This document shows positions 1 through 64,000 of a stretch of 64,000 bases of DNA, piece by piece; positions within the stretch are counted from its first letter, which is position 1, and every line of letters begins with the position of its first letter. Origin of the DNA: Kofleriaceae bacterium (GTDB lineage: Bacteria > Myxococcota_A > Polyangia > Haliangiales > Haliangiaceae). The stretch is taken from contig JAGPCY010000014.1 of the NCBI GenBank assembly GCA_018057825.1, positions 1-64,000 on the forward strand. The letters run 5' to 3'. A program made the position numbers and the translations under genes. Under the pieces are notes generated by a model, which saw only the letters and a list, made by a program, of their open reading frames with translations, was not told the DNA's origin and ran no database searches.

Positions 1-1948
1 CGATCGCAGCGTGGCCCAGGAGCACCAGCCGCACCGGCGCCGGCACCTCGAGCAGCAGCGCCACCGTGGCCTCGACGATCGTCGGCGTGCCCCAGCCGAG
101 CTTGGCCGCCGGCCCGAACACGTGCCGGCCCGGCGCCGCTGGGAAGTACCGCGCCAGATCTGTCGTGACGCGGTCCGCCTGCGCGACCGGATCGGTGGGG
201 AAGAACAGGTCGGCCATGCCCGCTGACGACCGCAGCGTCGCGCGGAGAGCGTCCGTCTCGACGCGGCGGTGGAGCGCGAACAGGCCACCGACGCCCTCGA
301 GCGAGAACCCGAGCGGCAGCGGGATCGGCGCGAACTCGGACGCGACGGTCGCGACCAGGGAGTACCCGGCGCCGGTCGCGTCGAGCGAGCCGACGGCCGA
401 CAGCGAGTTCCCGAACACGTCGAGAGCGAGCGCCCCCTGATAGCGGCCGTTGTCGTTGCGAAGGTAGCCGTTGCCCTCGACCGGCCCCGTGGCGATCGCG
501 AGGCGCACCCCGGCCGGGGGCTTGAAGCCGACCTGCACGCCCAGCGGTCCGAGGTTCCCGGCCGCCAGTTCGAGCCCCAGGACTACCCCGACGTCCTCAA
601 CCGCGAACCCCACGGGGCCGACTGCGCCGTGCAGCGTGGTGCCGACCTCCAGTGCCAGCGACGGCGGTCCGCCACCCGGACTGGTGTCGCGCAGCCCGAC
701 CGACACCTCCGTCACTTCGAGCGGCCCGAGCCGACGGGACACCGGCACGGTCGCTGCCAGCTCCGCGCTGCCGCTCACGGCCAAGCCGGTCCGGCTCGAC
801 CACGAGACCGCCAGGGGGAACGCGATGCGCGAGCCCGCGCTCGGGAGCACCGCGCCCACAAACCCGTCGGCCGCCGCGCCGTCGAGGACCAGCGTCAGGT
901 CGTTGGCCGCGATCGCCGCGGTAAGCTCCAGGCCGGCGCCAGCGCCGGATACCTCGACAGCCGCGGTGACCCCGCCGACCTCGACGCGCGCGCCGTCGTC
1001 ATCACCGACCAACGTCGTCGGCGCGTCGAAGGCCTCCTCGTAGGCGACCCGGAACCCGGCGCCGGCCACGGCCTGGGGCGGCACGCCAGCCCGGATCGCG
1101 ACCCCGACGCCCGCAGCCAGGTCGCCGTCGATCCGCAGCACGCCGCCGGAGCACGCGACCCGACTTCCGGTCGGCGCGCTCGCGGTCGGCACGACGGCGA
1201 AGCCGGCGTCTGCGCCCACGGTGGCTGGCACCCGCAACACCGCCAGGCCGACCACCAGCGGAAGGCCGCTCCGCTCGACCAGCACCGCGCGTGGCCCGAT
1301 CGCCACCGCGCCGAGCGCGCTGACGATCGCGGCTGGCGGCGCGTAGCGATCGACCTGCGCACCGAGCGCCCGGGCCAGGGCGACCGCCGCGCGGGTCAGG
1401 CGCGCGCCGTCGAAGGCGGGGTCGCCCCAGTGGTAGCTCGCCTTCAGCGTGTCGACCGGCGCGTCGAGGTACTCGAGGAGCTTGGCGCGATCGAGCACCT
1501 GCCGCTGGTACGGCAGCCGGTCCGGCGCCGCCGGCACGAACTCCTCGCGCACGACGCCGAGCGCGTCGAGCAGCGCGTACCAGCCCGGGAAGTGGCTGCG
1601 GAGCTGGTCGACCAGCAAGCAGTCGACGATCTGCGCCGGGAGTTCACTGCGCTGGGCCGCGGTCAGGTCGGCGGCGGTCGCCAGCGCGTCGATGGCATTC
1701 CAAGCCGCCAGCACCGATGGGACCAGAACCTCGAGTTCGACCGCAGTTCCGTCATCGCCGCCCGCCGCGTTGTCGAACGCGAACGACGTCGGACCCTGGA
1801 GCGCCAGGAACGAGGGTGGCGCCGACGTTACGTCCCAGCCCAGGAGGCGCAAGAAGTCCACCGCCAGGTCGGCGTCGTCGCTGGCCTCGACCAGCGGCAA
1901 CAGCGCTCCACCCAGGGCCTCCGCGAGACCGCGCAGCGTCGAACTCAC
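1..1948 (-). CDS. DUF6603 domain protein, 5' part (runs off left edge)
   Basis: The reading frame is open from a GTG at 1948 to the window edge, giving about 649 codons; the C-terminus lies outside. The GTG overlaps the TGA of the upstream gene (GTGA), which fixes the start and implies translational coupling. Near the left edge the protein has the conserved DUF6603 run: FSLEGVGGLFALHRR, then LFFPTDPVAQADRV, then HVFGPAAKLGWGTP. The N-terminal 200 residues are Asp/Leu-rich and helical in character; the rest looks like repeated beta-strand units (VEVGGVTAAVEVSG, LSLAVEVGTTL types). DUF6603 has no known biochemical role that I can name. No signal peptide is visible. The family match is by recognition of the motif order, so it is fairly sure; function is unknown. 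Confidence 0.75.
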   Translation of the reverse strand, partial: MSSTLRGLAEALGGALLPLVEASDDADLAVDFLRLLGWDVTSAPPSFLALQGPTSFAFDNAAGGDDGTAVELEVLVPSVLAAWNAIDALATAADLTAAQRSELPAQIVDCLLVDQLRSHFPGWYALLDALGVVREEFVPAAPDRLPYQRQVLDRAKLLEYLDAPVDTLKASYHWGDPAFDGARLTRAAVALARALGAQVDRYAPPAAIVSALGAVAIGPRAVLVERSGLPLVVGLAVLRVPATVGADAGFAVVPTASAPTGSRVACSGGVLRIDGDLAAGVGVAIRAGVPPQAVAGAGFRVAYEEAFDAPTTLVGDDDGARVEVGGVTAAVEVSGAGAGLELTAAIAANDLTLVLDGAAADGFVGAVLPSAGSRIAFPLAVSWSSRTGLAVSGSAELAATVPVSRRLGPLEVTEVSVGLRDTSPGGGPPSLALEVGTTLHGAVGPVGFAVEDVGVVLGLELAAGNLGPLGVQVGFKPPAGVRLAIATGPVEGNGYLRNDNGRYQGALALDVFGNSLSAVGSLDATGAGYSLVATVASEFAPIPLPLGFSLEGVGGLFALHRRVETDALRATLRSSAGMADLFFPTDPVAQADRVTTDLARYFPAAPGRHVFGPAAKLGWGTPTIVEATVALLLEVPAPVRLVLLGHAAI

Positions 1949-3150
1949 GGCACCGTCCCGTAGAAGAAGGCGTCGGTCTCGTCGAACGCGGGCGGCACGA
2001 CCGGAGCGCCGGTCTCCGGGATGTGATTGTAGATCAGCGGCGCCCTGGTTGGAGCCACCGTCCCGCGGGGGCCCGGGTTCGCGATCGGGATGAGCAACTG
2101 GTACTCGAAGCGTCCGCCGATGCACAGGACCTTCGGTTGGGTGGCCGCGGCGTCGACGACGAACGACCACTTGAGGCCGTCGATCATGTCGGTCAGGGTC
2201 GGGTAGCCGTGCCGGCGGAACACTGGGTACGGGTGTGTGTCCTCGAATTCACTCGCACGAGAGAGCCACGTCGGCAGCCGCGCCAGGCGTTCGGCGTCGG
2301 TCTCCGGGATCTCCGACAGGGTGGGGAAGGTGATTTCATGGGTGACGACCGAATTTCTCGGCGTGCGGCAGTAGAAGGCCACTAGCCCCCGTGCGAACCT
2401 GTGCCCCCCGATGTTGCGACCCAACGGCAAGCGAACGCGCTTGCGCTCGGTGGTCGTGGTCTGATCTAGCCTGCCCACTCCCAGGAGCCTCAGCCAAGCG
2501 AGGAAGTCCGCGCGCGGGATCGGTGTCCCGTCCGGGCGGGTGAAGCCTTTGGCGTGGAACGCAGCCGCCAGCGCATTCCGGTTCGCAAACGGCGTCTTTT
2601 GGAACACGACGAACTCGTAGGCCATCCATTCGAGGATCTCGATCGCGGTGACGCCCTCGGTGCCGTTGGTCGAGACACCGTGGTAGTGCTTCGGGGCCGA
2701 TACGCGCACATGGCCGCCGAGCGCCTCCCGGAGCTTGATGAGCCACGGCGTCGCCTGTCCCAGGTTGCAGCCCTTGACGTGAAAGGCGCGCGCCGTCGGG
2801 GCGGGTGCGGCGGCCGAGAATCCGACGAGTTCATCGGGGATCGCGATGGTGTTGTTCGGGCTACGCAGGGAACTCACGAGCGCCTCGAAGTCGGTCCATG
2901 GTCCGATCGGGGAGAACGGAAACGGATCGACCATCCAGTCGCCGCGACGGTTGGCGTGGCCACCGACGACGAGCTCGTCGTCGATCGGAGGGGGCGGAGC
3001 GGCGCGCGCGGTCGCTTCTTCGAGGAAGCTCTGGAGCGTGTTGACGATCTCGATCATCTCCATGTTCGGTCGTCGGGACACCAGCAGCGCGAGGCGATTG
3101 AGATAGTCGTCAGCATCGTCGATGCGCGGTACCCAGCCGTAGTTGCTCAT
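1945..3150 (-). CDS. Conserved hypothetical protein (fragments recur in spacers downstream)
   Basis: This encodes 401 residues. An upstream in-frame start exists at 3363, but the ATG at 3150 is preceded by a strong Shine-Dalgarno (GAGGAGG) and is preferred; it also avoids overlap with the divergent lipoprotein at 3186. I do not recognise a named domain. Residues about 40-55 are Pro-rich and lead into IDDELVVGGHA. A segment around residue 130 (VKGCNLGQ, then WLIKLREALGG and VRVSAPKHYHG) looks like a conserved alpha/beta motif. There is no signal peptide or membrane span. The stop overlaps the DUF6603 start, so the two probably work together. Degenerate pieces of this gene lie between the lipoprotein copies at 4459-4601 and 5768-5857. 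Confidence 0.7.
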   Translation of the reverse strand: MSNYGWVPRIDDADDYLNRLALLVSRRPNMEMIEIVNTLQSFLEEATARAAPPPPIDDELVVGGHANRRGDWMVDPFPFSPIGPWTDFEALVSSLRSPNNTIAIPDELVGFSAAAPAPTARAFHVKGCNLGQATPWLIKLREALGGHVRVSAPKHYHGVSTNGTEGVTAIEILEWMAYEFVVFQKTPFANRNALAAAFHAKGFTRPDGTPIPRADFLAWLRLLGVGRLDQTTTTERKRVRLPLGRNIGGHRFARGLVAFYCRTPRNSVVTHEITFPTLSEIPETDAERLARLPTWLSRASEFEDTHPYPVFRRHGYPTLTDMIDGLKWSFVVDAAATQPKVLCIGGRFEYQLLIPIANPGPRGTVAPTRAPLIYNHIPETGAPVVPPAFDETDAFFYGTVP

Positions 3151-3185
3151 GCGCTCCTCCTCGCGTGTGTGGTAGTGTGGTGTCC

Positions 3186-4052
3186 ATGGTCCAGCGGTTC
3201 GCGTGGTCTGTTGCAGTCGCGATGAGTTGCGGGCGCAGCGCTGAGCCTGCGGGGCCGGTTCCTGGGCCAACGCCGACTCCCGCACTGGCGCCTGTGGACG
3301 CCGGACCAGCGCCGGGGACCGTCGGGCCGCGCTACCTGGTTGGGGAGACCTGTAGGTCGCCACAGCTCGGTAGGTCGCATCTGTACCCGCTGTTCGCGGG
3401 TGGCGACCTCGCCTGGACAGCAGAGGCGTCTGCGGCGCGCGCTCCCCTGGCCGAAGGGCCGCAACGCTTCCAGGTGCTCGGATCGCGCGGCGTGCGGCAC
3501 GGCGAGTTCGTCACCGACGCGCATAGCGTCCCACCTGACCCGCGCGGGTTCGTCGGGGAGTCCTACTACTACGACGGCGGCGCCGGACCGTGTGCGTACC
3601 GCCTGCCCGAGAAGGTCTATGTCATCGATGCCGGCTGTGGCGATGCGGGGAACTGCGGGATCTCGGTCGCGGTCCGCGGGGACCTCGCGCATCCGAAGAC
3701 GCGACCGGACATCGCGGTCGGCCAGGTCTGCGTCGTCGACGCCAACTTGATCGGCGACCTCGATGGCGACGGCGCCGCGGAGTCGTTTCCGCTGGAGGGC
3801 TTCCGTGGACCGGGCGACGTCGAAGGCGTCGTTCACCGTGGCGCCCCATGTCCACATCCGCGCTTCTCGTGGTACCGGATGCGCCTCGGCGCCGACGTGC
3901 TGGACGTGCTGGGCGCGGCCGATCTGGATCGCGACGGTCACCTCGAGCTCTTGGTCGCGTTTACGGCCGCGGGCGGGCCGCGCACGGTGGCGATCTACAC
4001 GCCGGCCTCCGGGCCCATCCGCCTCGAGCGACGGGCAGCGGTCGTCCGCTGA
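3186..4052 (+). CDS. Tandem-repeat family lipoprotein, copy 1
   Basis: This encodes 288 residues. The start is set by alignment with copies 2 and 3 (M-[VE]-[QR]-RFAWS); an upstream in-frame start at 3165 lacks support. A short signal sequence ends in AMSC, a lipobox-like site, followed by a Pro-rich linker (GPTPTPALAP). The mature domain holds several Cys residues, probably disulfides, and two calcium-loop-like segments, DLDGDGAAESF and AADLDRDGHLELLV, as in FG-GAP/VCBS repeats. The protein is probably an outer-membrane or periplasmic lipoprotein. It is divergent from the hypothetical gene at 3150, 35 bp away. Function is unknown. The three copies are nearly identical over the last 150 residues, so the duplication is recent or homogenised. 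Confidence 0.72.
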   Translation: MVQRFAWSVAVAMSCGRSAEPAGPVPGPTPTPALAPVDAGPAPGTVGPRYLVGETCRSPQLGRSHLYPLFAGGDLAWTAEASAARAPLAEGPQRFQVLGSRGVRHGEFVTDAHSVPPDPRGFVGESYYYDGGAGPCAYRLPEKVYVIDAGCGDAGNCGISVAVRGDLAHPKTRPDIAVGQVCVVDANLIGDLDGDGAAESFPLEGFRGPGDVEGVVHRGAPCPHPRFSWYRMRLGADVLDVLGAADLDRDGHLELLVAFTAAGGPRTVAIYTPASGPIRLERRAAVVR

Positions 4053-4308
4053 CGCCGACGCCCAGGTCGACACGGCGCGGCGCTCGGCGTTGACGCGCGC
4101 GATCGGCGCGGGCCCGGGGTCCACCGGCGCCGCGCGGCCGGCCGCGACACCGCGCGCGCAGGCTCCCAGCCACCATCCACTCATGACCTGACGATAACAG
4201 GGACTCCCCGCTGCGAGCAAGGGTGGCATGCTGTGTAACGTCCGGGGTCGGCAGCGGCGCCGGCGCCTCTGGTGCCTCCCGTGCCTGTGGAGTGCAGCCC
4301 GCGGCCCG
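4053..4308. repeat. Downstream spacer repeat A, unit 1
   Basis: The 256 bases after copy 1 recur after copy 2 (5513-5766) with few differences, for example the shared run GATAACAGGGACTCCCCGCT. No convincing gene is present. Short minus-strand reading frames exist but run antisense into the lipoprotein genes. The repeat shows that the duplicated unit extends past the coding region. Confidence 0.8.
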
Positions 4309-4458
4309 CCAGGCCGCACCGAGCAAGCGCGCCGACGACGCCAGGGACACGCCCTTCGACAACCGACCGAACATGCGACCTGTATCCGAACACCGGGGTC
4401 GGGTGATCGCAAGCCGCATCCACGCACGATCGATTCGATGCCAGGCGACGGCGGCGGG

Positions 4459-4601
4459 GCCATGCGCAGGCGCTGATACATGCACCTCCCACCGACCGAC
4501 TCCCGAAGCTTGGTGAGCCACAGTGGCGCTCTCCAGACAAGACGAACCGATCGCCCGCGACCGGGGGCGTGGCCACCGCCGATGAACTCGTCGTCGATCG
4601 C
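4459..4601 (-). pseudogene. Decayed fragment of the hypothetical gene at 1945-3150
   Basis: Read on the minus strand this spacer contains IDDEFIGGGHA (4568-4601), WLTKLRE (about 4496-4526) and, after a frame change, VHVSAPAHG (about 4459-4489). The intact gene has IDDELVVGGHA, WLIKLRE and VRVSAPKHYHG in the same order. About 200 bases between the first two segments and the N-terminal codons are missing. The fragment sits divergent to lipoprotein copy 2, just as the intact gene sits divergent to copy 1. The bases between 4309 and 4458 hold nothing I recognise. Confidence 0.75.
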
Positions 4602-4624
4602 GGGAGCGTGGTAGCTTCACGTCC

Positions 4625-5512
4625 ATGGAGCGGCGATTCGCGTGGTCTGTCGCGGTGGTGCTGAGTTGCGGGCGCAGCGCTGAGCCTGCGGGGCCGGTTC
4701 CGGCGTCCACGCCCACGCCCACGCCCGCGCCCGCGCCCGCGCCCGCGCCGGCCGCTGCGGACGCCGGGCCAGCGCCGGGGACCGTCGGGCCGCGTTACCT
4801 GGTTGGGGAGACCTGTAAGTCGCCACAGCTCGGCAGGCCGCATCTGTTCCCGCTGTTCGCGGGTGGCGACCTCGCCTGGACAGCAGAGGCGTCTGCGGCG
4901 CGCGCTCCCCTGGCCGAAGGGCCGCAACGCTTCCAGGTGCTCGGATCGCGCGGCGTGCGGCACGGCCACATCCTCACCGACGTGAACGGCGTCCCCGATG
5001 ACCCGCGCGGGTTCGTCGGAGAGTCCCACTACGAAGAGGGGAGCGGACCGTGTGCGTACCGCCTGCCCGAGCAGGTCTATATCATCGATGCCGGCTGTGG
5101 CGATGCGGGGAACTGCGGGATCTCGGTCGCGATCCGCGGGGACCTCGCGCATCCGAAGAAGCGACCGGACATCGCGGTCGGCCAGGTCTGCGTCGTCGAC
5201 GCCCACCTGATCGGCGACCTCGATGGCGACGGCGCCGCGGAGTCGTTTCCGCTGGAGGGCTTCCGCGGACCGGGCGACGTCGAAGGCGTCGCTCACCGTG
5301 GCGCCCCATGTCCACATCCCCGTTTCTCGTGGTACCGGATGCGCATCGGCGCCGACGTGCTGGACGTGCTGGGCGCGGCCGATCTGGATCGCGACGGTAA
5401 CCTCGAGCTCTTGGTCGCGTTCACGGCCGCGGGCGGGCCGCGCACGGTGGCGATCTACACGCCGGCCTCCGGGCCCATCCGCCTCGAGCGACGGGCCGCG
5501 GTCGTCCGCTGA
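4625..5512 (+). CDS. Tandem-repeat family lipoprotein, copy 2
   Basis: This encodes 295 residues and is paralogous to the genes at 3186 and 5881. The signal sequence ends with VLSC (lipobox). The linker is an expanded Pro/Ala/Thr tract (PTPTPAPAPAPAPAPA) made of CGCCCG/CACGCC DNA repeats, longer than in the other copies. Copy-specific changes cluster between about residues 115 and 145 (HGHILTDVNGVPDDP, SHYEEGSG), while the C-terminal half with the calcium-loop-like DLDGDGAAESF is nearly invariant. This pattern fits a surface lipoprotein with one variable loop. No partner or enzyme motif is visible. Confidence 0.72.
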   Translation: MERRFAWSVAVVLSCGRSAEPAGPVPASTPTPTPAPAPAPAPAAADAGPAPGTVGPRYLVGETCKSPQLGRPHLFPLFAGGDLAWTAEASAARAPLAEGPQRFQVLGSRGVRHGHILTDVNGVPDDPRGFVGESHYEEGSGPCAYRLPEQVYIIDAGCGDAGNCGISVAIRGDLAHPKKRPDIAVGQVCVVDAHLIGDLDGDGAAESFPLEGFRGPGDVEGVAHRGAPCPHPRFSWYRMRIGADVLDVLGAADLDRDGNLELLVAFTAAGGPRTVAIYTPASGPIRLERRAAVVR

Positions 5513-5766
5513 CCCCGACGCACAGGTCGACACGGCGCGGCACGCGGCGTTGACGTGCGCGATCGGCGCGGGCCCGGGGTCCACCGGCGCCGCGCGGCCG
5601 GCCGCGACACCGCGCGCACTGGCTCCCAGCCACCATCCACTCATGAACTGACGATAACAGGGACTCCCCGCTGCGAGCAAGGATGGCATGCTGTGTAACG
5701 TCCGGGGTGGGCAGCGGCGCCGGCGCCTCCGGTGCCTCCGGTGCCTTTGGAGTGCAGCCCGCGGCC
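5513..5766. repeat. Downstream spacer repeat A, unit 2
   Basis: This is the second copy of the 4053-4308 sequence, following lipoprotein copy 2. It joins directly to the truncated gene fragment at 5768 because about 200 bases present in the first spacer (about 4309-4511) are missing here. Confidence 0.8.
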
Positions 5767-5767
5767 A

Positions 5768-5857
5768 GGTGAGCCACAGTGGCGCTCTCCAGACAAGACG
5801 AACCGATCATCCGCGGCCGAGGGCGTGACCACCGCCGACGAACTCGTCGTCGATCGC
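5768..5857 (-). pseudogene. Second, shorter decayed fragment of the 1945-3150 gene
   Basis: The minus strand encodes IDDEFVGGGHA (5824-5857) followed by LWLT, then breaks off into repeat A. The same 113-base block (5768-5880) lies before copy 2 at 4512-4624. It is therefore a copy of an already decayed fragment, deleted further. Confidence 0.7.
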
Positions 5858-5880
5858 AGGAGCGTGGTAGCTTCACGTCC

Positions 5881-6750
5881 ATGGAGCGGCGATTCGCGTG
5901 GTCTATCGCGGTGGTGCTGAGTTGCGGGCGCAGCGCTGAGCCTGCGGGGCCGGTTCCGGCGCCCACGCCCACGCCCGCGCCCACGCCGGCCGCTGCGGAC
6001 GCCGGGCCAGCGCCGGGGACCGTCGGGCCGCGTTACCTGGTTGGGGAGACCTGTAAGTCGCCACAGCTCGGCAGGCCGCATCTGTTCCCGCTGTTCGCGG
6101 GTGGCGACCTCGCCTGGACGGCCGAGGTGTCCGCGGCGCGCGCTCCGATGGCCGAAGGGCCGCAACGATTCCAGGTGCTCGGATCGCGCGGCGTCCGGCA
6201 CGGCGAGTTTGTCACCGAAGTGACTGGAGTGCCCGCTGACCCGCGCGGGTTCGTCGGGGAGTCCTACTACTACGACGGCGGCGGACCGTGTGCGTACCGC
6301 CTGCCCGAGAAGGTCTATGTCACCGATGTCAGCTGCGGCGATGCGGGGAACTGCGGGATCTCGGTCGCGATCCGCGGGGACCTCGCGCATCCGAAGACGC
6401 GACCGGACATCGCGGTCGGCCAGGTCTGCGTCGTCGACGCCCACCTGATCGGCGACCTCGATGGCGACGGCGCCGCGGAGTCGTTTCCGCTGGAGAGCTT
6501 CCGCGGACCGGGCGACGTCGAAGGCGTCGTTCACCGTGGCGCCCCATGTCCACATCCCCGCTTCTCGTGGTACCGGATGCGCCTCGGCGCCGACGTGCTG
6601 GACGTGCTGGGCGCGGCCGATCTGGATCGCGACGGTCACCTCGAGCTCTTGGTCGCGTTCACGGCCGCGGGCGGGCCGCGCACGGTGGCGATCTACACGC
6701 CGGCCTCCGGGCCCATCCGCCTCGAGCGACGGGCCGCGGTCGTCCGCTGA
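5881..6750 (+). CDS. Tandem-repeat family lipoprotein, copy 3
   Basis: This encodes 289 residues. The ATG at 5881 matches the start of copy 2 (MERRFAWS); a longer in-frame start at 5779 falls in the decayed spacer and is rejected. The lipobox is VLSC. It differs from copies 1 and 2 mainly near residues 110-140 (EVTGVPADP, VTDVSCGD). Downstream the repeat stops: 73 bases later the unrelated sigma54 activator begins, so copy 3 marks the right end of the array. Confidence 0.72.
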   Translation: MERRFAWSIAVVLSCGRSAEPAGPVPAPTPTPAPTPAAADAGPAPGTVGPRYLVGETCKSPQLGRPHLFPLFAGGDLAWTAEVSAARAPMAEGPQRFQVLGSRGVRHGEFVTEVTGVPADPRGFVGESYYYDGGGPCAYRLPEKVYVTDVSCGDAGNCGISVAIRGDLAHPKTRPDIAVGQVCVVDAHLIGDLDGDGAAESFPLESFRGPGDVEGVVHRGAPCPHPRFSWYRMRLGADVLDVLGAADLDRDGHLELLVAFTAAGGPRTVAIYTPASGPIRLERRAAVVR

Positions 6751-6822
6751 CCGTCGCCAGCGCGCGGATGACCGCGGCGGGGTGATGGTGGCGGCGATCG
6801 GCTGCGGCTACCCTGCGCGCGC

Positions 6823-8220
<1,398 letters not shown>

Positions 8221-8228
8221 GGCACCCC

Positions 8229-8269
8229 GATCGGGATCGGGGTCGGGGTCGGGATCGAGATCGGGATCT
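8229..8269. repeat. GATCGG/GGTCGG hexamer repeat
   Basis: A short run of near-identical hexamers lies between the activator stop and the zur stop, two convergent genes. No coding role is visible. Similar low-complexity DNA lies at 38139-38250. Confidence 0.7.
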
Positions 8270-8355
8270 AGCCCGCCGGAGCTCAAGCGGCCCCCCGATG
8301 GTTAGCACGTCGTCTCGGCGGTCCGCGGCGCGACGAGGGAGCTCCGTCCCGGCGG

Positions 8356-8853
8356 CTACGGCCGGGCGCAGTCGGTGCAACGGCCGCGGAGCTGGACCTC
8401 GGCGACCTGGTTGCGCGAGGCCTCGCCGCGCAACGACACCGAGCTGGCCGGGAGGCAGGCGACGGTGCCGCAGTCGTTGCACACGAAGTGCGGGTGCTCG
8501 CCGTGGGTGGCGGCGGCGGTGCGCGGGAGCTCGAAGCGCCAGACGTTGTCGCCGAGCTGGGTCTTGATCAGGAGCCCGGCCTCGGTCAGGGACAAGAGGT
8601 TGCGATAGATCGTGACGCGATCCATGCCGTCGCCGGCCAGCCGCTCGGTCAGCTCGGAGTGGCTCGTCGGGATGCGCAGCTTGGCCAGCTCGCGCAACAC
8701 GGTCATCCGCTGCTCCGTGACGCGCAGCCCGCGCGCCACCAGGAGCTGGCGCAGGTCGTCGTCGCGTAGCAGACGGGTCTTGCCGGACATGTCCCGGTAC
8801 TGTCGCGCGTTCGCGTCGACCGGGCAAGGCGGCTCGGACCCCGCCGCGGTCAT
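8356..8853 (-). CDS. zur: Fur-family repressor, probably Zur
   Basis: This encodes 165 residues from an ATG at 8853 that overlaps the GTPase stop (ATGA). A second ATG at 8790 would give 144 residues and is possible. The N-terminal winged helix includes [14 protein letters not shown] and the recognition helix region [13 protein letters not shown]. The C-terminal half has [10 protein letters not shown] and a final CTDC, the two CxxC pairs that hold structural zinc in Fur proteins. Co-transcription with a COG0523 GTPase, and Zur-box-like palindromes upstream of that GTPase and three nearby units, argue for zinc as the co-repressor rather than iron. Autoregulation through the site at 10121 is likely. 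The choice of Zur rests on context. Confidence 0.82.
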
Positions 8854-10109
8854 GCCGCGCCGCCGGTGGCTGGCCGGTCGTCGTCGTCGTCGTTGTCGTC
8901 GTCCTCGCTGGCCTCGGTCCAGGCCGGGAAGGGATCGTCGAAGTCGGCCCAGGCCGCGGGCCCGGCCGCCAGCTCGGTCGGGGTCAGGAGCGCGGCGTCG
9001 AGGCCGGCCCGCAGCTCGGCCTCCTCGAGGTCGACGCCGATGAAGACCAGCTCCTGGCGGCGGTCGCCCCAGCGCGGATCCCAGGTCACGCCGGGCTCGG
9101 CGGCGGTCTGGACGCGGACCTCGGGCGGCAGCGCCGCCCGCCACCACCCGGCGGTGCTGGCGCTGGCCGACAGGCCGGCCTGGGACCACAGCCCGCGCAG
9201 GTCCATGCGGGTGGCCAGCCAGAAGAACCCCTTGGAGCGCAGGACGCCGTCCCAGGCGTCGGGGTCCTGGAGCACCGCCCACAGCCGGGCGGGGTGGAAC
9301 GGTACGCGCGCGCGGTAGACGAAGCTGCCGATGCCATAGGCCTCGGTCTCGGGGACGTGCTCGCCGCGGGCCTCCTTGAGCCAGCCCGGGGCGCGGGCGG
9401 CGCGATCGAGATCGAAGCGGCCGGTGGCCAGCACCTCGGTCAACGGCACGCGACCGTGGTCGGCCCGGACCTGCACCGCGTCGGGGTTCAAGTGGCGCAA
9501 GATGCCCTCGACCCGATCGAGGTCGTCGCTCGACACCAGATCGACCTTGCTGATCACCAGCACGTCGGCGAACTCGATCTGCTCGACCAGCAGGTCGACC
9601 ACGGTCCGGCGGTCGTCGTCGCCGAGCGCGGCCTGGCGGACCTGGAGATCGTCTTCGCTCAGCCAGTCGGCCAGGAAGTTGTGGGCGTCGACCACCGTGA
9701 CCATGGTGTCGAGCTTGGCCAGGTCGGCCAGCCGGCGCCCGGCCTCGTCCTCGAAGGTGAAGGTCTCGGCCACCGGCAGCGGCTCGGAGATCCCGGTCGA
9801 CTCGACTAGCAGGTAGTCGAAGCGCCCGGCCTCGGCCAGGCGGGCGACCTCGCGCAGCAGATCTTCGCGCAGCGTGCAGCAGATGCAGCCGTTCTGCATC
9901 TCGACGAGCTGCTCATCGACCCGGGCGACGGCCGCGTCGCCGGCACTGACCAGGCGGGCGTCGATGTTGACCTCGCTCATGTCGTTGACGATGACCGCGA
10001 CCCGGCGGCCCTCGCGGTTGGCCAGGATGTGGTTGAGCAGCGTGGTCTTGCCGGCGCCGAGGAAGCCAGATAGGACGGTGACGGGGAGCCGAGCCGGATG
10101 GGGATCCAT
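8850..10109 (-). CDS. zigA: COG0523 (CobW/ZigA-type) GTPase, zinc metallochaperone
   Basis: This encodes 419 residues. G1 is GFLGAGKTT (15-23), the metal-binding CxCC is GCICC (Cys75, 77, 78), G3-like ESTG follows, and G4 is SKVD. The tail is acidic ([13 protein letters not shown]), a possible weak metal ligand. ZigA/ZNG1 proteins use GTP to deliver zinc to client enzymes during zinc shortage and are typical Zur targets. It is the first gene of an operon with the Fur-family gene, overlapping by 4 bases. A perfect palindrome 12 bases before the start codon is probably the Zur operator. The ATG at 10109 is chosen because the frame upstream lacks GTPase homology. Confidence 0.88.
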
Positions 10110-10120
10110 GGGTCGCAAGA

Positions 10121-10135
10121 TGCAACAGTGTTGCA
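10121..10135. promoter_or_regulatory. Putative Zur box A, perfect 7-1-7 palindrome
   Basis: TGCAACAGTGTTGCA is a perfect inverted repeat with one central base, the geometry of Fur-family operators. It lies 12 bases before the zigA start codon on the minus strand, and can also serve the divergent gene at 10221. Confidence 0.75.
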
Positions 10136-10173
10136 CATGGGTCAAGCCCCGATCCGGTCCCTTCGTCGATGTA

Positions 10174-10188
10174 CGCAACATGATTGCA
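10174..10188. promoter_or_regulatory. Putative Zur box B
   Basis: CGCAACATGATTGCA keeps the GCAA/TTGC core of box A with the same spacing. It sits 33 bases before the ATG of the MerC-like gene, in the zigA/merC-like divergent region. Confidence 0.65.
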
Positions 10189-10220
10189 TGACCAGGCGGC
10201 CCCAGGGTAGCTTCTCGCCA

Positions 10221-10661
10221 ATGTCCGCGACCCCGCGCGCCGCCTGCCGTCAGACCTGCGACTGCACCGCCCACCGGGCTCGTCCGCCGGCCGGGGCCGG
10301 TTGGTGGTCCCTGCTGCTGCCGATCCTGGCTTGCGCGCTGTGTCCGGCGTGCGTGACCACCTACGCCAAGCTGTTCGCGGTCCTGGGGGTCGGCTTCGGT
10401 CTGTCGGAGACCCAGCACGTCGCGCTCCTGGTGGTGGCCCTGGCAGGGTCCCTCGGGGTGAGCGCGTGGCGGACCGTGCGGACCGGGCGCCGCTGGCCGC
10501 TGTCGGTCGCGGTGGTCGGCGCGACCGCGGTGGCGATCGGTCACGCGGTGCCGAGCGCCCACCTGCTCGAGTGGGTCGGCGTCGCGATCCTGCTGGCCGG
10601 AGGCCTGACCGAGCACTTCCGGTTGCGGCGCCAGGTCCGCCTGGCCGCCGTCGCGACCTGA
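10221..10661 (+). CDS. Small MerC-like membrane protein
   Basis: This encodes 146 residues. The ATG at 10221 is preferred over in-frame codons upstream because those cross the palindromes. The N-terminus is Cys/His-rich ([11 protein letters not shown]) and is followed by about four hydrophobic segments. The first contains CALCPAC, resembling the Cys pair in MerC-family inner-membrane metal transporters. The C-terminus is basic (FRLRRQVRL), as expected on the cytoplasmic side. With Zur-like sites on its 5' side it is likely a metal, probably zinc, importer or accessory. MerC is known for mercuric ion; substrate here is an inference from the neighbours. Confidence 0.6.
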
Positions 10662-10719
10662 TCGCGGTCGCCGCCGCGGCGCGGCCGGCGCGGGTAGTCC
10701 ACCGCCGGGTCGGATGTAT

Positions 10720-10734
10720 CGCAACAGAGTTGCA
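10720..10734. promoter_or_regulatory. Putative Zur box C
   Basis: CGCAACAGAGTTGCA differs from box A at two of 15 positions. It ends 32 bases before the ATG of the DUF1826 gene. Confidence 0.7.
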
Positions 10735-10766
10735 AAAGGAATCGGCCCGGCGTAAAACGTCCGGCG

Positions 10767-11462
10767 ATGTCCCTCGCCCAGCCGGCGTCCGCCGCCCCGT
10801 CTTGCCGTCCGCCCCCGAGCGTCGCCCCGACCCTCGACGACGGCTGGCGCGCCGCCGCCGACCCGGTGGTGCTGTCGGCCCTGACGACCTCGACGGTCGA
10901 CCTGGCGGTGTGGCGGCGGCCGGTGCCCGACCAGGTCACCCGGACCCTGGCGACCTGGGCCGAGACCAAGCCGGCCGGCTTCGAGCGGCTGATCGCGCCG
11001 ACCCGCGACGCGCTGGCGCCGGCGGTGGCTGGCCTGCCGGTCGCCGCGCGGGCCTGGGTCCACGACGACCTGGCCGACCTGATCGAGCGCCTGGGGTCGC
11101 TGGCGGCCGCGCCCCGCTTGCGGGTGTGGTTCGGTCCGGTGCGCGGTGACCAGTGCCGCAAGTTCCACGTCGACTACGTCCGCTACCGGCTGATCACCAC
11201 CTACGTCGGGCCGGGCACCGAGTGGGTCCCGCCGGGTGCGGTGGCGCGGGCCGCCCTCGAGCATCCCCCCGACTGTCCGTGCGACGCCAACCGCGCGATC
11301 GTCCCCGATGGCGCGGCCGTTCAGCACGCGGCGATCGGCGACGTGCTGGTCATGAAGGGCGCGCTGCACCCCGACGGGCGCGGGGTGGTCCACCGCTCGC
11401 CGCCGATCGCGGGCACCGGCGTGACCCGGGTCGTGCTGATCGCCAGCGCCGAGGCGCGGTGA
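10767..11462 (+). CDS. DUF1826 protein, probable zinc-starvation factor
   Basis: This encodes 231 residues. The diagnostic DUF1826 stretch [20 protein letters not shown] is present at about residues 130-150, followed by GTEWVPP and GDVLVMKG. Conserved Cys and His residues ([23 protein letters not shown]) could bind metal. DUF1826 genes occur in predicted Zur regulons of other bacteria beside COG0523 GTPases; the biochemical role is not established. Upstream is a Zur-box-like palindrome, and 19 bases downstream begins a NiCoT-like transporter, so they likely form one operon. Confidence 0.85.
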
Positions 11463-11481
11463 GCGGCGCCGCGGTGCCGGC

Positions 11482-12102
11482 ATGACCGGCTGGTCGATCC
11501 TGTGGTTTGGGATCGGACTGGGGGTTCGCCATGCGACCGACCCCGACCACGTCGTCGTGATCGCGGCGCTGGTCGATCGCGAGCGCAGCGCGCTTCGGGC
11601 CGCGCGGATCGCGGCGCTGTGGGGCCTCGGGCACACCGCGACCTTCCTCGGCCTCGGCCTGGCGATCGTCCTGGCTGGCGTCAAGCTGCCCGGGGCGCTG
11701 GAGGTCGCCGCCGAGGCCCTGGTCGGCGTGATGCTCGTGGCCCTCGGGGCTTGGCACCTGCTGCGGCTGCGCCGGGTCGAGCCGGCGGGGAGCCCACCGA
11801 CCGCTGGCACCCTGCGGCCGCTCGCGTTCGGGCTGGTGCACGGTCTCGCAGGTTCGGCCGGTGCCGCGCTCCTCGCGTCGACGACGGTTCCGTCCCCCGG
11901 CCTGGCAGCGACCTACTTGGCGCTGGTCGCCCTCGGCACGATGCTCGGCATGATCGGGCTGACCGTGGCCCTGGCCGGCGTCGGTCGGGCGCTGCAGCGC
12001 CGGCGCCGCGGTCGGCTGGTCGCGCTCGTCGGTGCGCTGCTCAGCCTGGCGCTGGGCACGTGGATGCTCGGTCAGCTCGGGGTCGATGCGCTGGTCGGGT
12101 GA
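11482..12102 (+). CDS. NiCoT/UreH-like transition-metal permease
   Basis: This is a 206-residue integral membrane protein with about six hydrophobic segments. Helix I contains RHATDPDHV, an exact HX4DH motif (His17, Asp22, His23), the signature of the nickel/cobalt transporter family. A second motif, GLGHTATF, follows, and the loop after it is basic. In a Zur-linked operon behind DUF1826 it may import zinc or cobalt instead of nickel; substrate cannot be told from sequence. Its end overlaps the convergent dmeF stop by 31 bases. Confidence 0.82.
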
Positions 12103-13112
12103 GCGGGGGCGGCGTCGGCCGCTGCATGGTGGCAGCGCTCGACCTCGATCGTCACGTGGTCCAGGCGGAACCGGCGCAGGGTGGCGCGGTAGGCCGCCGG
12201 CTCGCGCGGCACGGCCGAGACCAGGCTGACCACGCAGCAGCGCCGCCCACCGCCGATCGACCAGACGTGGAGATCGCGCACCCGAACATCATCGACGGCC
12301 TCGAGGGTTGCCCGCAGGTCTCGCGCGAGGGCGGTCGACGGCACGACGTCGAGGAGCTCGGCGCCTGCCGCGCGCGCCAGCGCCTGGCCCCAGACCAGGA
12401 TCAAGCACCCGCCGACCACCCCCGACACGGCGTCGGCCCACACCCAGCCGAGCTCGCGGCCGACCACCAGCGCCACGATCGCCAGCACGCTGGTGAAGGC
12501 GTCGGCGACCACGTGGGCGGCCGCCGCGCGGTGGTTGTGATCGTGACCGTGGTGATCGTGGTCGTGATCGTGATCGTGGTCGCGATCGTGATCGTGATCG
12601 TGATCGTCGTCGTGATCGTGGTCCTGACCATCGCGCTCATCGCGAGCGTGCTCGTCGTCGCCGTGGGCGTGCAGCAAGGCGACGCTCGCCAGGTTGACCA
12701 CCAGGCCGATCACCGCGACCGGCAGCGACCGGGCGTAGTCGATCGCGTGCGGCGCGGCCAGCCGGGCGATCGACTCGCCGACCGTCGCCACCGCCACCAG
12801 GGCGAGGGCGACCGCGCTGGCGAAGCCGGCCAGGGCCCGGACCTTGCCGGTGCCAAAGGCCAGGGCGTGGTGATCGGCGTAGCGGCGGGCGGCCGCGTAG
12901 GCGAGGGCGGCCAGGCCCAGGGCGGCGACGTGGGTCGCCATGTGCCAGCCGTCGGCGAGGAGCGCCATCGAGCCGGTCGCGTAGCCGACCACGATCTCGA
13001 TCACCATGGTCGCCGCGGTCAGCCCGACGACCAGGCGCAGGCCGCGCTCCTTGCGCTGGGCACCGACCGGCCGGCGGACCGTGCACGGGGCGGGGAGGGT
13101 CCGGGTGTGCAT
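12072..13112 (-). CDS. dmeF: CDF cation efflux protein, DmeF type
   Basis: This encodes 346 residues. It has six membrane segments of the cation diffusion facilitator fold and the DmeF-like LLADGWHMATH in helix II, with a matching HVVADAFTSV in helix V that supplies the second ligand pair. Between helices IV and V lies a long His/Asp loop (about residues 150-195, DHDHDH units). The loop is encoded by GTGATC hexamer DNA around 12541-12632, and on the opposite strand this reads as a hydrophobic repeat. DmeF proteins export Co2+ and Ni2+. The gene begins 5 bases after the RcnR/DmeR-type repressor, matching the known dmeRF arrangement. Confidence 0.9.
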   Translation of the reverse strand: MHTRTLPAPCTVRRPVGAQRKERGLRLVVGLTAATMVIEIVVGYATGSMALLADGWHMATHVAALGLAALAYAAARRYADHHALAFGTGKVRALAGFASAVALALVAVATVGESIARLAAPHAIDYARSLPVAVIGLVVNLASVALLHAHGDDEHARDERDGQDHDHDDDHDHDHDRDHDHDHDHDHHGHDHNHRAAAAHVVADAFTSVLAIVALVVGRELGWVWADAVSGVVGGCLILVWGQALARAAGAELLDVVPSTALARDLRATLEAVDDVRVRDLHVWSIGGGRRCCVVSLVSAVPREPAAYRATLRRFRLDHVTIEVERCHHAAADAAPAHPTSASTPS

Positions 13113-13117
13113 GGCGA

Positions 13118-13390
13118 TCACCCGACGAAGCGACGGAGGACCTGGGCCAGCTCGGCGGCGGCGGCGGCCCGGGCCGGGCGCGACAGCCCTGGGGCGGCCA
13201 CATGATCGAGGACGTGGTCGCACAGGACCTCGGCGGCCAGGGCGTCGATCGCGCCGCGGGCGGCGGCGATCGTCCGGATCACCTCCTCGCAGCCGCGCTC
13301 GGCGACCAGGGCGCGCTCGACCGCGTCGATCTGGCCGCGGACCCGGCGGACCCGGGCGACCAGCTTCTTCTTGTGGTGGACGGTGTGCAC
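13118..13390 (-). CDS. dmeR: RcnR/DmeR-type Ni/Co-responsive repressor
   Basis: This encodes 90 residues from a GTG at 13390, the usual length of CsoR/RcnR/FrmR proteins. The all-helical fold motif RVRRVRGQIDAVERAL is clear. Candidate metal ligands are His2, Cys34, His59 and His63, which match the His3-Cys35-His60-His64 set of RcnR with a one-residue offset, so nickel or cobalt is expected instead of copper. An 18-base G/C-tract palindrome 9 bases upstream of the start is a typical operator for the family. It forms an operon with dmeF and is divergent from a COG0523 GTPase. Confidence 0.9.
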   Translation of the reverse strand: MHTVHHKKKLVARVRRVRGQIDAVERALVAERGCEEVIRTIAAARGAIDALAAEVLCDHVLDHVAAPGLSRPARAAAAAELAQVLRRFVG

Positions 13391-13398
13391 GCCCCCAC

Positions 13399-13416
13399 GA
13401 TACCCCAGGGGGTATC
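13399..13416. promoter_or_regulatory. RcnR/CsoR-type operator for dmeRF
   Basis: GATACCCCAGGGGGTATC is a perfect inverted repeat with C4/G4 tracts, the form bound by CsoR/RcnR tetramers. It lies just before the dmeR start codon, so autorepression of dmeRF is expected. Confidence 0.85.
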
Positions 13417-13429
13417 GGCGGTCCACGCT

Positions 13430-13444
13430 TGCAATCAAGTTGCG
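13430..13444. promoter_or_regulatory. Putative Zur box D
   Basis: TGCAATCAAGTTGCG keeps the GCAA/TTGC half-sites and spacing of boxes A-C. It lies 16 bases before the start of the second COG0523 GTPase and 13 bases from the dmeR operator. Confidence 0.6.
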
Positions 13445-13460
13445 AATAGAGTAGCTCCGG

Positions 13461-14801
13461 ATGGAGCCCATGGACAAGATCCCCGTCACGATCCTGACTG
13501 GCTTCCTCGGGGCCGGCAAGACCACCCTCTTGAACCGCATCCTGACCGAACACCACGGCCAGCGGATCGCGGTCATCGAGAATGAGTTCGGCGAGATCGG
13601 CATCGACCAGGCCCTGGTGATCGAGGCCGATGAGGAGGTGTTCGAGATGAACAACGGTTGCATCTGCTGCACCGTTCGCGGCGATCTGATCCGCATTCTC
13701 GGCAACCTGGCCAAGCGGCGCGATCGCTTCGACCGGGTGCTGGTCGAGACCACCGGCCTGGCCGACCCGGGGCCGGTGGCTCAGACCTTCTTCGTCGATG
13801 ACGAGGTCCGGGCGCGCTACGCGCTTGACGGTATCGTCACGCTGGTCGACGCCAAGCACGTCCACCTCCACCTCGACGACTCGGCCGAGTGTCGCGAGCA
13901 GATCGCGTTCGCCGACGTCCTGGTCCTCAACAAGACCGACCTGGTCGGCGCTGACGAGCTGGCCGCCCTCGAGCGGCGGGTCACCGCGATGAACCGGCTG
14001 GCCAAGGTCGTGCGCGCGACCCAGGCCGACGTCCCGCTCACGACCGTGCTCGACGTCGGCGGCTTCGACCTCGATCGCGCGGTGGCCCAGAAGCCGACCT
14101 TCCTCGAGCCGGAGTACCCGTTCGAGTGGGCCGGGACCTACGAGCTGGCGGCCGGCGGCTACGAGCTGGTGCTCGGCCCCGGTCCCGACCCGACGATCGA
14201 CGTCCTGGCCCTGGCGCTGCCGGCCGGCGAGGTCGCCGAGGCCCGGGGGCCGGCCGACCGCGCGCTGGCGCGCTGGGTCGAGCCCGACCGCGCGACCGCC
14301 GGAGAGCTCCTGGTCGACGCGCCCCTGCCGACGACCATCGCGGTCGGCGCCGGTGATGCCCGTCGCCGCCTCGACCTAGCCGCGCCGACGCGGCTCGGTC
14401 TGTACAGCCAGCACGGCGCCGACGAGTTCGACCTGCGCCTCGAGCGCGCCGGCGCGCGGGTCGCGCCCGTGGCGGTCGGGGCGCTGGCCGCCGGCCACGT
14501 CCACGACGCCGAGGTCACGTCGGTCGGCATCCACCTCGACCGCCCGCTCGACGGCGATCGCCTGAACCAGTGGCTCGGGCAGCTCCTGCGCGAGCGCGGC
14601 ACCGACATCTTCCGGATGAAGGGGATCCTCGACATCGCCGGTCAGGATCGGCGCTACGTCTTCCAGGGCGTGCACATGCTGTTCGACGGTCGCCCCGATC
14701 TCCCGTGGGGCGACGCCGCTCGGGGCAGCGATCTGGTCTTCATCGGCCGCCGCCTCGATCGCGCGGCGCTCATCGCAGGAGTCGAGGCATGCCGCGCGTG
14801 A
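13461..14801 (+). CDS. COG0523 GTPase, second paralogue with long C-terminal domain
   Basis: This encodes 446 residues. G1 GFLGAGKTT (14-22), ENEFGE (40-45), the metal site GCICC (Cys67, 69, 70), ETTG and NKTD are all intact. The C-terminal domain is longer than in YjiA-sized members. It carries a central insert of about 100 residues and ends with the usual [12 protein letters not shown] block. His residues HVHLHLD (about 135) may add metal binding. It would act as a GTP-driven metal chaperone, presumably for zinc, under box D. The last codons overlap the WD40 gene start by 13 bases, so the two are probably coupled. An alternative ATG lies 9 bases inside. Confidence 0.88.
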
Positions 14802-15820
14802 GCCCCGCCGCCAAGCGCGTCGAGCTGATCGTCCGGACCCGGGGCGAGCTCGGCGAGTACGTCACCGCGCTCGCGGTCAGCGCGGACGGGTTGGTGGTCG
14901 TCGGCCTCGGCGACGGTCAGCTCGTCGGGATCGAGCTGCCCAAGGGCCGCGAGCGCTTCCGCGTCGCCGCGCATCCCGGCGGCGTCCTCGGGTTGGCGGT
15001 GTCGCCCGATGGCCAGCGCATCGCGACCTGCGGCGGCGAACCCACCGCCCGGCTGTGGAGCGCGACCGGCGCCGCGATCGCCGCGTTGCCGGCCGGCGGC
15101 CGGGCCTGGGTCGAGCACGTCGCGTGGTCGCCCGACGGGGCCCACGTCGCGATCGCGGCCGGGCGCGCGGTGCGGGTCTGGACTGCGACCGGCGCGCCGC
15201 GACTCGAGTCCGAGGCGCTGCCGAGCACGGTCGCGGGCCTGGCCTGGCGCGCCGATAGCGCCGGCCTGGCCGCGATCGCCTACGGCGGCGTACACCTGTT
15301 GCCGCTCCTCGAGGGCGGCGTCGCGCGTCACCTGGCGTGGAAGGGGTCGCTCATCTCGGTGGCGTGGAGCCCCGATGGCAAGATCCTCGCCTGCGGCAGC
15401 CAGGACGCGTCGGTGCACTTCTGGCGTCTGCCGGCCGGCAAGGACTCGGAGATGACCGGCTACCCGGCCAAGCCCAAGGCCCTGGCCTGGGATCGCGAGT
15501 CGAGCCTGCTCGCCACCGGCGGCGACGCCACCGTCACGGTGTGGGACTTCCGCGGCAAGGGCCCCGAGGGCAGTCGGCCGATCCAGCTCGCCGCGCACGA
15601 GGGGCTGTGCACCCAGCTCGCCTTCCATCCCAAGAAAGGGCAGCTCGCCAGCGCCAGCGCCGACAGCTCGGTCTTGCTGTGGGAGCCGAGGCGCGCCAAC
15701 CGGCCGCTGTGCTACGGCTTCCTCGACGGCGAGGCCACCGCCCTGGCCTGGCACCCCGAGCAGTCCACCCTGGTCGGCGCCGACGCCCGCGGCACCGTGT
15801 GCGCCTGGGCCACGCCGTAG
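14789..15820 (+). CDS. WD40-repeat protein coupled to COG0523 GTPase
   Basis: This encodes 343 residues, starting inside the end of the GTPase gene (ATG at 14789). It has about seven WD40-like units of the type [39 protein letters not shown] and [19 protein letters not shown], enough for one seven-bladed propeller. No signal peptide is visible, so it should be cytoplasmic. The first 20 residues are basic. WD40 propellers are protein-binding platforms. The overlap suggests a role with the GTPase, perhaps client recognition or a zinc-related scaffold; this is inferred only from position. Confidence 0.85.
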
Positions 15821-15883
15821 CGCTTCGCCGCGTTGCGGCCGCCACCCTCGCCGCGACGCCAAGTCGCGATATGCTCGGCGGCG

Positions 15884-17224
15884 ATGTTACGTCATCTCGA
15901 GATCCGGGGCGTTGGCCCGGCGCGGGCGATGAAGGTCGATCTCGGTGAGCGAGTCAACTTGGTCACCGGGGACAACGGCGTCGGCAAGAGCTTCCTCCTG
16001 GACGTGATCTGGTGGTCGTTGACCCGGACCTGGGCCGCGGAGCCGGCTCGTCCGCGATCAGACGCGAATCCGGCTATCGAGTTTCGATTCGATACCCGAT
16101 CGAAGCCCGCCCATCCCGTGACGGCGTCGTTTGACGCCAAGCGGCAGGAGTGGTCGCGGAATCAGCGCGGGCGCCCCGCCGATCCGGGGCTCGTGCTCTA
16201 CGCGCAGGTCGACGGCGGCTTCTCGGTGTGGGACCCGGCGCGCAACTACTACAAGACGCGCGAAGGGGCGGACCCAGAGCGCCCACAGGCCTTCACGTTC
16301 ACGCGCGACGAGGTCTGGTACGGCAAGGGCGATCCGGCGCGGCCGGTCTGCAATGGCCTGGTCCGCGATTGGCTGACCTGGCAACTCGAGAAGGGTGAGG
16401 CACTCCGACTCACCGAGTCGGCCCTCGCACGTTTGGCTCCGCCCGACGAGCCGATCGTGCTGGGGAGCCCGGCCGTGGTCTCCGGCAGCACTCAGCGCGT
16501 CCCGACCCTACGCGCGCCGAACGGTCAGGAGGTGCCGATCACGCTCGCGTCGGCGGGGCTGCGGCGGATCTGCGCTTTGGCGTACCTCCTGGTGTGGACC
16601 TGGCTGGAGAACCGCGCCCAGAGTCAGCTCCAGAAGCTGCCTCCAGTCCGCGACATCACGTTTCTGATCGATGAGCTGGAGTCGCACCTCCACCCGCGCT
16701 GGCAGCGCACGATCTTGGGTGCCCTGCGTGGTCTGGTCGACCATCTACTCGGTGCGGGCGGCGCGCGCGTGCAGATCGTCGCCACCACGCATTCGCCGCT
16801 GGTCATGGTCGCGGCGGAGGACTGGTTCGGAAAGGACGACGCCTGGCTAGACCTCGACCTCGTCGATGGTGAGGTCGAGGTCGTTCCTCGAAAGTTCGAG
16901 CGTCGCGGGGTCGCAGCGGCTTGGTTGCGCAGTGAGGCCTTCAACCATGTGTCCGACCGTGCGCCCGAAGCGCAGCGGCTGCTCGACGAGGTCGCGCGGG
17001 CGTTGCAGTCCGGTCCGGTCCCTGGCGAGCAGCTCCGGACCCTCGAAAAGAGATTGGCTGCATCGCTCGGTCCTCACGATCCGTTCTGGCCGCGTTGGCG
17101 GCACCTCACCGCTCACCCGGCGCCTTCGCCACCCGCGCGGCCCGCGAGTGGTCTGCCGTCGACGGCGCGCGAACCCGCACCACAGTGGCCGTCGCCGCGA
17201 CGGCCGCGGGCCTCGAAGCGATGA
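15884..17224 (+). CDS. AAA/SMC-like ATPase of a two-gene candidate defence system
   Basis: This encodes 446 residues. The ATG at 15884 starts directly at the first strand of the ATPase fold (LRHLEIRGVGPARAMKVDL); earlier in-frame codons are not needed. Walker A is GDNGVGKS (29-36), Walker B LIDELESHLHP (about 260-270), and the H-loop ATTHSPLV (about 300). The region between carries a Tyr/Lys-rich insert (DPARNYYKTREG). This AAA_21/OLD-like layout is that of PtuA (Septu) and related anti-phage ATPases. The last 35 residues are Pro/Arg-rich, over the region before the nuclease start. The stop overlaps the HNH gene start (ATGA). It stands 63 bases after the WD40 gene and is not obviously related to it. 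Confidence 0.82.
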   Translation: MLRHLEIRGVGPARAMKVDLGERVNLVTGDNGVGKSFLLDVIWWSLTRTWAAEPARPRSDANPAIEFRFDTRSKPAHPVTASFDAKRQEWSRNQRGRPADPGLVLYAQVDGGFSVWDPARNYYKTREGADPERPQAFTFTRDEVWYGKGDPARPVCNGLVRDWLTWQLEKGEALRLTESALARLAPPDEPIVLGSPAVVSGSTQRVPTLRAPNGQEVPITLASAGLRRICALAYLLVWTWLENRAQSQLQKLPPVRDITFLIDELESHLHPRWQRTILGALRGLVDHLLGAGGARVQIVATTHSPLVMVAAEDWFGKDDAWLDLDLVDGEVEVVPRKFERRGVAAAWLRSEAFNHVSDRAPEAQRLLDEVARALQSGPVPGEQLRTLEKRLAASLGPHDPFWPRWRHLTAHPAPSPPARPASGLPSTAREPAPQWPSPRRPRASKR

Positions 17225-17883
17225 TCCCGGTCGTCCCCCAGGCGGCTCCCGACGATTTCGACCGCACGGTGCGCGATCCGGGCCGGGCCTGGCTGGCCCA
17301 GCGCCGAGGTGCAGCCGGTGGCCTCGCCGGTCCCTTGCCGAAGAAGGGGGAGCCCGACTATCGGAAGGACTTCTGGACGGGCGGTGAGAAGTGGCGCGTC
17401 GCCCTCGACGATCTCCGACGGCGGTACGGCGGGGTCTGTGCCTATTCGGCGTTGTGGGTCCCGCCCGGCACAGGCTTCGCCTCGGTCGATCACTTTGTGC
17501 CCAAGTCGGTGCGTCCGGATCTCGCGTACGAGTGGTCCAACTTCCGTTTCGCCAGCGGTCGAGCCAACGGGGCCAAAGGTGATCACCGCGACGTCCTCGA
17601 TCCGTTCACCGTCCACGCCGGGTGGTTCCATCTCGAGTTCGCGCTGCTGTCGATCTATCCGGACCCGGCGCAGCCAGACCTCCTCCGTTCGCAGATCCGC
17701 GCGACCATTGAGCGCTTGAAGCTCGACGGCCCCGATTGGCGTGCTGAGCGTCAGCACTACTGGGATCGGTACCTCGAGGATCTCTCCGCGGGCAAGGATC
17801 GCGCGGCCGCCGCCCAGGCCCTGGCGCGCGACGCTCCCCACGTCCACGCCGAGGCGCTTCGGCAGCAGCTCCTCGTGGGCTGA
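17221..17883 (+). CDS. HNH-like nuclease partner of the AAA ATPase
   Basis: This encodes 220 residues from the ATG at 17221 overlapping the ATPase stop. The beta-beta-alpha core can be traced: CAYSALWVPP (Cys73), SVDHFVPKS (Asp90-His91), YEWSNFRFA (Asn107) and RANGAKGD (Asn116, Lys119), followed by VLDPF and GWFHLEF. His91 and Asn107 fit the HNH catalytic His and Asn. The second Cys of the usual CAYC and the later zinc-binding Cys pair are absent, so structural zinc is probably lost. Pairing with an overlapping AAA ATPase is as in PtuA-PtuB. Activity and phage defence are inferences. Confidence 0.75.
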   Translation: MIPVVPQAAPDDFDRTVRDPGRAWLAQRRGAAGGLAGPLPKKGEPDYRKDFWTGGEKWRVALDDLRRRYGGVCAYSALWVPPGTGFASVDHFVPKSVRPDLAYEWSNFRFASGRANGAKGDHRDVLDPFTVHAGWFHLEFALLSIYPDPAQPDLLRSQIRATIERLKLDGPDWRAERQHYWDRYLEDLSAGKDRAAAAQALARDAPHVHAEALRQQLLVG

Positions 17884-17896
17884 AGCGCCGGGAGGC

Positions 17897-20005
17897 TCAG
17901 CCCGGGATCCGGCGTAGCTCGTACTTCTGCTGGCCGGCGTCGAGGACCAGCTTGGGGCGGCCGCCGTCGTCGGCGAGCATGAGCGTGAAGCCGGCCCACG
18001 GCGGGTCGGTCAAGATGATCCAGTCGGAGCCGTCGCGGCCGCGGTAGCGGCTGATCGCCGACGACCACTCGCCAGCGTCGAAGATCACCCGGTCGCCGTC
18101 GCGGCGCACCTCGACCGCGCCGATGCCGTCGGCGCGGTAGCGGCCGATCAGCGCGTCGAACCACGCGGCCGGCGCGGCGGCGTCGATGAGCGCGACCTCG
18201 GACGCCATCTCGGTCTTGGCCTGGGCCAGGGCGTGGGCCAGGTCGCGCTCGGCCTGGGCCTTGCCCGCGAACGCCAGCTCGAGGAACTTGCGGTGGACCG
18301 CGCTGCGGAAGCTGTTGGCGCCGCCGGCGTTGGTCAAGACCACCAGGCCGACGTCGTGCTCGGGGAGGAACACCAGATCCGAGGTGAAGCCGATGGTGTT
18401 GCCGCCGTGGCCGAAGGTCGGCACGCCCAGGTCGGCGTCGGTGAACACGCCCAGACCGTAGCTCTGGTTCTCGGAGATCTTCACCTGCGGCTGTCGCCGC
18501 GCCAGGAGGTTGTCCTCGGAGACAACCACCTTGCCCCGGGCGTCGCGGCCCTTGCGCAGCTCGAGCTGCAGGTAGCGACCGAGATCCTCGACCGTCGACC
18601 AGGCGCCGCCGGCCGGGCCGACCGACTCGACCGCGCCCTCGTTGCCGAGCGCGATCGGCCGGTAGGTGAGCGAGAGATCCTGGGCGTGGGGCTGCGCGGC
18701 GTCGGCGCGCTTGCCGGTCGCCAGCTCCATCGTGGTGGCGGTCATGCCCAGCGGTTTCAGCACGTAGCGGGACAGCGCCTTGGCGTAGGCGTCCGCCAGC
18801 GGGCCCTTGGGCTGCGCGGCGCGCGCCGCCGCGTAGCCGCCGGTGGCGACCATCAGGTTCGAGTACTGGAAGGTCTCACCGAAGCCGGTGGTCGGCTTCA
18901 TGTCCTTCATCGTCGCCAGGCGTCGCTCGGCGGTCCAGCCGGCGAACTCCATGATGAACTCGAGGTCCTGGCGCGGCATGCCGGTGCACGCGCACACCGT
19001 GTGGCGCAGCGTCACCGCCTCGGTGGTCGCGGCGTCGCCCAGCGCGAAGCCGGGCAGGAGCCTGGTGATCGGCGTGTCCCAGGTCAGAAGCCCGCGATCG
19101 GCGAGCGTCGCCATGAGCAGCGTCGTCAGCGACTTGGTGGTCGAGCCGATCATGAAGCGCGTCGACGGCGTAACCGGCTGTTTCGCGGCCAGCGAGCGCA
19201 CGCCGTGGCCCGACGACAGGAGCACGCGGTCGCGGCTCACGACCTGGACCGCGACCCCGGGGATGCCGGCCGCGACGCGGGCCTCTTCGACGTAGGCGTC
19301 GAAGGCGCGCAGGGTCTCGGCGTCGAGCTTGATCGGTCGGCCGGCGAACGACTCGCGGTCCATCCCCGGCGTGCGCAGGCTCTTGAGCGTCGCGCCGAGC
19401 TGCGCGCCGCGCCGGCCCAAGGCCGCCTGGCTGCCGTCGATCAGCGCGACGTACCAGGCCTTGCCCGAGCGCATGGCGAGCGCGAGCACGACCCGCGACT
19501 CCTCCGACGGCGTGACGTACACCGTCTGGGCCAGCGCGTCCCAGCCGTCGTCGGGCGGCCCCTCCTCGTCCTGGGCGACCGCGAGGGCGAACCCGGGCCG
19601 CACCTTGCGCCAGGCCTCGGCCACCGCGCCGGCGCGATCGGTCGCGGTCGTCGCCACCAACCACATCGACAGCTCGCGGCTGGGCTCGTCGAGGTGGACC
19701 AAGCCGTCGCGCTCGTCGGCGAGCCACCACCCGGGCGCGGCGGAGAACGTCGCGCCGGTCGCCATGACCACGGGGGTCTCGGCGTCGAGCTGGCGCATCG
19801 GCGCCGCCGGGGCGCTGGTCGGTGTCGCGGTGGTTGGCTCCGACTCGGTCGGGCGAGTGCTCGTCGGGGTCGTTGGACGGGACGCGGTCGTCGGAGGCGA
19901 CGACCCACCGCAGGCGACGGTCAGCCCGGTGAGGAGGGCAGTGGCGCGCAGGGCGAGGGCGCGCCGGGACGGCGGCGCGGGCGGAGCAGGGGGGCGGCAG
20001 CGCAT
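17897..20005 (-). CDS. Beta-lactamase-fold serine hydrolase, lipoprotein
   Basis: This encodes 702 residues. The ATG at 20005 gives a signal sequence with a Pro-rich n-region, a hydrophobic stretch and lipobox TVAC; longer starts are less likely. A Thr/Pro linker follows. An extra domain (about 70-240) precedes the class C beta-lactamase/DD-peptidase fold. Catalytic motifs: GSTTKS (Ser-x-x-Lys, about 286), QYSNLM (Tyr-x-Asn) and GHGGN. A C-terminal domain of about 110 residues resembles the lipocalin-like tail of penicillin-binding-protein-related esterases. It would act in the periplasm on peptides, esters or peptidoglycan; substrate is unknown. It is convergent with the HNH gene, 13 bases apart. 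Confidence 0.86.
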   Translation of the reverse strand: MRCRPPAPPAPPSRRALALRATALLTGLTVACGGSSPPTTASRPTTPTSTRPTESEPTTATPTSAPAAPMRQLDAETPVVMATGATFSAAPGWWLADERDGLVHLDEPSRELSMWLVATTATDRAGAVAEAWRKVRPGFALAVAQDEEGPPDDGWDALAQTVYVTPSEESRVVLALAMRSGKAWYVALIDGSQAALGRRGAQLGATLKSLRTPGMDRESFAGRPIKLDAETLRAFDAYVEEARVAAGIPGVAVQVVSRDRVLLSSGHGVRSLAAKQPVTPSTRFMIGSTTKSLTTLLMATLADRGLLTWDTPITRLLPGFALGDAATTEAVTLRHTVCACTGMPRQDLEFIMEFAGWTAERRLATMKDMKPTTGFGETFQYSNLMVATGGYAAARAAQPKGPLADAYAKALSRYVLKPLGMTATTMELATGKRADAAQPHAQDLSLTYRPIALGNEGAVESVGPAGGAWSTVEDLGRYLQLELRKGRDARGKVVVSEDNLLARRQPQVKISENQSYGLGVFTDADLGVPTFGHGGNTIGFTSDLVFLPEHDVGLVVLTNAGGANSFRSAVHRKFLELAFAGKAQAERDLAHALAQAKTEMASEVALIDAAAPAAWFDALIGRYRADGIGAVEVRRDGDRVIFDAGEWSSAISRYRGRDGSDWIILTDPPWAGFTLMLADDGGRPKLVLDAGQQKYELRRIPG

Positions 20006-20200
20006 GGAAGAGGGACCTCGGGTTCGCGGGATGCGACAGCGCGCGCGAAGTGCACGCCGCGCGCCACCGAGGATCACACGCCGGGACGCGCTACGCGGTC
20101 GCGCCGAGGGCCGGCCGCCTCGCCCCGCGGCTAGTGCGACGTCCCGCGGCTGTCGCAGCGCGCGGTCGCGAGGCCGCCGCCCGTCGTCCGTCGCCGCGGC

Positions 20201-20674
20201 CTACTCGAGCAAGCTGCGCAGCATCCACGCGGTCTTCTCGTGGACCTGCATGCGCTGGGTCAGCAGATCGCAGGTCGGCTGATCGCTGACCTCCTCGGCG
20301 GTCTTGAACACCTTGCGCGCAGTGCGGGCCACGGTCTCGTGGCCGGCCACCAGGAGCTTGATCATCTCCTGGGCCTTGGGCACGCCGTCCTCTTCGGTGA
20401 TCGCCGACAGCGCCGCGAACTGCTTGTACGTGCCGGGCGCCGGGAAGCCGAGCGCGCGGATGCGCTCGGCCACCAGATCGACGGCGAGGGCCAGCTCGTT
20501 GTAGTGGGCCTCGAACATGAGGTGGAGCGTCTGGAACATCGGCCCGGTGACGTTCCAGTGGAAGTTGTGGGTCTTGAGATAGAGCGTGTACGTGTCGGCC
20601 AACACGTGGGACAGGCCGCCGGCGATCTCCTCGCGCTTGGCGGCGTCGATGCCGATGTCGATGGTCGTGGTCAT
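20201..20674 (-). CDS. dps: Dps-family ferritin-like DNA-protection protein
   Basis: This encodes 157 residues, the usual Dps length. The ferroxidase motif is complete: [18 protein letters not shown] then FEAHYNELA, which supplies the His, Asp/Glu ligands at the dimer interface. Dps dodecamers oxidise Fe2+ with hydrogen peroxide and shield DNA. The ATG overlaps the TGA of the PerR-like gene (ATGA), so regulator and effector form one transcript. Confidence 0.92.
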
Positions 20675-21174
20675 GGCAGGTCGGGTTCCTTTCTCGAAGC
20701 AGTTGCCACGCAGGCCGCGCACACGCCGCGCACCTCGACGTGGGCGTCGGTGATCGTGCCCAGCGCGCGCACGCCGTCGGGCACGTAGTTGGCGATCAGG
20801 TGATCGCGCTCGTCGCCGGCCCCGGCCTCGGGGCGCACGAAGTCGCGCACCAACCCGCACCGGGTGCAGACGTAGTGGTGATGGTGGTCGAGGTTGGCGT
20901 CGAACCGCGCCCGGTCGTAGGACGGTCCGAGGGTCACGACCAGGCCGAGCTCGTGGAGCCGCCACAGCGTCCGGTACACGGTGTCGAGGGACACCGTTGG
21001 GACCCGGCGCTGCACGGCCCGAAAGATCGACTCGGCGTCGGGGTGCTCGGTCGAGGCCACCAGCTCGCGGAAGATCTCCAGGCGCTGGTGGGTCATCCGC
21101 ACGCCCGCGTCGCGCGCCACCTCGGTCAGGTGGGCGAGGCGGCGGGCCCGGTCGGGAGCGGGGTCGGCGAGCAT
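20671..21174 (-). CDS. perR: Fur-family peroxide sensor, PerR-like
   Basis: This encodes 167 residues from the ATG at 21174; an upstream start at 21312 would read through the palindrome and is rejected. The winged helix is [15 protein letters not shown] with [10 protein letters not shown] as the recognition region. The metal sites are [12 protein letters not shown] and GVCAAC, with the two CxxC pairs. The operon with dps, a classic PerR target, supports a role in peroxide response rather than iron or zinc uptake. A perfect 7-1-7 palindrome lies 8 bases before the start, so autoregulation is expected. Confidence 0.85.
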
Positions 21175-21181
21175 CTCTACC

Positions 21182-21196
21182 TGCGGATGATCCGCA
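21182..21196. promoter_or_regulatory. Putative PerR operator, perfect 7-1-7 palindrome
   Basis: TGCGGATGATCCGCA has Fur-family spacing but a half-site different from the Zur boxes (TGCGGAT against TGCAACA), as expected if the two regulators do not cross-talk. Confidence 0.72.
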
Positions 21197-21249
21197 ACAA
21201 CCAGGTAAGTCCCCGTGATGAAGCCGTCAAGGCCCGGACTGAACCCTCC

Positions 21250-21261
21250 CCTATATATAGG
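21250..21261. promoter_or_regulatory. AT-rich palindrome, possible perR-dps promoter element
   Basis: CCTATATATAGG stands out in a GC-rich intergenic region between the aconitase stop and the perR start. It could hold a -10 box about 75 bases before perR. This is a guess from composition. Confidence 0.35.
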
Positions 21262-21360
21262 TGCGAGGCGCCCCTCGCCGGCGGTCGAGCACGGCCGGCC
21301 GCTCTCGCTCAACTGGCCATGGCCAGGCCCAGCGCGAGCACGGCGGCGCGGCGCATCGCG

Positions 21361-23340
<1,980 letters not shown>

Positions 23341-23416
23341 CTGCCTCGGGGTTTACCACGCGCCCACGGCGGTCGAGCAAGCGCGCGGCCGGCGCAGTGT
23401 CGACGCGGTGCGGCGA

Positions 23417-24781
23417 TCAAGCGCCGGGGCGGGTGGTGCGGGCGGTGGCCCGCGGCGCCGCTGAGCGGGCAGTGCGCAGTCGATGGTCGAGGTCGGGCGC
23501 CGGGGTGAAGACGAACGCCCGTCCGTCCTGGTGCTTGAGCAGCCAGCCGCGCTCGGCGAGGGCGAGGAGGTCGGTGCGCGCGGTCTGGTAGGTCACGCCC
23601 TGGCTAGTGCGGTGCGCGTCGATCGTGAACTCAGCGTCGGCGCTGCGCACGGCCTTGGCCAGGAGCTGGCGTTGGCGGCGGTTGACCCCGCGCACGCCGC
23701 GAAGCAGTACGTCGATCGACCTGACCTCGTTGGCCTTGCGCCGCACGTAGGCGAACACGTCCTCGATCGCCCGGCGCACGATCTGGAGCTGGTACAAGAC
23801 GAAGTAGGTCGCGTCGTGCGTCGACTCGCTACGCACATAGGAGCGCGCGTACTGAGCGCGCGCTTTGTTGAGCAGGCGCGAGATCGAGATGAACTCGGTC
23901 AGCCAGTAGCCCTCGCGCAGCATCTGCCAGTAGAACACGGCCCGCGCCGTCCGGCCGTTGCCGTCGACGAACGGGTGATCGAAGCCGATCCAGAAGTGCA
24001 GGAGGATCGCGCGGACGACCGGGTGCAGGAAGCCCTCAGGGACCTCCCCGGCGGCGAAGCGCCCTAGCATCGCCAGGCGCTCCGGCAGCGAGTCGGCCGG
24101 TGGAGGCGTGTGGACGACCTCGCCGCTCGCGACGTCGATGACCCGAACATCCTCGTCCGCTCGGCGGAAGCGGCCCGCATCGTCAGCCGGGAGGGTGCCC
24201 GCGACCACGACGCGATGGAGCTCCTGCACCGCCTTCGGCGTGATGGGCTGGTGTTGATGCTCGCGCACCCACTCCATCGCGCGGTAGTTGCTGAGGATCA
24301 TGCGCTCGCTGTCATTGCGCGGCGGGCGGCCCTTCGCGAGCATCTCCTTGGCCGCTCGCCGGGTGGTCGACGCACCTTCGAGCTGACTCGAGGTGATGGC
24401 CTCCTCCATCAGGCCGGCGACGACGTAGCGATCCCGGGTCGCCGGGTTGGTGACCGGCTCCGGCAGCTCGATGCGCCCGCTCGCGTCGCGATCGATCGTG
24501 TGGACCAGGCGCCGGAGCGAGTCGGGGTTGGAGATGCCGAAGCTCGTGCCCCGGTCCTCTAGCGGGAGCGACACCGAGGTGGCGTGGCGGGCGCTCAAGA
24601 GCGAAAGCCACCACTCGTCCCGGGACAGCCCGGCCGGTGGCGTTCGGTAGGCCAGATCGTCCCAGTGGTAGTACTCCCCGTCGACCTCGGGCCGCCCTGT
24701 GAAGAGGCGCTGGGCTCGCTCGCTGGTGAGGTCCAACCCTCTGAGAAGACTCGGGAACGTGGGAGGGTTCGCCGCCTTCAT
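23417..24781 (-). CDS. Fic-domain protein, class II (probable AMP transferase)
   Basis: This encodes 454 residues. The Fic motif HPFVDGNGRTAR (about 266-277) is complete, with catalytic His. The N-terminal inhibitory helix has SSQLEGA (about 130-136), matching (S/T)xxxE(G/N), so the enzyme is self-inhibited until Glu is displaced. A C-terminal winged-helix-like region (TYQTARTDLLALAERGWL) is common in Fic regulators. Class II Fic proteins AMPylate or deAMPylate proteins. Host target is unknown. An AT-rich inverted repeat 44 bases upstream may be its operator or promoter. Confidence 0.9.
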   Translation of the reverse strand: MKAANPPTFPSLLRGLDLTSERAQRLFTGRPEVDGEYYHWDDLAYRTPPAGLSRDEWWLSLLSARHATSVSLPLEDRGTSFGISNPDSLRRLVHTIDRDASGRIELPEPVTNPATRDRYVVAGLMEEAITSSQLEGASTTRRAAKEMLAKGRPPRNDSERMILSNYRAMEWVREHQHQPITPKAVQELHRVVVAGTLPADDAGRFRRADEDVRVIDVASGEVVHTPPPADSLPERLAMLGRFAAGEVPEGFLHPVVRAILLHFWIGFDHPFVDGNGRTARAVFYWQMLREGYWLTEFISISRLLNKARAQYARSYVRSESTHDATYFVLYQLQIVRRAIEDVFAYVRRKANEVRSIDVLLRGVRGVNRRQRQLLAKAVRSADAEFTIDAHRTSQGVTYQTARTDLLALAERGWLLKHQDGRAFVFTPAPDLDHRLRTARSAAPRATARTTRPGA

Positions 24782-24824
24782 GGACTAGCTCCTGCGGCGA
24801 ATTGTACCTCGCCACAGAGCGAAG

Positions 24825-24852
24825 ACTACTAATTTATATGTGAATTAGTAGT
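24825..24852. promoter_or_regulatory. AT-rich inverted repeat upstream of fic
   Basis: Arms ACTACTAATT and AATTAGTAGT are perfect complements flanking TATATGTG. It lies between the APH-kinase stop (24857) and the fic start (24781). A regulator binding site or promoter is more likely than a terminator, since the stem has few G-C pairs and no U tract. Confidence 0.55.
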
Positions 24853-24856
24853 TGGC

Positions 24857-25912
24857 CTACAGGCGGCCGGCATCGATCGCCCGCGCCGCCTGCTCGGACA
24901 GCGCCTTGACGCCGTGGATGAAGATCGCGAAGCGCGGATCCGTGGTCAGGCCCTTGGCGAACCGGTAGTAGATCTGCTGGGCGACCACCGCGGTCTTCCA
25001 CAGCCCGTAGGCGTAGTAGAAGACCGCGTCCTCGACCGCGCGGCCGCTGACCGCGACGTAGCGGGCCAGCACCTCGGCCCGCGTCATCATGCCCGGCAGG
25101 TGGGTGAGGCCGAACCGCAGCATGTGCATCGGCTGCGCGTCGTTGGCCTCGACCCAGTAGCCGAGCGAGGTCCCGAGGTCCATGCGCGGATCGCCGAGCG
25201 TCGCCATCTCCCAGTCGAGGACGCCGACCACCTGGGTCAAGCCGCGATCGAAGATCAGGTTGTCGAACTTCCAGTCGTTGTGGAGGAGCGCCGGCGGACC
25301 GTCGGCCGGCTGATGGGCCGCCAGCCAGGCCGCGACCTCGTCGACCACCGGCAGCTCGTCGGTGCGCGACCCGGCGTAGCGCTCGGTCCAGCCCGCGACC
25401 TGGCGCCCGACGTACCCGGCCGGCTTGCCCAGCCCGGCCAGGCCCACCGCCGCGAAGTCGACCGCGTGGAGCTCGGCCAGGGCGTCGATCAGGAGCTCGC
25501 ACAGCCGCCGGTTGGTGGCGGCGTCGAGGGCGAGGTCGGTCGGCACGTCCTTGCGCAGGATCACGCCGTCCTTCTGCTCCATCAGGTAGAACGTGCAGCC
25601 GAGCACGGCGTCGTCGGTGCACAGCGCGATCGGGCGCGGGGCCTTGGGGTAGACCGGGGCCAGCGCCGACAGCACGGTGTGCTCGCGGCCCATGTCGTGA
25701 GCGGTCTTGACCTTGGAGCCGAAGGGCGGTCGGCGCAGGACGAAGGCCTCGGCGCCGCGCGTGATCTGGTAGGTCAGGTTGGAGTGGCCGCCCGGGAACT
25801 GCAGCACCTCGACCGGCGCGTGGCCGCCGAGGACGCCGTCGAGCCAGGCGCCCAGGGCGCCGGCGTCGAGCTCCTCACCGCGACGCGGCGGCCGCGGTCC
25901 GCCGACCGTCAC
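24857..25912 (-). CDS. APH-type kinase, ACAD10/11 N-terminal-domain-like
   Basis: This encodes 351 residues from a GTG that overlaps the acyl-CoA dehydrogenase stop (GTGA). The aminoglycoside-phosphotransferase fold has [10 protein letters not shown] near the N-terminus, the catalytic loop [11 protein letters not shown] and the metal-binding [12 protein letters not shown]. In ACAD10/ACAD11 this domain is fused to an acyl-CoA dehydrogenase and phosphorylates 4-hydroxyacyl-CoA. In Pseudomonas levulinate use the two are separate proteins (LvaA, LvaC). The adjacent dehydrogenase makes the same role probable here. It is not an antibiotic-resistance gene by these criteria. Confidence 0.87.
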
Positions 25913-27108
25913 GCCGCGCCTCCGTGCTTGGCCAGCAGGCGCTTGGCCACGACCATCTTGTGGACCTCGTCGGGGCCATCGTAGATGCGCGCGCCGCGCT
26001 CGTGGACGTAGTAGTGGGCCAGGAGCGTGTCGCTGGTGACGCCCAGCGCGCCGTGGACCTGGATCGCGCGATCGATCAACCGCATCATCACGTCGGCGAC
26101 GTAGAACTTGATGATCGACACCTGATCGCGGGCGGCGTGGAAGCCGCGGTGCTCGATGGTCCACGCCGCGTTGAGCGTCAGGAGGCGCGCGGCGTCGATC
26201 TCGGCCCGGGCCTCGGCGATCCAGGCCTGGATCACCTGGCGGCTGGCCAGGGTCTTGTCGGGGGCGATCTTGCGGGCGGCGGCGCGCGCGCACATGAGCT
26301 CGAACACCCGCTCGCAGATGCCGATCCACCGCATGCAGTGGTGGATGCGGCCAGGGCCGAGGCGCTCCTGGGCGATCAGGAAGCCGGCGCCCTCGGGGCC
26401 GAGCAGGTTGGCGACCGGCACCCGGCAGTCGCGGTAGCGGATCTCGCCGTGGCTGGCCCAGCCGGCGCCGGCGTCGCCCATGATCGGGATGTTGCGCACC
26501 AGCTCGAAGCCAGGCGTGTCGGTCGGCACGATGATCATCGACGCGCGGGCGTGGGGCGCCGCGCTCGGGTTGGTCACCGCCATGACGATCGCGAAGGCCG
26601 CGCCGTCGGCGCCGGTGGTGAACCACTTGTGGCCGTCGATGACCCAGTGATCGCCGTCCTTGGTCGCGGTACACGACAGCATCGTTGGGTTCGACCCGGG
26701 GTTGTCGGGCTCGGTCATCGAGAAGCAGCTCCGCAGCTCACCGGCGGCCAGGGGCATCATCCACCGCGCCTTCTGCTCCGGGCTGCCCCACTTGTGCAGC
26801 ACCTCGAGGTTGCCGGCGTCGGGCGCCTGACAGCCGAAGGCGTAGTGGCCGAGCGGCGAGCGACCGAGGCGCTCCGACACCAGCGCGTGATCGACCAGGC
26901 CCAGGCCAAGCCCACCGACGTCCTTGGGGAGCTGCGGGCCCCACAGCCCGGCGGCCTTGACCGCGGCGCGCAGCTCGTCGAGGAGCGGGCCGGCCGCGGC
27001 GAACCCGCGGGCCAGGACCTCGGCCTCGGCCGGGATGATGCGGTCGGTGAGCAGGCGGTCGACGCCGTCGAGGATCGGGGTCAGGTGGGCCGGGGTCGAG
27101 AAGTCCAT
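25909..27108 (-). CDS. Acyl-CoA dehydrogenase, ACAD11/LvaC-like
   Basis: This encodes 399 residues. The flavin fold is typical: [27 protein letters not shown] and the C-terminal [13 protein letters not shown] and YDGPDEVHK. The last motif is characteristic of the ACAD10/11 branch. Together with the overlapping APH kinase it would convert 4-hydroxyacyl-CoA into an enoyl- or 3-hydroxyacyl-CoA for beta-oxidation. ATG 27108 is preferred: the earlier start has no homologous sequence. It is divergent from a pirin gene, 96 bases apart. Confidence 0.9.
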
Positions 27109-27204
27109 CCCCCCGTGGATCGCACAGATCGTCGGGCCGTGGGCGAACGGACCGTTCCACCGCCGCCGCTTCCGGAGCGCTCGGGCAGGGCTACCGTGGG
27201 TCCC

Positions 27205-27900
27205 ATGACGCTCACCGTTCGCCCCGCCGCCGAGCGCGGTCACGCCGATCACGGCTGGCTCGACAGCTACCACTCGTTCTCGTTCGCCGACTACCACGAC
27301 CCGCGGCACATGGGCTTCCGGGCCCTGCGCGTGATCAACGACGATCGGGTCGCGCCGAACATGGGCTTCGGCACCCACGGTCACCGCGACATGGAGATCA
27401 TCTCGTACGTGCTGGCCGGCGAGCTGGCCCACCGCGACTCCCTGGGCAACGGCTCGACCATCCGCCCCGGCGACGTCCAGCGCATGAGCGCGGGCACCGG
27501 CGTCAGGCACAGCGAGCTCAACCCATCGTCGACGACGCCGGTCCACTTCCTCCAGATCTGGATCGTGCCCGACCGCGCTGGCCACGCGCCGAGCTACGAG
27601 CAGATCGCGGTCCCGCCCGAGGAGCTGGCCGGGCGGCTGCGGCTGATCGCGTCGCCCGACGGCGCGGCCGGCTCGGTGACGATCCACCAGGACGCCCGGG
27701 TCTACGCGGCCCGGCTGTCGCCTGGCCAGACCGTCGAGCATGTGGTCGCGCCCGGGCGCCACGCCTGGCTCCAGGTCGCGCGCGGCGCGGTCACGGTCGG
27801 CGCCACCGCGCTGTCCGCCGGCGATGGCGCGTCGACGTCGACCCCGGGGCCGCTGGTGCTCGCGGGCGACGGCGAGGTCCTGATCTTCGACCTGGCGTGA
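27205..27900 (+). CDS. Pirin-family cupin protein
   Basis: This encodes 231 residues, two cupin domains. The N-terminal cupin has the metal set in GTHGHRDMEIISYVL and HRDSLGN, then TGVRHSELNP; the C-terminal cupin is weaker (LQVARGAVTVGATAL). Related YhhW proteins bind a divalent metal and can act as quercetinases; others act as redox-sensing regulators. Function here is open. The gene starts at ATG 27205. Confidence 0.9.
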   Translation: MTLTVRPAAERGHADHGWLDSYHSFSFADYHDPRHMGFRALRVINDDRVAPNMGFGTHGHRDMEIISYVLAGELAHRDSLGNGSTIRPGDVQRMSAGTGVRHSELNPSSTTPVHFLQIWIVPDRAGHAPSYEQIAVPPEELAGRLRLIASPDGAAGSVTIHQDARVYAARLSPGQTVEHVVAPGRHAWLQVARGAVTVGATALSAGDGASTSTPGPLVLAGDGEVLIFDLA

Positions 27901-27907
27901 GGCGAGG

Positions 27908-29374
27908 CTACTCGCAGTCGGCGTAGCCCTCGGCCGACACGCCGCAGGTCTGGCCCGAGGCCGCGCAGTCCACCTGCACCAGCCGACCGCCGTCGCAGTG
28001 ACTGACGATCGCGCCGTCGCAGGCGCCGGTCGTCGGCAGGTCGGCGCATTCGTCGACGAGGGCGCTGCCCGAGGCCAGGCCGATCGAGCCCCAGTTCTCG
28101 ACCGCGCGCGCGATCGTCCGCGTGATCGAGCGGGTGGTGAAGCCGGCCTTGCTCGCGGTGATCGTCACCGCGCCCTCGGCGACGGCGGCGAAGCGGTACA
28201 CGCCGCTGGCGTCGGAGGTGGCGGTCTGGCCGGTCGACAAGGTCACGGTGGCGCCGGCCAGTCGGGCGCTGGTGTCGCTGCCGCGGTAGATCACGCCGGT
28301 CAGGATCCCGGTGCCGGCGGCCCGGGCCAGGCTGATCGAGCCCCAGTTCTCGACCCCGCTGGCCAGCACCCGGTCGATCGAGCTGGTGCGGAAGCCGGTC
28401 TTGGCCGCGGTGATCGTGGCGTTGCCGGTGGCCAGTCCGGTCAGCGTGTACGTGCCGTCGGCGGAGGTCGTGGTCGAGCGCGCGCCGACGGTGACGGTGG
28501 CGCCCGCGATCCGCGCGCTGGTGTCGGCGCCCTCGTAGATCACGCCGGTCAGGGTCACGGTCGCGGTCGGCGGTGGCGGCGGGACGGGGGTGCCGCCCGC
28601 GTCGCAGGCCGGGCCGATCGCGAAGCCGCCGGCCGGCGAGCGATCCATCCGCGCCGCGGTCGCGTCACCCCAGACGCCGTCCTCGGCGATCCGATCGCCG
28701 GGGTTGTTGCGGTTCCACAGCCGCTGGAAGGCCTTGACCGCGAGGGTGCGGATGTCGACCGCGCCCGCGCCCTGATAGTCGAAGTGGACCGCGTCGCCCG
28801 AGCCGAACCAGCGGTAGCCCTGGTTGGTGAGCCGGGTCCGCCACGACGAGTACGACGGTACGTCGATGGCGACGCCGGACTCGTGGTTCGAACGACCGGG
28901 CTTGGCCGCGAGGCTGACCACGCTGGTGCAGCGGCCCTTGGTGTACCAGTAGTAGAGGACGTACTGCTGGGCGGTGGCTCGGGTGGTCGACGAGATCGAG
29001 ATCGCCGCGCCGCTGGTCGCCGCGCGCAGGCCGCGAGCCGCGCCGACGTTCAACTGCGGCAGCGCCCCGGCGCCCAGGCTGACGCCGGGGATGGTCGCGA
29101 TCGACGTCAAGGTGTCGGGCCGCAGGCAGTTGACCTCGGCGAGGAGCTGCTGGGCCAGGGGCTTCACCCCGGCGGTCGAGCACGCGGTGCGGGCGACGTC
29201 GCCGACCGTGGCGCCGGCCGCGAACAGGTGGCGATCGGGCAGGTCGGGGTCCGACAGGAGGACGTCCTCCTCGTCGCCGTGATCGTGGCCGTCGACGACC
29301 ACGTCGGTCGTGCAGGCGGCGAAGGCCAGGAAGAGCACCAGGGGGATGAGGGCGAGGGCGCGGACGGAGCGCAT
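27908..29374 (-). CDS. Secreted M15-like peptidase with two carboxypeptidase-regulatory repeats
   Basis: This encodes 488 residues with lipobox AFAAC after a signal sequence. Residues about 50-240 contain KPGRSNHESGVAIDV and GDAVHFDY, the His-Asp-His zinc ligands of D-Ala-D-Ala carboxypeptidase/VanY-like (M15) peptidases. A short GDRIAEDGVWGDAT unit resembles a peptidoglycan-binding helix. Two Ig-like CarboxypepD_reg repeats follow (GVIYEGADTSARIAGATVTV and GVIYRGSDTSARLAGATVTL), then a Cys-rich C-terminus. It likely cleaves peptidoglycan cross-link peptides outside the cell, perhaps of prey. It ends 8 bases from the convergent pirin stop. Confidence 0.78.
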   Translation of the reverse strand: MRSVRALALIPLVLFLAFAACTTDVVVDGHDHGDEEDVLLSDPDLPDRHLFAAGATVGDVARTACSTAGVKPLAQQLLAEVNCLRPDTLTSIATIPGVSLGAGALPQLNVGAARGLRAATSGAAISISSTTRATAQQYVLYYWYTKGRCTSVVSLAAKPGRSNHESGVAIDVPSYSSWRTRLTNQGYRWFGSGDAVHFDYQGAGAVDIRTLAVKAFQRLWNRNNPGDRIAEDGVWGDATAARMDRSPAGGFAIGPACDAGGTPVPPPPPTATVTLTGVIYEGADTSARIAGATVTVGARSTTTSADGTYTLTGLATGNATITAAKTGFRTSSIDRVLASGVENWGSISLARAAGTGILTGVIYRGSDTSARLAGATVTLSTGQTATSDASGVYRFAAVAEGAVTITASKAGFTTRSITRTIARAVENWGSIGLASGSALVDECADLPTTGACDGAIVSHCDGGRLVQVDCAASGQTCGVSAEGYADCE

Positions 29375-29789
29375 GGGGCGGCGCTATCGCAACCCGAGTG
29401 CCAGGCGTAACTGCGCGACGCGTCGACGGCGACGATGTAGGCCTGGTGCGAGCCGTCTGCACTGAGCGCTCACGGTCGTGCGCAGGCGACGATGTAGGAG
29501 CGAGTGTGGCGCTGGCGTCGCCCCGATCGGTCGGGCCGAAGACCTGCGCGCACGGCGACCGTAGAGGGAACACGCGGCCTGAACGGGCCTGGCCACTGTG
29601 GACCCAGGACAGCTGACCCCAGCAGGGTGAGGGCGCAGGCAGGATGGCGTCAGACCTCGCGAATCTCGCGGTGATCGATGGGGGTGCCGACCGCGACGGG
29701 GCTTCCGAGCCTGGCACGGAACGTGTTTGAATCGCGATGTGGCTTCGGTCGACCGAGGTCTGGTCGGCCACCGCCGCGTCAGGGGACCC
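29375..29789. other. Intergenic region of 415 bases without a convincing gene
   Basis: It lies between the M15-like gene and the TSP3-VWA gene, which are divergent, so promoters for both are expected here. The only pattern seen is GGCGACGATGTAGG repeated at 29428 and 29485. Short reading frames here lack homology or ribosome sites. Confidence 0.6.
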
Positions 29790-31763
29790 ATGAAGAACGT
29801 TCGCTTGTTGCTCGCCACCGCCCTCGCCACCGCGCTTCTCGGCTGCGGCGGGGACGATGGCACCACGCCGCCGCCCGCCGACGACGCCGACAACGACGGC
29901 CTCACCGACGTCCAGGAGGGCGCCGCCGGTAACGTGGACACGGACGGCGACGGCACGCCCGACTTCCAGGACGCCGACTCCGATGGCGACGGCATCGACG
30001 ACTACCGCGAGGCCGGCGACGACGACCTCGCGACCTCGCCGTTCGACTCGGACAGCGACGGCACCCCCGACTTCCGCGACACCGACTCTGACAACAACGG
30101 CCGGGTCGATGGGGTCGACGGCGCCGGTGACCTCGACAGCGATGGTCGGCCCGACTTCGCCGACCTCGACGACGACGGCGACGCCCTGACCGACGTCCTC
30201 GAGATCGGCGCCGACGCGACCAACCCGGTCGACACGGATGGCGATGGCAACCCCGACTTCTCGGACAACGACTCCGACAACGACACCATCCCCGACCTCC
30301 ACGACGGCGTCGTCGACTACGATGGCGACGGCCTCGGCAATTGGCGCGACACTGACTCCGACGGCGACTGCCTGAGCGATCAGCTCGAGTCGGGCGGCGC
30401 GATCCCGCCCCGCGACACCGACGGCGACACCCGGCCCGACTTCAACGATCGCGACAGCGACGACGACGGCCTGACCGACGGCGCCGAGGACGCCAACTGC
30501 AACGGCGTGCGCGACGGCGCCGAGTCGTCGGCCACCACTGGCGACACCGACGGCGACGGCGTCAGCGATCTGATCGAGGAGGCCGCCGGCACCGACGCCA
30601 ACGACGCCAGCGACAACCCGCAGGCCAACGGCGACTTCGTCTTCATCGAGCCGTACATGGGCGCGCAGACGCCGACCGAGGACGACCTCGACTTCCAGAC
30701 CCGGGTCCAGAACCTCGACCTGTACGTGCTGATCGATCGCTCGGGCTCGATGGCGAGCGAGACCACCTCGATCAAGGACAACATGGGCGGCGTGGTCGAT
30801 CGCTTGCAGTGCCCGCCGTTCGGCACCGGCGCGCCGGCCACCTGCCTGTCCAACCTGTGGGCCGGCCTGGGCGGCATCGGGTACACCACCACCCAGCCCT
30901 TCACCAACTACCTGAGCATCCAGAGCGACCCCAACTTCTCGGGCACCACGGTCTCCAACGTCAGCGGGTCCTCGACCAACGAGCCGCTGACTTTCGGCAC
31001 CTGGGCCTCGATCACCGGCAACGGCTCGAGCGGCTCGGGCTGCTCGGTGTCGTCGACGCCGGCCCGGACCGGCTGCCCGGCTGGGACCTTCGGTTACCCG
31101 TGCTTCCGCGCCGGCGTCATCCCGGTGATCGCGCTGGTCACCGACGAGCCGCCGCTGTCGTCGGGCGGCACCTACGTGTGTCCGGACCGCACCACCGTGG
31201 CCAGCGCGATGAACGCCCGCAACGCCAAGCTCCTGGGCATCTATGGCTCGGGCTCGAGCTCGACGGTGATCGGCGACCTGCAGAACATGGCCCGCGACAC
31301 CGGCGCGATCGACGCCGCCGCCGGCAACGCCCCGCTGGTCTTCAGCGGCGCCGATGCTGCCGCGGCCACCGCGATCGAGGACGGCATCCGTACCCTGGCG
31401 GGCGGCCTGCCCCTCGATATGGCCGCCGCTGCCAACGACGATCCCAGCGATGGCGTCGACGCGATCGCGTCGTTCATCGACCACCTCGAGACGCTGCAGC
31501 TCGGCACCGCCCAGTGCGCCAACGGCCTGGCCGATCTCGACACCAACGGCGACGGCTTCCGCGACTCGTTCGACAACGTCCGCGCCGGCACGCCGGTGTG
31601 CTGGAAGCTGGTGTCGAAGCCCAACACCACGGTGCCGGCCACCAACGAGCCGCAGCTCTTCCGCGCCACGGTCGTCGTCACCGGCGACGGCGTCACCGAG
31701 CTCGACCGCCGCGACGTCTTCTTCCTGGTCCCGCCGGTCCCGCAGGATCCGCCGATCGGCTGA
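29790..31763 (+). CDS. TSP3-repeat and VWA-domain lipoprotein
   Basis: This encodes 657 residues. The ATG at 29790 precedes a signal sequence with lipobox LLGC; a longer in-frame start is unneeded. Residues about 35-290 are acidic thrombospondin type 3 calcium repeats (DADNDGLTD, DTDGDGTPDF and many similar). A von Willebrand factor A domain follows, with MIDAS motif DRSGSMAS at about residue 320. The C-terminal part has several Cys. Such proteins are surface calcium-dependent adhesins in myxobacteria. Divergent from the M15-like gene. No sortase or secretion tail is visible. Confidence 0.88.
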   Translation: MKNVRLLLATALATALLGCGGDDGTTPPPADDADNDGLTDVQEGAAGNVDTDGDGTPDFQDADSDGDGIDDYREAGDDDLATSPFDSDSDGTPDFRDTDSDNNGRVDGVDGAGDLDSDGRPDFADLDDDGDALTDVLEIGADATNPVDTDGDGNPDFSDNDSDNDTIPDLHDGVVDYDGDGLGNWRDTDSDGDCLSDQLESGGAIPPRDTDGDTRPDFNDRDSDDDGLTDGAEDANCNGVRDGAESSATTGDTDGDGVSDLIEEAAGTDANDASDNPQANGDFVFIEPYMGAQTPTEDDLDFQTRVQNLDLYVLIDRSGSMASETTSIKDNMGGVVDRLQCPPFGTGAPATCLSNLWAGLGGIGYTTTQPFTNYLSIQSDPNFSGTTVSNVSGSSTNEPLTFGTWASITGNGSSGSGCSVSSTPARTGCPAGTFGYPCFRAGVIPVIALVTDEPPLSSGGTYVCPDRTTVASAMNARNAKLLGIYGSGSSSTVIGDLQNMARDTGAIDAAAGNAPLVFSGADAAAATAIEDGIRTLAGGLPLDMAAAANDDPSDGVDAIASFIDHLETLQLGTAQCANGLADLDTNGDGFRDSFDNVRAGTPVCWKLVSKPNTTVPATNEPQLFRATVVVTGDGVTELDRRDVFFLVPPVPQDPPIG

Positions 31764-31905
31764 CGGCGGTCGCGCCGGCGGCCCGCCATCGCGGGGCGGC
31801 GACGACGCGCAGGGGACGTCCCATGGGACCGGTCCGCCGCGAGGGGCGCTAGGCGAGCGTCCCAGCGGCGTCGGCGGTGGCCTGGTGGCTGCACGGGTGG
31901 CGGAC

Positions 31906-33111
31906 ATGCGCCATCCATCTCGTCCGCTCATCATCTTCACCCTCGCCACCCTGGCGGCCTGCGTCGAGGCCCCTATCGACGACCCCGCGCTCGAGGAGCT
32001 CGGCGAGACCGAGCAGCCGATCTGGGGCATCGGCACCTCGTTCGTTTCGGGCATCGTCGGGGTCGCACCGGCCAGCAATCCCCTCGCGCTCCAGCCGGCC
32101 CTCGTGATCGCTCACGACCTGATCTACGTCCACGAGCGCTGGGCCCGCGGCGCGGCTCCACGCGATCTCCGGGTGGTCGAGCACAACACCACCGGCCATC
32201 AGAGCGTCACGCGGTCGGGCCGCTTCGTGAACCACCTCGGGCCGGGTTCGGTCCTGCAGCTCGACGGAGACCTGACGCCGCGCTTCGCTCTCGATACCCG
32301 TGGAGACGCCGCGCTCGTGGGCGTGCCCCTGACGTGCATCGGCTACGGCACCGTCAACGGCAACACGACCCAGCTCGCGCTGCAGATCACGGTCACCGGC
32401 GATCTCGGCGACCACCTCGCCTTCGAGGTCAACCAGGGCCGCATCGATCCCGGCGACCAGGGACTGGTCTGCTTCGACGGCAACCCTAGCCGGGTGGCCG
32501 CGGTCGGGATGATTGACCTCGGCACCAGCGGCGTCCCGACCTTGCGGCCGTACCGCGTGGACGCCACGTGGATCGAGCGCATGCGGGCGCTGGCCGACGT
32601 CCGTACCGCGCCGGGCGCGACCGCGTTCACGATCGCCACCCGGTACCTGCTCGGCAACCCAGCCGGCGGCGTGGCAGCGGTCGATAGCTGCCTAGACGTC
32701 CCCGACGCCAGCCCGTACCCAGGGGTCGGCGTCAACTACTACCCGTGTCATGGCCGCAGCAACCAGCGGTTCTGGCGCCAGCCAACCGTCGACCCGATCG
32801 GGTTTCGCCTGGTCGCTGACCACAGCGGGCTGTGCCTGGGCGTGCCGGGCGGTGCGATGGCCTCGGGGACGAACCTCCAGCAGCTCGAGTGTCACAATGG
32901 GCTGAGCCAGCGCTGGACGATCCTGCCGTGGAGCTCGGGCCTCTTCAACGTGACCAACCGCGTGTCGCCGGGCAGCGATCAGAGCCAGTGCCTGTCGGTC
33001 GACGGCTGGGCGCGCGGGACGGTGCGACCGGTCGAGCAGCGGTCGTGCCCGCCGCGGCCGCAGTCGGCGCCGCCGTACGACCAGGCCTGGCAGCTCCGGA
33101 TCGCACCATGA
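31906..33111 (+). CDS. Lipoprotein with inactive trypsin-like domain and ricin-type lectin
   Basis: This encodes 401 residues; lipobox LAAC. Residues about 35-235 look like an S1 protease: IAHDLIYVH at the His position, GYG, and GDQGLVCF where GDSGGP is expected. Ser is replaced by Gln, so catalysis is probably lost. The C-terminal 150 residues form a beta-trefoil (RLVADHSGLCLGV, LQQLECHNGLSQRWTIL, QSQCLSVDGW, QAWQL), a ricin B-type carbohydrate-binding domain. It likely binds surface or prey glycans. It is 142 bases after the TSP3-VWA gene on the same strand. Confidence 0.78.
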   Translation: MRHPSRPLIIFTLATLAACVEAPIDDPALEELGETEQPIWGIGTSFVSGIVGVAPASNPLALQPALVIAHDLIYVHERWARGAAPRDLRVVEHNTTGHQSVTRSGRFVNHLGPGSVLQLDGDLTPRFALDTRGDAALVGVPLTCIGYGTVNGNTTQLALQITVTGDLGDHLAFEVNQGRIDPGDQGLVCFDGNPSRVAAVGMIDLGTSGVPTLRPYRVDATWIERMRALADVRTAPGATAFTIATRYLLGNPAGGVAAVDSCLDVPDASPYPGVGVNYYPCHGRSNQRFWRQPTVDPIGFRLVADHSGLCLGVPGGAMASGTNLQQLECHNGLSQRWTILPWSSGLFNVTNRVSPGSDQSQCLSVDGWARGTVRPVEQRSCPPRPQSAPPYDQAWQLRIAP

Positions 33112-33143
33112 GTCAAGCCGGCACCGCGCGGCCCCCCGCCGAT

Positions 33144-33722
33144 CTAGCGGCTCGGCTTGCCGTTGCTGTCGACGGGCTCGACGCCGACGACGCGCATCGA
33201 GCATTCCATGTAGCGCTTCATCGTCGGCTCGAGGCTGCGGGCCTGGGCCTCGGTGCCCTTCACGTCCTTGTAGCGCTCCATCGCGGCCTCGAGCTCGACG
33301 TTGACGCGATCGGCGCACGGCTTGTCCTTGCAGGCGCACATCGACTCGGCGGCGCGTTCGAAGGTCGCGATCGCCTCTACAGCCAGGGGGTCCGCGCTCC
33401 CCATGCGCACGCGATCCCGGCAGAAGGCGACCGTGGCGTCGATGGGCGCGAGATCCCACGTCGCGGCCTCGAGCTCGTCGGCCGAGTGCCTGCTCGCAAG
33501 TTGATCGTAGGTGGCGCTCGGTCCTTCGAGGCAGGTCGGCTCGCGACAAGCGCAGATGGCGTCGCGCAGCGCGGCGGCGTCGGCGAGCACGGCCTCGCGC
33601 GGGGTGGGCGCCGCGGCGGGCGCAGGGGGCGCGGTCGGGACGGTGGCGGGCTGCGCTCCCGGCTTGCCGCACGCTGCGAGGGCTCCACCGAGCGCGATGA
33701 TCACGATCCTCCGTCCAAGCAT
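33144..33722 (-). CDS. Small Cys-rich lipoprotein, unknown function
   Basis: This encodes 192 residues. Signal sequence then lipobox LAAC, and a Pro/Ala linker (PTAPPAPAAAPTP). The mature part is helical with repeated Cys pairs (CACREPTC, CACKDKPC), the spacing of which suggests two similar disulfide-bonded helical units. The family is common in this type of genome, but I know no function. The start ATG at 33722 is 15 bases from the divergent HDOD gene. Confidence 0.75.
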   Translation of the reverse strand: MLGRRIVIIALGGALAACGKPGAQPATVPTAPPAPAAAPTPREAVLADAAALRDAICACREPTCLEGPSATYDQLASRHSADELEAATWDLAPIDATVAFCRDRVRMGSADPLAVEAIATFERAAESMCACKDKPCADRVNVELEAAMERYKDVKGTEAQARSLEPTMKRYMECSMRVVGVEPVDSNGKPSR

Positions 33723-33737
33723 GGTTTGGACGATATC

Positions 33738-34916
33738 ATGGCGATCGAGCGGTCGATGGCGCCGGTCGGCCCTCAAGATCGCCGGCGGACGGTCGATGTC
33801 GATCGCATGGCCTCCCCCGCGCCGCATCGCGACCACCCGGGATGGGCCCGGCGCCTGCTGGGCTGGCTGTGGTCGCGCCCGCCGGCGGCGACCGCGCGTC
33901 GCGCCGCGCCGCGCCGCGCCGTCGATCCGGTCGAGGTCGCGCTGGCCGCGCTGATCGAGCCGGCGGCCGACGTGGCTCACGCGCCGCCCGCGTTCGACGC
34001 CGCCGACGCGCGGCTGATCCGGGCGCTCGAGCCGCTGGTGGCCCGGGCCGACATCGCGACCAGCGGGTTCCGCCCGGCGGTCGGGCGCGTCGGTGAGCTC
34101 CTGGCTCTCGACGATCAAGACGTCAACGGCGCGGTCCGGGCGGTGCTGCGCGAGCCGGCGGTGGTGGCGGCGGTGCTGACGATGGCCAACTCGCCCGAGT
34201 TCCGGCGCGGGGTCGCGGTCGCCGAGGTGCGGACCGCGGTCGAGCGCCTGGGCGTCGAGCTGGTGCGCCAGCTCGCCCTGGGCATGGCCGCGCGCGCGCT
34301 CCATGAGCCGGACCCGATGGCGGCGTCGCCCGGCCGACGCGAGCGCGGCGATCAGATCGTCCATCGCGCGCTGACCACCGCCTTCGCGGTCGCGTGGTAC
34401 GGCCAGAACCGCGGCCTGCACGCCGCCGACGTCGCCTACGTCGCCGCCTTGTTCCTCGACGTCGGCCGCACCGCGGCCTACGACGCCCTGGCGCGTCTCG
34501 AGCACGCCGGCGGCAGTCCTCCGATCGGCGATCGGGTCGCCGAGGAGGTGGTCGATCGGGCCCACGCGCGGCTGGGCGCCGCGGCGCTGACGGCCTGGGG
34601 GCTGCCCGACGAGATCGCCGTGCTGTGTGCCCATCACCACGACGACCAGCTCGCGGACGAGCTCGATCAGCCGGACGCCCACGCGGTGCGCGTGCTGTCG
34701 GGGTTGGTTCACCTGCGGGTCGGCGAGCCGGCGACCGCGGCGCTGCGCACCAGCGCCCTCGCCCTCGGCCTCGATCGCTACGCGTTGCGCGCGCTGGCCG
34801 GGGTGATCGACGACCTCGCGCCGCGCGCCGCGGTCATCCTCGGCGTCCCCGATCGCGGCCCGGCCTGGCCGACGTCAAGAGCGCCGTCGTCGGCCGCGCC
34901 CGCGGCCGCAGCCTGA
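33738..34916 (+). CDS. HDOD-domain signalling protein
   Basis: This encodes 392 residues. An HDOD domain fills about residues 100-330: LVARADIATSGFRPAVGRVGEL, AVLTMANSPEF, AVERLGVELVRQLALG and AHHHDDQ. HDOD proteins are HD-related without full metal ligands and act as signalling adaptors. Alternative starts at 33756 and 33807 exist. The N-terminal 60 residues are Arg/Ala-rich. It ends 45 bases before the SUKH-like gene. Confidence 0.8.
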   Translation: MAIERSMAPVGPQDRRRTVDVDRMASPAPHRDHPGWARRLLGWLWSRPPAATARRAAPRRAVDPVEVALAALIEPAADVAHAPPAFDAADARLIRALEPLVARADIATSGFRPAVGRVGELLALDDQDVNGAVRAVLREPAVVAAVLTMANSPEFRRGVAVAEVRTAVERLGVELVRQLALGMAARALHEPDPMAASPGRRERGDQIVHRALTTAFAVAWYGQNRGLHAADVAYVAALFLDVGRTAAYDALARLEHAGGSPPIGDRVAEEVVDRAHARLGAAALTAWGLPDEIAVLCAHHHDDQLADELDQPDAHAVRVLSGLVHLRVGEPATAALRTSALALGLDRYALRALAGVIDDLAPRAAVILGVPDRGPAWPTSRAPSSAAPAAAA

Positions 34917-34960
34917 ACCGCGCCGATCCTTGGGGCGTCCTCACGTGGCAACCTCGCGGC

Positions 34961-35563
34961 ATGACGACGTTGACGCTCGGCCGGCACGTCTTCCCCGACG
35001 TGAGCTTCACCGGTGGCCCTGAGGATCTAGAAGGGCTGATCGACAGCTACCCGGAGCCCCTGCGGGGCTACCTCCGGCAGCACAACGGCTGGATCGCGCT
35101 CGGCGGCGCGCTCCATGTGCGCGGCGGCTGCGTCGAGCCGGGCTGGCATTCGATCTCGCGGGCCCGCCCGACGCTTAAGCGCCTGTACACCCTCGAGGCC
35201 CGCGACCTGTGCTTCGCGCAGGATGGCCTCGGCAATCAGTTCGTGCTGCGCGCCGGGCGGGTGTGGCGGCTGGCCGCCGAGACCGGCCGCTGGCACGACG
35301 CCGGCGTCGATCTCGACGGGTTCTTTGCCGCGGCGCTGGCCGATCCCGATCGCTGGTTGGGACGCCATCACCTGCGCGGGCTGCGCCTGGCGCCGGGCCA
35401 CCTCGCGCTGGCCTATCCGCCGCTGTGCACTGAGGAGGCCCGCGCGGGCGTGTCGATGAAGGCGGTCGCGGCCGACGAGGTGATCGCCTTCCACGGCCAC
35501 CTGGCCGCGCAGTTGAAAGACCTCCCGGCCGGCGCCGCCATCCGGTTCAAGGTCACGGACTGA
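34961..35563 (+). CDS. SMI1/KNR4 (SUKH)-like protein
   Basis: This encodes 200 residues. The pattern PEPLRGYLRQHNGWIALGGAL followed by ARDLCFAQDGLGNQFVLRAG and VWRLAAETGRW resembles SUKH-fold proteins, many of which are immunity proteins to contact-delivered toxins. No toxin gene is adjacent, so it may be an orphan immunity protein or serve a cell function. The family call is by motif and moderate. Confidence 0.55.
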   Translation: MTTLTLGRHVFPDVSFTGGPEDLEGLIDSYPEPLRGYLRQHNGWIALGGALHVRGGCVEPGWHSISRARPTLKRLYTLEARDLCFAQDGLGNQFVLRAGRVWRLAAETGRWHDAGVDLDGFFAAALADPDRWLGRHHLRGLRLAPGHLALAYPPLCTEEARAGVSMKAVAADEVIAFHGHLAAQLKDLPAGAAIRFKVTD

Positions 35564-35589
35564 CGCGGGCGGTCACGCGTCGGGCGTGG

Positions 35590-35910
35590 TCACTCTTCGG
35601 CGGTGACCATCTCGATCGCCGGCGTCGGCTGGCTGTCGATGTGGATGCGGTGCTTGCCGACGTGGAGCGTGATCCGGCCCGCGGTCGACTTGTCGTCGAC
35701 GACGTGGGACACGGGCGCGACGTCGAGGGAGGCGCGGGTGACGCCGGCGGCGTCGATCAGCACCGCCATGAAGCGCTGCTGTCGACCCTCGAGCGAGACC
35801 TTCATGACCGAGCCATCGCTGCCCTCGACGGCGAAGCGAGCATCGGCGCCAGCGGATTCGACGCCGTGGGCGCCGAGGGTCTTGGCCATGAGCGAGACGG
35901 TGGTATCCAT
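35590..35910 (-). CDS. Small conserved hypothetical protein downstream of EF-G paralogue
   Basis: This encodes 106 residues, predicted mostly beta-strand (GSVMKVSLEGRQQRFMAVLID, AGRITLHVGKHRIHID). It begins 8 bases after the stop of the EF-G paralogue, so the two share a transcript. It has no signal peptide, membrane span or Cys. I do not recognise the family. Its position suggests an accessory to the GTPase. Confidence 0.6.
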   Translation of the reverse strand: MDTTVSLMAKTLGAHGVESAGADARFAVEGSDGSVMKVSLEGRQQRFMAVLIDAAGVTRASLDVAPVSHVVDDKSTAGRITLHVGKHRIHIDSQPTPAIEMVTAEE

Positions 35911-35918
35911 AGTTCGAT

Positions 35919-37961
35919 CTACTCCTCGGTGTGCGGCTTGTAGGCGGCGGTGACCCGCTGCTGGACGGCGGTCGGGGCGATGTCGTAGTGCGACAGCTCC
36001 ATCGTGAAGCTGCCCTGGCCGGCGGTGGCGCCGCGGAGCTGGCCGACGTAGTTGCCGACCTCGGCCAGGGGCGCCTGGGCGTGGATGACGGTGATGCTCT
36101 CGGGCAGGCTGTCGAAGCCCATGACCCGCCCGCGCATGTTCTTCAGATCGGTCGTGACCGCGCCGGTGTGGGCCTCGGGCACGGTGATCGTCAGCGTGAC
36201 GATCGGCTCGAGCAGCACCGGTCGGGCGCGGGCGAAGGCGTCGCGGAACGCCAGCTTGCCAGCGCTGCGGAAGGCGACGTCCTTGCTGTCGACCGAGTGG
36301 GCCTTGCCGTCGGTCAAGACCACGCGGACGTCCTGGACCGGCGAGCCCGACAGCGCGCCGGCCTCGAGCGCGTCGTGGATGCCGCGCTCGACCGAGCCGA
36401 TGAACTGGTGCGGGATCGCGCCGCCGAACACGTCGTCGACGAACTCGAAGCCCTCGCCGCGCCCGCGCGGCTCGATCCGCAGGAACACCTCGGCGAACTG
36501 CCCGGCGCCGCCGGTCTGCTTCTTCAGCCGGAAGTGGCCCTCGGCCACCGCGGTGATGGTCTCGCGGTACGACACCCGCGGCGGCCGGGTCGTGACCGAC
36601 ACGCCGAAGCGGTTCTTCAGCTTCTCGAGCACGACCTTCAGGTGCAGCTCGCCCAGGCCGCTGACCACGTAGTCGCGGATCTGGCGGTCCTGGCCGGCGA
36701 CCAGGGTCGGATCCTCCTCGCACAGCCGCTGCAGCGCGCTGCCGAGCTTGGCGTCATCGGCCTTGGTCGCGGCGTCGAGGGCCAAGGACAGCACCGGCGC
36801 CGGATAGCGCGGCTTGATCGGCGCCAGGTCCTCGGCGACGCCGGGGGCGTGGAGGAGCGCGTCGACGTGCAGATCGTCGATCCGCGCTAGCGCGATCAGA
36901 TCACCGGCGTAGGCGACCTGGCCCTCGATCTCGGGGTGCTCGCGGCCCTCGACCTTGAGGATCTGGCCGGCCTTGCGCGGCCGTCGATCGCCGGCGACCA
37001 CGAACGGGGTCTCGCTGGTGAGGGTGCCCTGGAGGACCCGGATCATCGCCAGCTTGCCGGCGAAGGGATCGTTGGCGACCTTCCATACGTGAGCGATGAG
37101 CGGCGCCTCGGCGTCGCACGCGATCTCGAGCGGCCGCTCGCCCTGGCGCAGGCGGCGCGGTCGGGCCGCCACGGGGCTGGGCGCCTCCTCGACGAGGATG
37201 TGGACCAGATCGTCGACCCCGACCTCGCGGCTGGCGGCGGTGAACAGGACCGGTACGACGTGGCCCCGGGCCATCGCCGCGACGAAGCACGCGCGCAGGC
37301 TCGGCAGATCGATCGCCTCGCCGCCGAGGTAGCGCTCGAGCAAGGCGTCGTCGATCTCGATGCTCGACTCGAGCATCTCTTGGTGGACCGCGGCCACCGA
37401 GCCGAAGTCGGCCTGGCCGGCGTCGCGATCGAAGCAGTCGATCACGTCGGTGCCGCCCTTGGCCGGCAGGTTGATGCAGTGGAGGTTGGGCCCGAGGCTG
37501 GCGCGCAGCCGCTCGAGCATGCCGGGCAGCGCGGCCGGCGCGAGGTCGATCTTGTTGACGACGACCATGCGGGCCAGGCCGAGCTCGCCCGCGGCGGCGT
37601 ACAGGCGGCGGGTCGGCAGATCGACGCCGGTCGCGGCGTCGACGACGAGGACCGCGGTCTCGACCGCGGGCAGCGCGGCCAGGGCGTGGCCGACGAAGTC
37701 GGGGTGCCCCGGCGTGTCGATCATGTTGATCTCGCGGCCCTGATGGGTCGCGAACAACATCGTCGCGCTGATCGAATGGTGGTGGGCCCGGGCCTCCGGC
37801 TCGTAGTCGCTGGTCGTGGTCGCGTCCTCGACCGAACCCATGCGCGTGATCGCGCCGGCGCGGTGGAGGATGGCCTCGGCCAGGGTCGTCTTGCCGGCGC
37901 CGGCCCGCCCGATGAGCGCGATGTTGCGCAGATCCTGGGGACGGAAGCTGGACACCTTCAT
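35919..37961 (-). CDS. Elongation factor G paralogue
   Basis: This encodes 680 residues with five EF-G domains: G1 GRAGAGKTT, G3 DTPGHPDFVG, G4 NKID, then domain II, and domains III-V (SGLGELHLKVVLEKL, KKQTGGAGQFAEVFL, FGGAIPHQFIGSVERGI). Several sites differ from canonical EF-G (for example SYEPE-type switch I as SDYEPEARAHHHSISAT), and there is no rps/tuf context. It therefore is probably a FusA2-type factor with a role in recycling or stress, not main translocation. Start at 37961 (MKVSSF); a longer start lacks homology. Confidence 0.85.
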   Translation of the reverse strand: MKVSSFRPQDLRNIALIGRAGAGKTTLAEAILHRAGAITRMGSVEDATTTSDYEPEARAHHHSISATMLFATHQGREINMIDTPGHPDFVGHALAALPAVETAVLVVDAATGVDLPTRRLYAAAGELGLARMVVVNKIDLAPAALPGMLERLRASLGPNLHCINLPAKGGTDVIDCFDRDAGQADFGSVAAVHQEMLESSIEIDDALLERYLGGEAIDLPSLRACFVAAMARGHVVPVLFTAASREVGVDDLVHILVEEAPSPVAARPRRLRQGERPLEIACDAEAPLIAHVWKVANDPFAGKLAMIRVLQGTLTSETPFVVAGDRRPRKAGQILKVEGREHPEIEGQVAYAGDLIALARIDDLHVDALLHAPGVAEDLAPIKPRYPAPVLSLALDAATKADDAKLGSALQRLCEEDPTLVAGQDRQIRDYVVSGLGELHLKVVLEKLKNRFGVSVTTRPPRVSYRETITAVAEGHFRLKKQTGGAGQFAEVFLRIEPRGRGEGFEFVDDVFGGAIPHQFIGSVERGIHDALEAGALSGSPVQDVRVVLTDGKAHSVDSKDVAFRSAGKLAFRDAFARARPVLLEPIVTLTITVPEAHTGAVTTDLKNMRGRVMGFDSLPESITVIHAQAPLAEVGNYVGQLRGATAGQGSFTMELSHYDIAPTAVQQRVTAAYKPHTEE

Positions 37962-38333
37962 GTACGTGCGTTTGTGCAAGGGGCGCGCCCGGTCGAAGGG
38001 GCCGCGGGCCCCGTGCAAACGCGAGGAGTTCCCGGCGAACGCGCAGAATCAGCGCCGGTCGAGAGCGCTGCCGCAAGCTGCGCGGTACCGCGCAGGCCAC
38101 GCCTGTTCGCCCGTGCAGGACCAGAGGTTTGCGGAGGGGGAGACGGAGACGGAGAGGCCGAGACGGAGGCCGAGACCGAGACGGAGGCCGAGACCGAGAC
38201 CGAGACCGAGGCCGAGACCGAGGCCGAGACTGAACCCGAATCCGAGGCCCGCTAGTTCATCGACCACAACGCGGCGTTGAGCGCGGTCGCGAAGGCGACC
38301 CAGGCCAGGTACGGACTGCGTTACCCTCGGCTC
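37962..38333. other. Intergenic region with simple repeat
   Basis: The 372 bases between the EF-G paralogue start and the frameshifted gene include the hexamer tract at 38139-38250. Otherwise nothing was recognised. Promoters of both genes should lie here. Confidence 0.55.
38139..38250. repeat. GAGACC/GAGGCC hexamer tract
   Basis: Nearly perfect hexamers run for about 110 bases. On the plus strand one frame would read as alternating Glu-Thr and Glu-Ala, but no gene start supports translation. It resembles the hexamer tracts at 8229 and in dmeF, so slipped-strand expansion is likely. Confidence 0.75.
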
Positions 38334-38749
38334 GTGAAGACCCGGGACGAGTTCGACTGGTGGTTGACCTGTCTGCCCGACAAGGTCAAGGCGTTGCGCG
38401 CGCGCCTGCCCGAACTCGCGGCCGCCCTCGATGGCAGCGTCGCGTCGATCGAGCCGCTGGTCGCCCACCTGATCGCCCACCACACCTACGATGCGCTGAT
38501 CGCGCCGGCCCAGGCCGAGTTGCTCGATCAGGTGGCGGCCTATGTCGGCGACGTCGCCGAGCGCGCGATGCCCGGCTGTGGGCGATCCCGCTCGACGATC
38601 CCGCCGACGCCGACCACGGCATGGCGATCCTGCGGTTCACCGACGGCCGACTGGCGTTCAACCCGCTGACCTACGTCACCACCGCGGTCGATCGTCGCGA
38701 CGCGACGCTGGTCGGGCGCGCGATCGTCCGGCGTCGCACGCCGAGCTGA
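38334..38749 (+). pseudogene. Hypothetical gene interrupted by a frameshift near 38570
   Basis: Starting at GTG 38334 the frame reads TRDEFDWWLTCLPDKVKALR and continues to DVAERAMPG, then turns to Pro/Thr/Ser-rich nonsense. The next frame immediately continues with a sensible LWAIPLDDPADADHGMAIL and LTYVTTAVDRRDATLVGRA to a stop at 38749. A one-base loss (or two-base gain) around 38565-38580 joins them. It could be decay or a base-call error. Family unknown. Confidence 0.6.
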
Positions 38750-38762
38750 GGCGCGACGGCGA

Positions 38763-39077
38763 TCAGCCGGCGAGGATGCGGTGGGCGCCGGCGGCCGCGC
38801 GGGCCAGCTCGCGCTGCCGCGCCGCCGGGGTGCCGCCGCGAGCGATCACCGCCAGCCGGGTCCCGTCGAGGGGGAACGACAGCGCGTCGGCCTGGGCGGC
38901 GCCGCGCGCGGCGAGCTCGGCGCACAGCTCGGGCGCGCCGGCGGCTGCGACCACCAGGCCGTCGGCATCGCCGACGACGATCGCGTCGAGGCCCCCGGCG
39001 TCGCGGCACGCGGTGAGCTGGTGGTCGAGGGCGGGGCCGCGCTGCGACGAGCGGCGGTGACGGCGTTCGATCATCAT
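38763..39077 (-). CDS. Small roadblock/LC7-like protein
   Basis: This encodes 104 residues (a second ATG lies 3 bases inside). The segment GGLDAIVVGDADGLVVAAAG followed by LAARGAAQADALSF resembles roadblock/LC7 (MglB-like) small proteins that regulate GTPases. The N-terminus is basic. No GTPase partner is next to it. The match is weak. Confidence 0.45.
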   Translation of the reverse strand: MMIERRHRRSSQRGPALDHQLTACRDAGGLDAIVVGDADGLVVAAAGAPELCAELAARGAAQADALSFPLDGTRLAVIARGGTPAARQRELARAAAGAHRILAG

Positions 39078-39269
39078 CCGCGGATCGTGCCGCGGCCGCG
39101 GCGCCGGCCCAAGAATTTGGCGATCGTCGGCGCGTCGGCGCGATCGGTCGGGCCGCGGCGACCGAGCGGCCTCACCCGATCGGGGTACGCGATCCGTCGG
39201 ATGGTGGCGGGCGCGCTCGATCGGTAGCGTGGGCCAGGTCTTCCAACCCGATTCCCTCGAGGAGAACTC

Positions 39270-39755
39270 ATGACCATGACCACCGCCACGCCCAGCGCCA
39301 CGCCCACCGAGTCCGCCGTGCTCGCCATGCCGCTGGCGTCGCCGCTGTCGGGGCTCACGATCAGCGACCGCGATCAGCAGTTGTTCGCCCGCATGGTGCC
39401 GCTCCTGGTCGGCGACCTGCATCCGCCGCCGGCCGGGGATCTGGCTGCAGCCGCCGAAGCCTACGTCGAGGTCGTCCCGCAGTGGTGGGGCCTGGTGTTC
39501 GTCCTGTCGTCGCAGGCCGCCAAGGACCTCGCGGCGGGTGCATCGGCGGTCGCCGGCGTCGTCGCGGCGATCTCGGCCGCGTGTTCGGCGGTGCCAGCGG
39601 CCCAGGCGCTCGCGGCCGCGGGCGGCGTGATCAGCGCGATCGTCGGGTTGTACGCGGTCGTGATCGGCGTGATGGATCGCGGCAACGGCGTGTACATCAC
39701 CGCGCTGTGGCCGTCGATCCTCATCCCGCCGAGCTGGATCCCGACGCCGCGCTGA
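39270..39755 (+). CDS. Hypothetical protein with hydrophobic C-terminal half
   Basis: This encodes 161 residues. A good ribosome site (GAGGAGA) precedes the ATG. The N-terminal 40 residues are Thr/Ala/Pro-rich. Residues about 75-140 are strongly hydrophobic (KDLAAGASAVAGVVAAISAA and GGVISAIVGLYAVVIGVMDR), then NGVYITALWPSILIPPSWIP. It could be a small membrane or pore-forming protein. The end overlaps the convergent TPR gene by 35 bases. I do not recognise the family. Confidence 0.6.
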   Translation: MTMTTATPSATPTESAVLAMPLASPLSGLTISDRDQQLFARMVPLLVGDLHPPPAGDLAAAAEAYVEVVPQWWGLVFVLSSQAAKDLAAGASAVAGVVAAISAACSAVPAAQALAAAGGVISAIVGLYAVVIGVMDRGNGVYITALWPSILIPPSWIPTPR

Positions 39756-41163
39756 CCCGCGCCGGACGTCCGAGGGCCCGCGTCAGAGCGGAGGTCAGCC
39801 GGTGGACCGCGTCGACGCGCTCGCCGAAGGTCCGCGCGAACTCGCGCGGCGAGAACCGTGGCGCGAGGGCGACGAGGTCGCTGGCGTGGCGGCGGGCCGC
39901 GACTCGGTCGCCCGCGAGCCAGGTGGCGGCCGCGGCCAGCGCGCGCGCGAACGGATACCGCGGGTTCACCGCGATCGCTGCCGTGACCGCGTCGATGGTC
40001 TCGCGGTACTCGCGGCGGGCGAAGTGCGCGACCGCGAGCCCGGTGACGAACGACCGCGGGTCGAGGCGACAGGCCTGGCGCATGCGCGTCAGCCCCTCGT
40101 CGGGCAGACCGGTGAGCAGTAGCGTCTGGCCCAGCAGCGCGTAGGCCGGGGCGAAGCTCGGGTTGGCCGCGATCGCCGACCGCAATAGCGGCGGGGCCCG
40201 GTCGTGTTTGCCGCGCGCCTGAAGGTGCCGGGCCGCGAGGAAGTGGCCCTCGGCGCGATCGGGCGCCAGCGTCAGGCAGCGGTCGGCGTCCGCGGCCAGG
40301 CGATCGAGCGCCGGGCCCGCCGGTGCCCACTGGTTGAGCAGCGCATCGTAGGCGGACAGGCCGCGACCGTAGTGGGCCAAGCTCGACGTCGGATCCCGCG
40401 TGATCGCCGCCGTGAACGTGTCGTGAGCGCGCTGGTTGGCGTTGCGATCGCGGCTCTCGTGGAGGGCGAACCCGACGTGCGTGAGCTGCCACGCTGGCAG
40501 GTCGCCCGGGCTGTCGCTGGCGAGCGGCGGGTGGACCGCGGCGATCAGGCGCGGGTAGGCTGAGGCGACCAGGCGCGCGCACACCTGATCTTGCGTCGCG
40601 AACCAGCGGCGGGGCGTCAGGTCGAGGTGCTCGGTCCACACCAGCCGGCTGGTCGAGGCGTCGACCACGTGCATCGTCAAGCGCCAGCGCTGACGCCAGC
40701 ACGTCAGGGCACCATCGACGAGAAAACGCGCTCCCAGCCGCGCGCCGATCTCGGCGGTGGTGTCGCCGAGACCGCGCGGATCCCGGGTGGCGGCGTGGGC
40801 GATCACCGGGAAGTGGCACCAGCGCGACAGGAGCGACGTCAACTCGCGGGCGAGCGCCTGCGCCAGCAGCGGCGCGGCCTTCGCGCCGGTCGCCGGGATC
40901 GGCAAGACGGCGATCGCCGGGCGCGCCAGCACCACCTCGGCGCGGTCGAGCCGAGGGGACCAGCGCAGGTAGGTGGCGGTCGCCTCGGTCCGGTTCTCGA
41001 CGCCGAGGCCGGACAGGATCGCCGCGGCGTGGGTCCGCGCGGTCTCGGTGGAGATGCCGAGCTCGGTGGCGATCTCCTTGTTGGCCAGGCCTTGGGCCAT
41101 CAGGCGCAGCACCTCGCGCTGTCGCTTGGTCAGTCGCTCGATGGGATGCCCGGCGGACGGCAC
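39721..41163 (-). CDS. LuxR-type HTH with TPR repeats
   Basis: This encodes 480 residues. The N-terminus (about 9-60) is a LuxR/GerE helix-turn-helix (LTKRQREVLRLMAQGLANKE and RTHAAAILSGLGVENRTEA). Residues about 75-200 resemble the TolB-like segment found between DNA-binding and TPR regions in adenylate-cyclase-like regulators (AIAVLPIPATG, ARFLVDGAL). About four or five TPR units complete it (AHYGRGLSAYDALLNQWAPA and AYALLGQTLLLTGLPDEGL). It is a one-component regulator that senses through the TPR part. Convergent with the gene at 39270. Confidence 0.85.
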   Translation of the reverse strand: MPSAGHPIERLTKRQREVLRLMAQGLANKEIATELGISTETARTHAAAILSGLGVENRTEATATYLRWSPRLDRAEVVLARPAIAVLPIPATGAKAAPLLAQALARELTSLLSRWCHFPVIAHAATRDPRGLGDTTAEIGARLGARFLVDGALTCWRQRWRLTMHVVDASTSRLVWTEHLDLTPRRWFATQDQVCARLVASAYPRLIAAVHPPLASDSPGDLPAWQLTHVGFALHESRDRNANQRAHDTFTAAITRDPTSSLAHYGRGLSAYDALLNQWAPAGPALDRLAADADRCLTLAPDRAEGHFLAARHLQARGKHDRAPPLLRSAIAANPSFAPAYALLGQTLLLTGLPDEGLTRMRQACRLDPRSFVTGLAVAHFARREYRETIDAVTAAIAVNPRYPFARALAAAATWLAGDRVAARRHASDLVALAPRFSPREFARTFGERVDAVHRLTSALTRALGRPARVSAASGSSSAG

Positions 41164-41266
41164 GGTCGATGATCATCGCACGCGTCGAGGAGGCGCCGCG
41201 TCGCTGGCGCTGACGAGCCGCGGGCGCTCGGTCGACGCGCGCGACGCGATCGGTTGGGCCACTTCG

Positions 41267-41809
41267 TCATCGTGGTCGGCGCGCGCCGCGCGTCGGTCCC
41301 GCCGGGCGCGCGCGCGGCGCTTTGGGCGCCGGCTTGATCAGGTCGTAGGCCACGCCGATGAGCTGCGCGACCAGCGCCCAGTCGACGTCGGTGTCGAGGA
41401 TGATCGCGATCCAGCCGCGGTGACCGACGTAGGGCGGCCGGAAGATGTGCGCGGGGTGGGCTTCGATCAGCGCGGCCTGGGCGCCATCGGGGGCCGGCAG
41501 CCAGGCCGCCAGGTGGGGGCTGTCGTGATGGTAGGTGTCGCACTGGGCGAAGATCCGGCCGCCGACGCGCCAGGTCGGCTCGGCCCAGGCCTCCTGCTCG
41601 ACGACGTCGGGCAAGGCGAGGCACAGCGTCCGCAGGCGCTCGACGAGCCGCTGCGTGGCGGCGGTGCGCGCCTTGGGCGGGTGGCGTGACGGCGTGGCGC
41701 TCGGCGCGGGCTGTGCCTTTGAACGCGGGCTGCGTGGTTTCGGCGTGGGCGCGGCGACTGTCGCGGGCTTGACCCTCGCGCGCGGGGCGCGAGGCTTCGA
41801 CGTGGGCAT
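41267..41809 (-). CDS. MmcQ/YjbR-family protein with basic N-terminal tail
   Basis: This encodes 180 residues. The first 45 are Arg/Lys/Pro-rich (KPRAPRARVK), likely nucleic-acid binding. The rest is MmcQ/YjbR-like: LRTLCLALPDVVEQEAWAEP, WRVGGRIFAQC and HRGWIAIILD. This fold is a double-wing DNA-binding-like domain with unknown role. Confidence 0.8.
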   Translation of the reverse strand: MPTSKPRAPRARVKPATVAAPTPKPRSPRSKAQPAPSATPSRHPPKARTAATQRLVERLRTLCLALPDVVEQEAWAEPTWRVGGRIFAQCDTYHHDSPHLAAWLPAPDGAQAALIEAHPAHIFRPPYVGHRGWIAIILDTDVDWALVAQLIGVAYDLIKPAPKAPRARPAGPTRGARRPR

Positions 41810-41904
41810 CGCGTCATGGTAGCGCAGGGCCTCGTCGCTCCCGCGAGGTGCGCGCGGTGCGTGCGGCGCTTAACGAGCGGCGCTGGACCGCGGTCCATGG
41901 CCAC

Positions 41905-43224
41905 ATGGGCACACGATCCGAGGCTACGTTCTTGCTCGTGCTGGTGGCCGGCTGTGGCAGAGACGCGATGCCGATCGATCGCGATGCCAGCGTCGATGCG
42001 TCGGGCGGGCGTGGCGCGGTGGCGGTGGTGCTGGCGGCGGGCGTGCGCGGTGCGGCCGACGGCTGCTGGTTCGCGGGCGAGGCGGCCAGCGACGCGCGCG
42101 GGTGCGCGCTCCACGCGATGACCTGGGACCTCGACGGCGCGGCGGCCACGGCGCACGCGGTCGTGGTCGATCCGCCGACGGCGGGCGAGGGTGCGTGGCA
42201 GGCGACCTTCGATCCCACCGGGACCTGGCTGGCCTTCGCCCACCGCCACGCCGCCGGGGTCAGCGTCCGGGTCCGGACCGTGGCCGGCGCGGCCGATGAC
42301 CTAGGCGCGGCGCTGCCCGGCCCTGCGATCCAGGCCTGGCCGACGTGGTCGATCGATGGCGCGGTGGCGGTGTCGACCGCGGATCCGTCGGCGACCTGCG
42401 CCCGCCCCGATGGGACCTGCGTACCGGTGGCGCGCTGGCAGCGGACCTCGGTCGTCGCCGACGCGGCGACGGCGCCGGTCGGGCCGGTGGTGGTCGCCGG
42501 CGATCGCTCGTTCGCGTTCGAGGACACCATCGGGCATCCCACGATCGCGTCCCTTCTGGCCGGCCACGGCAAGTTCGACGCTGGCGGCCCGACCGCGCCA
42601 CGGGCCTGCGGTGGCGGCGCGCCGACCCCGGCGCCGAGCTGTCCGACGCTGACGCAGTCGCCGATGCCGATCGTGGTCGATCGCGACGACGGACGCGCCT
42701 GGGTGCTCGACCTCCGCGCGGTGATCGATGGCGTCCCGGTCGCGCTCGAGGGCTGTGCCCACGCCGACTGGTCGCCCGACGGGACGCGCCTCCTGTGTAC
42801 CGAGCAAGGGACCCCGGCCCTGGCCGGCGGACGGCAGAGCCAGATCTTCGCGCTGCCGTTCGATCCGGCGGTGGCGCCCGGGGTGGTGCCGACCGATGCG
42901 GCGCAGCTGTTCGCGCACCGTCCGGCCGCCGAGCTGTTCGATCTCGCGTCCGACCAGGCGTGCGACGTGTTCCACCACAAGTACGCGCGCTGGTGCGGCG
43001 ACGACGCGGTGCTGGCGACGATCGCGTGCGGCTGCGAGACCGCGGCGTGCCAGGCCGAGGCCGGCGGCCCAACCTTGCTGATCGCCGATCGGGTGTTCCT
43101 GATCGATCTCATCGACCCGGCGGCGCCGCGCTACCACGATCTGACCGCGGCGCTCGAGGCGGAGCTGGGCGCTGCGGCGGGCAGCCTGACCAGCTTCACC
43201 GCCGACTGCCATCGCGGCGGCTAA
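41905..43224 (+). CDS. Lipoprotein with TolB-like propeller segments
   Basis: This encodes 439 residues. Start ATG 41905 gives a short signal and lipobox LVAGC; an in-frame start at 41848 is less likely. The mature domain has repeated sheets typical of TolB/WD40-like propellers (WQATFDPTGTWLAFAHRH, HADWSPDGTRLLCTEQG) and many Cys. Likely periplasmic; ligand unknown. It is followed 107 bases later by the metzincin gene. Confidence 0.68.
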   Translation: MGTRSEATFLLVLVAGCGRDAMPIDRDASVDASGGRGAVAVVLAAGVRGAADGCWFAGEAASDARGCALHAMTWDLDGAAATAHAVVVDPPTAGEGAWQATFDPTGTWLAFAHRHAAGVSVRVRTVAGAADDLGAALPGPAIQAWPTWSIDGAVAVSTADPSATCARPDGTCVPVARWQRTSVVADAATAPVGPVVVAGDRSFAFEDTIGHPTIASLLAGHGKFDAGGPTAPRACGGGAPTPAPSCPTLTQSPMPIVVDRDDGRAWVLDLRAVIDGVPVALEGCAHADWSPDGTRLLCTEQGTPALAGGRQSQIFALPFDPAVAPGVVPTDAAQLFAHRPAAELFDLASDQACDVFHHKYARWCGDDAVLATIACGCETAACQAEAGGPTLLIADRVFLIDLIDPAAPRYHDLTAALEAELGAAAGSLTSFTADCHRGG

Positions 43225-43331
43225 GGGCCCGCGAAGGAACAACACCCGGGGAACGTTCCCCGACGTGGACGACCGCGCGCGAAAGGCCGCGAAGACGGGG
43301 CCGGGGCGCCGTCACGGCGGGCGGAGGATTC

Positions 43332-44912
43332 ATGCACCGCTCATCCACGCTGTCCATCACCGCTGCGCTGTTCGCCACCTCGAGCCTGGCTTGCGCCGTC
43401 GACGCCCCCGACCTCGGCGACGCCGAGGAGACCATCTTCGTCAACTCGGCGACCACGCTGTGGCACGGCCCCGGTGAGCGCGGCAACCGCGACATCCCGG
43501 TGTGCTGGGAGCCTGGCCAGGCGCCGCTGGCCTGGGACGGCTTCGCCGCCGAGCGGGCCTTCACGCTCGACCACCTCCGCCGGACCTGGCAGGCGCTGTC
43601 CGGCATCCGCTTCGTCGACCGCGGCGCCTGTCCGACCACCGGCACCGAGACCATGGTGCGGGTGCGCAACCGCGGCTACACGCCGGCGCCCACCATCGAG
43701 ATCGGCGGCTCGGCCCGGGTCGGCACCGCCGCGCTGTTCCCGCCGGCGACCGGTGACGCCTCGATGAGCGTGGCGTTCGAGCTGCCGGTGCAGTGGAACG
43801 CCGCCGCCCTGCGCCTCGAGCGCGTCGACACCGACGATCGCCTGCGCTACGTGGTCGGTCACGAGTTCGGACATGTGCTCGGCTTCTCGCACGAGCAGGA
43901 CGGCAGCATGGACGCCCACGCGGTCGCGTGCCGGGGCGGCGCCGCAGCGGTGGCCGGGACCCAGGTGACCGCCTACGACGCCAACTCGATCATGAACTAC
44001 TGCCAGGCCGGCGGGAACAACACCGGCGCGCTGACGCCGCTCGACGTCCAGGGCGTGCGCGAGCTGTACGGCTGGCGTGACGCGACGGACTACGACAACG
44101 ACGGCCGCTCGGATCTCGCCGTGTGGCGTCCGGGAACCGGACAGTGGTTCGGCACGACCTTGCCGTGGGGGCTGGGCTACGGCGAGGCCGGCGACGTCCC
44201 GCTGGCCGGCGACTTCGACGGCGACGGCTGGTCCGATCCCGCGGTGTGGCGGCCGGCCGGCCCGTACCAGGGCACCTGGTTCATCCGCAAGAGCACCGGC
44301 GGCGAGCAGCGGGTGCAGTGGGGCGCCACCGGCGATCTGCCGTCGGTGGCCGACCTCGACGGCGACGGTCGCGCCGAGCTGGTCGTGTACCGCCCGTCGA
44401 CTCGTCACTTCTACGTTCGCGAGCCCGACGGCAGCGGCTGGAGCTACGGCCCGTGGGGCGAGGCCGGCGACGTGCCGGTGCTGGCCGACTACGACGGTGA
44501 CGGCGTGACCGACCTGGCCTTGTTCCGGCCGTCGGGGGTGTGGGCCGGGTCGTGGTTCGTCCTCAACAGCACGAACCCCGGCTACTACACACATCACGTC
44601 TACGGCGAGGCCGGCGACGTTCCGGTGGTCGGCGACTTCGACGGCGATCGCAAGAGCGATCGCGCGGTGTGGCGGCCGAGCAACGGCACCTGGTACGTCC
44701 TGGCCTCGGCCGGCGGCGAGATCCGCACCCAGTTCGGCGCGCCGGGCGACGAGCCGGTGTCGCTCGACTACGACGGCGACGCGATCACCGAGCTCGCGGT
44801 GTGGCGGCCGTCGACCGGGAACTTCTACGTCGCCCGGCGCGACGGCTCGTGGCTGGCCAACGTCCACCTCGGCCAGGCCGGCGACGTGCCGCTCGGGCGT
44901 ACCGTGCGATGA
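43332..44912 (+). CDS. Secreted metzincin protease with six FG-GAP repeats
   Basis: This encodes 526 residues. A Shine-Dalgarno (GGAGG) precedes the ATG at 43332; the signal sequence ends near SLACAVDA. The zinc site HEFGHVLGFSHE (about residue 177) is HExxHxxGxxH, and SIMNYC at about 220 gives the Met-turn, so it belongs to the metzincin clan (astacin/matrixin-like). The C-terminus has six repeats of the type DYDNDGRSDLAVWRP, each a calcium loop, forming a propeller. It is an extracellular calcium-dependent protease, plausible for predation. Upstream 107 bases have no gene. Confidence 0.9.
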   Translation: MHRSSTLSITAALFATSSLACAVDAPDLGDAEETIFVNSATTLWHGPGERGNRDIPVCWEPGQAPLAWDGFAAERAFTLDHLRRTWQALSGIRFVDRGACPTTGTETMVRVRNRGYTPAPTIEIGGSARVGTAALFPPATGDASMSVAFELPVQWNAAALRLERVDTDDRLRYVVGHEFGHVLGFSHEQDGSMDAHAVACRGGAAAVAGTQVTAYDANSIMNYCQAGGNNTGALTPLDVQGVRELYGWRDATDYDNDGRSDLAVWRPGTGQWFGTTLPWGLGYGEAGDVPLAGDFDGDGWSDPAVWRPAGPYQGTWFIRKSTGGEQRVQWGATGDLPSVADLDGDGRAELVVYRPSTRHFYVREPDGSGWSYGPWGEAGDVPVLADYDGDGVTDLALFRPSGVWAGSWFVLNSTNPGYYTHHVYGEAGDVPVVGDFDGDRKSDRAVWRPSNGTWYVLASAGGEIRTQFGAPGDEPVSLDYDGDAITELAVWRPSTGNFYVARRDGSWLANVHLGQAGDVPLGRTVR

Positions 44913-44993
44913 CGTCACGGTCACCCTGGCGGGGTGAGGTCGTCGTCGAAGTTTGCCGGTCGGGCCGGCCTCGGCGGGTGTAGCTTCGAGGTG

Positions 44994-47900
44994 ATGAGCG
45001 ATCGCGAGCACGCGTCACGGTTGGGGCCCGAGGCCTCGGGTGGCGACGCGCTCGGCGCCGCTGGCAAGCGCAGCCGGGTGGTGCAGCGCTGGGCGGCGGG
45101 GCGTGGCGCCGGGCCGGTCGGCTTGGCGCCCGACGGCGCGGCCGCGGCTCAGGGCGGGGGCGAGGTCGGGGACGCGACCGCCGGCGACGATCCGTTCGGG
45201 TTGCACCTGGGCGCGGCGGCCGCCGATGGGCCCGCCGACGACGGCGCGCCGATCCGGGCGGCGGCAGGACACCCGGTCGCGGTGCAGCGGGCCGCCGATC
45301 CGACGGCGACCCCCGAGGCCGAGGGGCGCGAGGCGGCGGGCGGGCTGATCGTCGAGGATGGTCAAGCGGCGACCGCCGGCCAGCTCACGCGCTCGGCGTT
45401 CCTTGCGCTCTTGCGCCGCGAGGTGATCGCGACCGCGACCGAGGCGCTCGGGCCGATGTGGTCGGCGGCCGGTTGCCCCTACATCGAGCGGTGGTTCGCG
45501 CGCCACGCCGACAGCGACGCCGCCACGCTCGACCGCCTGGCCCGGCGCTACGCTGGGGGCGCGGCGCGCACCGCCAACGACTACATCGCGCCGATCTGCG
45601 CGCGGCTGCGGGCCAGCATCGCGCGCTGGCGCGGCGGCGGCGACATCGCCGGCGAGCTGGCGGCCGCGGGGTTGTCGGCGGCGGAGGTGGCGGACGCCGC
45701 CGGGCCCCGGGTCCTGCGCAAGGCCGACGGCGCGGGTGACGGCGAGCGGTCCGACGGCGGCGCGGTGCTGGCTCGGCTCGGCGGCGGCAGCGCGCTGCCA
45801 GCCGACACCGCGGCGCGGATGGAGGGCGCGTTTGGCGATCGCTTCGACGACGTGCGGGTCCACACCGACGCCGGCGCGCAGGCCGAGGCGCGGCGGCAGG
45901 GTGCGCTGGCGTTCACCGTCGGCAACCACGTCGCCTTCGGCGCCGGGCAGTACCAGCCGGGCACGCCGGAGGGCGACGCGCTCATGGCCCACGAGCTGGC
46001 TCACGTCCAGCAACAGCGGGGCGGCGGCGCCGCGGTCGCGGCCAAGGGCGCCGAGGCGAGCGACGAGCCGGCCGCCGAGGCCGACGCCGATCAGGCGGCC
46101 GAGGGCGTCCTGCGTCGGCTCTACGGTGGCGTCACCAGCACGATCGGCCGGGTCGGCGCAGCGATGTCGACGGGCCTGTCGCTCAAGCGCTGCCGCGATC
46201 CCGAGCGCGAGACCCGCGGCCCCGAGACCGCGGGCGGCGAGGCCGGCCGCGACGGTGGCGCGACCGACGGCGGGACGGTCGACGCCGGGCCGCCGCCGAT
46301 CACCGAGACCTCGGTGACGACCGAGCTGACCGCCGGCGGCTTCGACCCGACCGTGGTGCTCGAGCACCTGCGTCAGCTCACCCCGGTCGGCGTCGGCGCG
46401 ACCCCGACCGCCCTCGACACCGCGATCGATGCCCACCTGACCGGCGATGCCTTGTGGCGCGCGCACAACATCCGGATCTACGGGCCCGAGGCGAACTGGC
46501 CGCCGATCTTGCGCGGTGACACCGCGCTTATGCTCGGTACGATCCGCGGGCGCCTCATGGCCGGCACGATGCCGAGCGAGGCCGAGGTCGCCGACGCGCT
46601 GCGACCGCTCAACCGCACCGCGCAACACCAGGCGATCACCGCCTGGCGTCGCGAGATCCCGACGGTGCGCTTCGGTGGCGGCGCGCAGCGCACCGCCTTC
46701 TTCGACCGCGTCATGCAGCTCCTCGACGGCCCGAGCTACGCGCCGGTCGACGATCTGGGCGCGGTGCCGCCGATCCTCGATCTCGAGACCCGCACCGAGG
46801 CCGAGCTGTATGCGTACTTCCAGCGGGTGTGTTCGGCCCGGGGCTTCACCTTCCAGGAGACCGATCTGAGCGTGCCGATCAGCTCGGCCAACCCGATCAA
46901 GTTCATGGCCTTCAACATCCGCGAATACGAGCGGACCACGACCGCCCACGCCGCCAGCGCGCGGACCGCGGTCACCGGGCGGACTGACTTCACTGGGCGC
47001 ATGTTCCTCCTGTGGCGCGACGGCACCGCGCCCGGCGTCCAGCACGCCCCCAACTGGGAGTGGAGCAACACCGGCATCGGCGCGACCAAGCTGGGCGACA
47101 CCCGGGCCCACGGCGACGATCAGCTCAGCGCTGAGGCCGGCTTCGGCGGCTTCAACAGCGACAGCCGGGGCGCGGTCAGCCGCACCGATCGCCGCGCGAT
47201 CACCGCCGCCACCGACGCCGACACGGTGGCGCGCGACGCCCAGCAACACGCCGCCGACGCCACCACCAGCGCGGCGACCGCGGCCACCCAGGCCACCACC
47301 GCCGAGACCTCGTCGGCCAATCGGGCCGTGGCCACCGTCGCGACCACCGGGACCCAGGCCCTGGCGACCACCGCGCTCACCACCGCGTTGGCCGCGCGCC
47401 AGGCCGCGGCCCGCGCGATCCTCGAGGCCGACCGCGCGATCCGCTTGCTCGGCAGCGGCACCGTCAGCGCCGGCATCCAGGCCCCGGCCGACAGCAAGAC
47501 CGCGGCCGAGGCGGCCAAGACCAGCGCCCGCGACTCCTACGCCCGCGCCCGCGGCGCGTGGATCATCGCGCGCCAGCAGCACCTGGCCAGCGAAGAGGAG
47601 CGCTTGCGTCGCGAGTGGGAGCGGGTCGAGGCGGATCCCGCATCGACCGCCGATCAGAAGCGCGACGCGCGCCGGGCCTACGACGCCGCTCGGACCCGCA
47701 ACAACAGCGGCTCGGGCGAGAGCAACACCGGCGACATGTCCGAGAACAACGCGCTGCCGTGGCTGCACGAGGGGCAGTACGTCGCGAACCTGCGCAGCGG
47801 CGACAAGGGCGGCTACGCGTTCTGGTCCGTCGACGCCGGGATCTCGGCCAACGGCAACGGCATGGCGCCAGTCGATCGCGACTGGGACGCCGACGGGCGC

Positions 47901-48191
47901 ATCGACCCCGGCGAGCGCGACGTCCCCGGCACCGCGGTCGGCACCGGCGTGTTGATCCACCGCGGCGACGCGACGACCCACTCGATCGGCTGTCAGGTCG
48001 CGCCCGAGGACGCCTATGGCGAGTTCGTCGCCGCGCTGTCGACCGGCCGCAGCAGCCCGGCCCGCACCTATGCCTACGTCGTGGTCGAGGCGCGCCACCT
48101 GCCGCCGTGGGCCGCAGGCGCCGCGGGGGCGACCGGGGCGGTCGGAGGCGCCGCGGTGGGTGGCGGGGGCGACGCCGGAGCCCACGAGTGA
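44994..48191 (+). CDS. Large DUF4157 (eCIS-core) protein with candidate C-terminal effector domain
   Basis: This encodes 1065 residues; start ATG 44994, no signal peptide. Residues about 265-345 are DUF4157, the eCIS core domain (LPADTAARMEGAFGDRFDDV, FGAGQYQPGTPEGDALMAHE, then LAHVQQQRGG) with a HELAH metallopeptidase-like motif at about 332. A long Ala/Thr/Asp-rich helical region (about 740-860) follows. Residues about 985-1030 contain GVLIHRGDATTHSIGCQVAP, an arrangement with His and Cys like L,D-transpeptidase or other Cys-dependent peptidoglycan enzymes. DUF4157 proteins are usually linked to contractile injection systems, as payload or toxin carriers. No tube, sheath or baseplate genes are in view, so this is an orphan. 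It is followed 1 base later by the LRR gene. Confidence 0.85.
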   Translation: MSDREHASRLGPEASGGDALGAAGKRSRVVQRWAAGRGAGPVGLAPDGAAAAQGGGEVGDATAGDDPFGLHLGAAAADGPADDGAPIRAAAGHPVAVQRAADPTATPEAEGREAAGGLIVEDGQAATAGQLTRSAFLALLRREVIATATEALGPMWSAAGCPYIERWFARHADSDAATLDRLARRYAGGAARTANDYIAPICARLRASIARWRGGGDIAGELAAAGLSAAEVADAAGPRVLRKADGAGDGERSDGGAVLARLGGGSALPADTAARMEGAFGDRFDDVRVHTDAGAQAEARRQGALAFTVGNHVAFGAGQYQPGTPEGDALMAHELAHVQQQRGGGAAVAAKGAEASDEPAAEADADQAAEGVLRRLYGGVTSTIGRVGAAMSTGLSLKRCRDPERETRGPETAGGEAGRDGGATDGGTVDAGPPPITETSVTTELTAGGFDPTVVLEHLRQLTPVGVGATPTALDTAIDAHLTGDALWRAHNIRIYGPEANWPPILRGDTALMLGTIRGRLMAGTMPSEAEVADALRPLNRTAQHQAITAWRREIPTVRFGGGAQRTAFFDRVMQLLDGPSYAPVDDLGAVPPILDLETRTEAELYAYFQRVCSARGFTFQETDLSVPISSANPIKFMAFNIREYERTTTAHAASARTAVTGRTDFTGRMFLLWRDGTAPGVQHAPNWEWSNTGIGATKLGDTRAHGDDQLSAEAGFGGFNSDSRGAVSRTDRRAITAATDADTVARDAQQHAADATTSAATAATQATTAETSSANRAVATVATTGTQALATTALTTALAARQAAARAILEADRAIRLLGSGTVSAGIQAPADSKTAAEAAKTSARDSYARARGAWIIARQQHLASEEERLRREWERVEADPASTADQKRDARRAYDAARTRNNSGSGESNTGDMSENNALPWLHEGQYVANLRSGDKGGYAFWSVDAGISANGNGMAPVDRDWDADGRIDPGERDVPGTAVGTGVLIHRGDATTHSIGCQVAPEDAYGEFVAALSTGRSSPARTYAYVVVEARHLPPWAAGAAGATGAVGGAAVGGGGDAGAHE

Positions 48192-48192
48192 T

Positions 48193-50769
48193 ATGGGCAA
48201 GATCATGTTTCGCATCGTCGCCCGCGCCACCTTGGCCGGCGCGCTCCTGGGCGCGGCCTGTTCGAAGAGCCGGTCGCCGCGGACCGAGCCGGTCGCCGGT
48301 CGCCCCAGCCCGGGCGCGCACCTCGACGTCGCCGGCGGCCGACGAGGCGCCGCGGTGATCGACGCGCTCGTGGCCGCGCCCGGCCTGGCCGACGTCCGCC
48401 ATCTCGACCTGGCGCGCAACGCGCTGGGCGACGTCGGCGTGCGGGCGCTCCTGGCGACGCCGAAGCTCCCGCGCTTGACGACGCTGTCCTTGGCCGACAA
48501 CGGCCTCGGCCCCGACGGCGCGATCGCGCTGGCTGCCGATCCGCGGCTGGCCTCGCTCACCACCCTCGACGTGAGCCAGAACCCGATCGGCGATCGCGGC
48601 GTCGCCGCCCTCGCGGCCTCGCCGCACCTGAAGGGCGTGCGCATCCTCGGGCTCGCCAGCGTCGAGCTGACCGCGCTCGGGGCCCCGGCGGTGGCCGGGT
48701 TCGCCGAGGTCGCCGAGCTCGACCTGCGCGACAACCAGCTCGGCGCCGACGGCGTCGCGGCCCTGGTGGCGGCGTGGTCGGCGCAGCCGCCGGCGCGGCT
48801 CGCGGCCCTCGACCTGTCGGGCAACCGCGCTGGCGTCGCCGGCGCGCGCGCGCTCGCGGCCGCGCCGCTGCCTGGCCTGCGCCGCCTGGCCCTGTCCGAC
48901 AGCCGGCTCGGTCGCGACGGCGTGGTCGCGCTGACCGATGGACCGCTCGTGGCGCGCCTCACCGACCTCGCCCTCGACGACGATGGCCTCGATGACGACG
49001 CGGTCGCCGCGCTGGCCCCGGCCGCGGCCGTCGAGCGGCTCGCGCTGGCCGGCAACGCGGTGACCGCGGTCGGAGTGCGCGCCTTGGCCGCGACCCCGCG
49101 GCCGGCCCTGCGCGCCCTCGACCTGGGCGGCAATCCGCTCGGCGCTGAGGGCGCGCGGGCCGTCGCGGCCGCGCCGTGGGCGGGAGCGCTCGTCGAGCTG
49201 GCGACGCGCGCGGCCGGCCTCGACGACGCCGCGCTGGCCGCGGTGGTCGCCGGCGCGCCGCGTCTGGTCGCGCTCGACGTCGCGGACAATCCGATCTCCG
49301 ACCTGCGACCCCTCGACGCCCTCGCGGCGCTGGCGCGCCTCGACGTGTCGAACACCCGCGTCGACGGGCCGGGCCTGGCGGCCCTGGTGACCGCGCGGGC
49401 CGATAGCCTCATCGAGCTTCGGGCTGCCGGCCTCGGGGCCGGCCCCGCTGGCGCGACGGCGCTGGCCGCGGTCGCCTTGCCGCGCCTGACCCACCTCGAC
49501 CTCGGCGGCTGGGGCCTCGGGGACGACGGCGCGCGCGCGGTGGCCGCGGCGTCGCGCTGGCCGGCGCTCACGAGCCTCGCCCTCGGTCACAACCAGATCG
49601 GCGACGCAGGCGCCCGCGCGCTCGCCGCGGCCCGCGGGCTGGGCGCGCTCCGCGAGCTCACGCTGACCGGCAACCAGCTCGGCGCCGATGGCGCGCGCGC
49701 GCTCGCCGATGCGTCGAGCTTGAACGCGCTGGTCCACCTCGAGCTGCTCCACAACCCGATCCCGGTGGGCGCGGTCGCGGCGCCGCCGTGGCCGCGGGTG
49801 GTCGTGCTGTCGACCGGCACCCCCGCTCCACCGACCGCGCCGACTCCCGACGCCGGCGTGGCCCCGCCGCCCGGCCCGGCCAAGGTCGAGCTGTTCGACA
49901 CCGCGCGCCGCCCGATCGACGCCGCGCTCCTCGCCGAGCTCGACGCCGCGCTGGCCGCCGGTACGACCCGCGGCCTGCGCATGATGGGCCACACGATCGA
50001 CCTGGCTGCGGTGCAGGCGGTCTTGGCGCTTCCCCACGCTCACGTGCTCGAGGTGCTCGACCTGTCGGTCGCTCCGCTCGGTGAGGCCGGTGCCAAGGTC
50101 CTCGCGGCGGCCGCGCCGACCGGGCTGCGCGAGCTGCGCGTGGCGACCAGCAAGCTCGGCGACGCCGGCGTCGCGATCCTCGCGGCCTCGCCGCGGCTCG
50201 CTGGACTACGGACCCTCGACCTCTCCGACGTCGGCCTGACCGCCGTCGGGATGCGCGCGCTGGCGGCGGCGACCTTCCGCGACAACCTCGAGAGGCTCGA
50301 CGTGAGCGGCAACCGCCTCGGCGAGGCCGGCCTCCGGCTCCTGGCCCGCGCCGGGCTCCGGCCGCGGGAGCTTTTCTTGGTCGACGTCGACCTGACGGAG
50401 CGCAGCCTGTCCGAGCTCCTCGCCGGCCCGGCCTCGCTCCGCCTCGAGCACCTCGAGCTGCGCGACAACGACCTCGGCCCCGACGTCGGCAAGGCCCTGA
50501 CCCGCTGGCCCGGCGCGATCTCGCTGCGCTGGCTCGGCCTCGCGCGCACCAACCTCGGCGATCGCGGGGCGCGCGCGCTCGCCGCCGGCGGCTGGGACCA
50601 CCTCGAGGCCCTCGACCTCACCGAGGCCGGCCTCGGCCCGGTCGGCGCGGACGCGATCGCCGCCGGTCGCTTCCCGGCCTTGCGCTACCTCGACCTCCGC
50701 GACAACGACCTCAGCCCGGACGTCGAGGAGGCCCTCGCCACCCGCTGGGCCGAGCGCGTCAAGCTGTAG
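48193..50769 (+). CDS. Leucine-rich-repeat lipoprotein (RI-like)
   Basis: This encodes 858 residues; start ATG 48193, 1 base after the DUF4157 stop. Signal sequence and lipobox GAAC. Nearly the whole mature protein is LRRs of about 25-28 residues with the pattern LDLxxNxLGxxGxxALA, as in ribonuclease-inhibitor type repeats. They form two arrays separated by a Pro-rich hinge (TPAPPTAPTPDAGVAPPPGP, about residue 545). A large ligand-binding solenoid is expected. Coupling to the DUF4157 gene suggests they act together. Confidence 0.88.
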   Translation: MGKIMFRIVARATLAGALLGAACSKSRSPRTEPVAGRPSPGAHLDVAGGRRGAAVIDALVAAPGLADVRHLDLARNALGDVGVRALLATPKLPRLTTLSLADNGLGPDGAIALAADPRLASLTTLDVSQNPIGDRGVAALAASPHLKGVRILGLASVELTALGAPAVAGFAEVAELDLRDNQLGADGVAALVAAWSAQPPARLAALDLSGNRAGVAGARALAAAPLPGLRRLALSDSRLGRDGVVALTDGPLVARLTDLALDDDGLDDDAVAALAPAAAVERLALAGNAVTAVGVRALAATPRPALRALDLGGNPLGAEGARAVAAAPWAGALVELATRAAGLDDAALAAVVAGAPRLVALDVADNPISDLRPLDALAALARLDVSNTRVDGPGLAALVTARADSLIELRAAGLGAGPAGATALAAVALPRLTHLDLGGWGLGDDGARAVAAASRWPALTSLALGHNQIGDAGARALAAARGLGALRELTLTGNQLGADGARALADASSLNALVHLELLHNPIPVGAVAAPPWPRVVVLSTGTPAPPTAPTPDAGVAPPPGPAKVELFDTARRPIDAALLAELDAALAAGTTRGLRMMGHTIDLAAVQAVLALPHAHVLEVLDLSVAPLGEAGAKVLAAAAPTGLRELRVATSKLGDAGVAILAASPRLAGLRTLDLSDVGLTAVGMRALAAATFRDNLERLDVSGNRLGEAGLRLLARAGLRPRELFLVDVDLTERSLSELLAGPASLRLEHLELRDNDLGPDVGKALTRWPGAISLRWLGLARTNLGDRGARALAAGGWDHLEALDLTEAGLGPVGADAIAAGRFPALRYLDLRDNDLSPDVEEALATRWAERVKL

Positions 50770-50784
50770 CCCGCCGCGCCGAAG

Positions 50785-52047
50785 CTAGAAGACCGTACCG
50801 TCGCTGTCGACGCGGATCGGGCTACCGCCGCCGGGGCGACGCTCGCGGGCGAGCTGGCGGCCGGCGTGCCAGGTGCCGCCCTCGAGGATGCGGGCCAGCG
50901 GGAGCTGGTCGGGCGTGACGCCGAGCTTCTCGCGCACGGCGTCGGCGACCCAGTCGAGGAGCGCCACGGTGAGGGCGCGCCACTCGACGACGACCTCGCT
51001 GTCGACGCGGTGGACGTCGCCGAGCACGCCGTCGTGGCGCGGCACCAGGACGCCGAGATCGACCAGGAGTCCGCCGTTGCGGTACTCGGGCAGGCCGGTC
51101 ATGGCGCCGGGCTGGACCACGCGCACGCCGCCGAGCTCGAAGGGCTCGAACAGCGAGTAGCACAGCCACTGCGACAGCTTGTGGAACGGCACCAGGCCCG
51201 CCGACATACCGGTGCCGCCAGCCGCCGGGTGGCGCCAGCAGTCGCCGAGGTTGACGCCGCCGAGCTCGATGCGACCAGGCCAGATCGGGCCCAGCCCCTC
51301 GAGCAGATCGCCGAGCAGATCGCCGGCCCGGACCTCGGCGCCGCGGGCGCGCACCGAGGCCAGCAGGCCGCTCGGCCGGCCGCCGGGGAACAGGGCGGGG
51401 TTGTCGTCGACCGCCTCGCCCAGGCGACGCAGCAGGCCGACTCGACCGCCGACGCCGACCAGCGGGTTGTCGGGCCCGACCTGGAACGCGGCGGCGAGCT
51501 GGTCGTCCTCGAGGGCACGCAGCGCGGCGGCGTCGACCCGCAGCGGCAGGAGCGGATCGGCCGAGAACAGCCCGGCCTCGAAGGCCCGCAGGCTGGCCAC
51601 CGCCAGGCCCTCGCTGCGCCCGACCTCCTGACCGGTCGCGGTCTCGCGGTAGCGCCAGGCGTCGCCGGCGCCGGCGTCGAGCAGCACGCTCACCATGACC
51701 AGATCGATCAACGCCTCGGCCGCCGCGACCCCGCCGCCACCGACCGCGGCGACCAGCGGCGCGACCCGGTCGACGCCGCCGACCCGGAAGTGGCCGAGCC
51801 GGCCGTGGACCGGGATGCGCAGGTTGGGGTAGTTGGCCTTGGTGACGGCGATGACGCGCTCGGCGACCGCGTCGATGCGACCGCGATCGACCCGGAAGTG
51901 GCGCAGCTCGCCGAGCAGGCCGGCCTCGAGCACGTTGGTCGAGCGGACCCTGACCGCCAGCGGCGAGCGCAGGTAGGCGACCGCGGTGCCGGCGTCGGCC
52001 GCCGCGCCCGGCGCGATGAACCCGCTGCCCGGATCGTAGCCGCTCAT
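50785..52047 (-). CDS. URC4/urg3 (DUF1688) uracil-catabolism protein
   Basis: This encodes 420 residues; ATG 52047 overlaps the URC1 stop (ATGA). Recognised by the DUF1688 features PHKLSQWLCYSLFEPFELGG, YRNGGLLVDLGVL and RILEGGTWHAGRQLA. URC4 proteins act in the URC (uracil catabolism) route together with URC1; its reaction is not well defined. The pathway degrades uracil without dihydropyrimidine steps. It is the last gene of the operon. Confidence 0.88.
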   Translation of the reverse strand: MSGYDPGSGFIAPGAAADAGTAVAYLRSPLAVRVRSTNVLEAGLLGELRHFRVDRGRIDAVAERVIAVTKANYPNLRIPVHGRLGHFRVGGVDRVAPLVAAVGGGGVAAAEALIDLVMVSVLLDAGAGDAWRYRETATGQEVGRSEGLAVASLRAFEAGLFSADPLLPLRVDAAALRALEDDQLAAAFQVGPDNPLVGVGGRVGLLRRLGEAVDDNPALFPGGRPSGLLASVRARGAEVRAGDLLGDLLEGLGPIWPGRIELGGVNLGDCWRHPAAGGTGMSAGLVPFHKLSQWLCYSLFEPFELGGVRVVQPGAMTGLPEYRNGGLLVDLGVLVPRHDGVLGDVHRVDSEVVVEWRALTVALLDWVADAVREKLGVTPDQLPLARILEGGTWHAGRQLARERRPGGGSPIRVDSDGTVF

Positions 52048-53291
52048 TCCGCCAACCCGCGACCCTTGGCCTGGGCCAGCTCGGTGGCGTCGGGGGCCTT
52101 GCCGTCGGGGGTGAAGTAGCCGGCCGCCATCTTGGCGTCCATCTCGACCCGGGCGTCGGCCGGGATCAGCTCGTCCGGGATCCGGACGCGCTCGCCGACC
52201 TCGATGCCGCCGCGCACGATCGCGTCGTACTTCATGTTCGACATCGACACCAGGCGGTGGATCTTCTGCACGCCGAGCCAGTGCAGGACGTCGGGCATGA
52301 GCTCCTGGAAGCGCATGTCTTGAACGCCGGCGACGCACTCGGTGCGCGCGAAGTACTGCGCGGCCGAGTCACCACCCTCCTGGCGCTTGCGCGCGTTGTA
52401 CACGAGGAACTTGGTGACCTCGCCCAGCGCCCGGCCCTCCTTGCGGAAGTACACGATCAGGCCGACGCCGCCGTCCTGGGCGCCGCGGATGCACTCCTCG
52501 ATCGCGTGGGCCAGGTACGGACGGCAGGTGCAGATGTCGGAGCCGAACACGTCGGAGCCGTTGCACTCGTCGTGGACCCGCGCGGTCAGCGGCACCGTCG
52601 GGTCCGACAGCTTGGTCGGGTCGCCGAAGATGTAGACGGTCTGGCCGCCGATCGGCGGCAGGAAGACGTCGAGGTCGCCGCGGGTGACCAGCTCGGGGAA
52701 CATGCCGCCGGTCTGCTCGAACAGCGTGCGGCGCAGCTCGCTCTCGGTGCAGCCGAAGCGCTTGGCGACGCCGGGCAGGTACCAGACCGGCTCGGTCGCG
52801 GCCTTGGTCACCGGGATCTCGCGCACGCTCTTCATGATCTTGCCGTCGACCTTGAGCCGACCGCGCTCGACCGCGTCGACGATCTCCGGCATGTCGATGT
52901 GGGCCTGGGTGACCGCGATCGTCGGCCGGACGTCGTAGCCCTTGTCGAGGTAGTCGCGAAACACCGTGGCGACGTCGGCGCCCCACGGGTCGATCGACAC
53001 CATCTTCTCCGGGTCGGTCCACTGCGGGAACGGCCCGATCTTGGTGGTCGGCGAGGTGTTGGTCAGGTCGGGCTTGTGGCTCTTGTCGAGCGCGCCCGAG
53101 GCGATCGCCAGGGCGCGGTAGACGGCGTAGGACCCCGAGTGGGTGCCGATGACGTTGCGGTGCTCCGGGTTGGTCAGCGTCGCGATGACCGGTCCGCGGG
53201 TCGCCGGATCGGCGGCACCCCAGTTGATGGCGATCGGCTTTACGCCGTGGGCGCCGGGGTGCGAGGTGAGCTTGATGTGCTTGCTGCTCAT
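52044..53291 (-). CDS. URC1 / GTP cyclohydrolase II-like protein of uracil catabolism
   Basis: This encodes 415 residues. The GTP cyclohydrolase II core is visible: ARVHDECNGSDVFGSDICTC with zinc-binding Cys, then GGVGLIVYFRKEGRALGEV. The N-terminal 200 residues are extra, as in URC1. URC1 proteins act on a uracil ribonucleotide instead of GTP in the uracil catabolism route. Its stop overlaps URC4. Upstream is a motif shared with the mmsA upstream region. Confidence 0.88.
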   Translation of the reverse strand: MSSKHIKLTSHPGAHGVKPIAINWGAADPATRGPVIATLTNPEHRNVIGTHSGSYAVYRALAIASGALDKSHKPDLTNTSPTTKIGPFPQWTDPEKMVSIDPWGADVATVFRDYLDKGYDVRPTIAVTQAHIDMPEIVDAVERGRLKVDGKIMKSVREIPVTKAATEPVWYLPGVAKRFGCTESELRRTLFEQTGGMFPELVTRGDLDVFLPPIGGQTVYIFGDPTKLSDPTVPLTARVHDECNGSDVFGSDICTCRPYLAHAIEECIRGAQDGGVGLIVYFRKEGRALGEVTKFLVYNARKRQEGGDSAAQYFARTECVAGVQDMRFQELMPDVLHWLGVQKIHRLVSMSNMKYDAIVRGGIEVGERVRIPDELIPADARVEMDAKMAAGYFTPDGKAPDATELAQAKGRGLAE

Positions 53292-53347
53292 GGAGGTCTC
53301 CGAAAAACACCCGACCGCGCAGCCGCCCGGCGCGCGCGGGAAAACCC

Positions 53348-53383
53348 AGACTGTGGCACGGGCGGCGGGGGCGGTAAAGCGCG
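53348..53383 (-). promoter_or_regulatory. Shared upstream motif, URC1-URC4 unit
   Basis: On the minus strand this reads GCGCTTTACCGCCCC, then CGTGCCA, about 60-90 bases before the URC1 start. The same blocks occur upstream of mmsA at 54916-54950. A promoter with TTTACC as -35, or a common operator, is possible. Confidence 0.5.
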
Positions 53384-53409
53384 GCGCTGGCCGCCGCGAC
53401 CCGCGCCGG

Positions 53410-54894
53410 TCAGGACATCCAGGTGGCGTCCTGTTGGAGCGCCCACTTCGACGTGATCTTCTTGTGCTGGGTCCAGAACTCGAGGCCGCCGGCGCCGGTG
53501 ATGTCGCCGTGGCCGAAGCGCGAGCCCTTGGTGCCGCCGAACGCGAAGGGCTCGCGCGGCACCGGGACGCCGATGTTCACGCCGATCATGCCGGCGCTGG
53601 CGCGCTCGGCGACCGCCCGGGCCACCGCGCCGCTCGAGGTGAAGACGCTGCACGCGTTGCCGTAGGCGTTGGCGGCGTCGAGGGCGAGGGCGGCGTCGAG
53701 GTTCTTGACCCGGACGATCGTGATGATCGGGCCGAACAGCTCGTCGACCGCGCACGGCCAGGACGGATCGGCGCGGTCGAGGATGGTCGGGCCAAACCAG
53801 TTGCCACCCTCGGCGCCCGCCGGCGGGGTCGGCCGGCGGCCATCGAGGCGCACCACCGCGCCGTCGGCCTGGGCGCGATCGACGGCGGCGGTCAGGCGCG
53901 CGACCGCGGCGCGATCGATGATCGCCCCCATGTCGACGCCGAGCTTGATCCCGGCGGCGCGGGCCACCACGGCATCGATCATCCGGTCGACCGCGGGGTC
54001 GTCGCCGACGGCGATGAGCAGGCTGGCGGCCATGCAGCGCTGGCCGGCGCAGCCGGTGAAGCTGTCGACGATGCCCGGGACCGCGAGCGCCGGATCGGCG
54101 TCGGGGGCCAAGATGATCGGGTTCTTGGCGCCGCCCAGGCACAGCGCGCGCTTGCCGGCCAGCGCGGCCTTGGCGTAGACCGAGCGCGCCACCGGCGAGC
54201 TGCCGACGAAGCCGACCGCGGCGATGCCGGGGTGCTCGACCAAGGCGTCGACGGTCTCGCGGCCGCCGTGGACCAGGGAGAACACGCCGTCGGGCAGGCC
54301 GGCGGCCCGCCACAGCTCGGCGACCTTGCACATCGTGATCGGCACCTTCTCCGACGGCTTGAGCACGAAGGCGTTGCCGGTGGCGATCGCGATCGGGAAC
54401 ATCCAGAACGGCACCATGGCGGGGAAGTTGAACGGCACGATGCCGCCGACCACGCCCAGGGGCTCGCGCCGCAGCTCGCAGGTCACGCCGCGGCTGACCT
54501 CGAGCGCGCCGCCGCTGTCGAGGTTCTGCAGCGACAGCGCGTACTCGACGACCTCGACGCCCTTGAGCACGCCGGCCCGACCCTCGGCGACGGTCTTGCC
54601 CGACTCGGCGGCGGCGGCGTGGCCGAGCTCGTCGGCGGCGGCCAGCACCTGGTCGCGGAACCGGAACAGGACGGCGGCCCGCTCCTTGATCGGCACCCGG
54701 CGCCAGGCGGCGGCGGCGGTGGTGGCGGCGGCGACCGCGGCGTCGACGTCCTCGGCGGTCGACATCGGGACCGTGCCGATCAGCCCACCGGTATACGGCG
54801 AGCGGACCTCGCGATCGCCGCCGGCGGACGGCCGCCACTGGCCGGCGATCAGGTTGTGACAGACATAGGGGGTGGTCGGCAGGTTAGGCGCCAT
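53410..54894 (-). CDS. mmsA: CoA-acylating (methyl)malonate-semialdehyde dehydrogenase
   Basis: This encodes 494 residues of the aldehyde dehydrogenase fold. The catalytic Cys is in GCAGQRCMAASL; NAD-binding segments NFPAMVPFWMFPIAIATGNA and VGFVGSSPVAR are intact. The MmsA-specific pattern (FVLKPSEKVP, GGAKNPIIL) supports an acylating enzyme that forms acetyl- or propionyl-CoA. Beside URC genes, it most likely removes the malonate semialdehyde that arises from uracil. Separate promoter from URC1-URC4 but shared motif. Confidence 0.9.
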   Translation of the reverse strand: MAPNLPTTPYVCHNLIAGQWRPSAGGDREVRSPYTGGLIGTVPMSTAEDVDAAVAAATTAAAAWRRVPIKERAAVLFRFRDQVLAAADELGHAAAAESGKTVAEGRAGVLKGVEVVEYALSLQNLDSGGALEVSRGVTCELRREPLGVVGGIVPFNFPAMVPFWMFPIAIATGNAFVLKPSEKVPITMCKVAELWRAAGLPDGVFSLVHGGRETVDALVEHPGIAAVGFVGSSPVARSVYAKAALAGKRALCLGGAKNPIILAPDADPALAVPGIVDSFTGCAGQRCMAASLLIAVGDDPAVDRMIDAVVARAAGIKLGVDMGAIIDRAAVARLTAAVDRAQADGAVVRLDGRRPTPPAGAEGGNWFGPTILDRADPSWPCAVDELFGPIITIVRVKNLDAALALDAANAYGNACSVFTSSGAVARAVAERASAGMIGVNIGVPVPREPFAFGGTKGSRFGHGDITGAGGLEFWTQHKKITSKWALQQDATWMS

Positions 54895-54915
54895 ACGCTC
54901 GCTCGGGGAAGTGGG

Positions 54916-54950
54916 TCAGTCTGGCACGCGGCATCGGGGCGGTAAAGCGC
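54916..54950 (-). promoter_or_regulatory. Shared upstream motif, mmsA
   Basis: Minus-strand GCGCTTTACCGCCCC and CGTGCCA blocks match those at 53348-53383 with nearly the same spacing. It lies 22 bases before the mmsA start, close for a promoter, so an operator is also possible. Confidence 0.5.
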
Positions 54951-55003
54951 GCGACGTGATCGCGGCCGCTGACGTCGGCGGCGAGAGTGCGTAGGATGGC
55001 GCG

Positions 55004-57283
55004 ATGCTCGTGCGTCGGATCGCTGCGCTCGCGCTGCTGACCCTCGGCTGCGGGTTCGAGCCGCGCGGGCTCGGCGTCGACGAGTGTGCCCAGGGCACCG
55101 ACGACTGCGCGCCGACCGCGACCTGCGTCGACACCGTCGAGAGCTACACCTGCACCTGCCCGGCGGCGCAGGTCGGGGACGGCCGGACCTGCGGGCGGGC
55201 CCTCGCGCAGATCGCCGCCGGCCATGACGCCACCTGCGGCCTCGATGGCGCCGGCGCCGCCTGGTGCTGGGGCGCCAACGATCGCGGCCAGCTCGGCGAC
55301 GGCACCGATCGACACCGCGCGACGCCGACCCAGGTGGCCGGCGGTCCGTGGAAGGCGATCGCTGCTGGCTACCTGCGGGTGTGCGCGCTGGCCGCCGACG
55401 ACACCGCCTGGTGCTGGGGCTACGGCGGCTTCGGGTTCGGCGACGGCACTACGGCCGACGCCGCCGTGCCGCGCCTGGCGACCGGGGCCCTCAAGTGGCA
55501 GGCCTTGACCGTTGGCCTCACCCATCAGTGCGCCCTCGCCACCGACGGCCGCGCCTGGTGCTGGGGCTACAACCGCCACGGCCAGCTCGGCAACGGCACG
55601 ACCATCGACGCCAACGCGCCGGTGCCGGTCAACGGTGGGCCGTGGTCAGCGATCTCCGCTGGGGCCTACCACACCTGCGCGGTGGGTGCGGTCGGCCTGG
55701 CGTGCTGGGGCCTGGGCGCCGACGGTCAGCTCGGGTCCGGCACGCGCGGCGACTCGACGATCCCGCAGCTCGTGACCGTGACCCCGGCCGCGACCTGGCT
55801 GAGCGTCCACGCCGGCGGCGCCCACACCTGCGCGACCCGCGACGACGGGCTGTGGTGCTGGGGCCGGGGCGCGCGCGGCGCGATCGGCGACGGCGAGCAA
55901 GACGATCGGCTGGCGCCGGTCAAGGTGTCGTCGGCGTCGTGGACCTCGGTGGCCGCGGGCGCCGGCCACACCTGCGGCGTGACCGGCGGAGCGCTGTGGT
56001 GCTGGGGCGACGACGCGGCCGGCGTGGTCGGCGACGGCGGCGACCCCGACGGCGTGGTGGCGACGCCGGTGCAGATCGGCACGCGCACCGACTGGGACGT
56101 GGTCGGGACCGCGGTGGCCGACCACGCCTGCGCGCTCACCACCGATGGCGCGGCCTGGTGCTGGGGCCACCACGGCTACGACCAGCTCGGGACCCGCGCG
56201 CCGACCGAACAGCCGACCTTCACCCGCTGGTCGGGCCTGACCGCGAGCGCGGTGGCGGTGCAGCAGTTCTCGACCTGCGCGGTGCGCGACGATCGCACCG
56301 CCGGGTGCGCCGGCTTCGGTTATACCGGCGCGCGCGGCGACGGCACCTTCGCGACCCGCGCGACGCTCTCGACGTTGCCCGGCGAGTGGAACCTGGTCGT
56401 GCCGGGCCTCTACCACGCGTGTGGGCTCGATCGCGCCGAGGGCCTTTGGTGCTGGGGCGCGGACACCGACGGCGCCCTCGGCAACGGCGCGGCCGGCGCG
56501 TCGGCGACGCCGGTCCAGGTGCCGGGGCAGTGGGTGCGGCTCGCCGTCGGGCAACACACCACGTGTGCGGCGTCGCGCGATCACGACCTGTGGTGCTGGG
56601 GTAGCAACGCCCACGGCCAGGTCGGCGACACCTCGCAGACCTCGCGCGAGGTCCCGGTGCAGGTCTTGACCGCGAGCCAGCCGTGGCGCGCGCTCAGCCT
56701 CGGGCCGATCCACACCTGCGCGATCGACGACGCCGAGGATCTGTACTGCTGGGGTCACAACGGTCGCGGTCAGCTCGGGATCGGCGTGACCGGCGGCGTG
56801 CGCACGCGGTTCGAGCGGGTCGGCACCGACAGCGACTGGCAAGCGGTCAGCGCCGGCGGCTTCGCGACCTGTGGCATCCGCGGGGTCGGTGGCGTCGGGC
56901 GGCTGTACTGCTGGGGCGACAACGCCCGGCAGCAGCTCGGCCTCGGCGGGGCGGTGACCGCGGTGGCCACGCCGACCCAGGTCGGCGCGGTCGAGACCTG
57001 GGCTGACGTCGCTGCCGGCGCTGCCCACGCCTGCGCGATCCGCGCCGACGGGACGCTGTGGTGCTGGGGCGATAGCGAGTGGTTCGGGCACGGCGCGATC
57101 GGGCCGGTCGAGACCCCGCAGCAGATCGGCGCCGCGACCGACTGGAAGAGCGTCGAGGCCAGCGCCAACACGACCTGCGCGATCGCCGAGGGTGGCGCGG
57201 TGTGGTGCGCCGGCGCCAACCACTGGAGCCAGCTCGGCACGTCGTCAGTCGTCACCGCGCCGGCGCTGGTGGCGATGCCGTGA
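55004..57283 (+). CDS. RCC1-repeat lipoprotein (14 repeats)
   Basis: This encodes 759 residues. Signal with lipobox TLGC. A short Cys-rich EGF-like unit (CVDTVESYTCTCPAAQVGDG) precedes the repeats. I count fourteen RCC1-type repeats, each with a CxL..WCWG.N..GQLG pattern. Fourteen equals two seven-bladed propellers. The Cys residues suggest extra disulfides between blades. Outer-surface localisation is likely; partner unknown. Similar RCC1 lipoproteins are frequent in myxobacteria. Confidence 0.88.
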   Translation: MLVRRIAALALLTLGCGFEPRGLGVDECAQGTDDCAPTATCVDTVESYTCTCPAAQVGDGRTCGRALAQIAAGHDATCGLDGAGAAWCWGANDRGQLGDGTDRHRATPTQVAGGPWKAIAAGYLRVCALAADDTAWCWGYGGFGFGDGTTADAAVPRLATGALKWQALTVGLTHQCALATDGRAWCWGYNRHGQLGNGTTIDANAPVPVNGGPWSAISAGAYHTCAVGAVGLACWGLGADGQLGSGTRGDSTIPQLVTVTPAATWLSVHAGGAHTCATRDDGLWCWGRGARGAIGDGEQDDRLAPVKVSSASWTSVAAGAGHTCGVTGGALWCWGDDAAGVVGDGGDPDGVVATPVQIGTRTDWDVVGTAVADHACALTTDGAAWCWGHHGYDQLGTRAPTEQPTFTRWSGLTASAVAVQQFSTCAVRDDRTAGCAGFGYTGARGDGTFATRATLSTLPGEWNLVVPGLYHACGLDRAEGLWCWGADTDGALGNGAAGASATPVQVPGQWVRLAVGQHTTCAASRDHDLWCWGSNAHGQVGDTSQTSREVPVQVLTASQPWRALSLGPIHTCAIDDAEDLYCWGHNGRGQLGIGVTGGVRTRFERVGTDSDWQAVSAGGFATCGIRGVGGVGRLYCWGDNARQQLGLGGAVTAVATPTQVGAVETWADVAAGAAHACAIRADGTLWCWGDSEWFGHGAIGPVETPQQIGAATDWKSVEASANTTCAIAEGGAVWCAGANHWSQLGTSSVVTAPALVAMP

Positions 57284-57301
57284 CGGCGGGCGCGACGCGG
57301 C

Positions 57302-57805
57302 TCACGGCCAGCCGCGGACGATGATCACGCCCAGGGCGACCATGCCCAGGGCCACGACGACGGTGACGCGGGCCAGCCAGCTCGCCCACCGGCGCAGGCG
57401 CTCGAGCTCCGCGGGGGCGGCGCCGGCGGCGGCGCGCTCGGCGGCGCGTGGCCCCAGGAAGAAGTCGTGGGCGATCGACAACCCGAGGATGGCGAAGAAG
57501 CCGAGCAGCTTGTACGTGACCGCGGCGCCCAGGGCGGTGCGGCGCCAGGTCGGGTCGAATAGATCGCCCAGGCTGACGCCGCGCAGCCACAGGTTGTAGG
57601 TCCCGGTGACGGTGAGGATCGCGAAGCAGCTCCAGCCGACGGTGCGCAGGCGCAGCCCGAGATCGCGCAGGAGCGCGCCCGCGGTCTGGCGATCGCCCTT
57701 GCGCAGGTACGGCACGATCGCGAGGACCAGGAACGCGGCGCCGCCGAGCCAGACGACCACCGCGAGGATGTGGAGCCAGACCGAGGCGAGGTAGAGGGCG
57801 TACAT
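57302..57805 (-). CDS. CopD-like membrane protein
   Basis: This encodes 167 residues with four membrane segments. The N-terminal motif ASVWLHILAVVVWLGGAAFL matches CopD/DUF2269-type helices with His in the first helix. Later GTYNLWLR and the helix ending AHDFFLG. Start ATG 57805 is chosen over 57853 because it begins at the first helix. It could be a copper- or heme-related integral membrane protein. It is divergent to the cytochrome c gene and convergent with the RCC1 gene. Confidence 0.72.
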   Translation of the reverse strand: MYALYLASVWLHILAVVVWLGGAAFLVLAIVPYLRKGDRQTAGALLRDLGLRLRTVGWSCFAILTVTGTYNLWLRGVSLGDLFDPTWRRTALGAAVTYKLLGFFAILGLSIAHDFFLGPRAAERAAAGAAPAELERLRRWASWLARVTVVVALGMVALGVIIVRGWP

Positions 57806-58049
57806 CGGGGAGTCCGTCGGCGCTCGTTGACCGAGATGCAGGTGGCGCGCCACCGCGCCTGCGACGGCGTTTCGCGACGATACGATCGGAGCGGGGCGCT
57901 GGGTGCGGCGCAGGCGCGCAGGCTGCTCGCGACGTCGAGCTGGCGGCGCGAGGCTTGCGCGTCGCCTGCGGCAATATGCGCAGGCCGCCGCGACGAATCA
58001 GCGGCGCAAAGGGCGAGCGTCATCGTCGACGATTTGCTATGCGTCGCCC

Positions 58050-58508
58050 ATGCGCAAGACCCTCTTCGTCCTCGTGATCGCGTTGGCCGCTGCGTGCGGC
58101 AAGAAGTCCGACAAGCCGGCCGAGCCGGCCCCGGCCCCCACGCCTGCGCCCGCGCCCGCGCCTGCGCCGACCCCGGCTCCCGCGCCGACCCCGGCTCCCG
58201 CGCCGACCCCGGCGGCGGCTGCGCCGGCCGACGAGGCCAAGGCGCTGTTCGCGACCGGTGGGCTGTGCTTCAGCTGCCACGGCGGCAGCGGCCTGGGCGA
58301 CGGCCCGGCGGCGGCCAGCTTGAACCCCAAGCCCCGGGCCTACACCGACGCCGCGTGGCAGGCGTCGATCACCGATGAGGATCTGGCCAAGACCATCAAG
58401 CTCGGCGGCCAGGCCATGGGCAAGTCGCCGCTCATGCCGGCCAGCCCGCAGCTCTCGGACGCGACGATCGCCGAGCTGGTGAAGATCATCCGCAGCTACA
58501 AGCAGTGA
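58050..58508 (+). CDS. c-type cytochrome lipoprotein
   Basis: This encodes 152 residues: signal and lipobox AAAC, a Pro/Ala/Thr linker (about residues 27-58, PAPAPT repeats), then a single heme domain with CFSCH near residue 70 and a distal Met in QAMGKSPLMPASP. It resembles small class I cytochromes that accept electrons at the periplasmic face. It is divergent from the CopD-like gene across 244 bases. Confidence 0.85.
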   Translation: MRKTLFVLVIALAAACGKKSDKPAEPAPAPTPAPAPAPAPTPAPAPTPAPAPTPAAAAPADEAKALFATGGLCFSCHGGSGLGDGPAAASLNPKPRAYTDAAWQASITDEDLAKTIKLGGQAMGKSPLMPASPQLSDATIAELVKIIRSYKQ

Positions 58509-58541
58509 GCCGCGGGCGCGCAGGGTCGCGCCGCGCGAACG

Positions 58542-61500
58542 TCACCGCGCGCCGAGCTCGATGATCACGTCGCGCCACTTGAGCGAGTCGTCGGCGGTGG
58601 CGTCGACGACGAACCCGTCGAGCCCCAGGGCGCGGCCGGCCTCCTGGCCGATCGGCCCGGCGTCGTCGTTGGCGAGCAAGATCCGCCGGCCGACGGACGG
58701 TCGCACCTCGTAGGTCGCGGCCAGCCCGACGCGCTCGAGGCGCATGACCGCGGCCCGCGCGGTGCGCAGCTCGCGGGCGACGACGTGGACCTGGGCGCCC
58801 AGGGCGCGGTTGAACACTCGCAGCGAGCGCTCGCCGCCGTCGTCGGCGCGGTCGATGATCGCGATCGCGACCCGGCGACGGTCGGGTGACAGGTAGAGCG
58901 AGAGGTGACCGGCGCCGGGCAGGCGGCCGGGCTTGTACGCGTAGCGCAGCATCCGCGACCACCCCTGGGTGCGATCGCGGACGACCACCAGCCCTCGATC
59001 CTCGGGGCGCGCGCACGCGGTCGCCGGCATCGCGCCGGTGGCGGCCCAGCGCACGATGAAGCCGTCGGCCGGCTCGATCGCGGTCGGGGCCTTGCGCGAC
59101 GACGGCGGGTCGCACAGCTCGATGGCCAGGCGCGCGCGGTCGACCGAGGTCAGGGGCTCGAGGGGCTCGGCGAAGCGGCCCGGCGCTGGCGCGCCCCAGC
59201 CGACCTCGCCATCGACGGCGTGGCCGGGGTCGGAGTGATCCCACCAGCGGGTGACCGCGTCCTCCCGCAGGGCGTCGTACTCGGCGACGACCCGCCACGG
59301 CGTCGGCTCGCCGGGCCGGCGTCCGTAGGCGAGCTCGACGAAGAACCGGTTGCTGTCCCGCGACCAGCCGAGGACGCGCAGCTCGGCGCGCAGCGCCTCG
59401 GTGGCGGCTAGCCGCGTCACCGTCGGCGGCGCGCTGCCCGTGCCGGTGCCAGTACCGGTGCCGCCGCCGCCGCCGCCGCCGCCGCCGTTCGGCGGGTCGA
59501 TCAGCCGCCAAACCACGATCCCGGCCGCGACCACGCCGATCGCACCCAGCGTGGCGTAGAGCGCGGTCGGTCGACCGGGGCGCCGCACCGCGGCGGTGAC
59601 GGCGGGGTCGGAGGGCGAGCGCGGCGGGCGTGGACGCCGCGGTGTCGGCGGTTCGGCGTCGGCATCGGCCGGCTGGTGGGTCGCTGCCGAATCAGAGGAG
59701 GTCGCGGTGTCCGTGGAATCAGTCGGTTCTTTCGAGATCGTCGTGTCCGTGGACGTCGTCGTGTCCGTGGACGTCGCAGTATCGGCCGGCGTCCTCGCGG
59801 GCTCCGTCGGGCGCAGGAGCGTCGGCTCGCCGAGGGCCGTCTCGACCTCCGCCATCGACGCGAACCGCGCCGCCGGGTCCTTGGCGAGCATGCGCTCGAT
59901 CACCGCGGCCAGACCGGGCGGCACCGTCGGCGGCAGCGGCGGCGGCGGCTTGTGCAGGTGGGCGTCGAGGAGCGCGTAGGCCTTGCCGGCGAACGGCGGC
60001 GACCCGGAGACCGCCTCGTAGAGCACGCAGCCCAGGCCGTAGATGTCGGTGCGGGCGTCGACCGGCTCCTGGCGCCACTGCTCGGGCGCCATGTACGGGG
60101 GCGAGCCGTTCCAGTGCCCGGTCCGGGTGTACGGCGTGCCCTCGAGATCGGGCTCGTCGAGGAGCTTGGCCACGCCGAAGTCGCACACCCGGGCGGACCA
60201 CGTCGGGCCCCCGGCGGCGGCGTCGCGCGGCGCCAACATGAGGTTGGCCGGCTTGAGATCGCGATGGATGACCGGCGGCGTGGCGTCGTGCAGCGCGCCG
60301 ACCGCGGCCGCGACCTCACGCCCGAGGTGCGCGGTGTCGGCGGGAGACAGCGGGCCGCGCGCGAGCCGGCGATCGAGGGACTCGCCGTCGACCATCTCCA
60401 TGACGACGTAGTGCGTCCCGTCGTGAGTGCCGCGGTCGAGGGCGCGGACCACGCCGGGATGCTCGACCGCGGCCGCGACCTCGGCCTCGGCGAAGAACCG
60501 CGCCCGGGCCTCGGCGCTGGTCGCGAGGTGCGGGTGCAGGAGCTTGAGCGCGACCCGGCCGCCGTCGGGCGTGAGCGCCTCCCACACCGTCCCGAAGCCG
60601 CCCTCGCCGAGCGGCCGGACGATCTTGAAGCCGGGCACCGATGGTCGCGCCGGCTGCGAGCCGCTGACGCTCGAGGTCGCGACCGCGCGCAGGCGGTCGA
60701 TCAACGTCGCCAGCGTCGGACGGGCAGTCGGCTGCGGGGCCACCGCCGACGTCAGCGTCGGACCGACCGGCTGGTAGCGCTCGGGCAGCGCCTCGAGGGC
60801 GAGTGTCCGGCGATCGGACAGATCGAGGGGCGGGGCGGTGCGCCCGGTCAGCGCCACCCACACCAGGAGCGCGGCGCGGTAGACCGCTACCCGGCCCTGA
60901 TCGGCGCCCGGATCGCGCTCCTCGGGCGCCATCCAGTCGACGGTCGGCGACCAGCCGGGCGGGCCCAGCGAGATCACGCCGCGCCGGGTCCGCAGCCACA
61001 GGTCGGGATCGGGGTTGAGGGCGTGGCGCGACGCCGCGAGCTGCTCGAGGATCTCGAGGGCCAGCCCGGCCGCGACCTCACCGTCGATGCGCGGCACGAC
61101 CTCGACGCCGAAGCCGCGCTCGGGGCCGTCGCCGCGCAGGAGCTGACCGACCGGGCGGCCGGGCTGATGCTCGAGGACCTGGAAGGTCTCGCCGCCGGTC
61201 ACCACGACGGTGCCCAGGGCGGCGATCAGCTCGACCGCGGCCACCGGCACCGCCTGGTGGGCCTGGTAGGCCGCGACCGCCAGGTCGTGAGGGCGATCGC
61301 GCAGGCTGCGCAGGAAGACCTCGCCGCCGTCGACCCGCTCGGCGACGTACAGGAGCTGGCTGCCGCTGGCGTGGGCCTCGCGGCGCAGGCGGTAGCCGCC
61401 GAACTCGAGGTGGTCGCGCAGCCGCTCGGGCAGCTTGGCGCGGAGCGCGTCGTCGATCGCCAGCGCGGCGAGCGCGGCCCGGCGCGCCGCGATCCGATCG

Positions 61501-61634
61501 CCGCCATCGAGCTCGTCGACCGCGAGGTTGAACCACGCCAGCGAGTGCGAGGACTGGGTGCGGAGGAGCTCGCGGTAGGCCGCGATCCGCGCCGCGCGGT
61601 CGGTCATCCCCTCGATCATGTTCAGCGTCGCCAC
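58542..61634 (-). CDS. Pseudokinase plus Ser/Thr kinase receptor
   Basis: This encodes 1030 residues (GTG 61634; an in-frame ATG at 61619 would remove five residues). An active kinase lies at about 330-605: GEGGFGTVW, VALKLL, HRDLKPANLM, DFGVAK, APEQW. Before it, residues about 60-310 look like a decayed kinase (DPDLWLRTRRGVISLGPPGW at the HRD-DFG place, then VDWMAPEE), with the catalytic residues gone. A Thr/Ser/Asp linker, one membrane span (about 690, LYATLGAIGVVAAGIVVWRL), a Gly-rich stretch and a C-terminal sensor domain of about 300 residues follow. The linker is a likely phosphorylation zone. It fits a receptor kinase with a built-in allosteric pseudokinase. Confidence 0.88.
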   Translation of the reverse strand: MATLNMIEGMTDRAARIAAYRELLRTQSSHSLAWFNLAVDELDGGDRIAARRAALAALAIDDALRAKLPERLRDHLEFGGYRLRREAHASGSQLLYVAERVDGGEVFLRSLRDRPHDLAVAAYQAHQAVPVAAVELIAALGTVVVTGGETFQVLEHQPGRPVGQLLRGDGPERGFGVEVVPRIDGEVAAGLALEILEQLAASRHALNPDPDLWLRTRRGVISLGPPGWSPTVDWMAPEERDPGADQGRVAVYRAALLVWVALTGRTAPPLDLSDRRTLALEALPERYQPVGPTLTSAVAPQPTARPTLATLIDRLRAVATSSVSGSQPARPSVPGFKIVRPLGEGGFGTVWEALTPDGGRVALKLLHPHLATSAEARARFFAEAEVAAAVEHPGVVRALDRGTHDGTHYVVMEMVDGESLDRRLARGPLSPADTAHLGREVAAAVGALHDATPPVIHRDLKPANLMLAPRDAAAGGPTWSARVCDFGVAKLLDEPDLEGTPYTRTGHWNGSPPYMAPEQWRQEPVDARTDIYGLGCVLYEAVSGSPPFAGKAYALLDAHLHKPPPPLPPTVPPGLAAVIERMLAKDPAARFASMAEVETALGEPTLLRPTEPARTPADTATSTDTTTSTDTTISKEPTDSTDTATSSDSAATHQPADADAEPPTPRRPRPPRSPSDPAVTAAVRRPGRPTALYATLGAIGVVAAGIVVWRLIDPPNGGGGGGGGGTGTGTGTGSAPPTVTRLAATEALRAELRVLGWSRDSNRFFVELAYGRRPGEPTPWRVVAEYDALREDAVTRWWDHSDPGHAVDGEVGWGAPAPGRFAEPLEPLTSVDRARLAIELCDPPSSRKAPTAIEPADGFIVRWAATGAMPATACARPEDRGLVVVRDRTQGWSRMLRYAYKPGRLPGAGHLSLYLSPDRRRVAIAIIDRADDGGERSLRVFNRALGAQVHVVARELRTARAAVMRLERVGLAATYEVRPSVGRRILLANDDAGPIGQEAGRALGLDGFVVDATADDSLKWRDVIIELGAR

Positions 61635-61646
61635 GGCTCGGTGGTA

Positions 61647-62843
61647 TCACGCGGGCGCGGTGTGCGGCGCGAACGCCGCGGCATAGGTCCGGGCCAGCGC
61701 GGCGCCTCGGCTGGGCGCGTCGGCGAGAGCGGCGGCCAGCGCGCGCCAGGCCGCCGGGCTCGGCGCGGCAGCGACCGGGGCCAGGTGTGCCGCGGCCTCG
61801 GCCAGGGCGTCGAGGACGGCCCGCTCGCCGGCGCGGACCGTGGCGCAGGTCGCCTGCCACGCCGGCTCGCCGACCGCCGCCGGCCCGACCCCGAGGACGG
61901 CGCGCGCGGCGTCGACCGCGGTCGCGAACAGCGCGACGCCCCAGCCGCCCGCCACCGCCTCGGCGGCGGCCAGCGCGGCGCGCAGGCGATCGTCGACGGT
62001 GGCGGCGACCGGCCAGACCTCGACCCCGGTCGGCCCAGCCAGACAGAGGCCGACCTCGTCGTCGGGGTTGTCGGCGACCGCGAAGCCGTAGCCCGACATG
62101 AGCGTGGCGTTGTCGAAGCCGCCGTAGGAGATCACGATCTCGTCGCCCTCGGCCAGCGCCTGGCTGGCGGTCAGCGCGAAGCCGGCGCGCGCGGCGTCGT
62201 AGCCCCAGCGCGCGGTCGGCGGCCCGCAGTTGCACAGCTCGATCACCGGGACCAAGGCCCGGCCGGCCCCGACCAGCCCGTCGACGCCGAAGCACCGGCT
62301 GCGGATCGCGGCCCGCGCCCAGGCGTAGGTCGCGAGGTCGGCGGCGCTCGGCAGGAGCGGCGCGATCACCGCCGCGTCGGCGACGACCAGGGCGATCGCG
62401 TCCTCGATCGCAGCCAGCGCGCGGGTGCCGACCAGCGCCAGGCGCTCGTCGATCGGGCGAAACTGCGGCAGCGCGATCGCGATCGGCAGCGCGTCGACGT
62501 AGGGCCGCCACGGCGATTCGGGATCGGCGCGCGCGTCGGCCAGCCACGCGGCCATCACCGCCTGCGGGCCGAGGTCCTCGGCGCGCGCCGCGAGCTGCGC
62601 GCCGATCGGGCCGGCGGCGACGTCGCCGTCGGTCACCATCAGGTGGCGCGGCACGAAGGCCAGCGGGGCCTCGGCCGCGACCGCGCGGCGCGCGAACACC
62701 CCGCGGCCGCCGAGCGGCGACGGGCCCAGCGCGATCGCGTCGACCTCGGCGCCGGCCAGGGTCGCCCACACCAGCAGCCGACCTAGCTCATCGGGGCCAG
62801 GCTCGGCCGCGACCAGCCGCGGCAGCGGCGCGCCGGCGCGCAT
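61647..62843 (-). CDS. SET-domain methyltransferase (SETD3/SETD6/RLSMT-like)
   Basis: This encodes 398 residues. The SET motifs are present: GRGVFARRAVAAEAPL (start of SET), LVPVIELCN at the place of the usual MIPLADMLNH, then LAEGDEIVISYGGFDNATLM and SGYGFAVADNP with the catalytic Tyr. A C-terminal helical domain like RuBisCO-methyltransferase substrate-binding domains follows. It should transfer methyl groups to Lys or His of a protein. The start overlaps the upstream stop (TAATG), and the kinase start is 12 bases downstream, so the three form an operon. Confidence 0.82.
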   Translation of the reverse strand: MRAGAPLPRLVAAEPGPDELGRLLVWATLAGAEVDAIALGPSPLGGRGVFARRAVAAEAPLAFVPRHLMVTDGDVAAGPIGAQLAARAEDLGPQAVMAAWLADARADPESPWRPYVDALPIAIALPQFRPIDERLALVGTRALAAIEDAIALVVADAAVIAPLLPSAADLATYAWARAAIRSRCFGVDGLVGAGRALVPVIELCNCGPPTARWGYDAARAGFALTASQALAEGDEIVISYGGFDNATLMSGYGFAVADNPDDEVGLCLAGPTGVEVWPVAATVDDRLRAALAAAEAVAGGWGVALFATAVDAARAVLGVGPAAVGEPAWQATCATVRAGERAVLDALAEAAAHLAPVAAAPSPAAWRALAAALADAPSRGAALARTYAAAFAPHTAPA

Positions 62844-64000
62844 TACTGCGGCAGGATCCGGATGCGGCGGACCAGCTCGTGGCGCTCGCGGCGCGCCGGG
62901 TTGGCGACGCCGGCGGTCGGCTCGACGGTGGCGACGATCCGCTCCTCGCCGGCGCGGGTCGGGATCAAGCGGCCGTCGGTGAGCACGGTCGTGATCGTGG
63001 TCGCGGTAGCGAGCTGGGCCTGGCCGCCGTCGACCGCCGACACCACCGGCGGATGGGTCGCGGTCGACGCGATCACCGCGACCGCGCCCTTGCGGCTGAC
63101 CAGCTTCGACTGCACGGTCACGACCGTGTCGCGGCCGCCGATGCGCGTCGGCACCGTCGTGGTCCAGCGCGCGCCGGGCGCGATCGGCTCGCTCGGCAGC
63201 GCGACGAAGGTGGCCATCGACTCGGTGAGCCCGGCCAGCACCCGCGGCGTGAATGGTCGCGGTCGCGGCACCGTGACCGCGCTGGCGGCGACCCGACCAT
63301 CGGGGTCGACCTCGCTCGCGAAGACCGCGCCCACCAGGGTCTCCATCCCGGCGACGGTGGCCGGCGTCGCGCGCGGGCCCAGCGCGGTGGCCTCGGCGAC
63401 CGTGAACGTGTAACGGAACCGGCCGCTCGGCTCGATCGCGACGACCTGCGCGGTGCCGCGCAACACCGTGGTCGGCTGCTCGACCTCGGCCTTGGTCCCG
63501 GTGCCGTTGTCGGAGATCGCGCGGGTCGCGATCTCGTAGGCCACCGGCTGCGTCGAGCCCGCCGCCGCGGTCACCGTCAACCGGGCGCGCTTGCCCTTGC
63601 CGGGATCGTCGAGGCGCACGGTGGCGGCCTCGACGTCGAGAGGCGTGGTGAAGGGCTGCGACGACGGCAGCGCCGGGGCCTGGCCCCAGGCCAGGGCGCC
63701 CGCGATGATGCCGCGTTCGGCCAGGGCGGTGCCGCCGCCGACCAGGCCGCGGGTCGGGTGCAAGCACACGATCCATCGGGTCGCGGTGGTGCCGAGCTGG
63801 TTCTCGGTCGCGGCGCACCAGGCGTCGTCGAGGGCGAAGGCGTCGAGGCGGCCGTCGATGGCGGGCAGCCCGGCGGCCGCATCGGCGTCGGCGTGGGCGG
63901 TCGCGGTCCGCGGCGCCGGCTCGGCGGCCAGCCGCATCGGCTCGGTGGCGGTCCACGCCAGCACTCCGGCCTCGTCGTCGGGCAGCGGGGTCACGGTGGT
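62843..64000 (-). CDS. Secreted beta-rich hypothetical protein, partial (runs off right edge)
   Basis: The frame is open to the right edge, so the N-terminus (probably with a signal peptide) is missing; at least 385 residues are visible. The layout, with VLRGTAQVVAIEPSGRFRYT and FVALPSEPIAPGARWTTTVP near the middle, resembles DUF6263-like lipoproteins with two related beta domains. I cannot assign a function. Upstream of a SET methyltransferase and kinase in one operon. GTG at 63994 is an internal codon rather than a sure start. Confidence 0.6.
   Translation of the reverse strand, partial: TTVTPLPDDEAGVLAWTATEPMRLAAEPAPRTATAHADADAAAGLPAIDGRLDAFALDDAWCAATENQLGTTATRWIVCLHPTRGLVGGGTALAERGIIAGALAWGQAPALPSSQPFTTPLDVEAATVRLDDPGKGKRARLTVTAAAGSTQPVAYEIATRAISDNGTGTKAEVEQPTTVLRGTAQVVAIEPSGRFRYTFTVAEATALGPRATPATVAGMETLVGAVFASEVDPDGRVAASAVTVPRPRPFTPRVLAGLTESMATFVALPSEPIAPGARWTTTVPTRIGGRDTVVTVQSKLVSRKGAVAVIASTATHPPVVSAVDGGQAQLATATTITTVLTDGRLIPTRAGEERIVATVEPTAGVANPARRERHELVRRIRILPQ

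Follow-up and report, generated by a model that had tools for sequence, protein, structure and literature searches.

A Septu type I gene pair in a GC-rich bacterium

Two overlapping genes from a GC-rich bacterium form a Septu type I pair, as is evident from homology, fold, conserved catalytic residues and gene coupling (Table 1). They lie in the window, by which we mean the whole 64,000-nucleotide stretch of Kofleriaceae DNA that was analyzed. Very probably they encode a presumed anti-phage system of the PDLC00307/PDLC00348 subgroup, in which the ATPase PtuA gates the HNH nuclease PtuB. The pair is thus a further case of Septu type I within a subgroup that PADLOC already models, and not a new system. 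Its role in defense is predicted from sequence, and the best matches of the pair are all to defense models.

Table 1. Coordinates of the ptuA-ptuB pair and of features within it
Feature	Position	Strand	Description and basis
PtuA	15884..17224	+	ABC/SMC-type AAA_21 ATPase, 446 aa; PADLOC, Pfam, alignment A2
PtuB	17221..17883	+	HNH nuclease, 220 aa; PADLOC, AF2 model, alignment A1
ATGA stop/start overlap of PtuA and PtuB	17221..17224	+	sequence
TGTGCCTATTCG	17437..17448	+	encodes Cys73-Ala-Tyr-Ser76, what remains of the CxYC motif at the canonical zinc site

The Septu type I models of PADLOC cover both proteins end to end and in the same gene order, with no difference from the window pair at the level of the models. 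PtuA matches PDLC00307 (E 6.5e-137, residues 1-409) and PtuB matches PDLC00348 (E 2.2e-55, residues 1-217). An earlier note on this DNA had likened the pair to Septu PtuA-PtuB and proposed a search against models of these proteins; the full-length PADLOC matches, together with the fold and the co-occurrence of the genes described below, make the likeness stronger than was claimed. Both proteins fall below the cut-offs of the NCBIfam PtuA and PtuB equivalog models, no Pfam model matches PtuB, and its score against NCBIfam TIGR02646 is 22.9 bits, compared to a curated cut-off of 52.15. A type of PtuB that Pfam does not see and that NCBIfam scores below its cut-off is now placed firmly in Septu. 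The proposal of a distinct subgroup therefore holds by sequence, given the score below the TIGR02646 cut-off and the lost zinc cysteines, but not as a departure from Septu, as which PADLOC already models it.

Motifs and fold of PtuA and PtuB

Pfam assigns PtuA to AAA_21 (E 2.6e-20). As the earlier note had read from the sequence, the ATPase carries a complete Walker A (GDNGVGKS, residues 29-36), Walker B (FLIDE, with the DE at 263-264) and H-loop (His303 within ATTHSP). The key residues G29, D30, N31, G34, K35, D263, E264 and H303 are invariant among 31 PtuA relatives (alignment A2). The HNH core of PtuB consists of VDH91 and WSN107, and both His91 and Asn107, singled out in that note, are invariant among 42 PtuB relatives (alignment A1), along with W58, C73, W105, R109, N116, K119, P128 and R177. 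The LDP..GWF segment that had been proposed as a signature is likewise real, with L126 in 39, D127 in 40, P128 in all, W135 in 38 and F136 in 41 of the 42 relatives.

Profiles built from both alignments match PtuA and PtuB chains, respectively, from Ec78, Ec83 and E. coli Septu in the PDB. An AF2 model of PtuB (mean pLDDT 92.7), whose structure comparison was also run with Foldseek, is closest to 8eea_G, the PtuB of E. coli Septu (Z 16.1, rmsd 3.4, 196 aligned residues). Among retron PtuB entries, those aligned over nearly their full length score Z 11.3-15.5 and a partial mutant entry, 9o4a, scores Z 8.6, whereas the next unrelated HNH fold, from Cas9, reaches only Z 4.4.

The window pair resembles E. 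coli Septu PtuAB (8ee4/8eea; EcB88) in gene order, ATPase motifs, PtuB fold and the 16-residue spacing between H91 and N107, which is the same as that between H75 and N91 of E. coli Septu. When their structures are aligned, however, the two PtuB proteins are only 14% identical, and the window subgroup differs in having lost the CxxC/CxxCN cysteines except C73 and in having the conserved LDP..GWF segment. Retrons of type I-A (Ec78, Ec83) also carry PtuA and PtuB homologues with an HNH core and a similar PtuB fold. In contrast to these, the window locus has no reverse transcriptase among its flanking genes: none of ten flanking proteins hits a reverse transcriptase family in Pfam, the upstream genes encode WD40 and CobW proteins, and the gap between the WD40 gene and ptuA is only 63 bp. 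Septu type II and retron I-A were ruled out because no reverse transcriptase was identified among these flanking genes.

Conserved pairing of ptuA and ptuB

A PtuA-type ATPase gene lies directly upstream of ptuB on the same strand in 48 of 49 PtuB loci, including one (L018) with a weak ATPase match; the single exception, L037, starts too close to a contig end. Because these relatives were collected by PtuB search, this test of ATPase pairing is not circular. When PtuA was searched for instead, 13 of the 95 related genomes were recovered, the very ones found by PtuB and in the same places, and three loci on viral contigs are paired in the same manner. The earlier note had considered that homologues of the nuclease might occur mostly without the ATPase, and the result is the contrary. 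Two of the loci, L015 and L048, are probably one, since their hits are identical and their contigs equally long. In two others the pair is apparently degraded, with a TAG inside PtuB in L010 (G072:C229:96982-97563) and PtuA split over two frames in L012 (G024:C749), although assembly errors are possible in both.

The ATGA overlap reported earlier is present, and the same 4-base overlap recurs in 32 of the 48 pairs that could be assessed, and hence is not due to chance. It probably couples the translation of ptuA and ptuB. A scan of neighboring ORFs in 31 loci revealed no third gene common to all; the most common extra neighbor is a methyltransferase, found in six.

Loss of zinc-site cysteines

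Of the four cysteines in the canonical CxxC...CxxCN arrangement, PtuB from the window keeps only C73, the first of CxxC, and so lacks the canonical four-Cys zinc site. The protein reads CAYS...FASGRANGAK, with the later CxxCN pair lost (ASGRAN). Among the 42 relatives, Cys occupies position 73 in all and position 112 in 14, whereas the residues listed for position 76, which is Ser in the window protein, include no Cys. For comparison, TIGR02646-type HNH proteins from the same and related genomes mostly have CxYC or CxFC/CxWC followed by FACxxCN. The earlier statement that the zinc-binding cysteines are missing is thus correct for three of the four, whereas Cys73 is retained and invariant.

The PtuB subgroup with lost zinc cysteines is widespread. 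Loss of these residues suggests that PtuB is zinc-free, and the degraded zinc site means that its catalysis and stability may differ from those of E. coli PtuB. A zinc-less PtuB appears in no title or abstract of the open-licence papers retrieved on Septu, HNH and zinc, and we found no experiments on this subgroup in the open-licence papers searched.

Proposed mechanism and target

We infer a PtuA-gated PtuB nuclease because the spacing of H91 and N107 equals that of H75 and N91, and mutation of the H75-N91 pair abolishes defense by E. coli Septu (PMC13096335). By analogy with E. coli Septu and retron-Ec78, from which complex formation, gating and an abortive outcome are carried over, PtuA, an ABC-type ATPase, would assemble with PtuB and keep the HNH nuclease inactive. 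Phage infection might then alter the nucleotide or ligand state of PtuA and release PtuB from inhibition, such that PtuB would cut nucleic acid through its H91/N107 site and infection would be stopped.

The same complex could act on tRNA, with PtuB as a tRNA nuclease, an alternative to which we assign distinctly less than an even chance. According to PMC13096335 and PMC11555353, E. coli Septu EcB88 and the PtuAB proteins of retron-Eco7 cleave or deplete tRNA-Tyr. However, PMC11555353 indicates that retron-Eco4 PtuAB likely spares tRNA and that the Septu system of E. coli ATCC 25922 is reported to cut DNA. Members of the present subgroup that are linked to methyltransferases also suggest a DNA target. 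We slightly favor DNA over tRNA as the target of PtuB, since the pair is accompanied by a type II DNA methyltransferase in six loci of this subgroup.

In these loci (L019, L031, L032, L033, L035 and L038), PtuA has an N-terminal extension of ∼215 aa, and the methyltransferase ORF overlaps or abuts the start of the extended ptuA, which is followed by ptuB (∼3000-6600 of each locus). Methyltransferases from two of the six loci were tested, and both match PADLOC MTase_II (E 1.1e-81 and 1.6e-77). The extension has no match in Pfam and an AF2 pLDDT of only 65.6, and the PADLOC PtuA model PDLC00270 (627 aa) already covers extended PtuA proteins. A long PtuA frame of 657 aa is also present in viral-contig locus L117. 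The combination of methyltransferase and extension favors a DNA target in this branch at least. The six loci fall in the same half of the PtuB tree as the window protein and require at least two changes there, so that gain, loss or exchange of the extension and the methyltransferase must have happened repeatedly.

Such loci raise the possibility of a restriction-like system, in which DNA that PtuA recognizes as unmodified or foreign is cut by PtuB. The type II methyltransferase and extended PtuA of related loci would tell self from non-self, and the window pair would be a shortened form that responds to another cue. The six loci and their place on the tree agree with this proposal, but the window pair and most loci of the subgroup have neither methyltransferase nor extension, and we regard it as doubtful. 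It is, like the tRNA alternative, a version of target or trigger, and neither excludes the gated Septu type I nuclease that we prefer. A broader proposal, also tentative and on the unlikely side, is that these proteins represent a zinc-free PtuB lineage that cuts DNA and relies on PtuA and other contacts, instead of zinc, to hold its HNH fold, with part of the lineage resembling restriction-modification systems composed of a type II methyltransferase, PtuA with its N-terminal domain and PtuB. If true, Septu would span both tRNA-cutting and methylation-guided DNA-cutting branches. Because some of its members carry a DNA methyltransferase, the subgroup could settle the disputed target of Septu, DNA or tRNA.

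Distribution and probable horizontal acquisition

PtuB and PtuA searches found the pair in none of six genomes of the same genus, and its distribution across the phylum is patchy (38 of 284). GC3 is 0.81 for both genes, compared to 0.89-0.97 for most neighbors; the exceptions are Fur2 (0.76) and a CobW1 stretch (0.46) whose boundaries and frame are provisional. The PtuB tree mixes phyla and departs from taxonomy, and places the window protein apart from a second copy in its own genome. Horizontal gain of the pair is likely, as judged from its absence in the six same-genus genomes and from its low GC3.

These data also bear on whether the genes are a host DNA-repair or housekeeping ATPase-nuclease pair with no part in defense. 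AAA_21/RecN/RecF-like ATPases do occur in repair, and the neighbors are metal-homeostasis and metabolic genes. Against this stand the absence from same-genus genomes and the patchy occurrence in the phylum, as well as the low GC3, the discordant tree and the matches to defense models. We consider a housekeeping role very improbable and have ruled out a repair pair on distribution.

The idea that the pair is an inserted unit is likely correct. In two same-genus genomes (G005 and G006) CobW2-WD40 is kept and a NicO-type transporter gene follows WD40, which indicates that the region is rearranged and not simply empty; no clean empty site was obtained in the same-genus genomes. Searches for flanking direct repeats gave only low-identity or internal GC-rich matches, none of them convincing, and no mobility gene was found near the pair.

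The window also contains a metal-homeostasis cluster (8356-15820) that comprises a Fur family protein, two CobW GTPases, a NicO-like transporter, a cation efflux protein and a WD40 protein, and whose CobW2-WD40 order is the one shared with two genomes of the genus. A gene for a Fic/DOC family protein (23417-24781) lies on the minus strand, about 5.5 kb beyond the downstream end of the pair. The genome from which the window comes (G000) carries a second pair of the same subgroup (C48:40658-42474) and three genes for TIGR02646-type HNH proteins, each adjoining an ATPase gene (C47:84223-84663, C38:21392-21565 and C39:168918-169118), for a total of about five Septu-like pairs.

Follow-up and report, generated by a model that had tools for sequence, protein, structure and literature searches.

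The window analysed here, a stretch of 64,000 nucleotides from a Kofleriaceae bacterium, carries an acyl-CoA dehydrogenase (ACAD) gene and an APH-family kinase gene, both of which very probably encode enzymes converting 4-hydroxy fatty acids to ordinary fatty-acid breakdown products. The gene pair probably constitutes a minimal module of two translationally coupled enzymes, through which 4-hydroxy fatty acids would enter beta-oxidation. The gene structure, the residues, the relationships, the conserved pairing and the natural fusions described below are direct observations.

The features of the pair are collected in Table 1. On the minus strand, the junction between the two genes reads GCGGCGTGACGG. 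The sequence-only reading had described a separate ACAD and kinase overlapping by GTGA, and direct reading of the minus strand confirmed this. A point absent from that description is the gene order: the ACAD comes first and the kinase second, whereas in ACAD10/11 the domains follow each other the other way round. We infer from the overlap that translation of the two genes is coupled. Pfam assigned the ACAD protein (P0002) to the acyl-CoA dehydrogenase domain families and the kinase protein (P0001) to APH (PF01636, E 5e-52). The 8.9-Mb genome encodes no other close relative of the ACAD (of 14 matches, the runner-up has 32% identity), and no second match to the kinase was found in this genome at E <= 0.001. 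The neighbouring genes encode a pirin (upstream, on the other strand), a Fic protein and an aconitase; none belongs to the lva set, and no acyl-CoA ligase, SDR or (histidine) phosphatase gene is adjacent to the pair. A perfect palindrome, ACTACTAATT-8-AATTAGTAGT, is located between the kinase stop and the Fic-domain gene, 43 bases before the Fic ATG, and appears operator-like. Its core, TACTAATT-8-AATTAGTA, occurs once in the genome and was absent from the other 143 genomes of the window's class in an exact search; the Fic gene and the palindrome site may therefore be a recent arrival.

Table 1. Positions in the window of the ACAD and kinase genes, their diagnostic residues and adjoining features.
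Feature	Position	Strand	Description
ACAD gene	25909..27108	minus	399 aa, ATG at 27108, TGA at 25909
ACAD gene product	25909..27108	minus	Homologue of LvaC and of the ACAD domain of ACAD11, predicted to convert 4-phosphoacyl-CoA to 2-enoyl-CoA (Pfam, PDB match, tree, residues)
APH-family kinase gene	24857..25912	minus	351 aa, GTG start at 25912, end at 24857
Kinase gene product	24857..25912	minus	Predicted 4-hydroxyacyl-CoA kinase (Pfam, PDB match, tree, predicted fold)
4-base overlap GTGA	25909..25912	minus	Kinase start GTG and ACAD stop TGA
ACAD segment	26329..26364	minus	R249, R254, H257, C258, M259, R260, equivalent to mouse ACAD11 R626, R631, H634, C635, M636, R637
ACAD catalytic aspartate D377	25978..25980	minus	Equivalent to mouse ACAD11 D753, in IYDGPDEVH
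Kinase catalytic aspartate D213	25274..25276	minus	Equivalent to mouse ACAD11 D220, in HNDWKFDN
Kinase R170	25403..25405	minus	Equivalent to mouse ACAD11 R176
Palindrome	24825..24852		Operator-like
Fic-domain gene	23417..24781	minus	

In mouse ACAD11, the 4-phosphate is bound by R626, H634 and R637 and catalysis is carried out by D753, and non-conservative changes of the three phosphate-binding residues caused the strongest disruption of the ACAD step, according to PMC12440821. We examined these positions in an alignment of 174 ACAD rows, 172 of which were grouped by their best tblastn match; the groups omit L178 and also L013, which duplicates the window. The equivalents of R626, H634, R637 and D753 are present in all 58 window-type ACADs (window included), in all 96 ACADs of the LvaC/ACAD11 type and in all 6 other relatives. 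The 12 conventional ACADs, ten of which come from the window's own genome, have none of the four. The cysteine of the HCMR motif is replaced by A, S or T in L054, L086, L136, L157, L162 and PDB entry 4hr3, with H and R kept, so that this cysteine seems not to be essential to the motif. In the kinase, the equivalents of R176, D220 and N225 are present in 152 of 152 rows, R176 of mouse ACAD11 being a CoA contact in the published model (PMC12440821). At the site of kinase R86, the Arg of an Arg-Glu pair is invariant in 19 rows.

Comparison with the PDB by sequence gave ACAD11 as the best match of the ACAD (E 1.5e-91), the first conventional ACAD following at 2.1e-44. The kinase matched 9o56 (E 7e-89), 3dxp (1e-46) and 9fsg (7e-13), and the ACAD11 kinase domain is also among its nearest relatives. 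The predicted kinase fold (pLDDT 90.4) is closest to 3dxp (Z 32.1, rmsd 2.6 over 317 residues), and the 25-hydroxysteroid kinase 9fsg is second (Z 26.4, 23% identity). The ACAD11 entry 8v3v ranks 16th (Z 20.1 over 229 residues, 29% identity), and 9o56 is not among the 50 matches listed. Judged by the predicted fold alone, the 25-hydroxysteroid kinase outranks the ACAD11 kinase.

By analogy with published work on ACAD10/11 and LvaA/LvaC, the kinase would phosphorylate the 4-hydroxyl of a 4-hydroxyacyl-CoA in an ATP-dependent step. The FAD-bound ACAD would then strip the phosphate through transient FAD oxidation, elimination and re-reduction, leaving 2-enoyl-CoA. The kinase and ACAD of B. pseudomallei are able to substitute for those of ACAD10 in vitro, as reported in passages of PMC11342911. 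The phospho-acyl-CoA route put forward in the sequence-only reading, with a putative 4-hydroxyacyl-CoA kinase and a phosphate-eliminating ACAD, is supported by the active-site residues, the conserved pairing and the nearest PDB relatives. To our knowledge, no enzyme of the window-type ACAD branch has been assayed. Because levulinate genes are not adjacent, the source of the substrate is perhaps gamma-lactones or 4-hydroxy acids derived from oxidised or prey lipids.

The relationships of both proteins were analysed in trees of 43 rows (ACAD) and 40 rows (kinase), with mouse ACAD11 as the only eukaryotic member, ACAD10 being left out; quick trees of 78 and 65 rows gave the same main branches. 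We designate as lva-type, by gene order, the operons that join a kinase and an ACAD to an SDR and a histidine phosphatase, and these stand in for P. putida LvaA and LvaC. Passages of PMC6692424 report an operon with these four genes in P. citronellolis, with 59% identity to LvaA and 78% to LvaC. In the ACAD tree, mouse ACAD11 and the LvaC-type proteins form one branch (18 rows, 100/100). The other branch (16 rows, 100/98) holds the window together with further genomes of the class, one protein from a Gemmatirosa plasmid and one from Acidobacteriota. Together with two weakly placed actinobacterial-plasmid proteins, both branches (36 of the 43 rows, 100/98) stand apart from conventional ACADs; the wider ACAD branch comprises 40 rows (100/100). 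Joining the window branch and mouse ACAD11 in one clade was rejected (p-AU 7.6e-9), and strict sisterhood of the window and ACAD11/LvaC branches was neither supported nor rejected (p 0.25). The window ACAD shares 43% identity with mouse ACAD11, compared with 50-58% for five LvaC-type ACADs. On sequence grounds, it represents a separate branch neighbouring LvaC/ACAD10/11 and found mainly in the window's class.

In the kinase tree, the window groups with the kinases of lva-type operons (30 rows, 100/99); one set of relatives comprised the best 80 of 590 that were confirmed, with an Ideonella kinase as the reference for the ranking, so that this set is weighted towards the Ideonella type. A separate branch (9 rows, 100/99) contains 3dxp and the kinase of ACAD11. 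The constraints for the AU tests were the free-tree group of 18 rows and the 30-row group: placing the ACAD11 kinase inside the window's own 18-row group was rejected (p 2.2e-4), whereas a basal position to all 30 rows, as their nearest neighbour, was not rejected (p 0.11). The window kinase is 45-47% identical to lva-type operon kinases and 29% identical to mouse ACAD11, compared with 38-44% for three ACAD11-type kinases. The sequence-only reading had named a position of either protein outside the ACAD10/11-LvaA/LvaC clades as evidence against it. The kinase does group with our gene-order counterparts of LvaA; the ACAD lies next to the ACAD11/LvaC-type clade and not within it.

A window-type ACAD (E <= 1e-110) is present in 117 of 317 genomes of the class, and in 77 of the 178 genomes with a completeness of 90% or more and a contamination of 5% or less. 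We examined 117 of the 119 places where it occurs, leaving out a fragment in G092 and one of two copies in G242. The kinase lies directly downstream of the ACAD in 77 of the 117 loci, fusions included. The two genes overlap by 4 bases in 53 of them, by 1 base in 2 and otherwise in 1; a gap of up to 50 bases separates them in 5, the distance is larger or undetermined in 12 (one kinase start among these being undetermined), and the last 4 are one frame. Such conservation shows that the arrangement is not due to chance. At the remaining 40 loci, the kinase is on the other strand (14), upstream (1) or not found in the stretch (25). One of these 25 is the second ACAD copy of G065, whose first copy has a kinase. 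Among the 24 genomes behind the 25 loci, 20 encode a related kinase at another site, with 47-59% identity in 13 genomes and 33-38% in 7, and none was found at E <= 1e-20 in the other 4.

A single family, f16, accounts for all 14 loci whose kinase is on the opposite strand, and these have 3dxp as the best match of the kinase; the three f16 kinases included in the trees fall into the ACAD11 kinase branch and their ACADs are window-type. At an Acidobacteriota locus (L081), a window-type ACAD adjoins an lva-type kinase. Window-type ACADs are therefore partnered by either kinase branch, which suggests a common intermediate for both. The kinase frame of L081 (6007-10053) extends to about 1348 aa, and a further C-terminal fusion is possible. 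The second ACAD copy of G065 (L155) groups with the L081 protein, which suggests transfer between phyla. On a Tistrella plasmid (L179, 4501-6767), the gene after an ACAD of the LvaC/ACAD11 type is annotated as encoding an HPr kinase/phosphorylase, and the stretch carries no APH kinase annotation.

In four of the 117 loci (L027, L031, L036 and L151), ACAD and kinase are fused in frame, the ACAD forming the N-terminal part. The aligned ACAD and kinase parts are separated by 72-111 bases, which differ in each of the four. These fusions come from unfinished multi-contig assemblies and are known from the assemblies, not from reads; their junctions hold no remnant of the overlap, which disfavours a simple frameshift error. 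Other long frames (G042, G069, G176, G192, G198, G225, G240, G277 and G308) proved not to be ACAD-kinase fusions when their loci were examined. We mapped the junction on a tree of 72 of the 77 downstream-kinase loci, L147 and L159 being left out by choice and three others for short matches. In most of the rows (53 of 72) the two genes overlap, 50 of them by 4 bases. Fusion requires three changes and the starred branches force three, gain and loss being indistinguishable on this tree. We found no published report of ACAD-first fusions in a search that left subscription literature largely outside its scope, and none in the passages of PMC11342911 and PMC12440821. We tentatively propose that the window's class is the centre of a distinct, uncharacterised branch of 4-phosphoacyl-CoA enzymes whose pocket differs from the one in ACAD11/LvaC. 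In this branch the overlapping pair would have been fused about three times, with the domains in the opposite order to those of animal ACAD10/11. Nature would then have repeated the animal fusion, which would suggest that it is important to link the two steps, in whichever order the domains stand. Of all the results, the reverse-order fusions were the least expected.

The two ACAD branches are separated by 15 positions, and 13 positions were looked at closely; W638, Y752, F711, E746 and N514-P515 (ACAD11 numbering) are among those that differ. All 58 window-type ACADs have a tryptophan after HCMR and a tyrosine before the catalytic aspartate, whereas the ACAD11/LvaC branch has other, mostly smaller residues there. 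Both adjoin published active-site residues, and the chain length or the hydroxyl position of the substrate may differ from that of ACAD11/LvaC. These differences are the starting point of the main rival explanation, that the pair follows the same phosphorylate-then-eliminate logic on another hydroxylated substrate, such as one with the hydroxyl elsewhere on the chain, an acyl-CoA that is branched or cyclic, or the side chain of a steroid. The similarity in fold to the 25-hydroxysteroid kinase, second in the search, points the same way. However, the four phosphate-handling residues are all unchanged, the kinase sequence is far nearer to 9o56 and 3dxp than to 9fsg, and the association of window-type ACADs with kinases of either branch argues for one substrate class. 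Moreover, W638 occurs in 5 and Y752 in 4 of the 6 outlying relatives, and the tyrosine also in 7 of the 12 conventional ACADs. The ACAD11/LvaC branch is thus possibly the changed side, and the two residues may be old features rather than signs of a new specificity. We consider a different substrate unlikely.

The conversion of 4-hydroxy fatty acids also has to be weighed against readings closer to named systems. The sequence-only reading had likened the pair to an unfused ancestor of animal ACAD10/11: the two functions lie side by side, the HCMR motif is common to both, and a basal position of the ACAD11 kinase to the combined lva and window group is compatible with the AU test (p 0.11). This comparison found no support, since grouping with mouse ACAD11 was rejected for the ACAD (p 7.6e-9) and placement in the window's group for the ACAD11 kinase (p 2.2e-4), the gene order is reversed, and identity to mouse ACAD11 is lower for the window (43% and 29%) than for LvaC-type ACADs and ACAD11-type kinases. 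A true unfused ancestor is thus extremely improbable, and the window proteins look like cousins of the fused enzymes. Levulinate-like substrates, also suggested in that reading, would agree with the grouping of the kinase with lva-type operon kinases. Against levulinate catabolism by true LvaA/LvaC orthologues, the ACAD lies outside the LvaC-type branch and the pair lacks an adjacent SDR, ligase or histidine phosphatase. P. putida LvaA works together with LvaB, which we take to be the DUF6285 family; DUF6285 had no match in the window's own genome, and the control was found in 2 of 14 genomes. With neither an adjacent lva companion nor an LvaB-family match in the genome, levulinate proper is very unlikely. 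The Pfam names alone would allow an ordinary ACAD beside an antibiotic-resistance-like APH of unrelated function. The diagnostic residues, the conserved order and overlap and the fusions make this virtually untenable, and the score against the APH(3') family was 23 bits for a cut-off of 205. An antibiotic kinase was rejected on the residues, the conserved pairing and this weak score.

The window pair thus appears, with good support from sequence, to be a conserved two-enzyme module whose mechanism is deduced from known enzymes; the branch is new, of a kind already known. Animal enzymes were given a role in the breakdown of 4-hydroxy acids via a phospho-intermediate as recently as 2024-2025. 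The neighbouring bacterial branch, in which the two genes may overlap, lie apart or be fused and, among relatives, the same ACAD adjoins different kinases, provides a natural series in which one can ask whether kinase-ACAD coupling is required and what determines the substrate range. It also cautions against taking ACAD-kinase adjacency for the ancestor of the animal fusion.

Compared with known systems, the window pair shares with ACAD10/11 the same two activities, as predicted here, and the equivalents of R626, H634, R637 and D753 in the ACAD and of D220, N225 and R176 in the kinase. ACAD10/11 is one chain with the kinase before the ACAD, whereas the window has separate genes with the ACAD first. 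Relative to mouse ACAD11, the member compared here, the window ACAD lies in another branch and the kinase is nearer to lva-type kinases. The 25-hydroxysteroid kinase has a related fold and, according to the title of entry 9fsg, phosphorylates a hydroxylated substrate, but its sequence match to the window kinase is weak (23% identity, E 7e-13). The lva operon of P. putida and its P. citronellolis variant, as described in passages of PMC6692424, likewise encode a separate kinase and ACAD, and the window kinase groups with the lva-type kinases. In contrast to the lva operon, here represented by gene order, the window pair has no LvaB family match and no SDR, ligase or phosphatase neighbours, and its ACAD belongs to the neighbouring branch.
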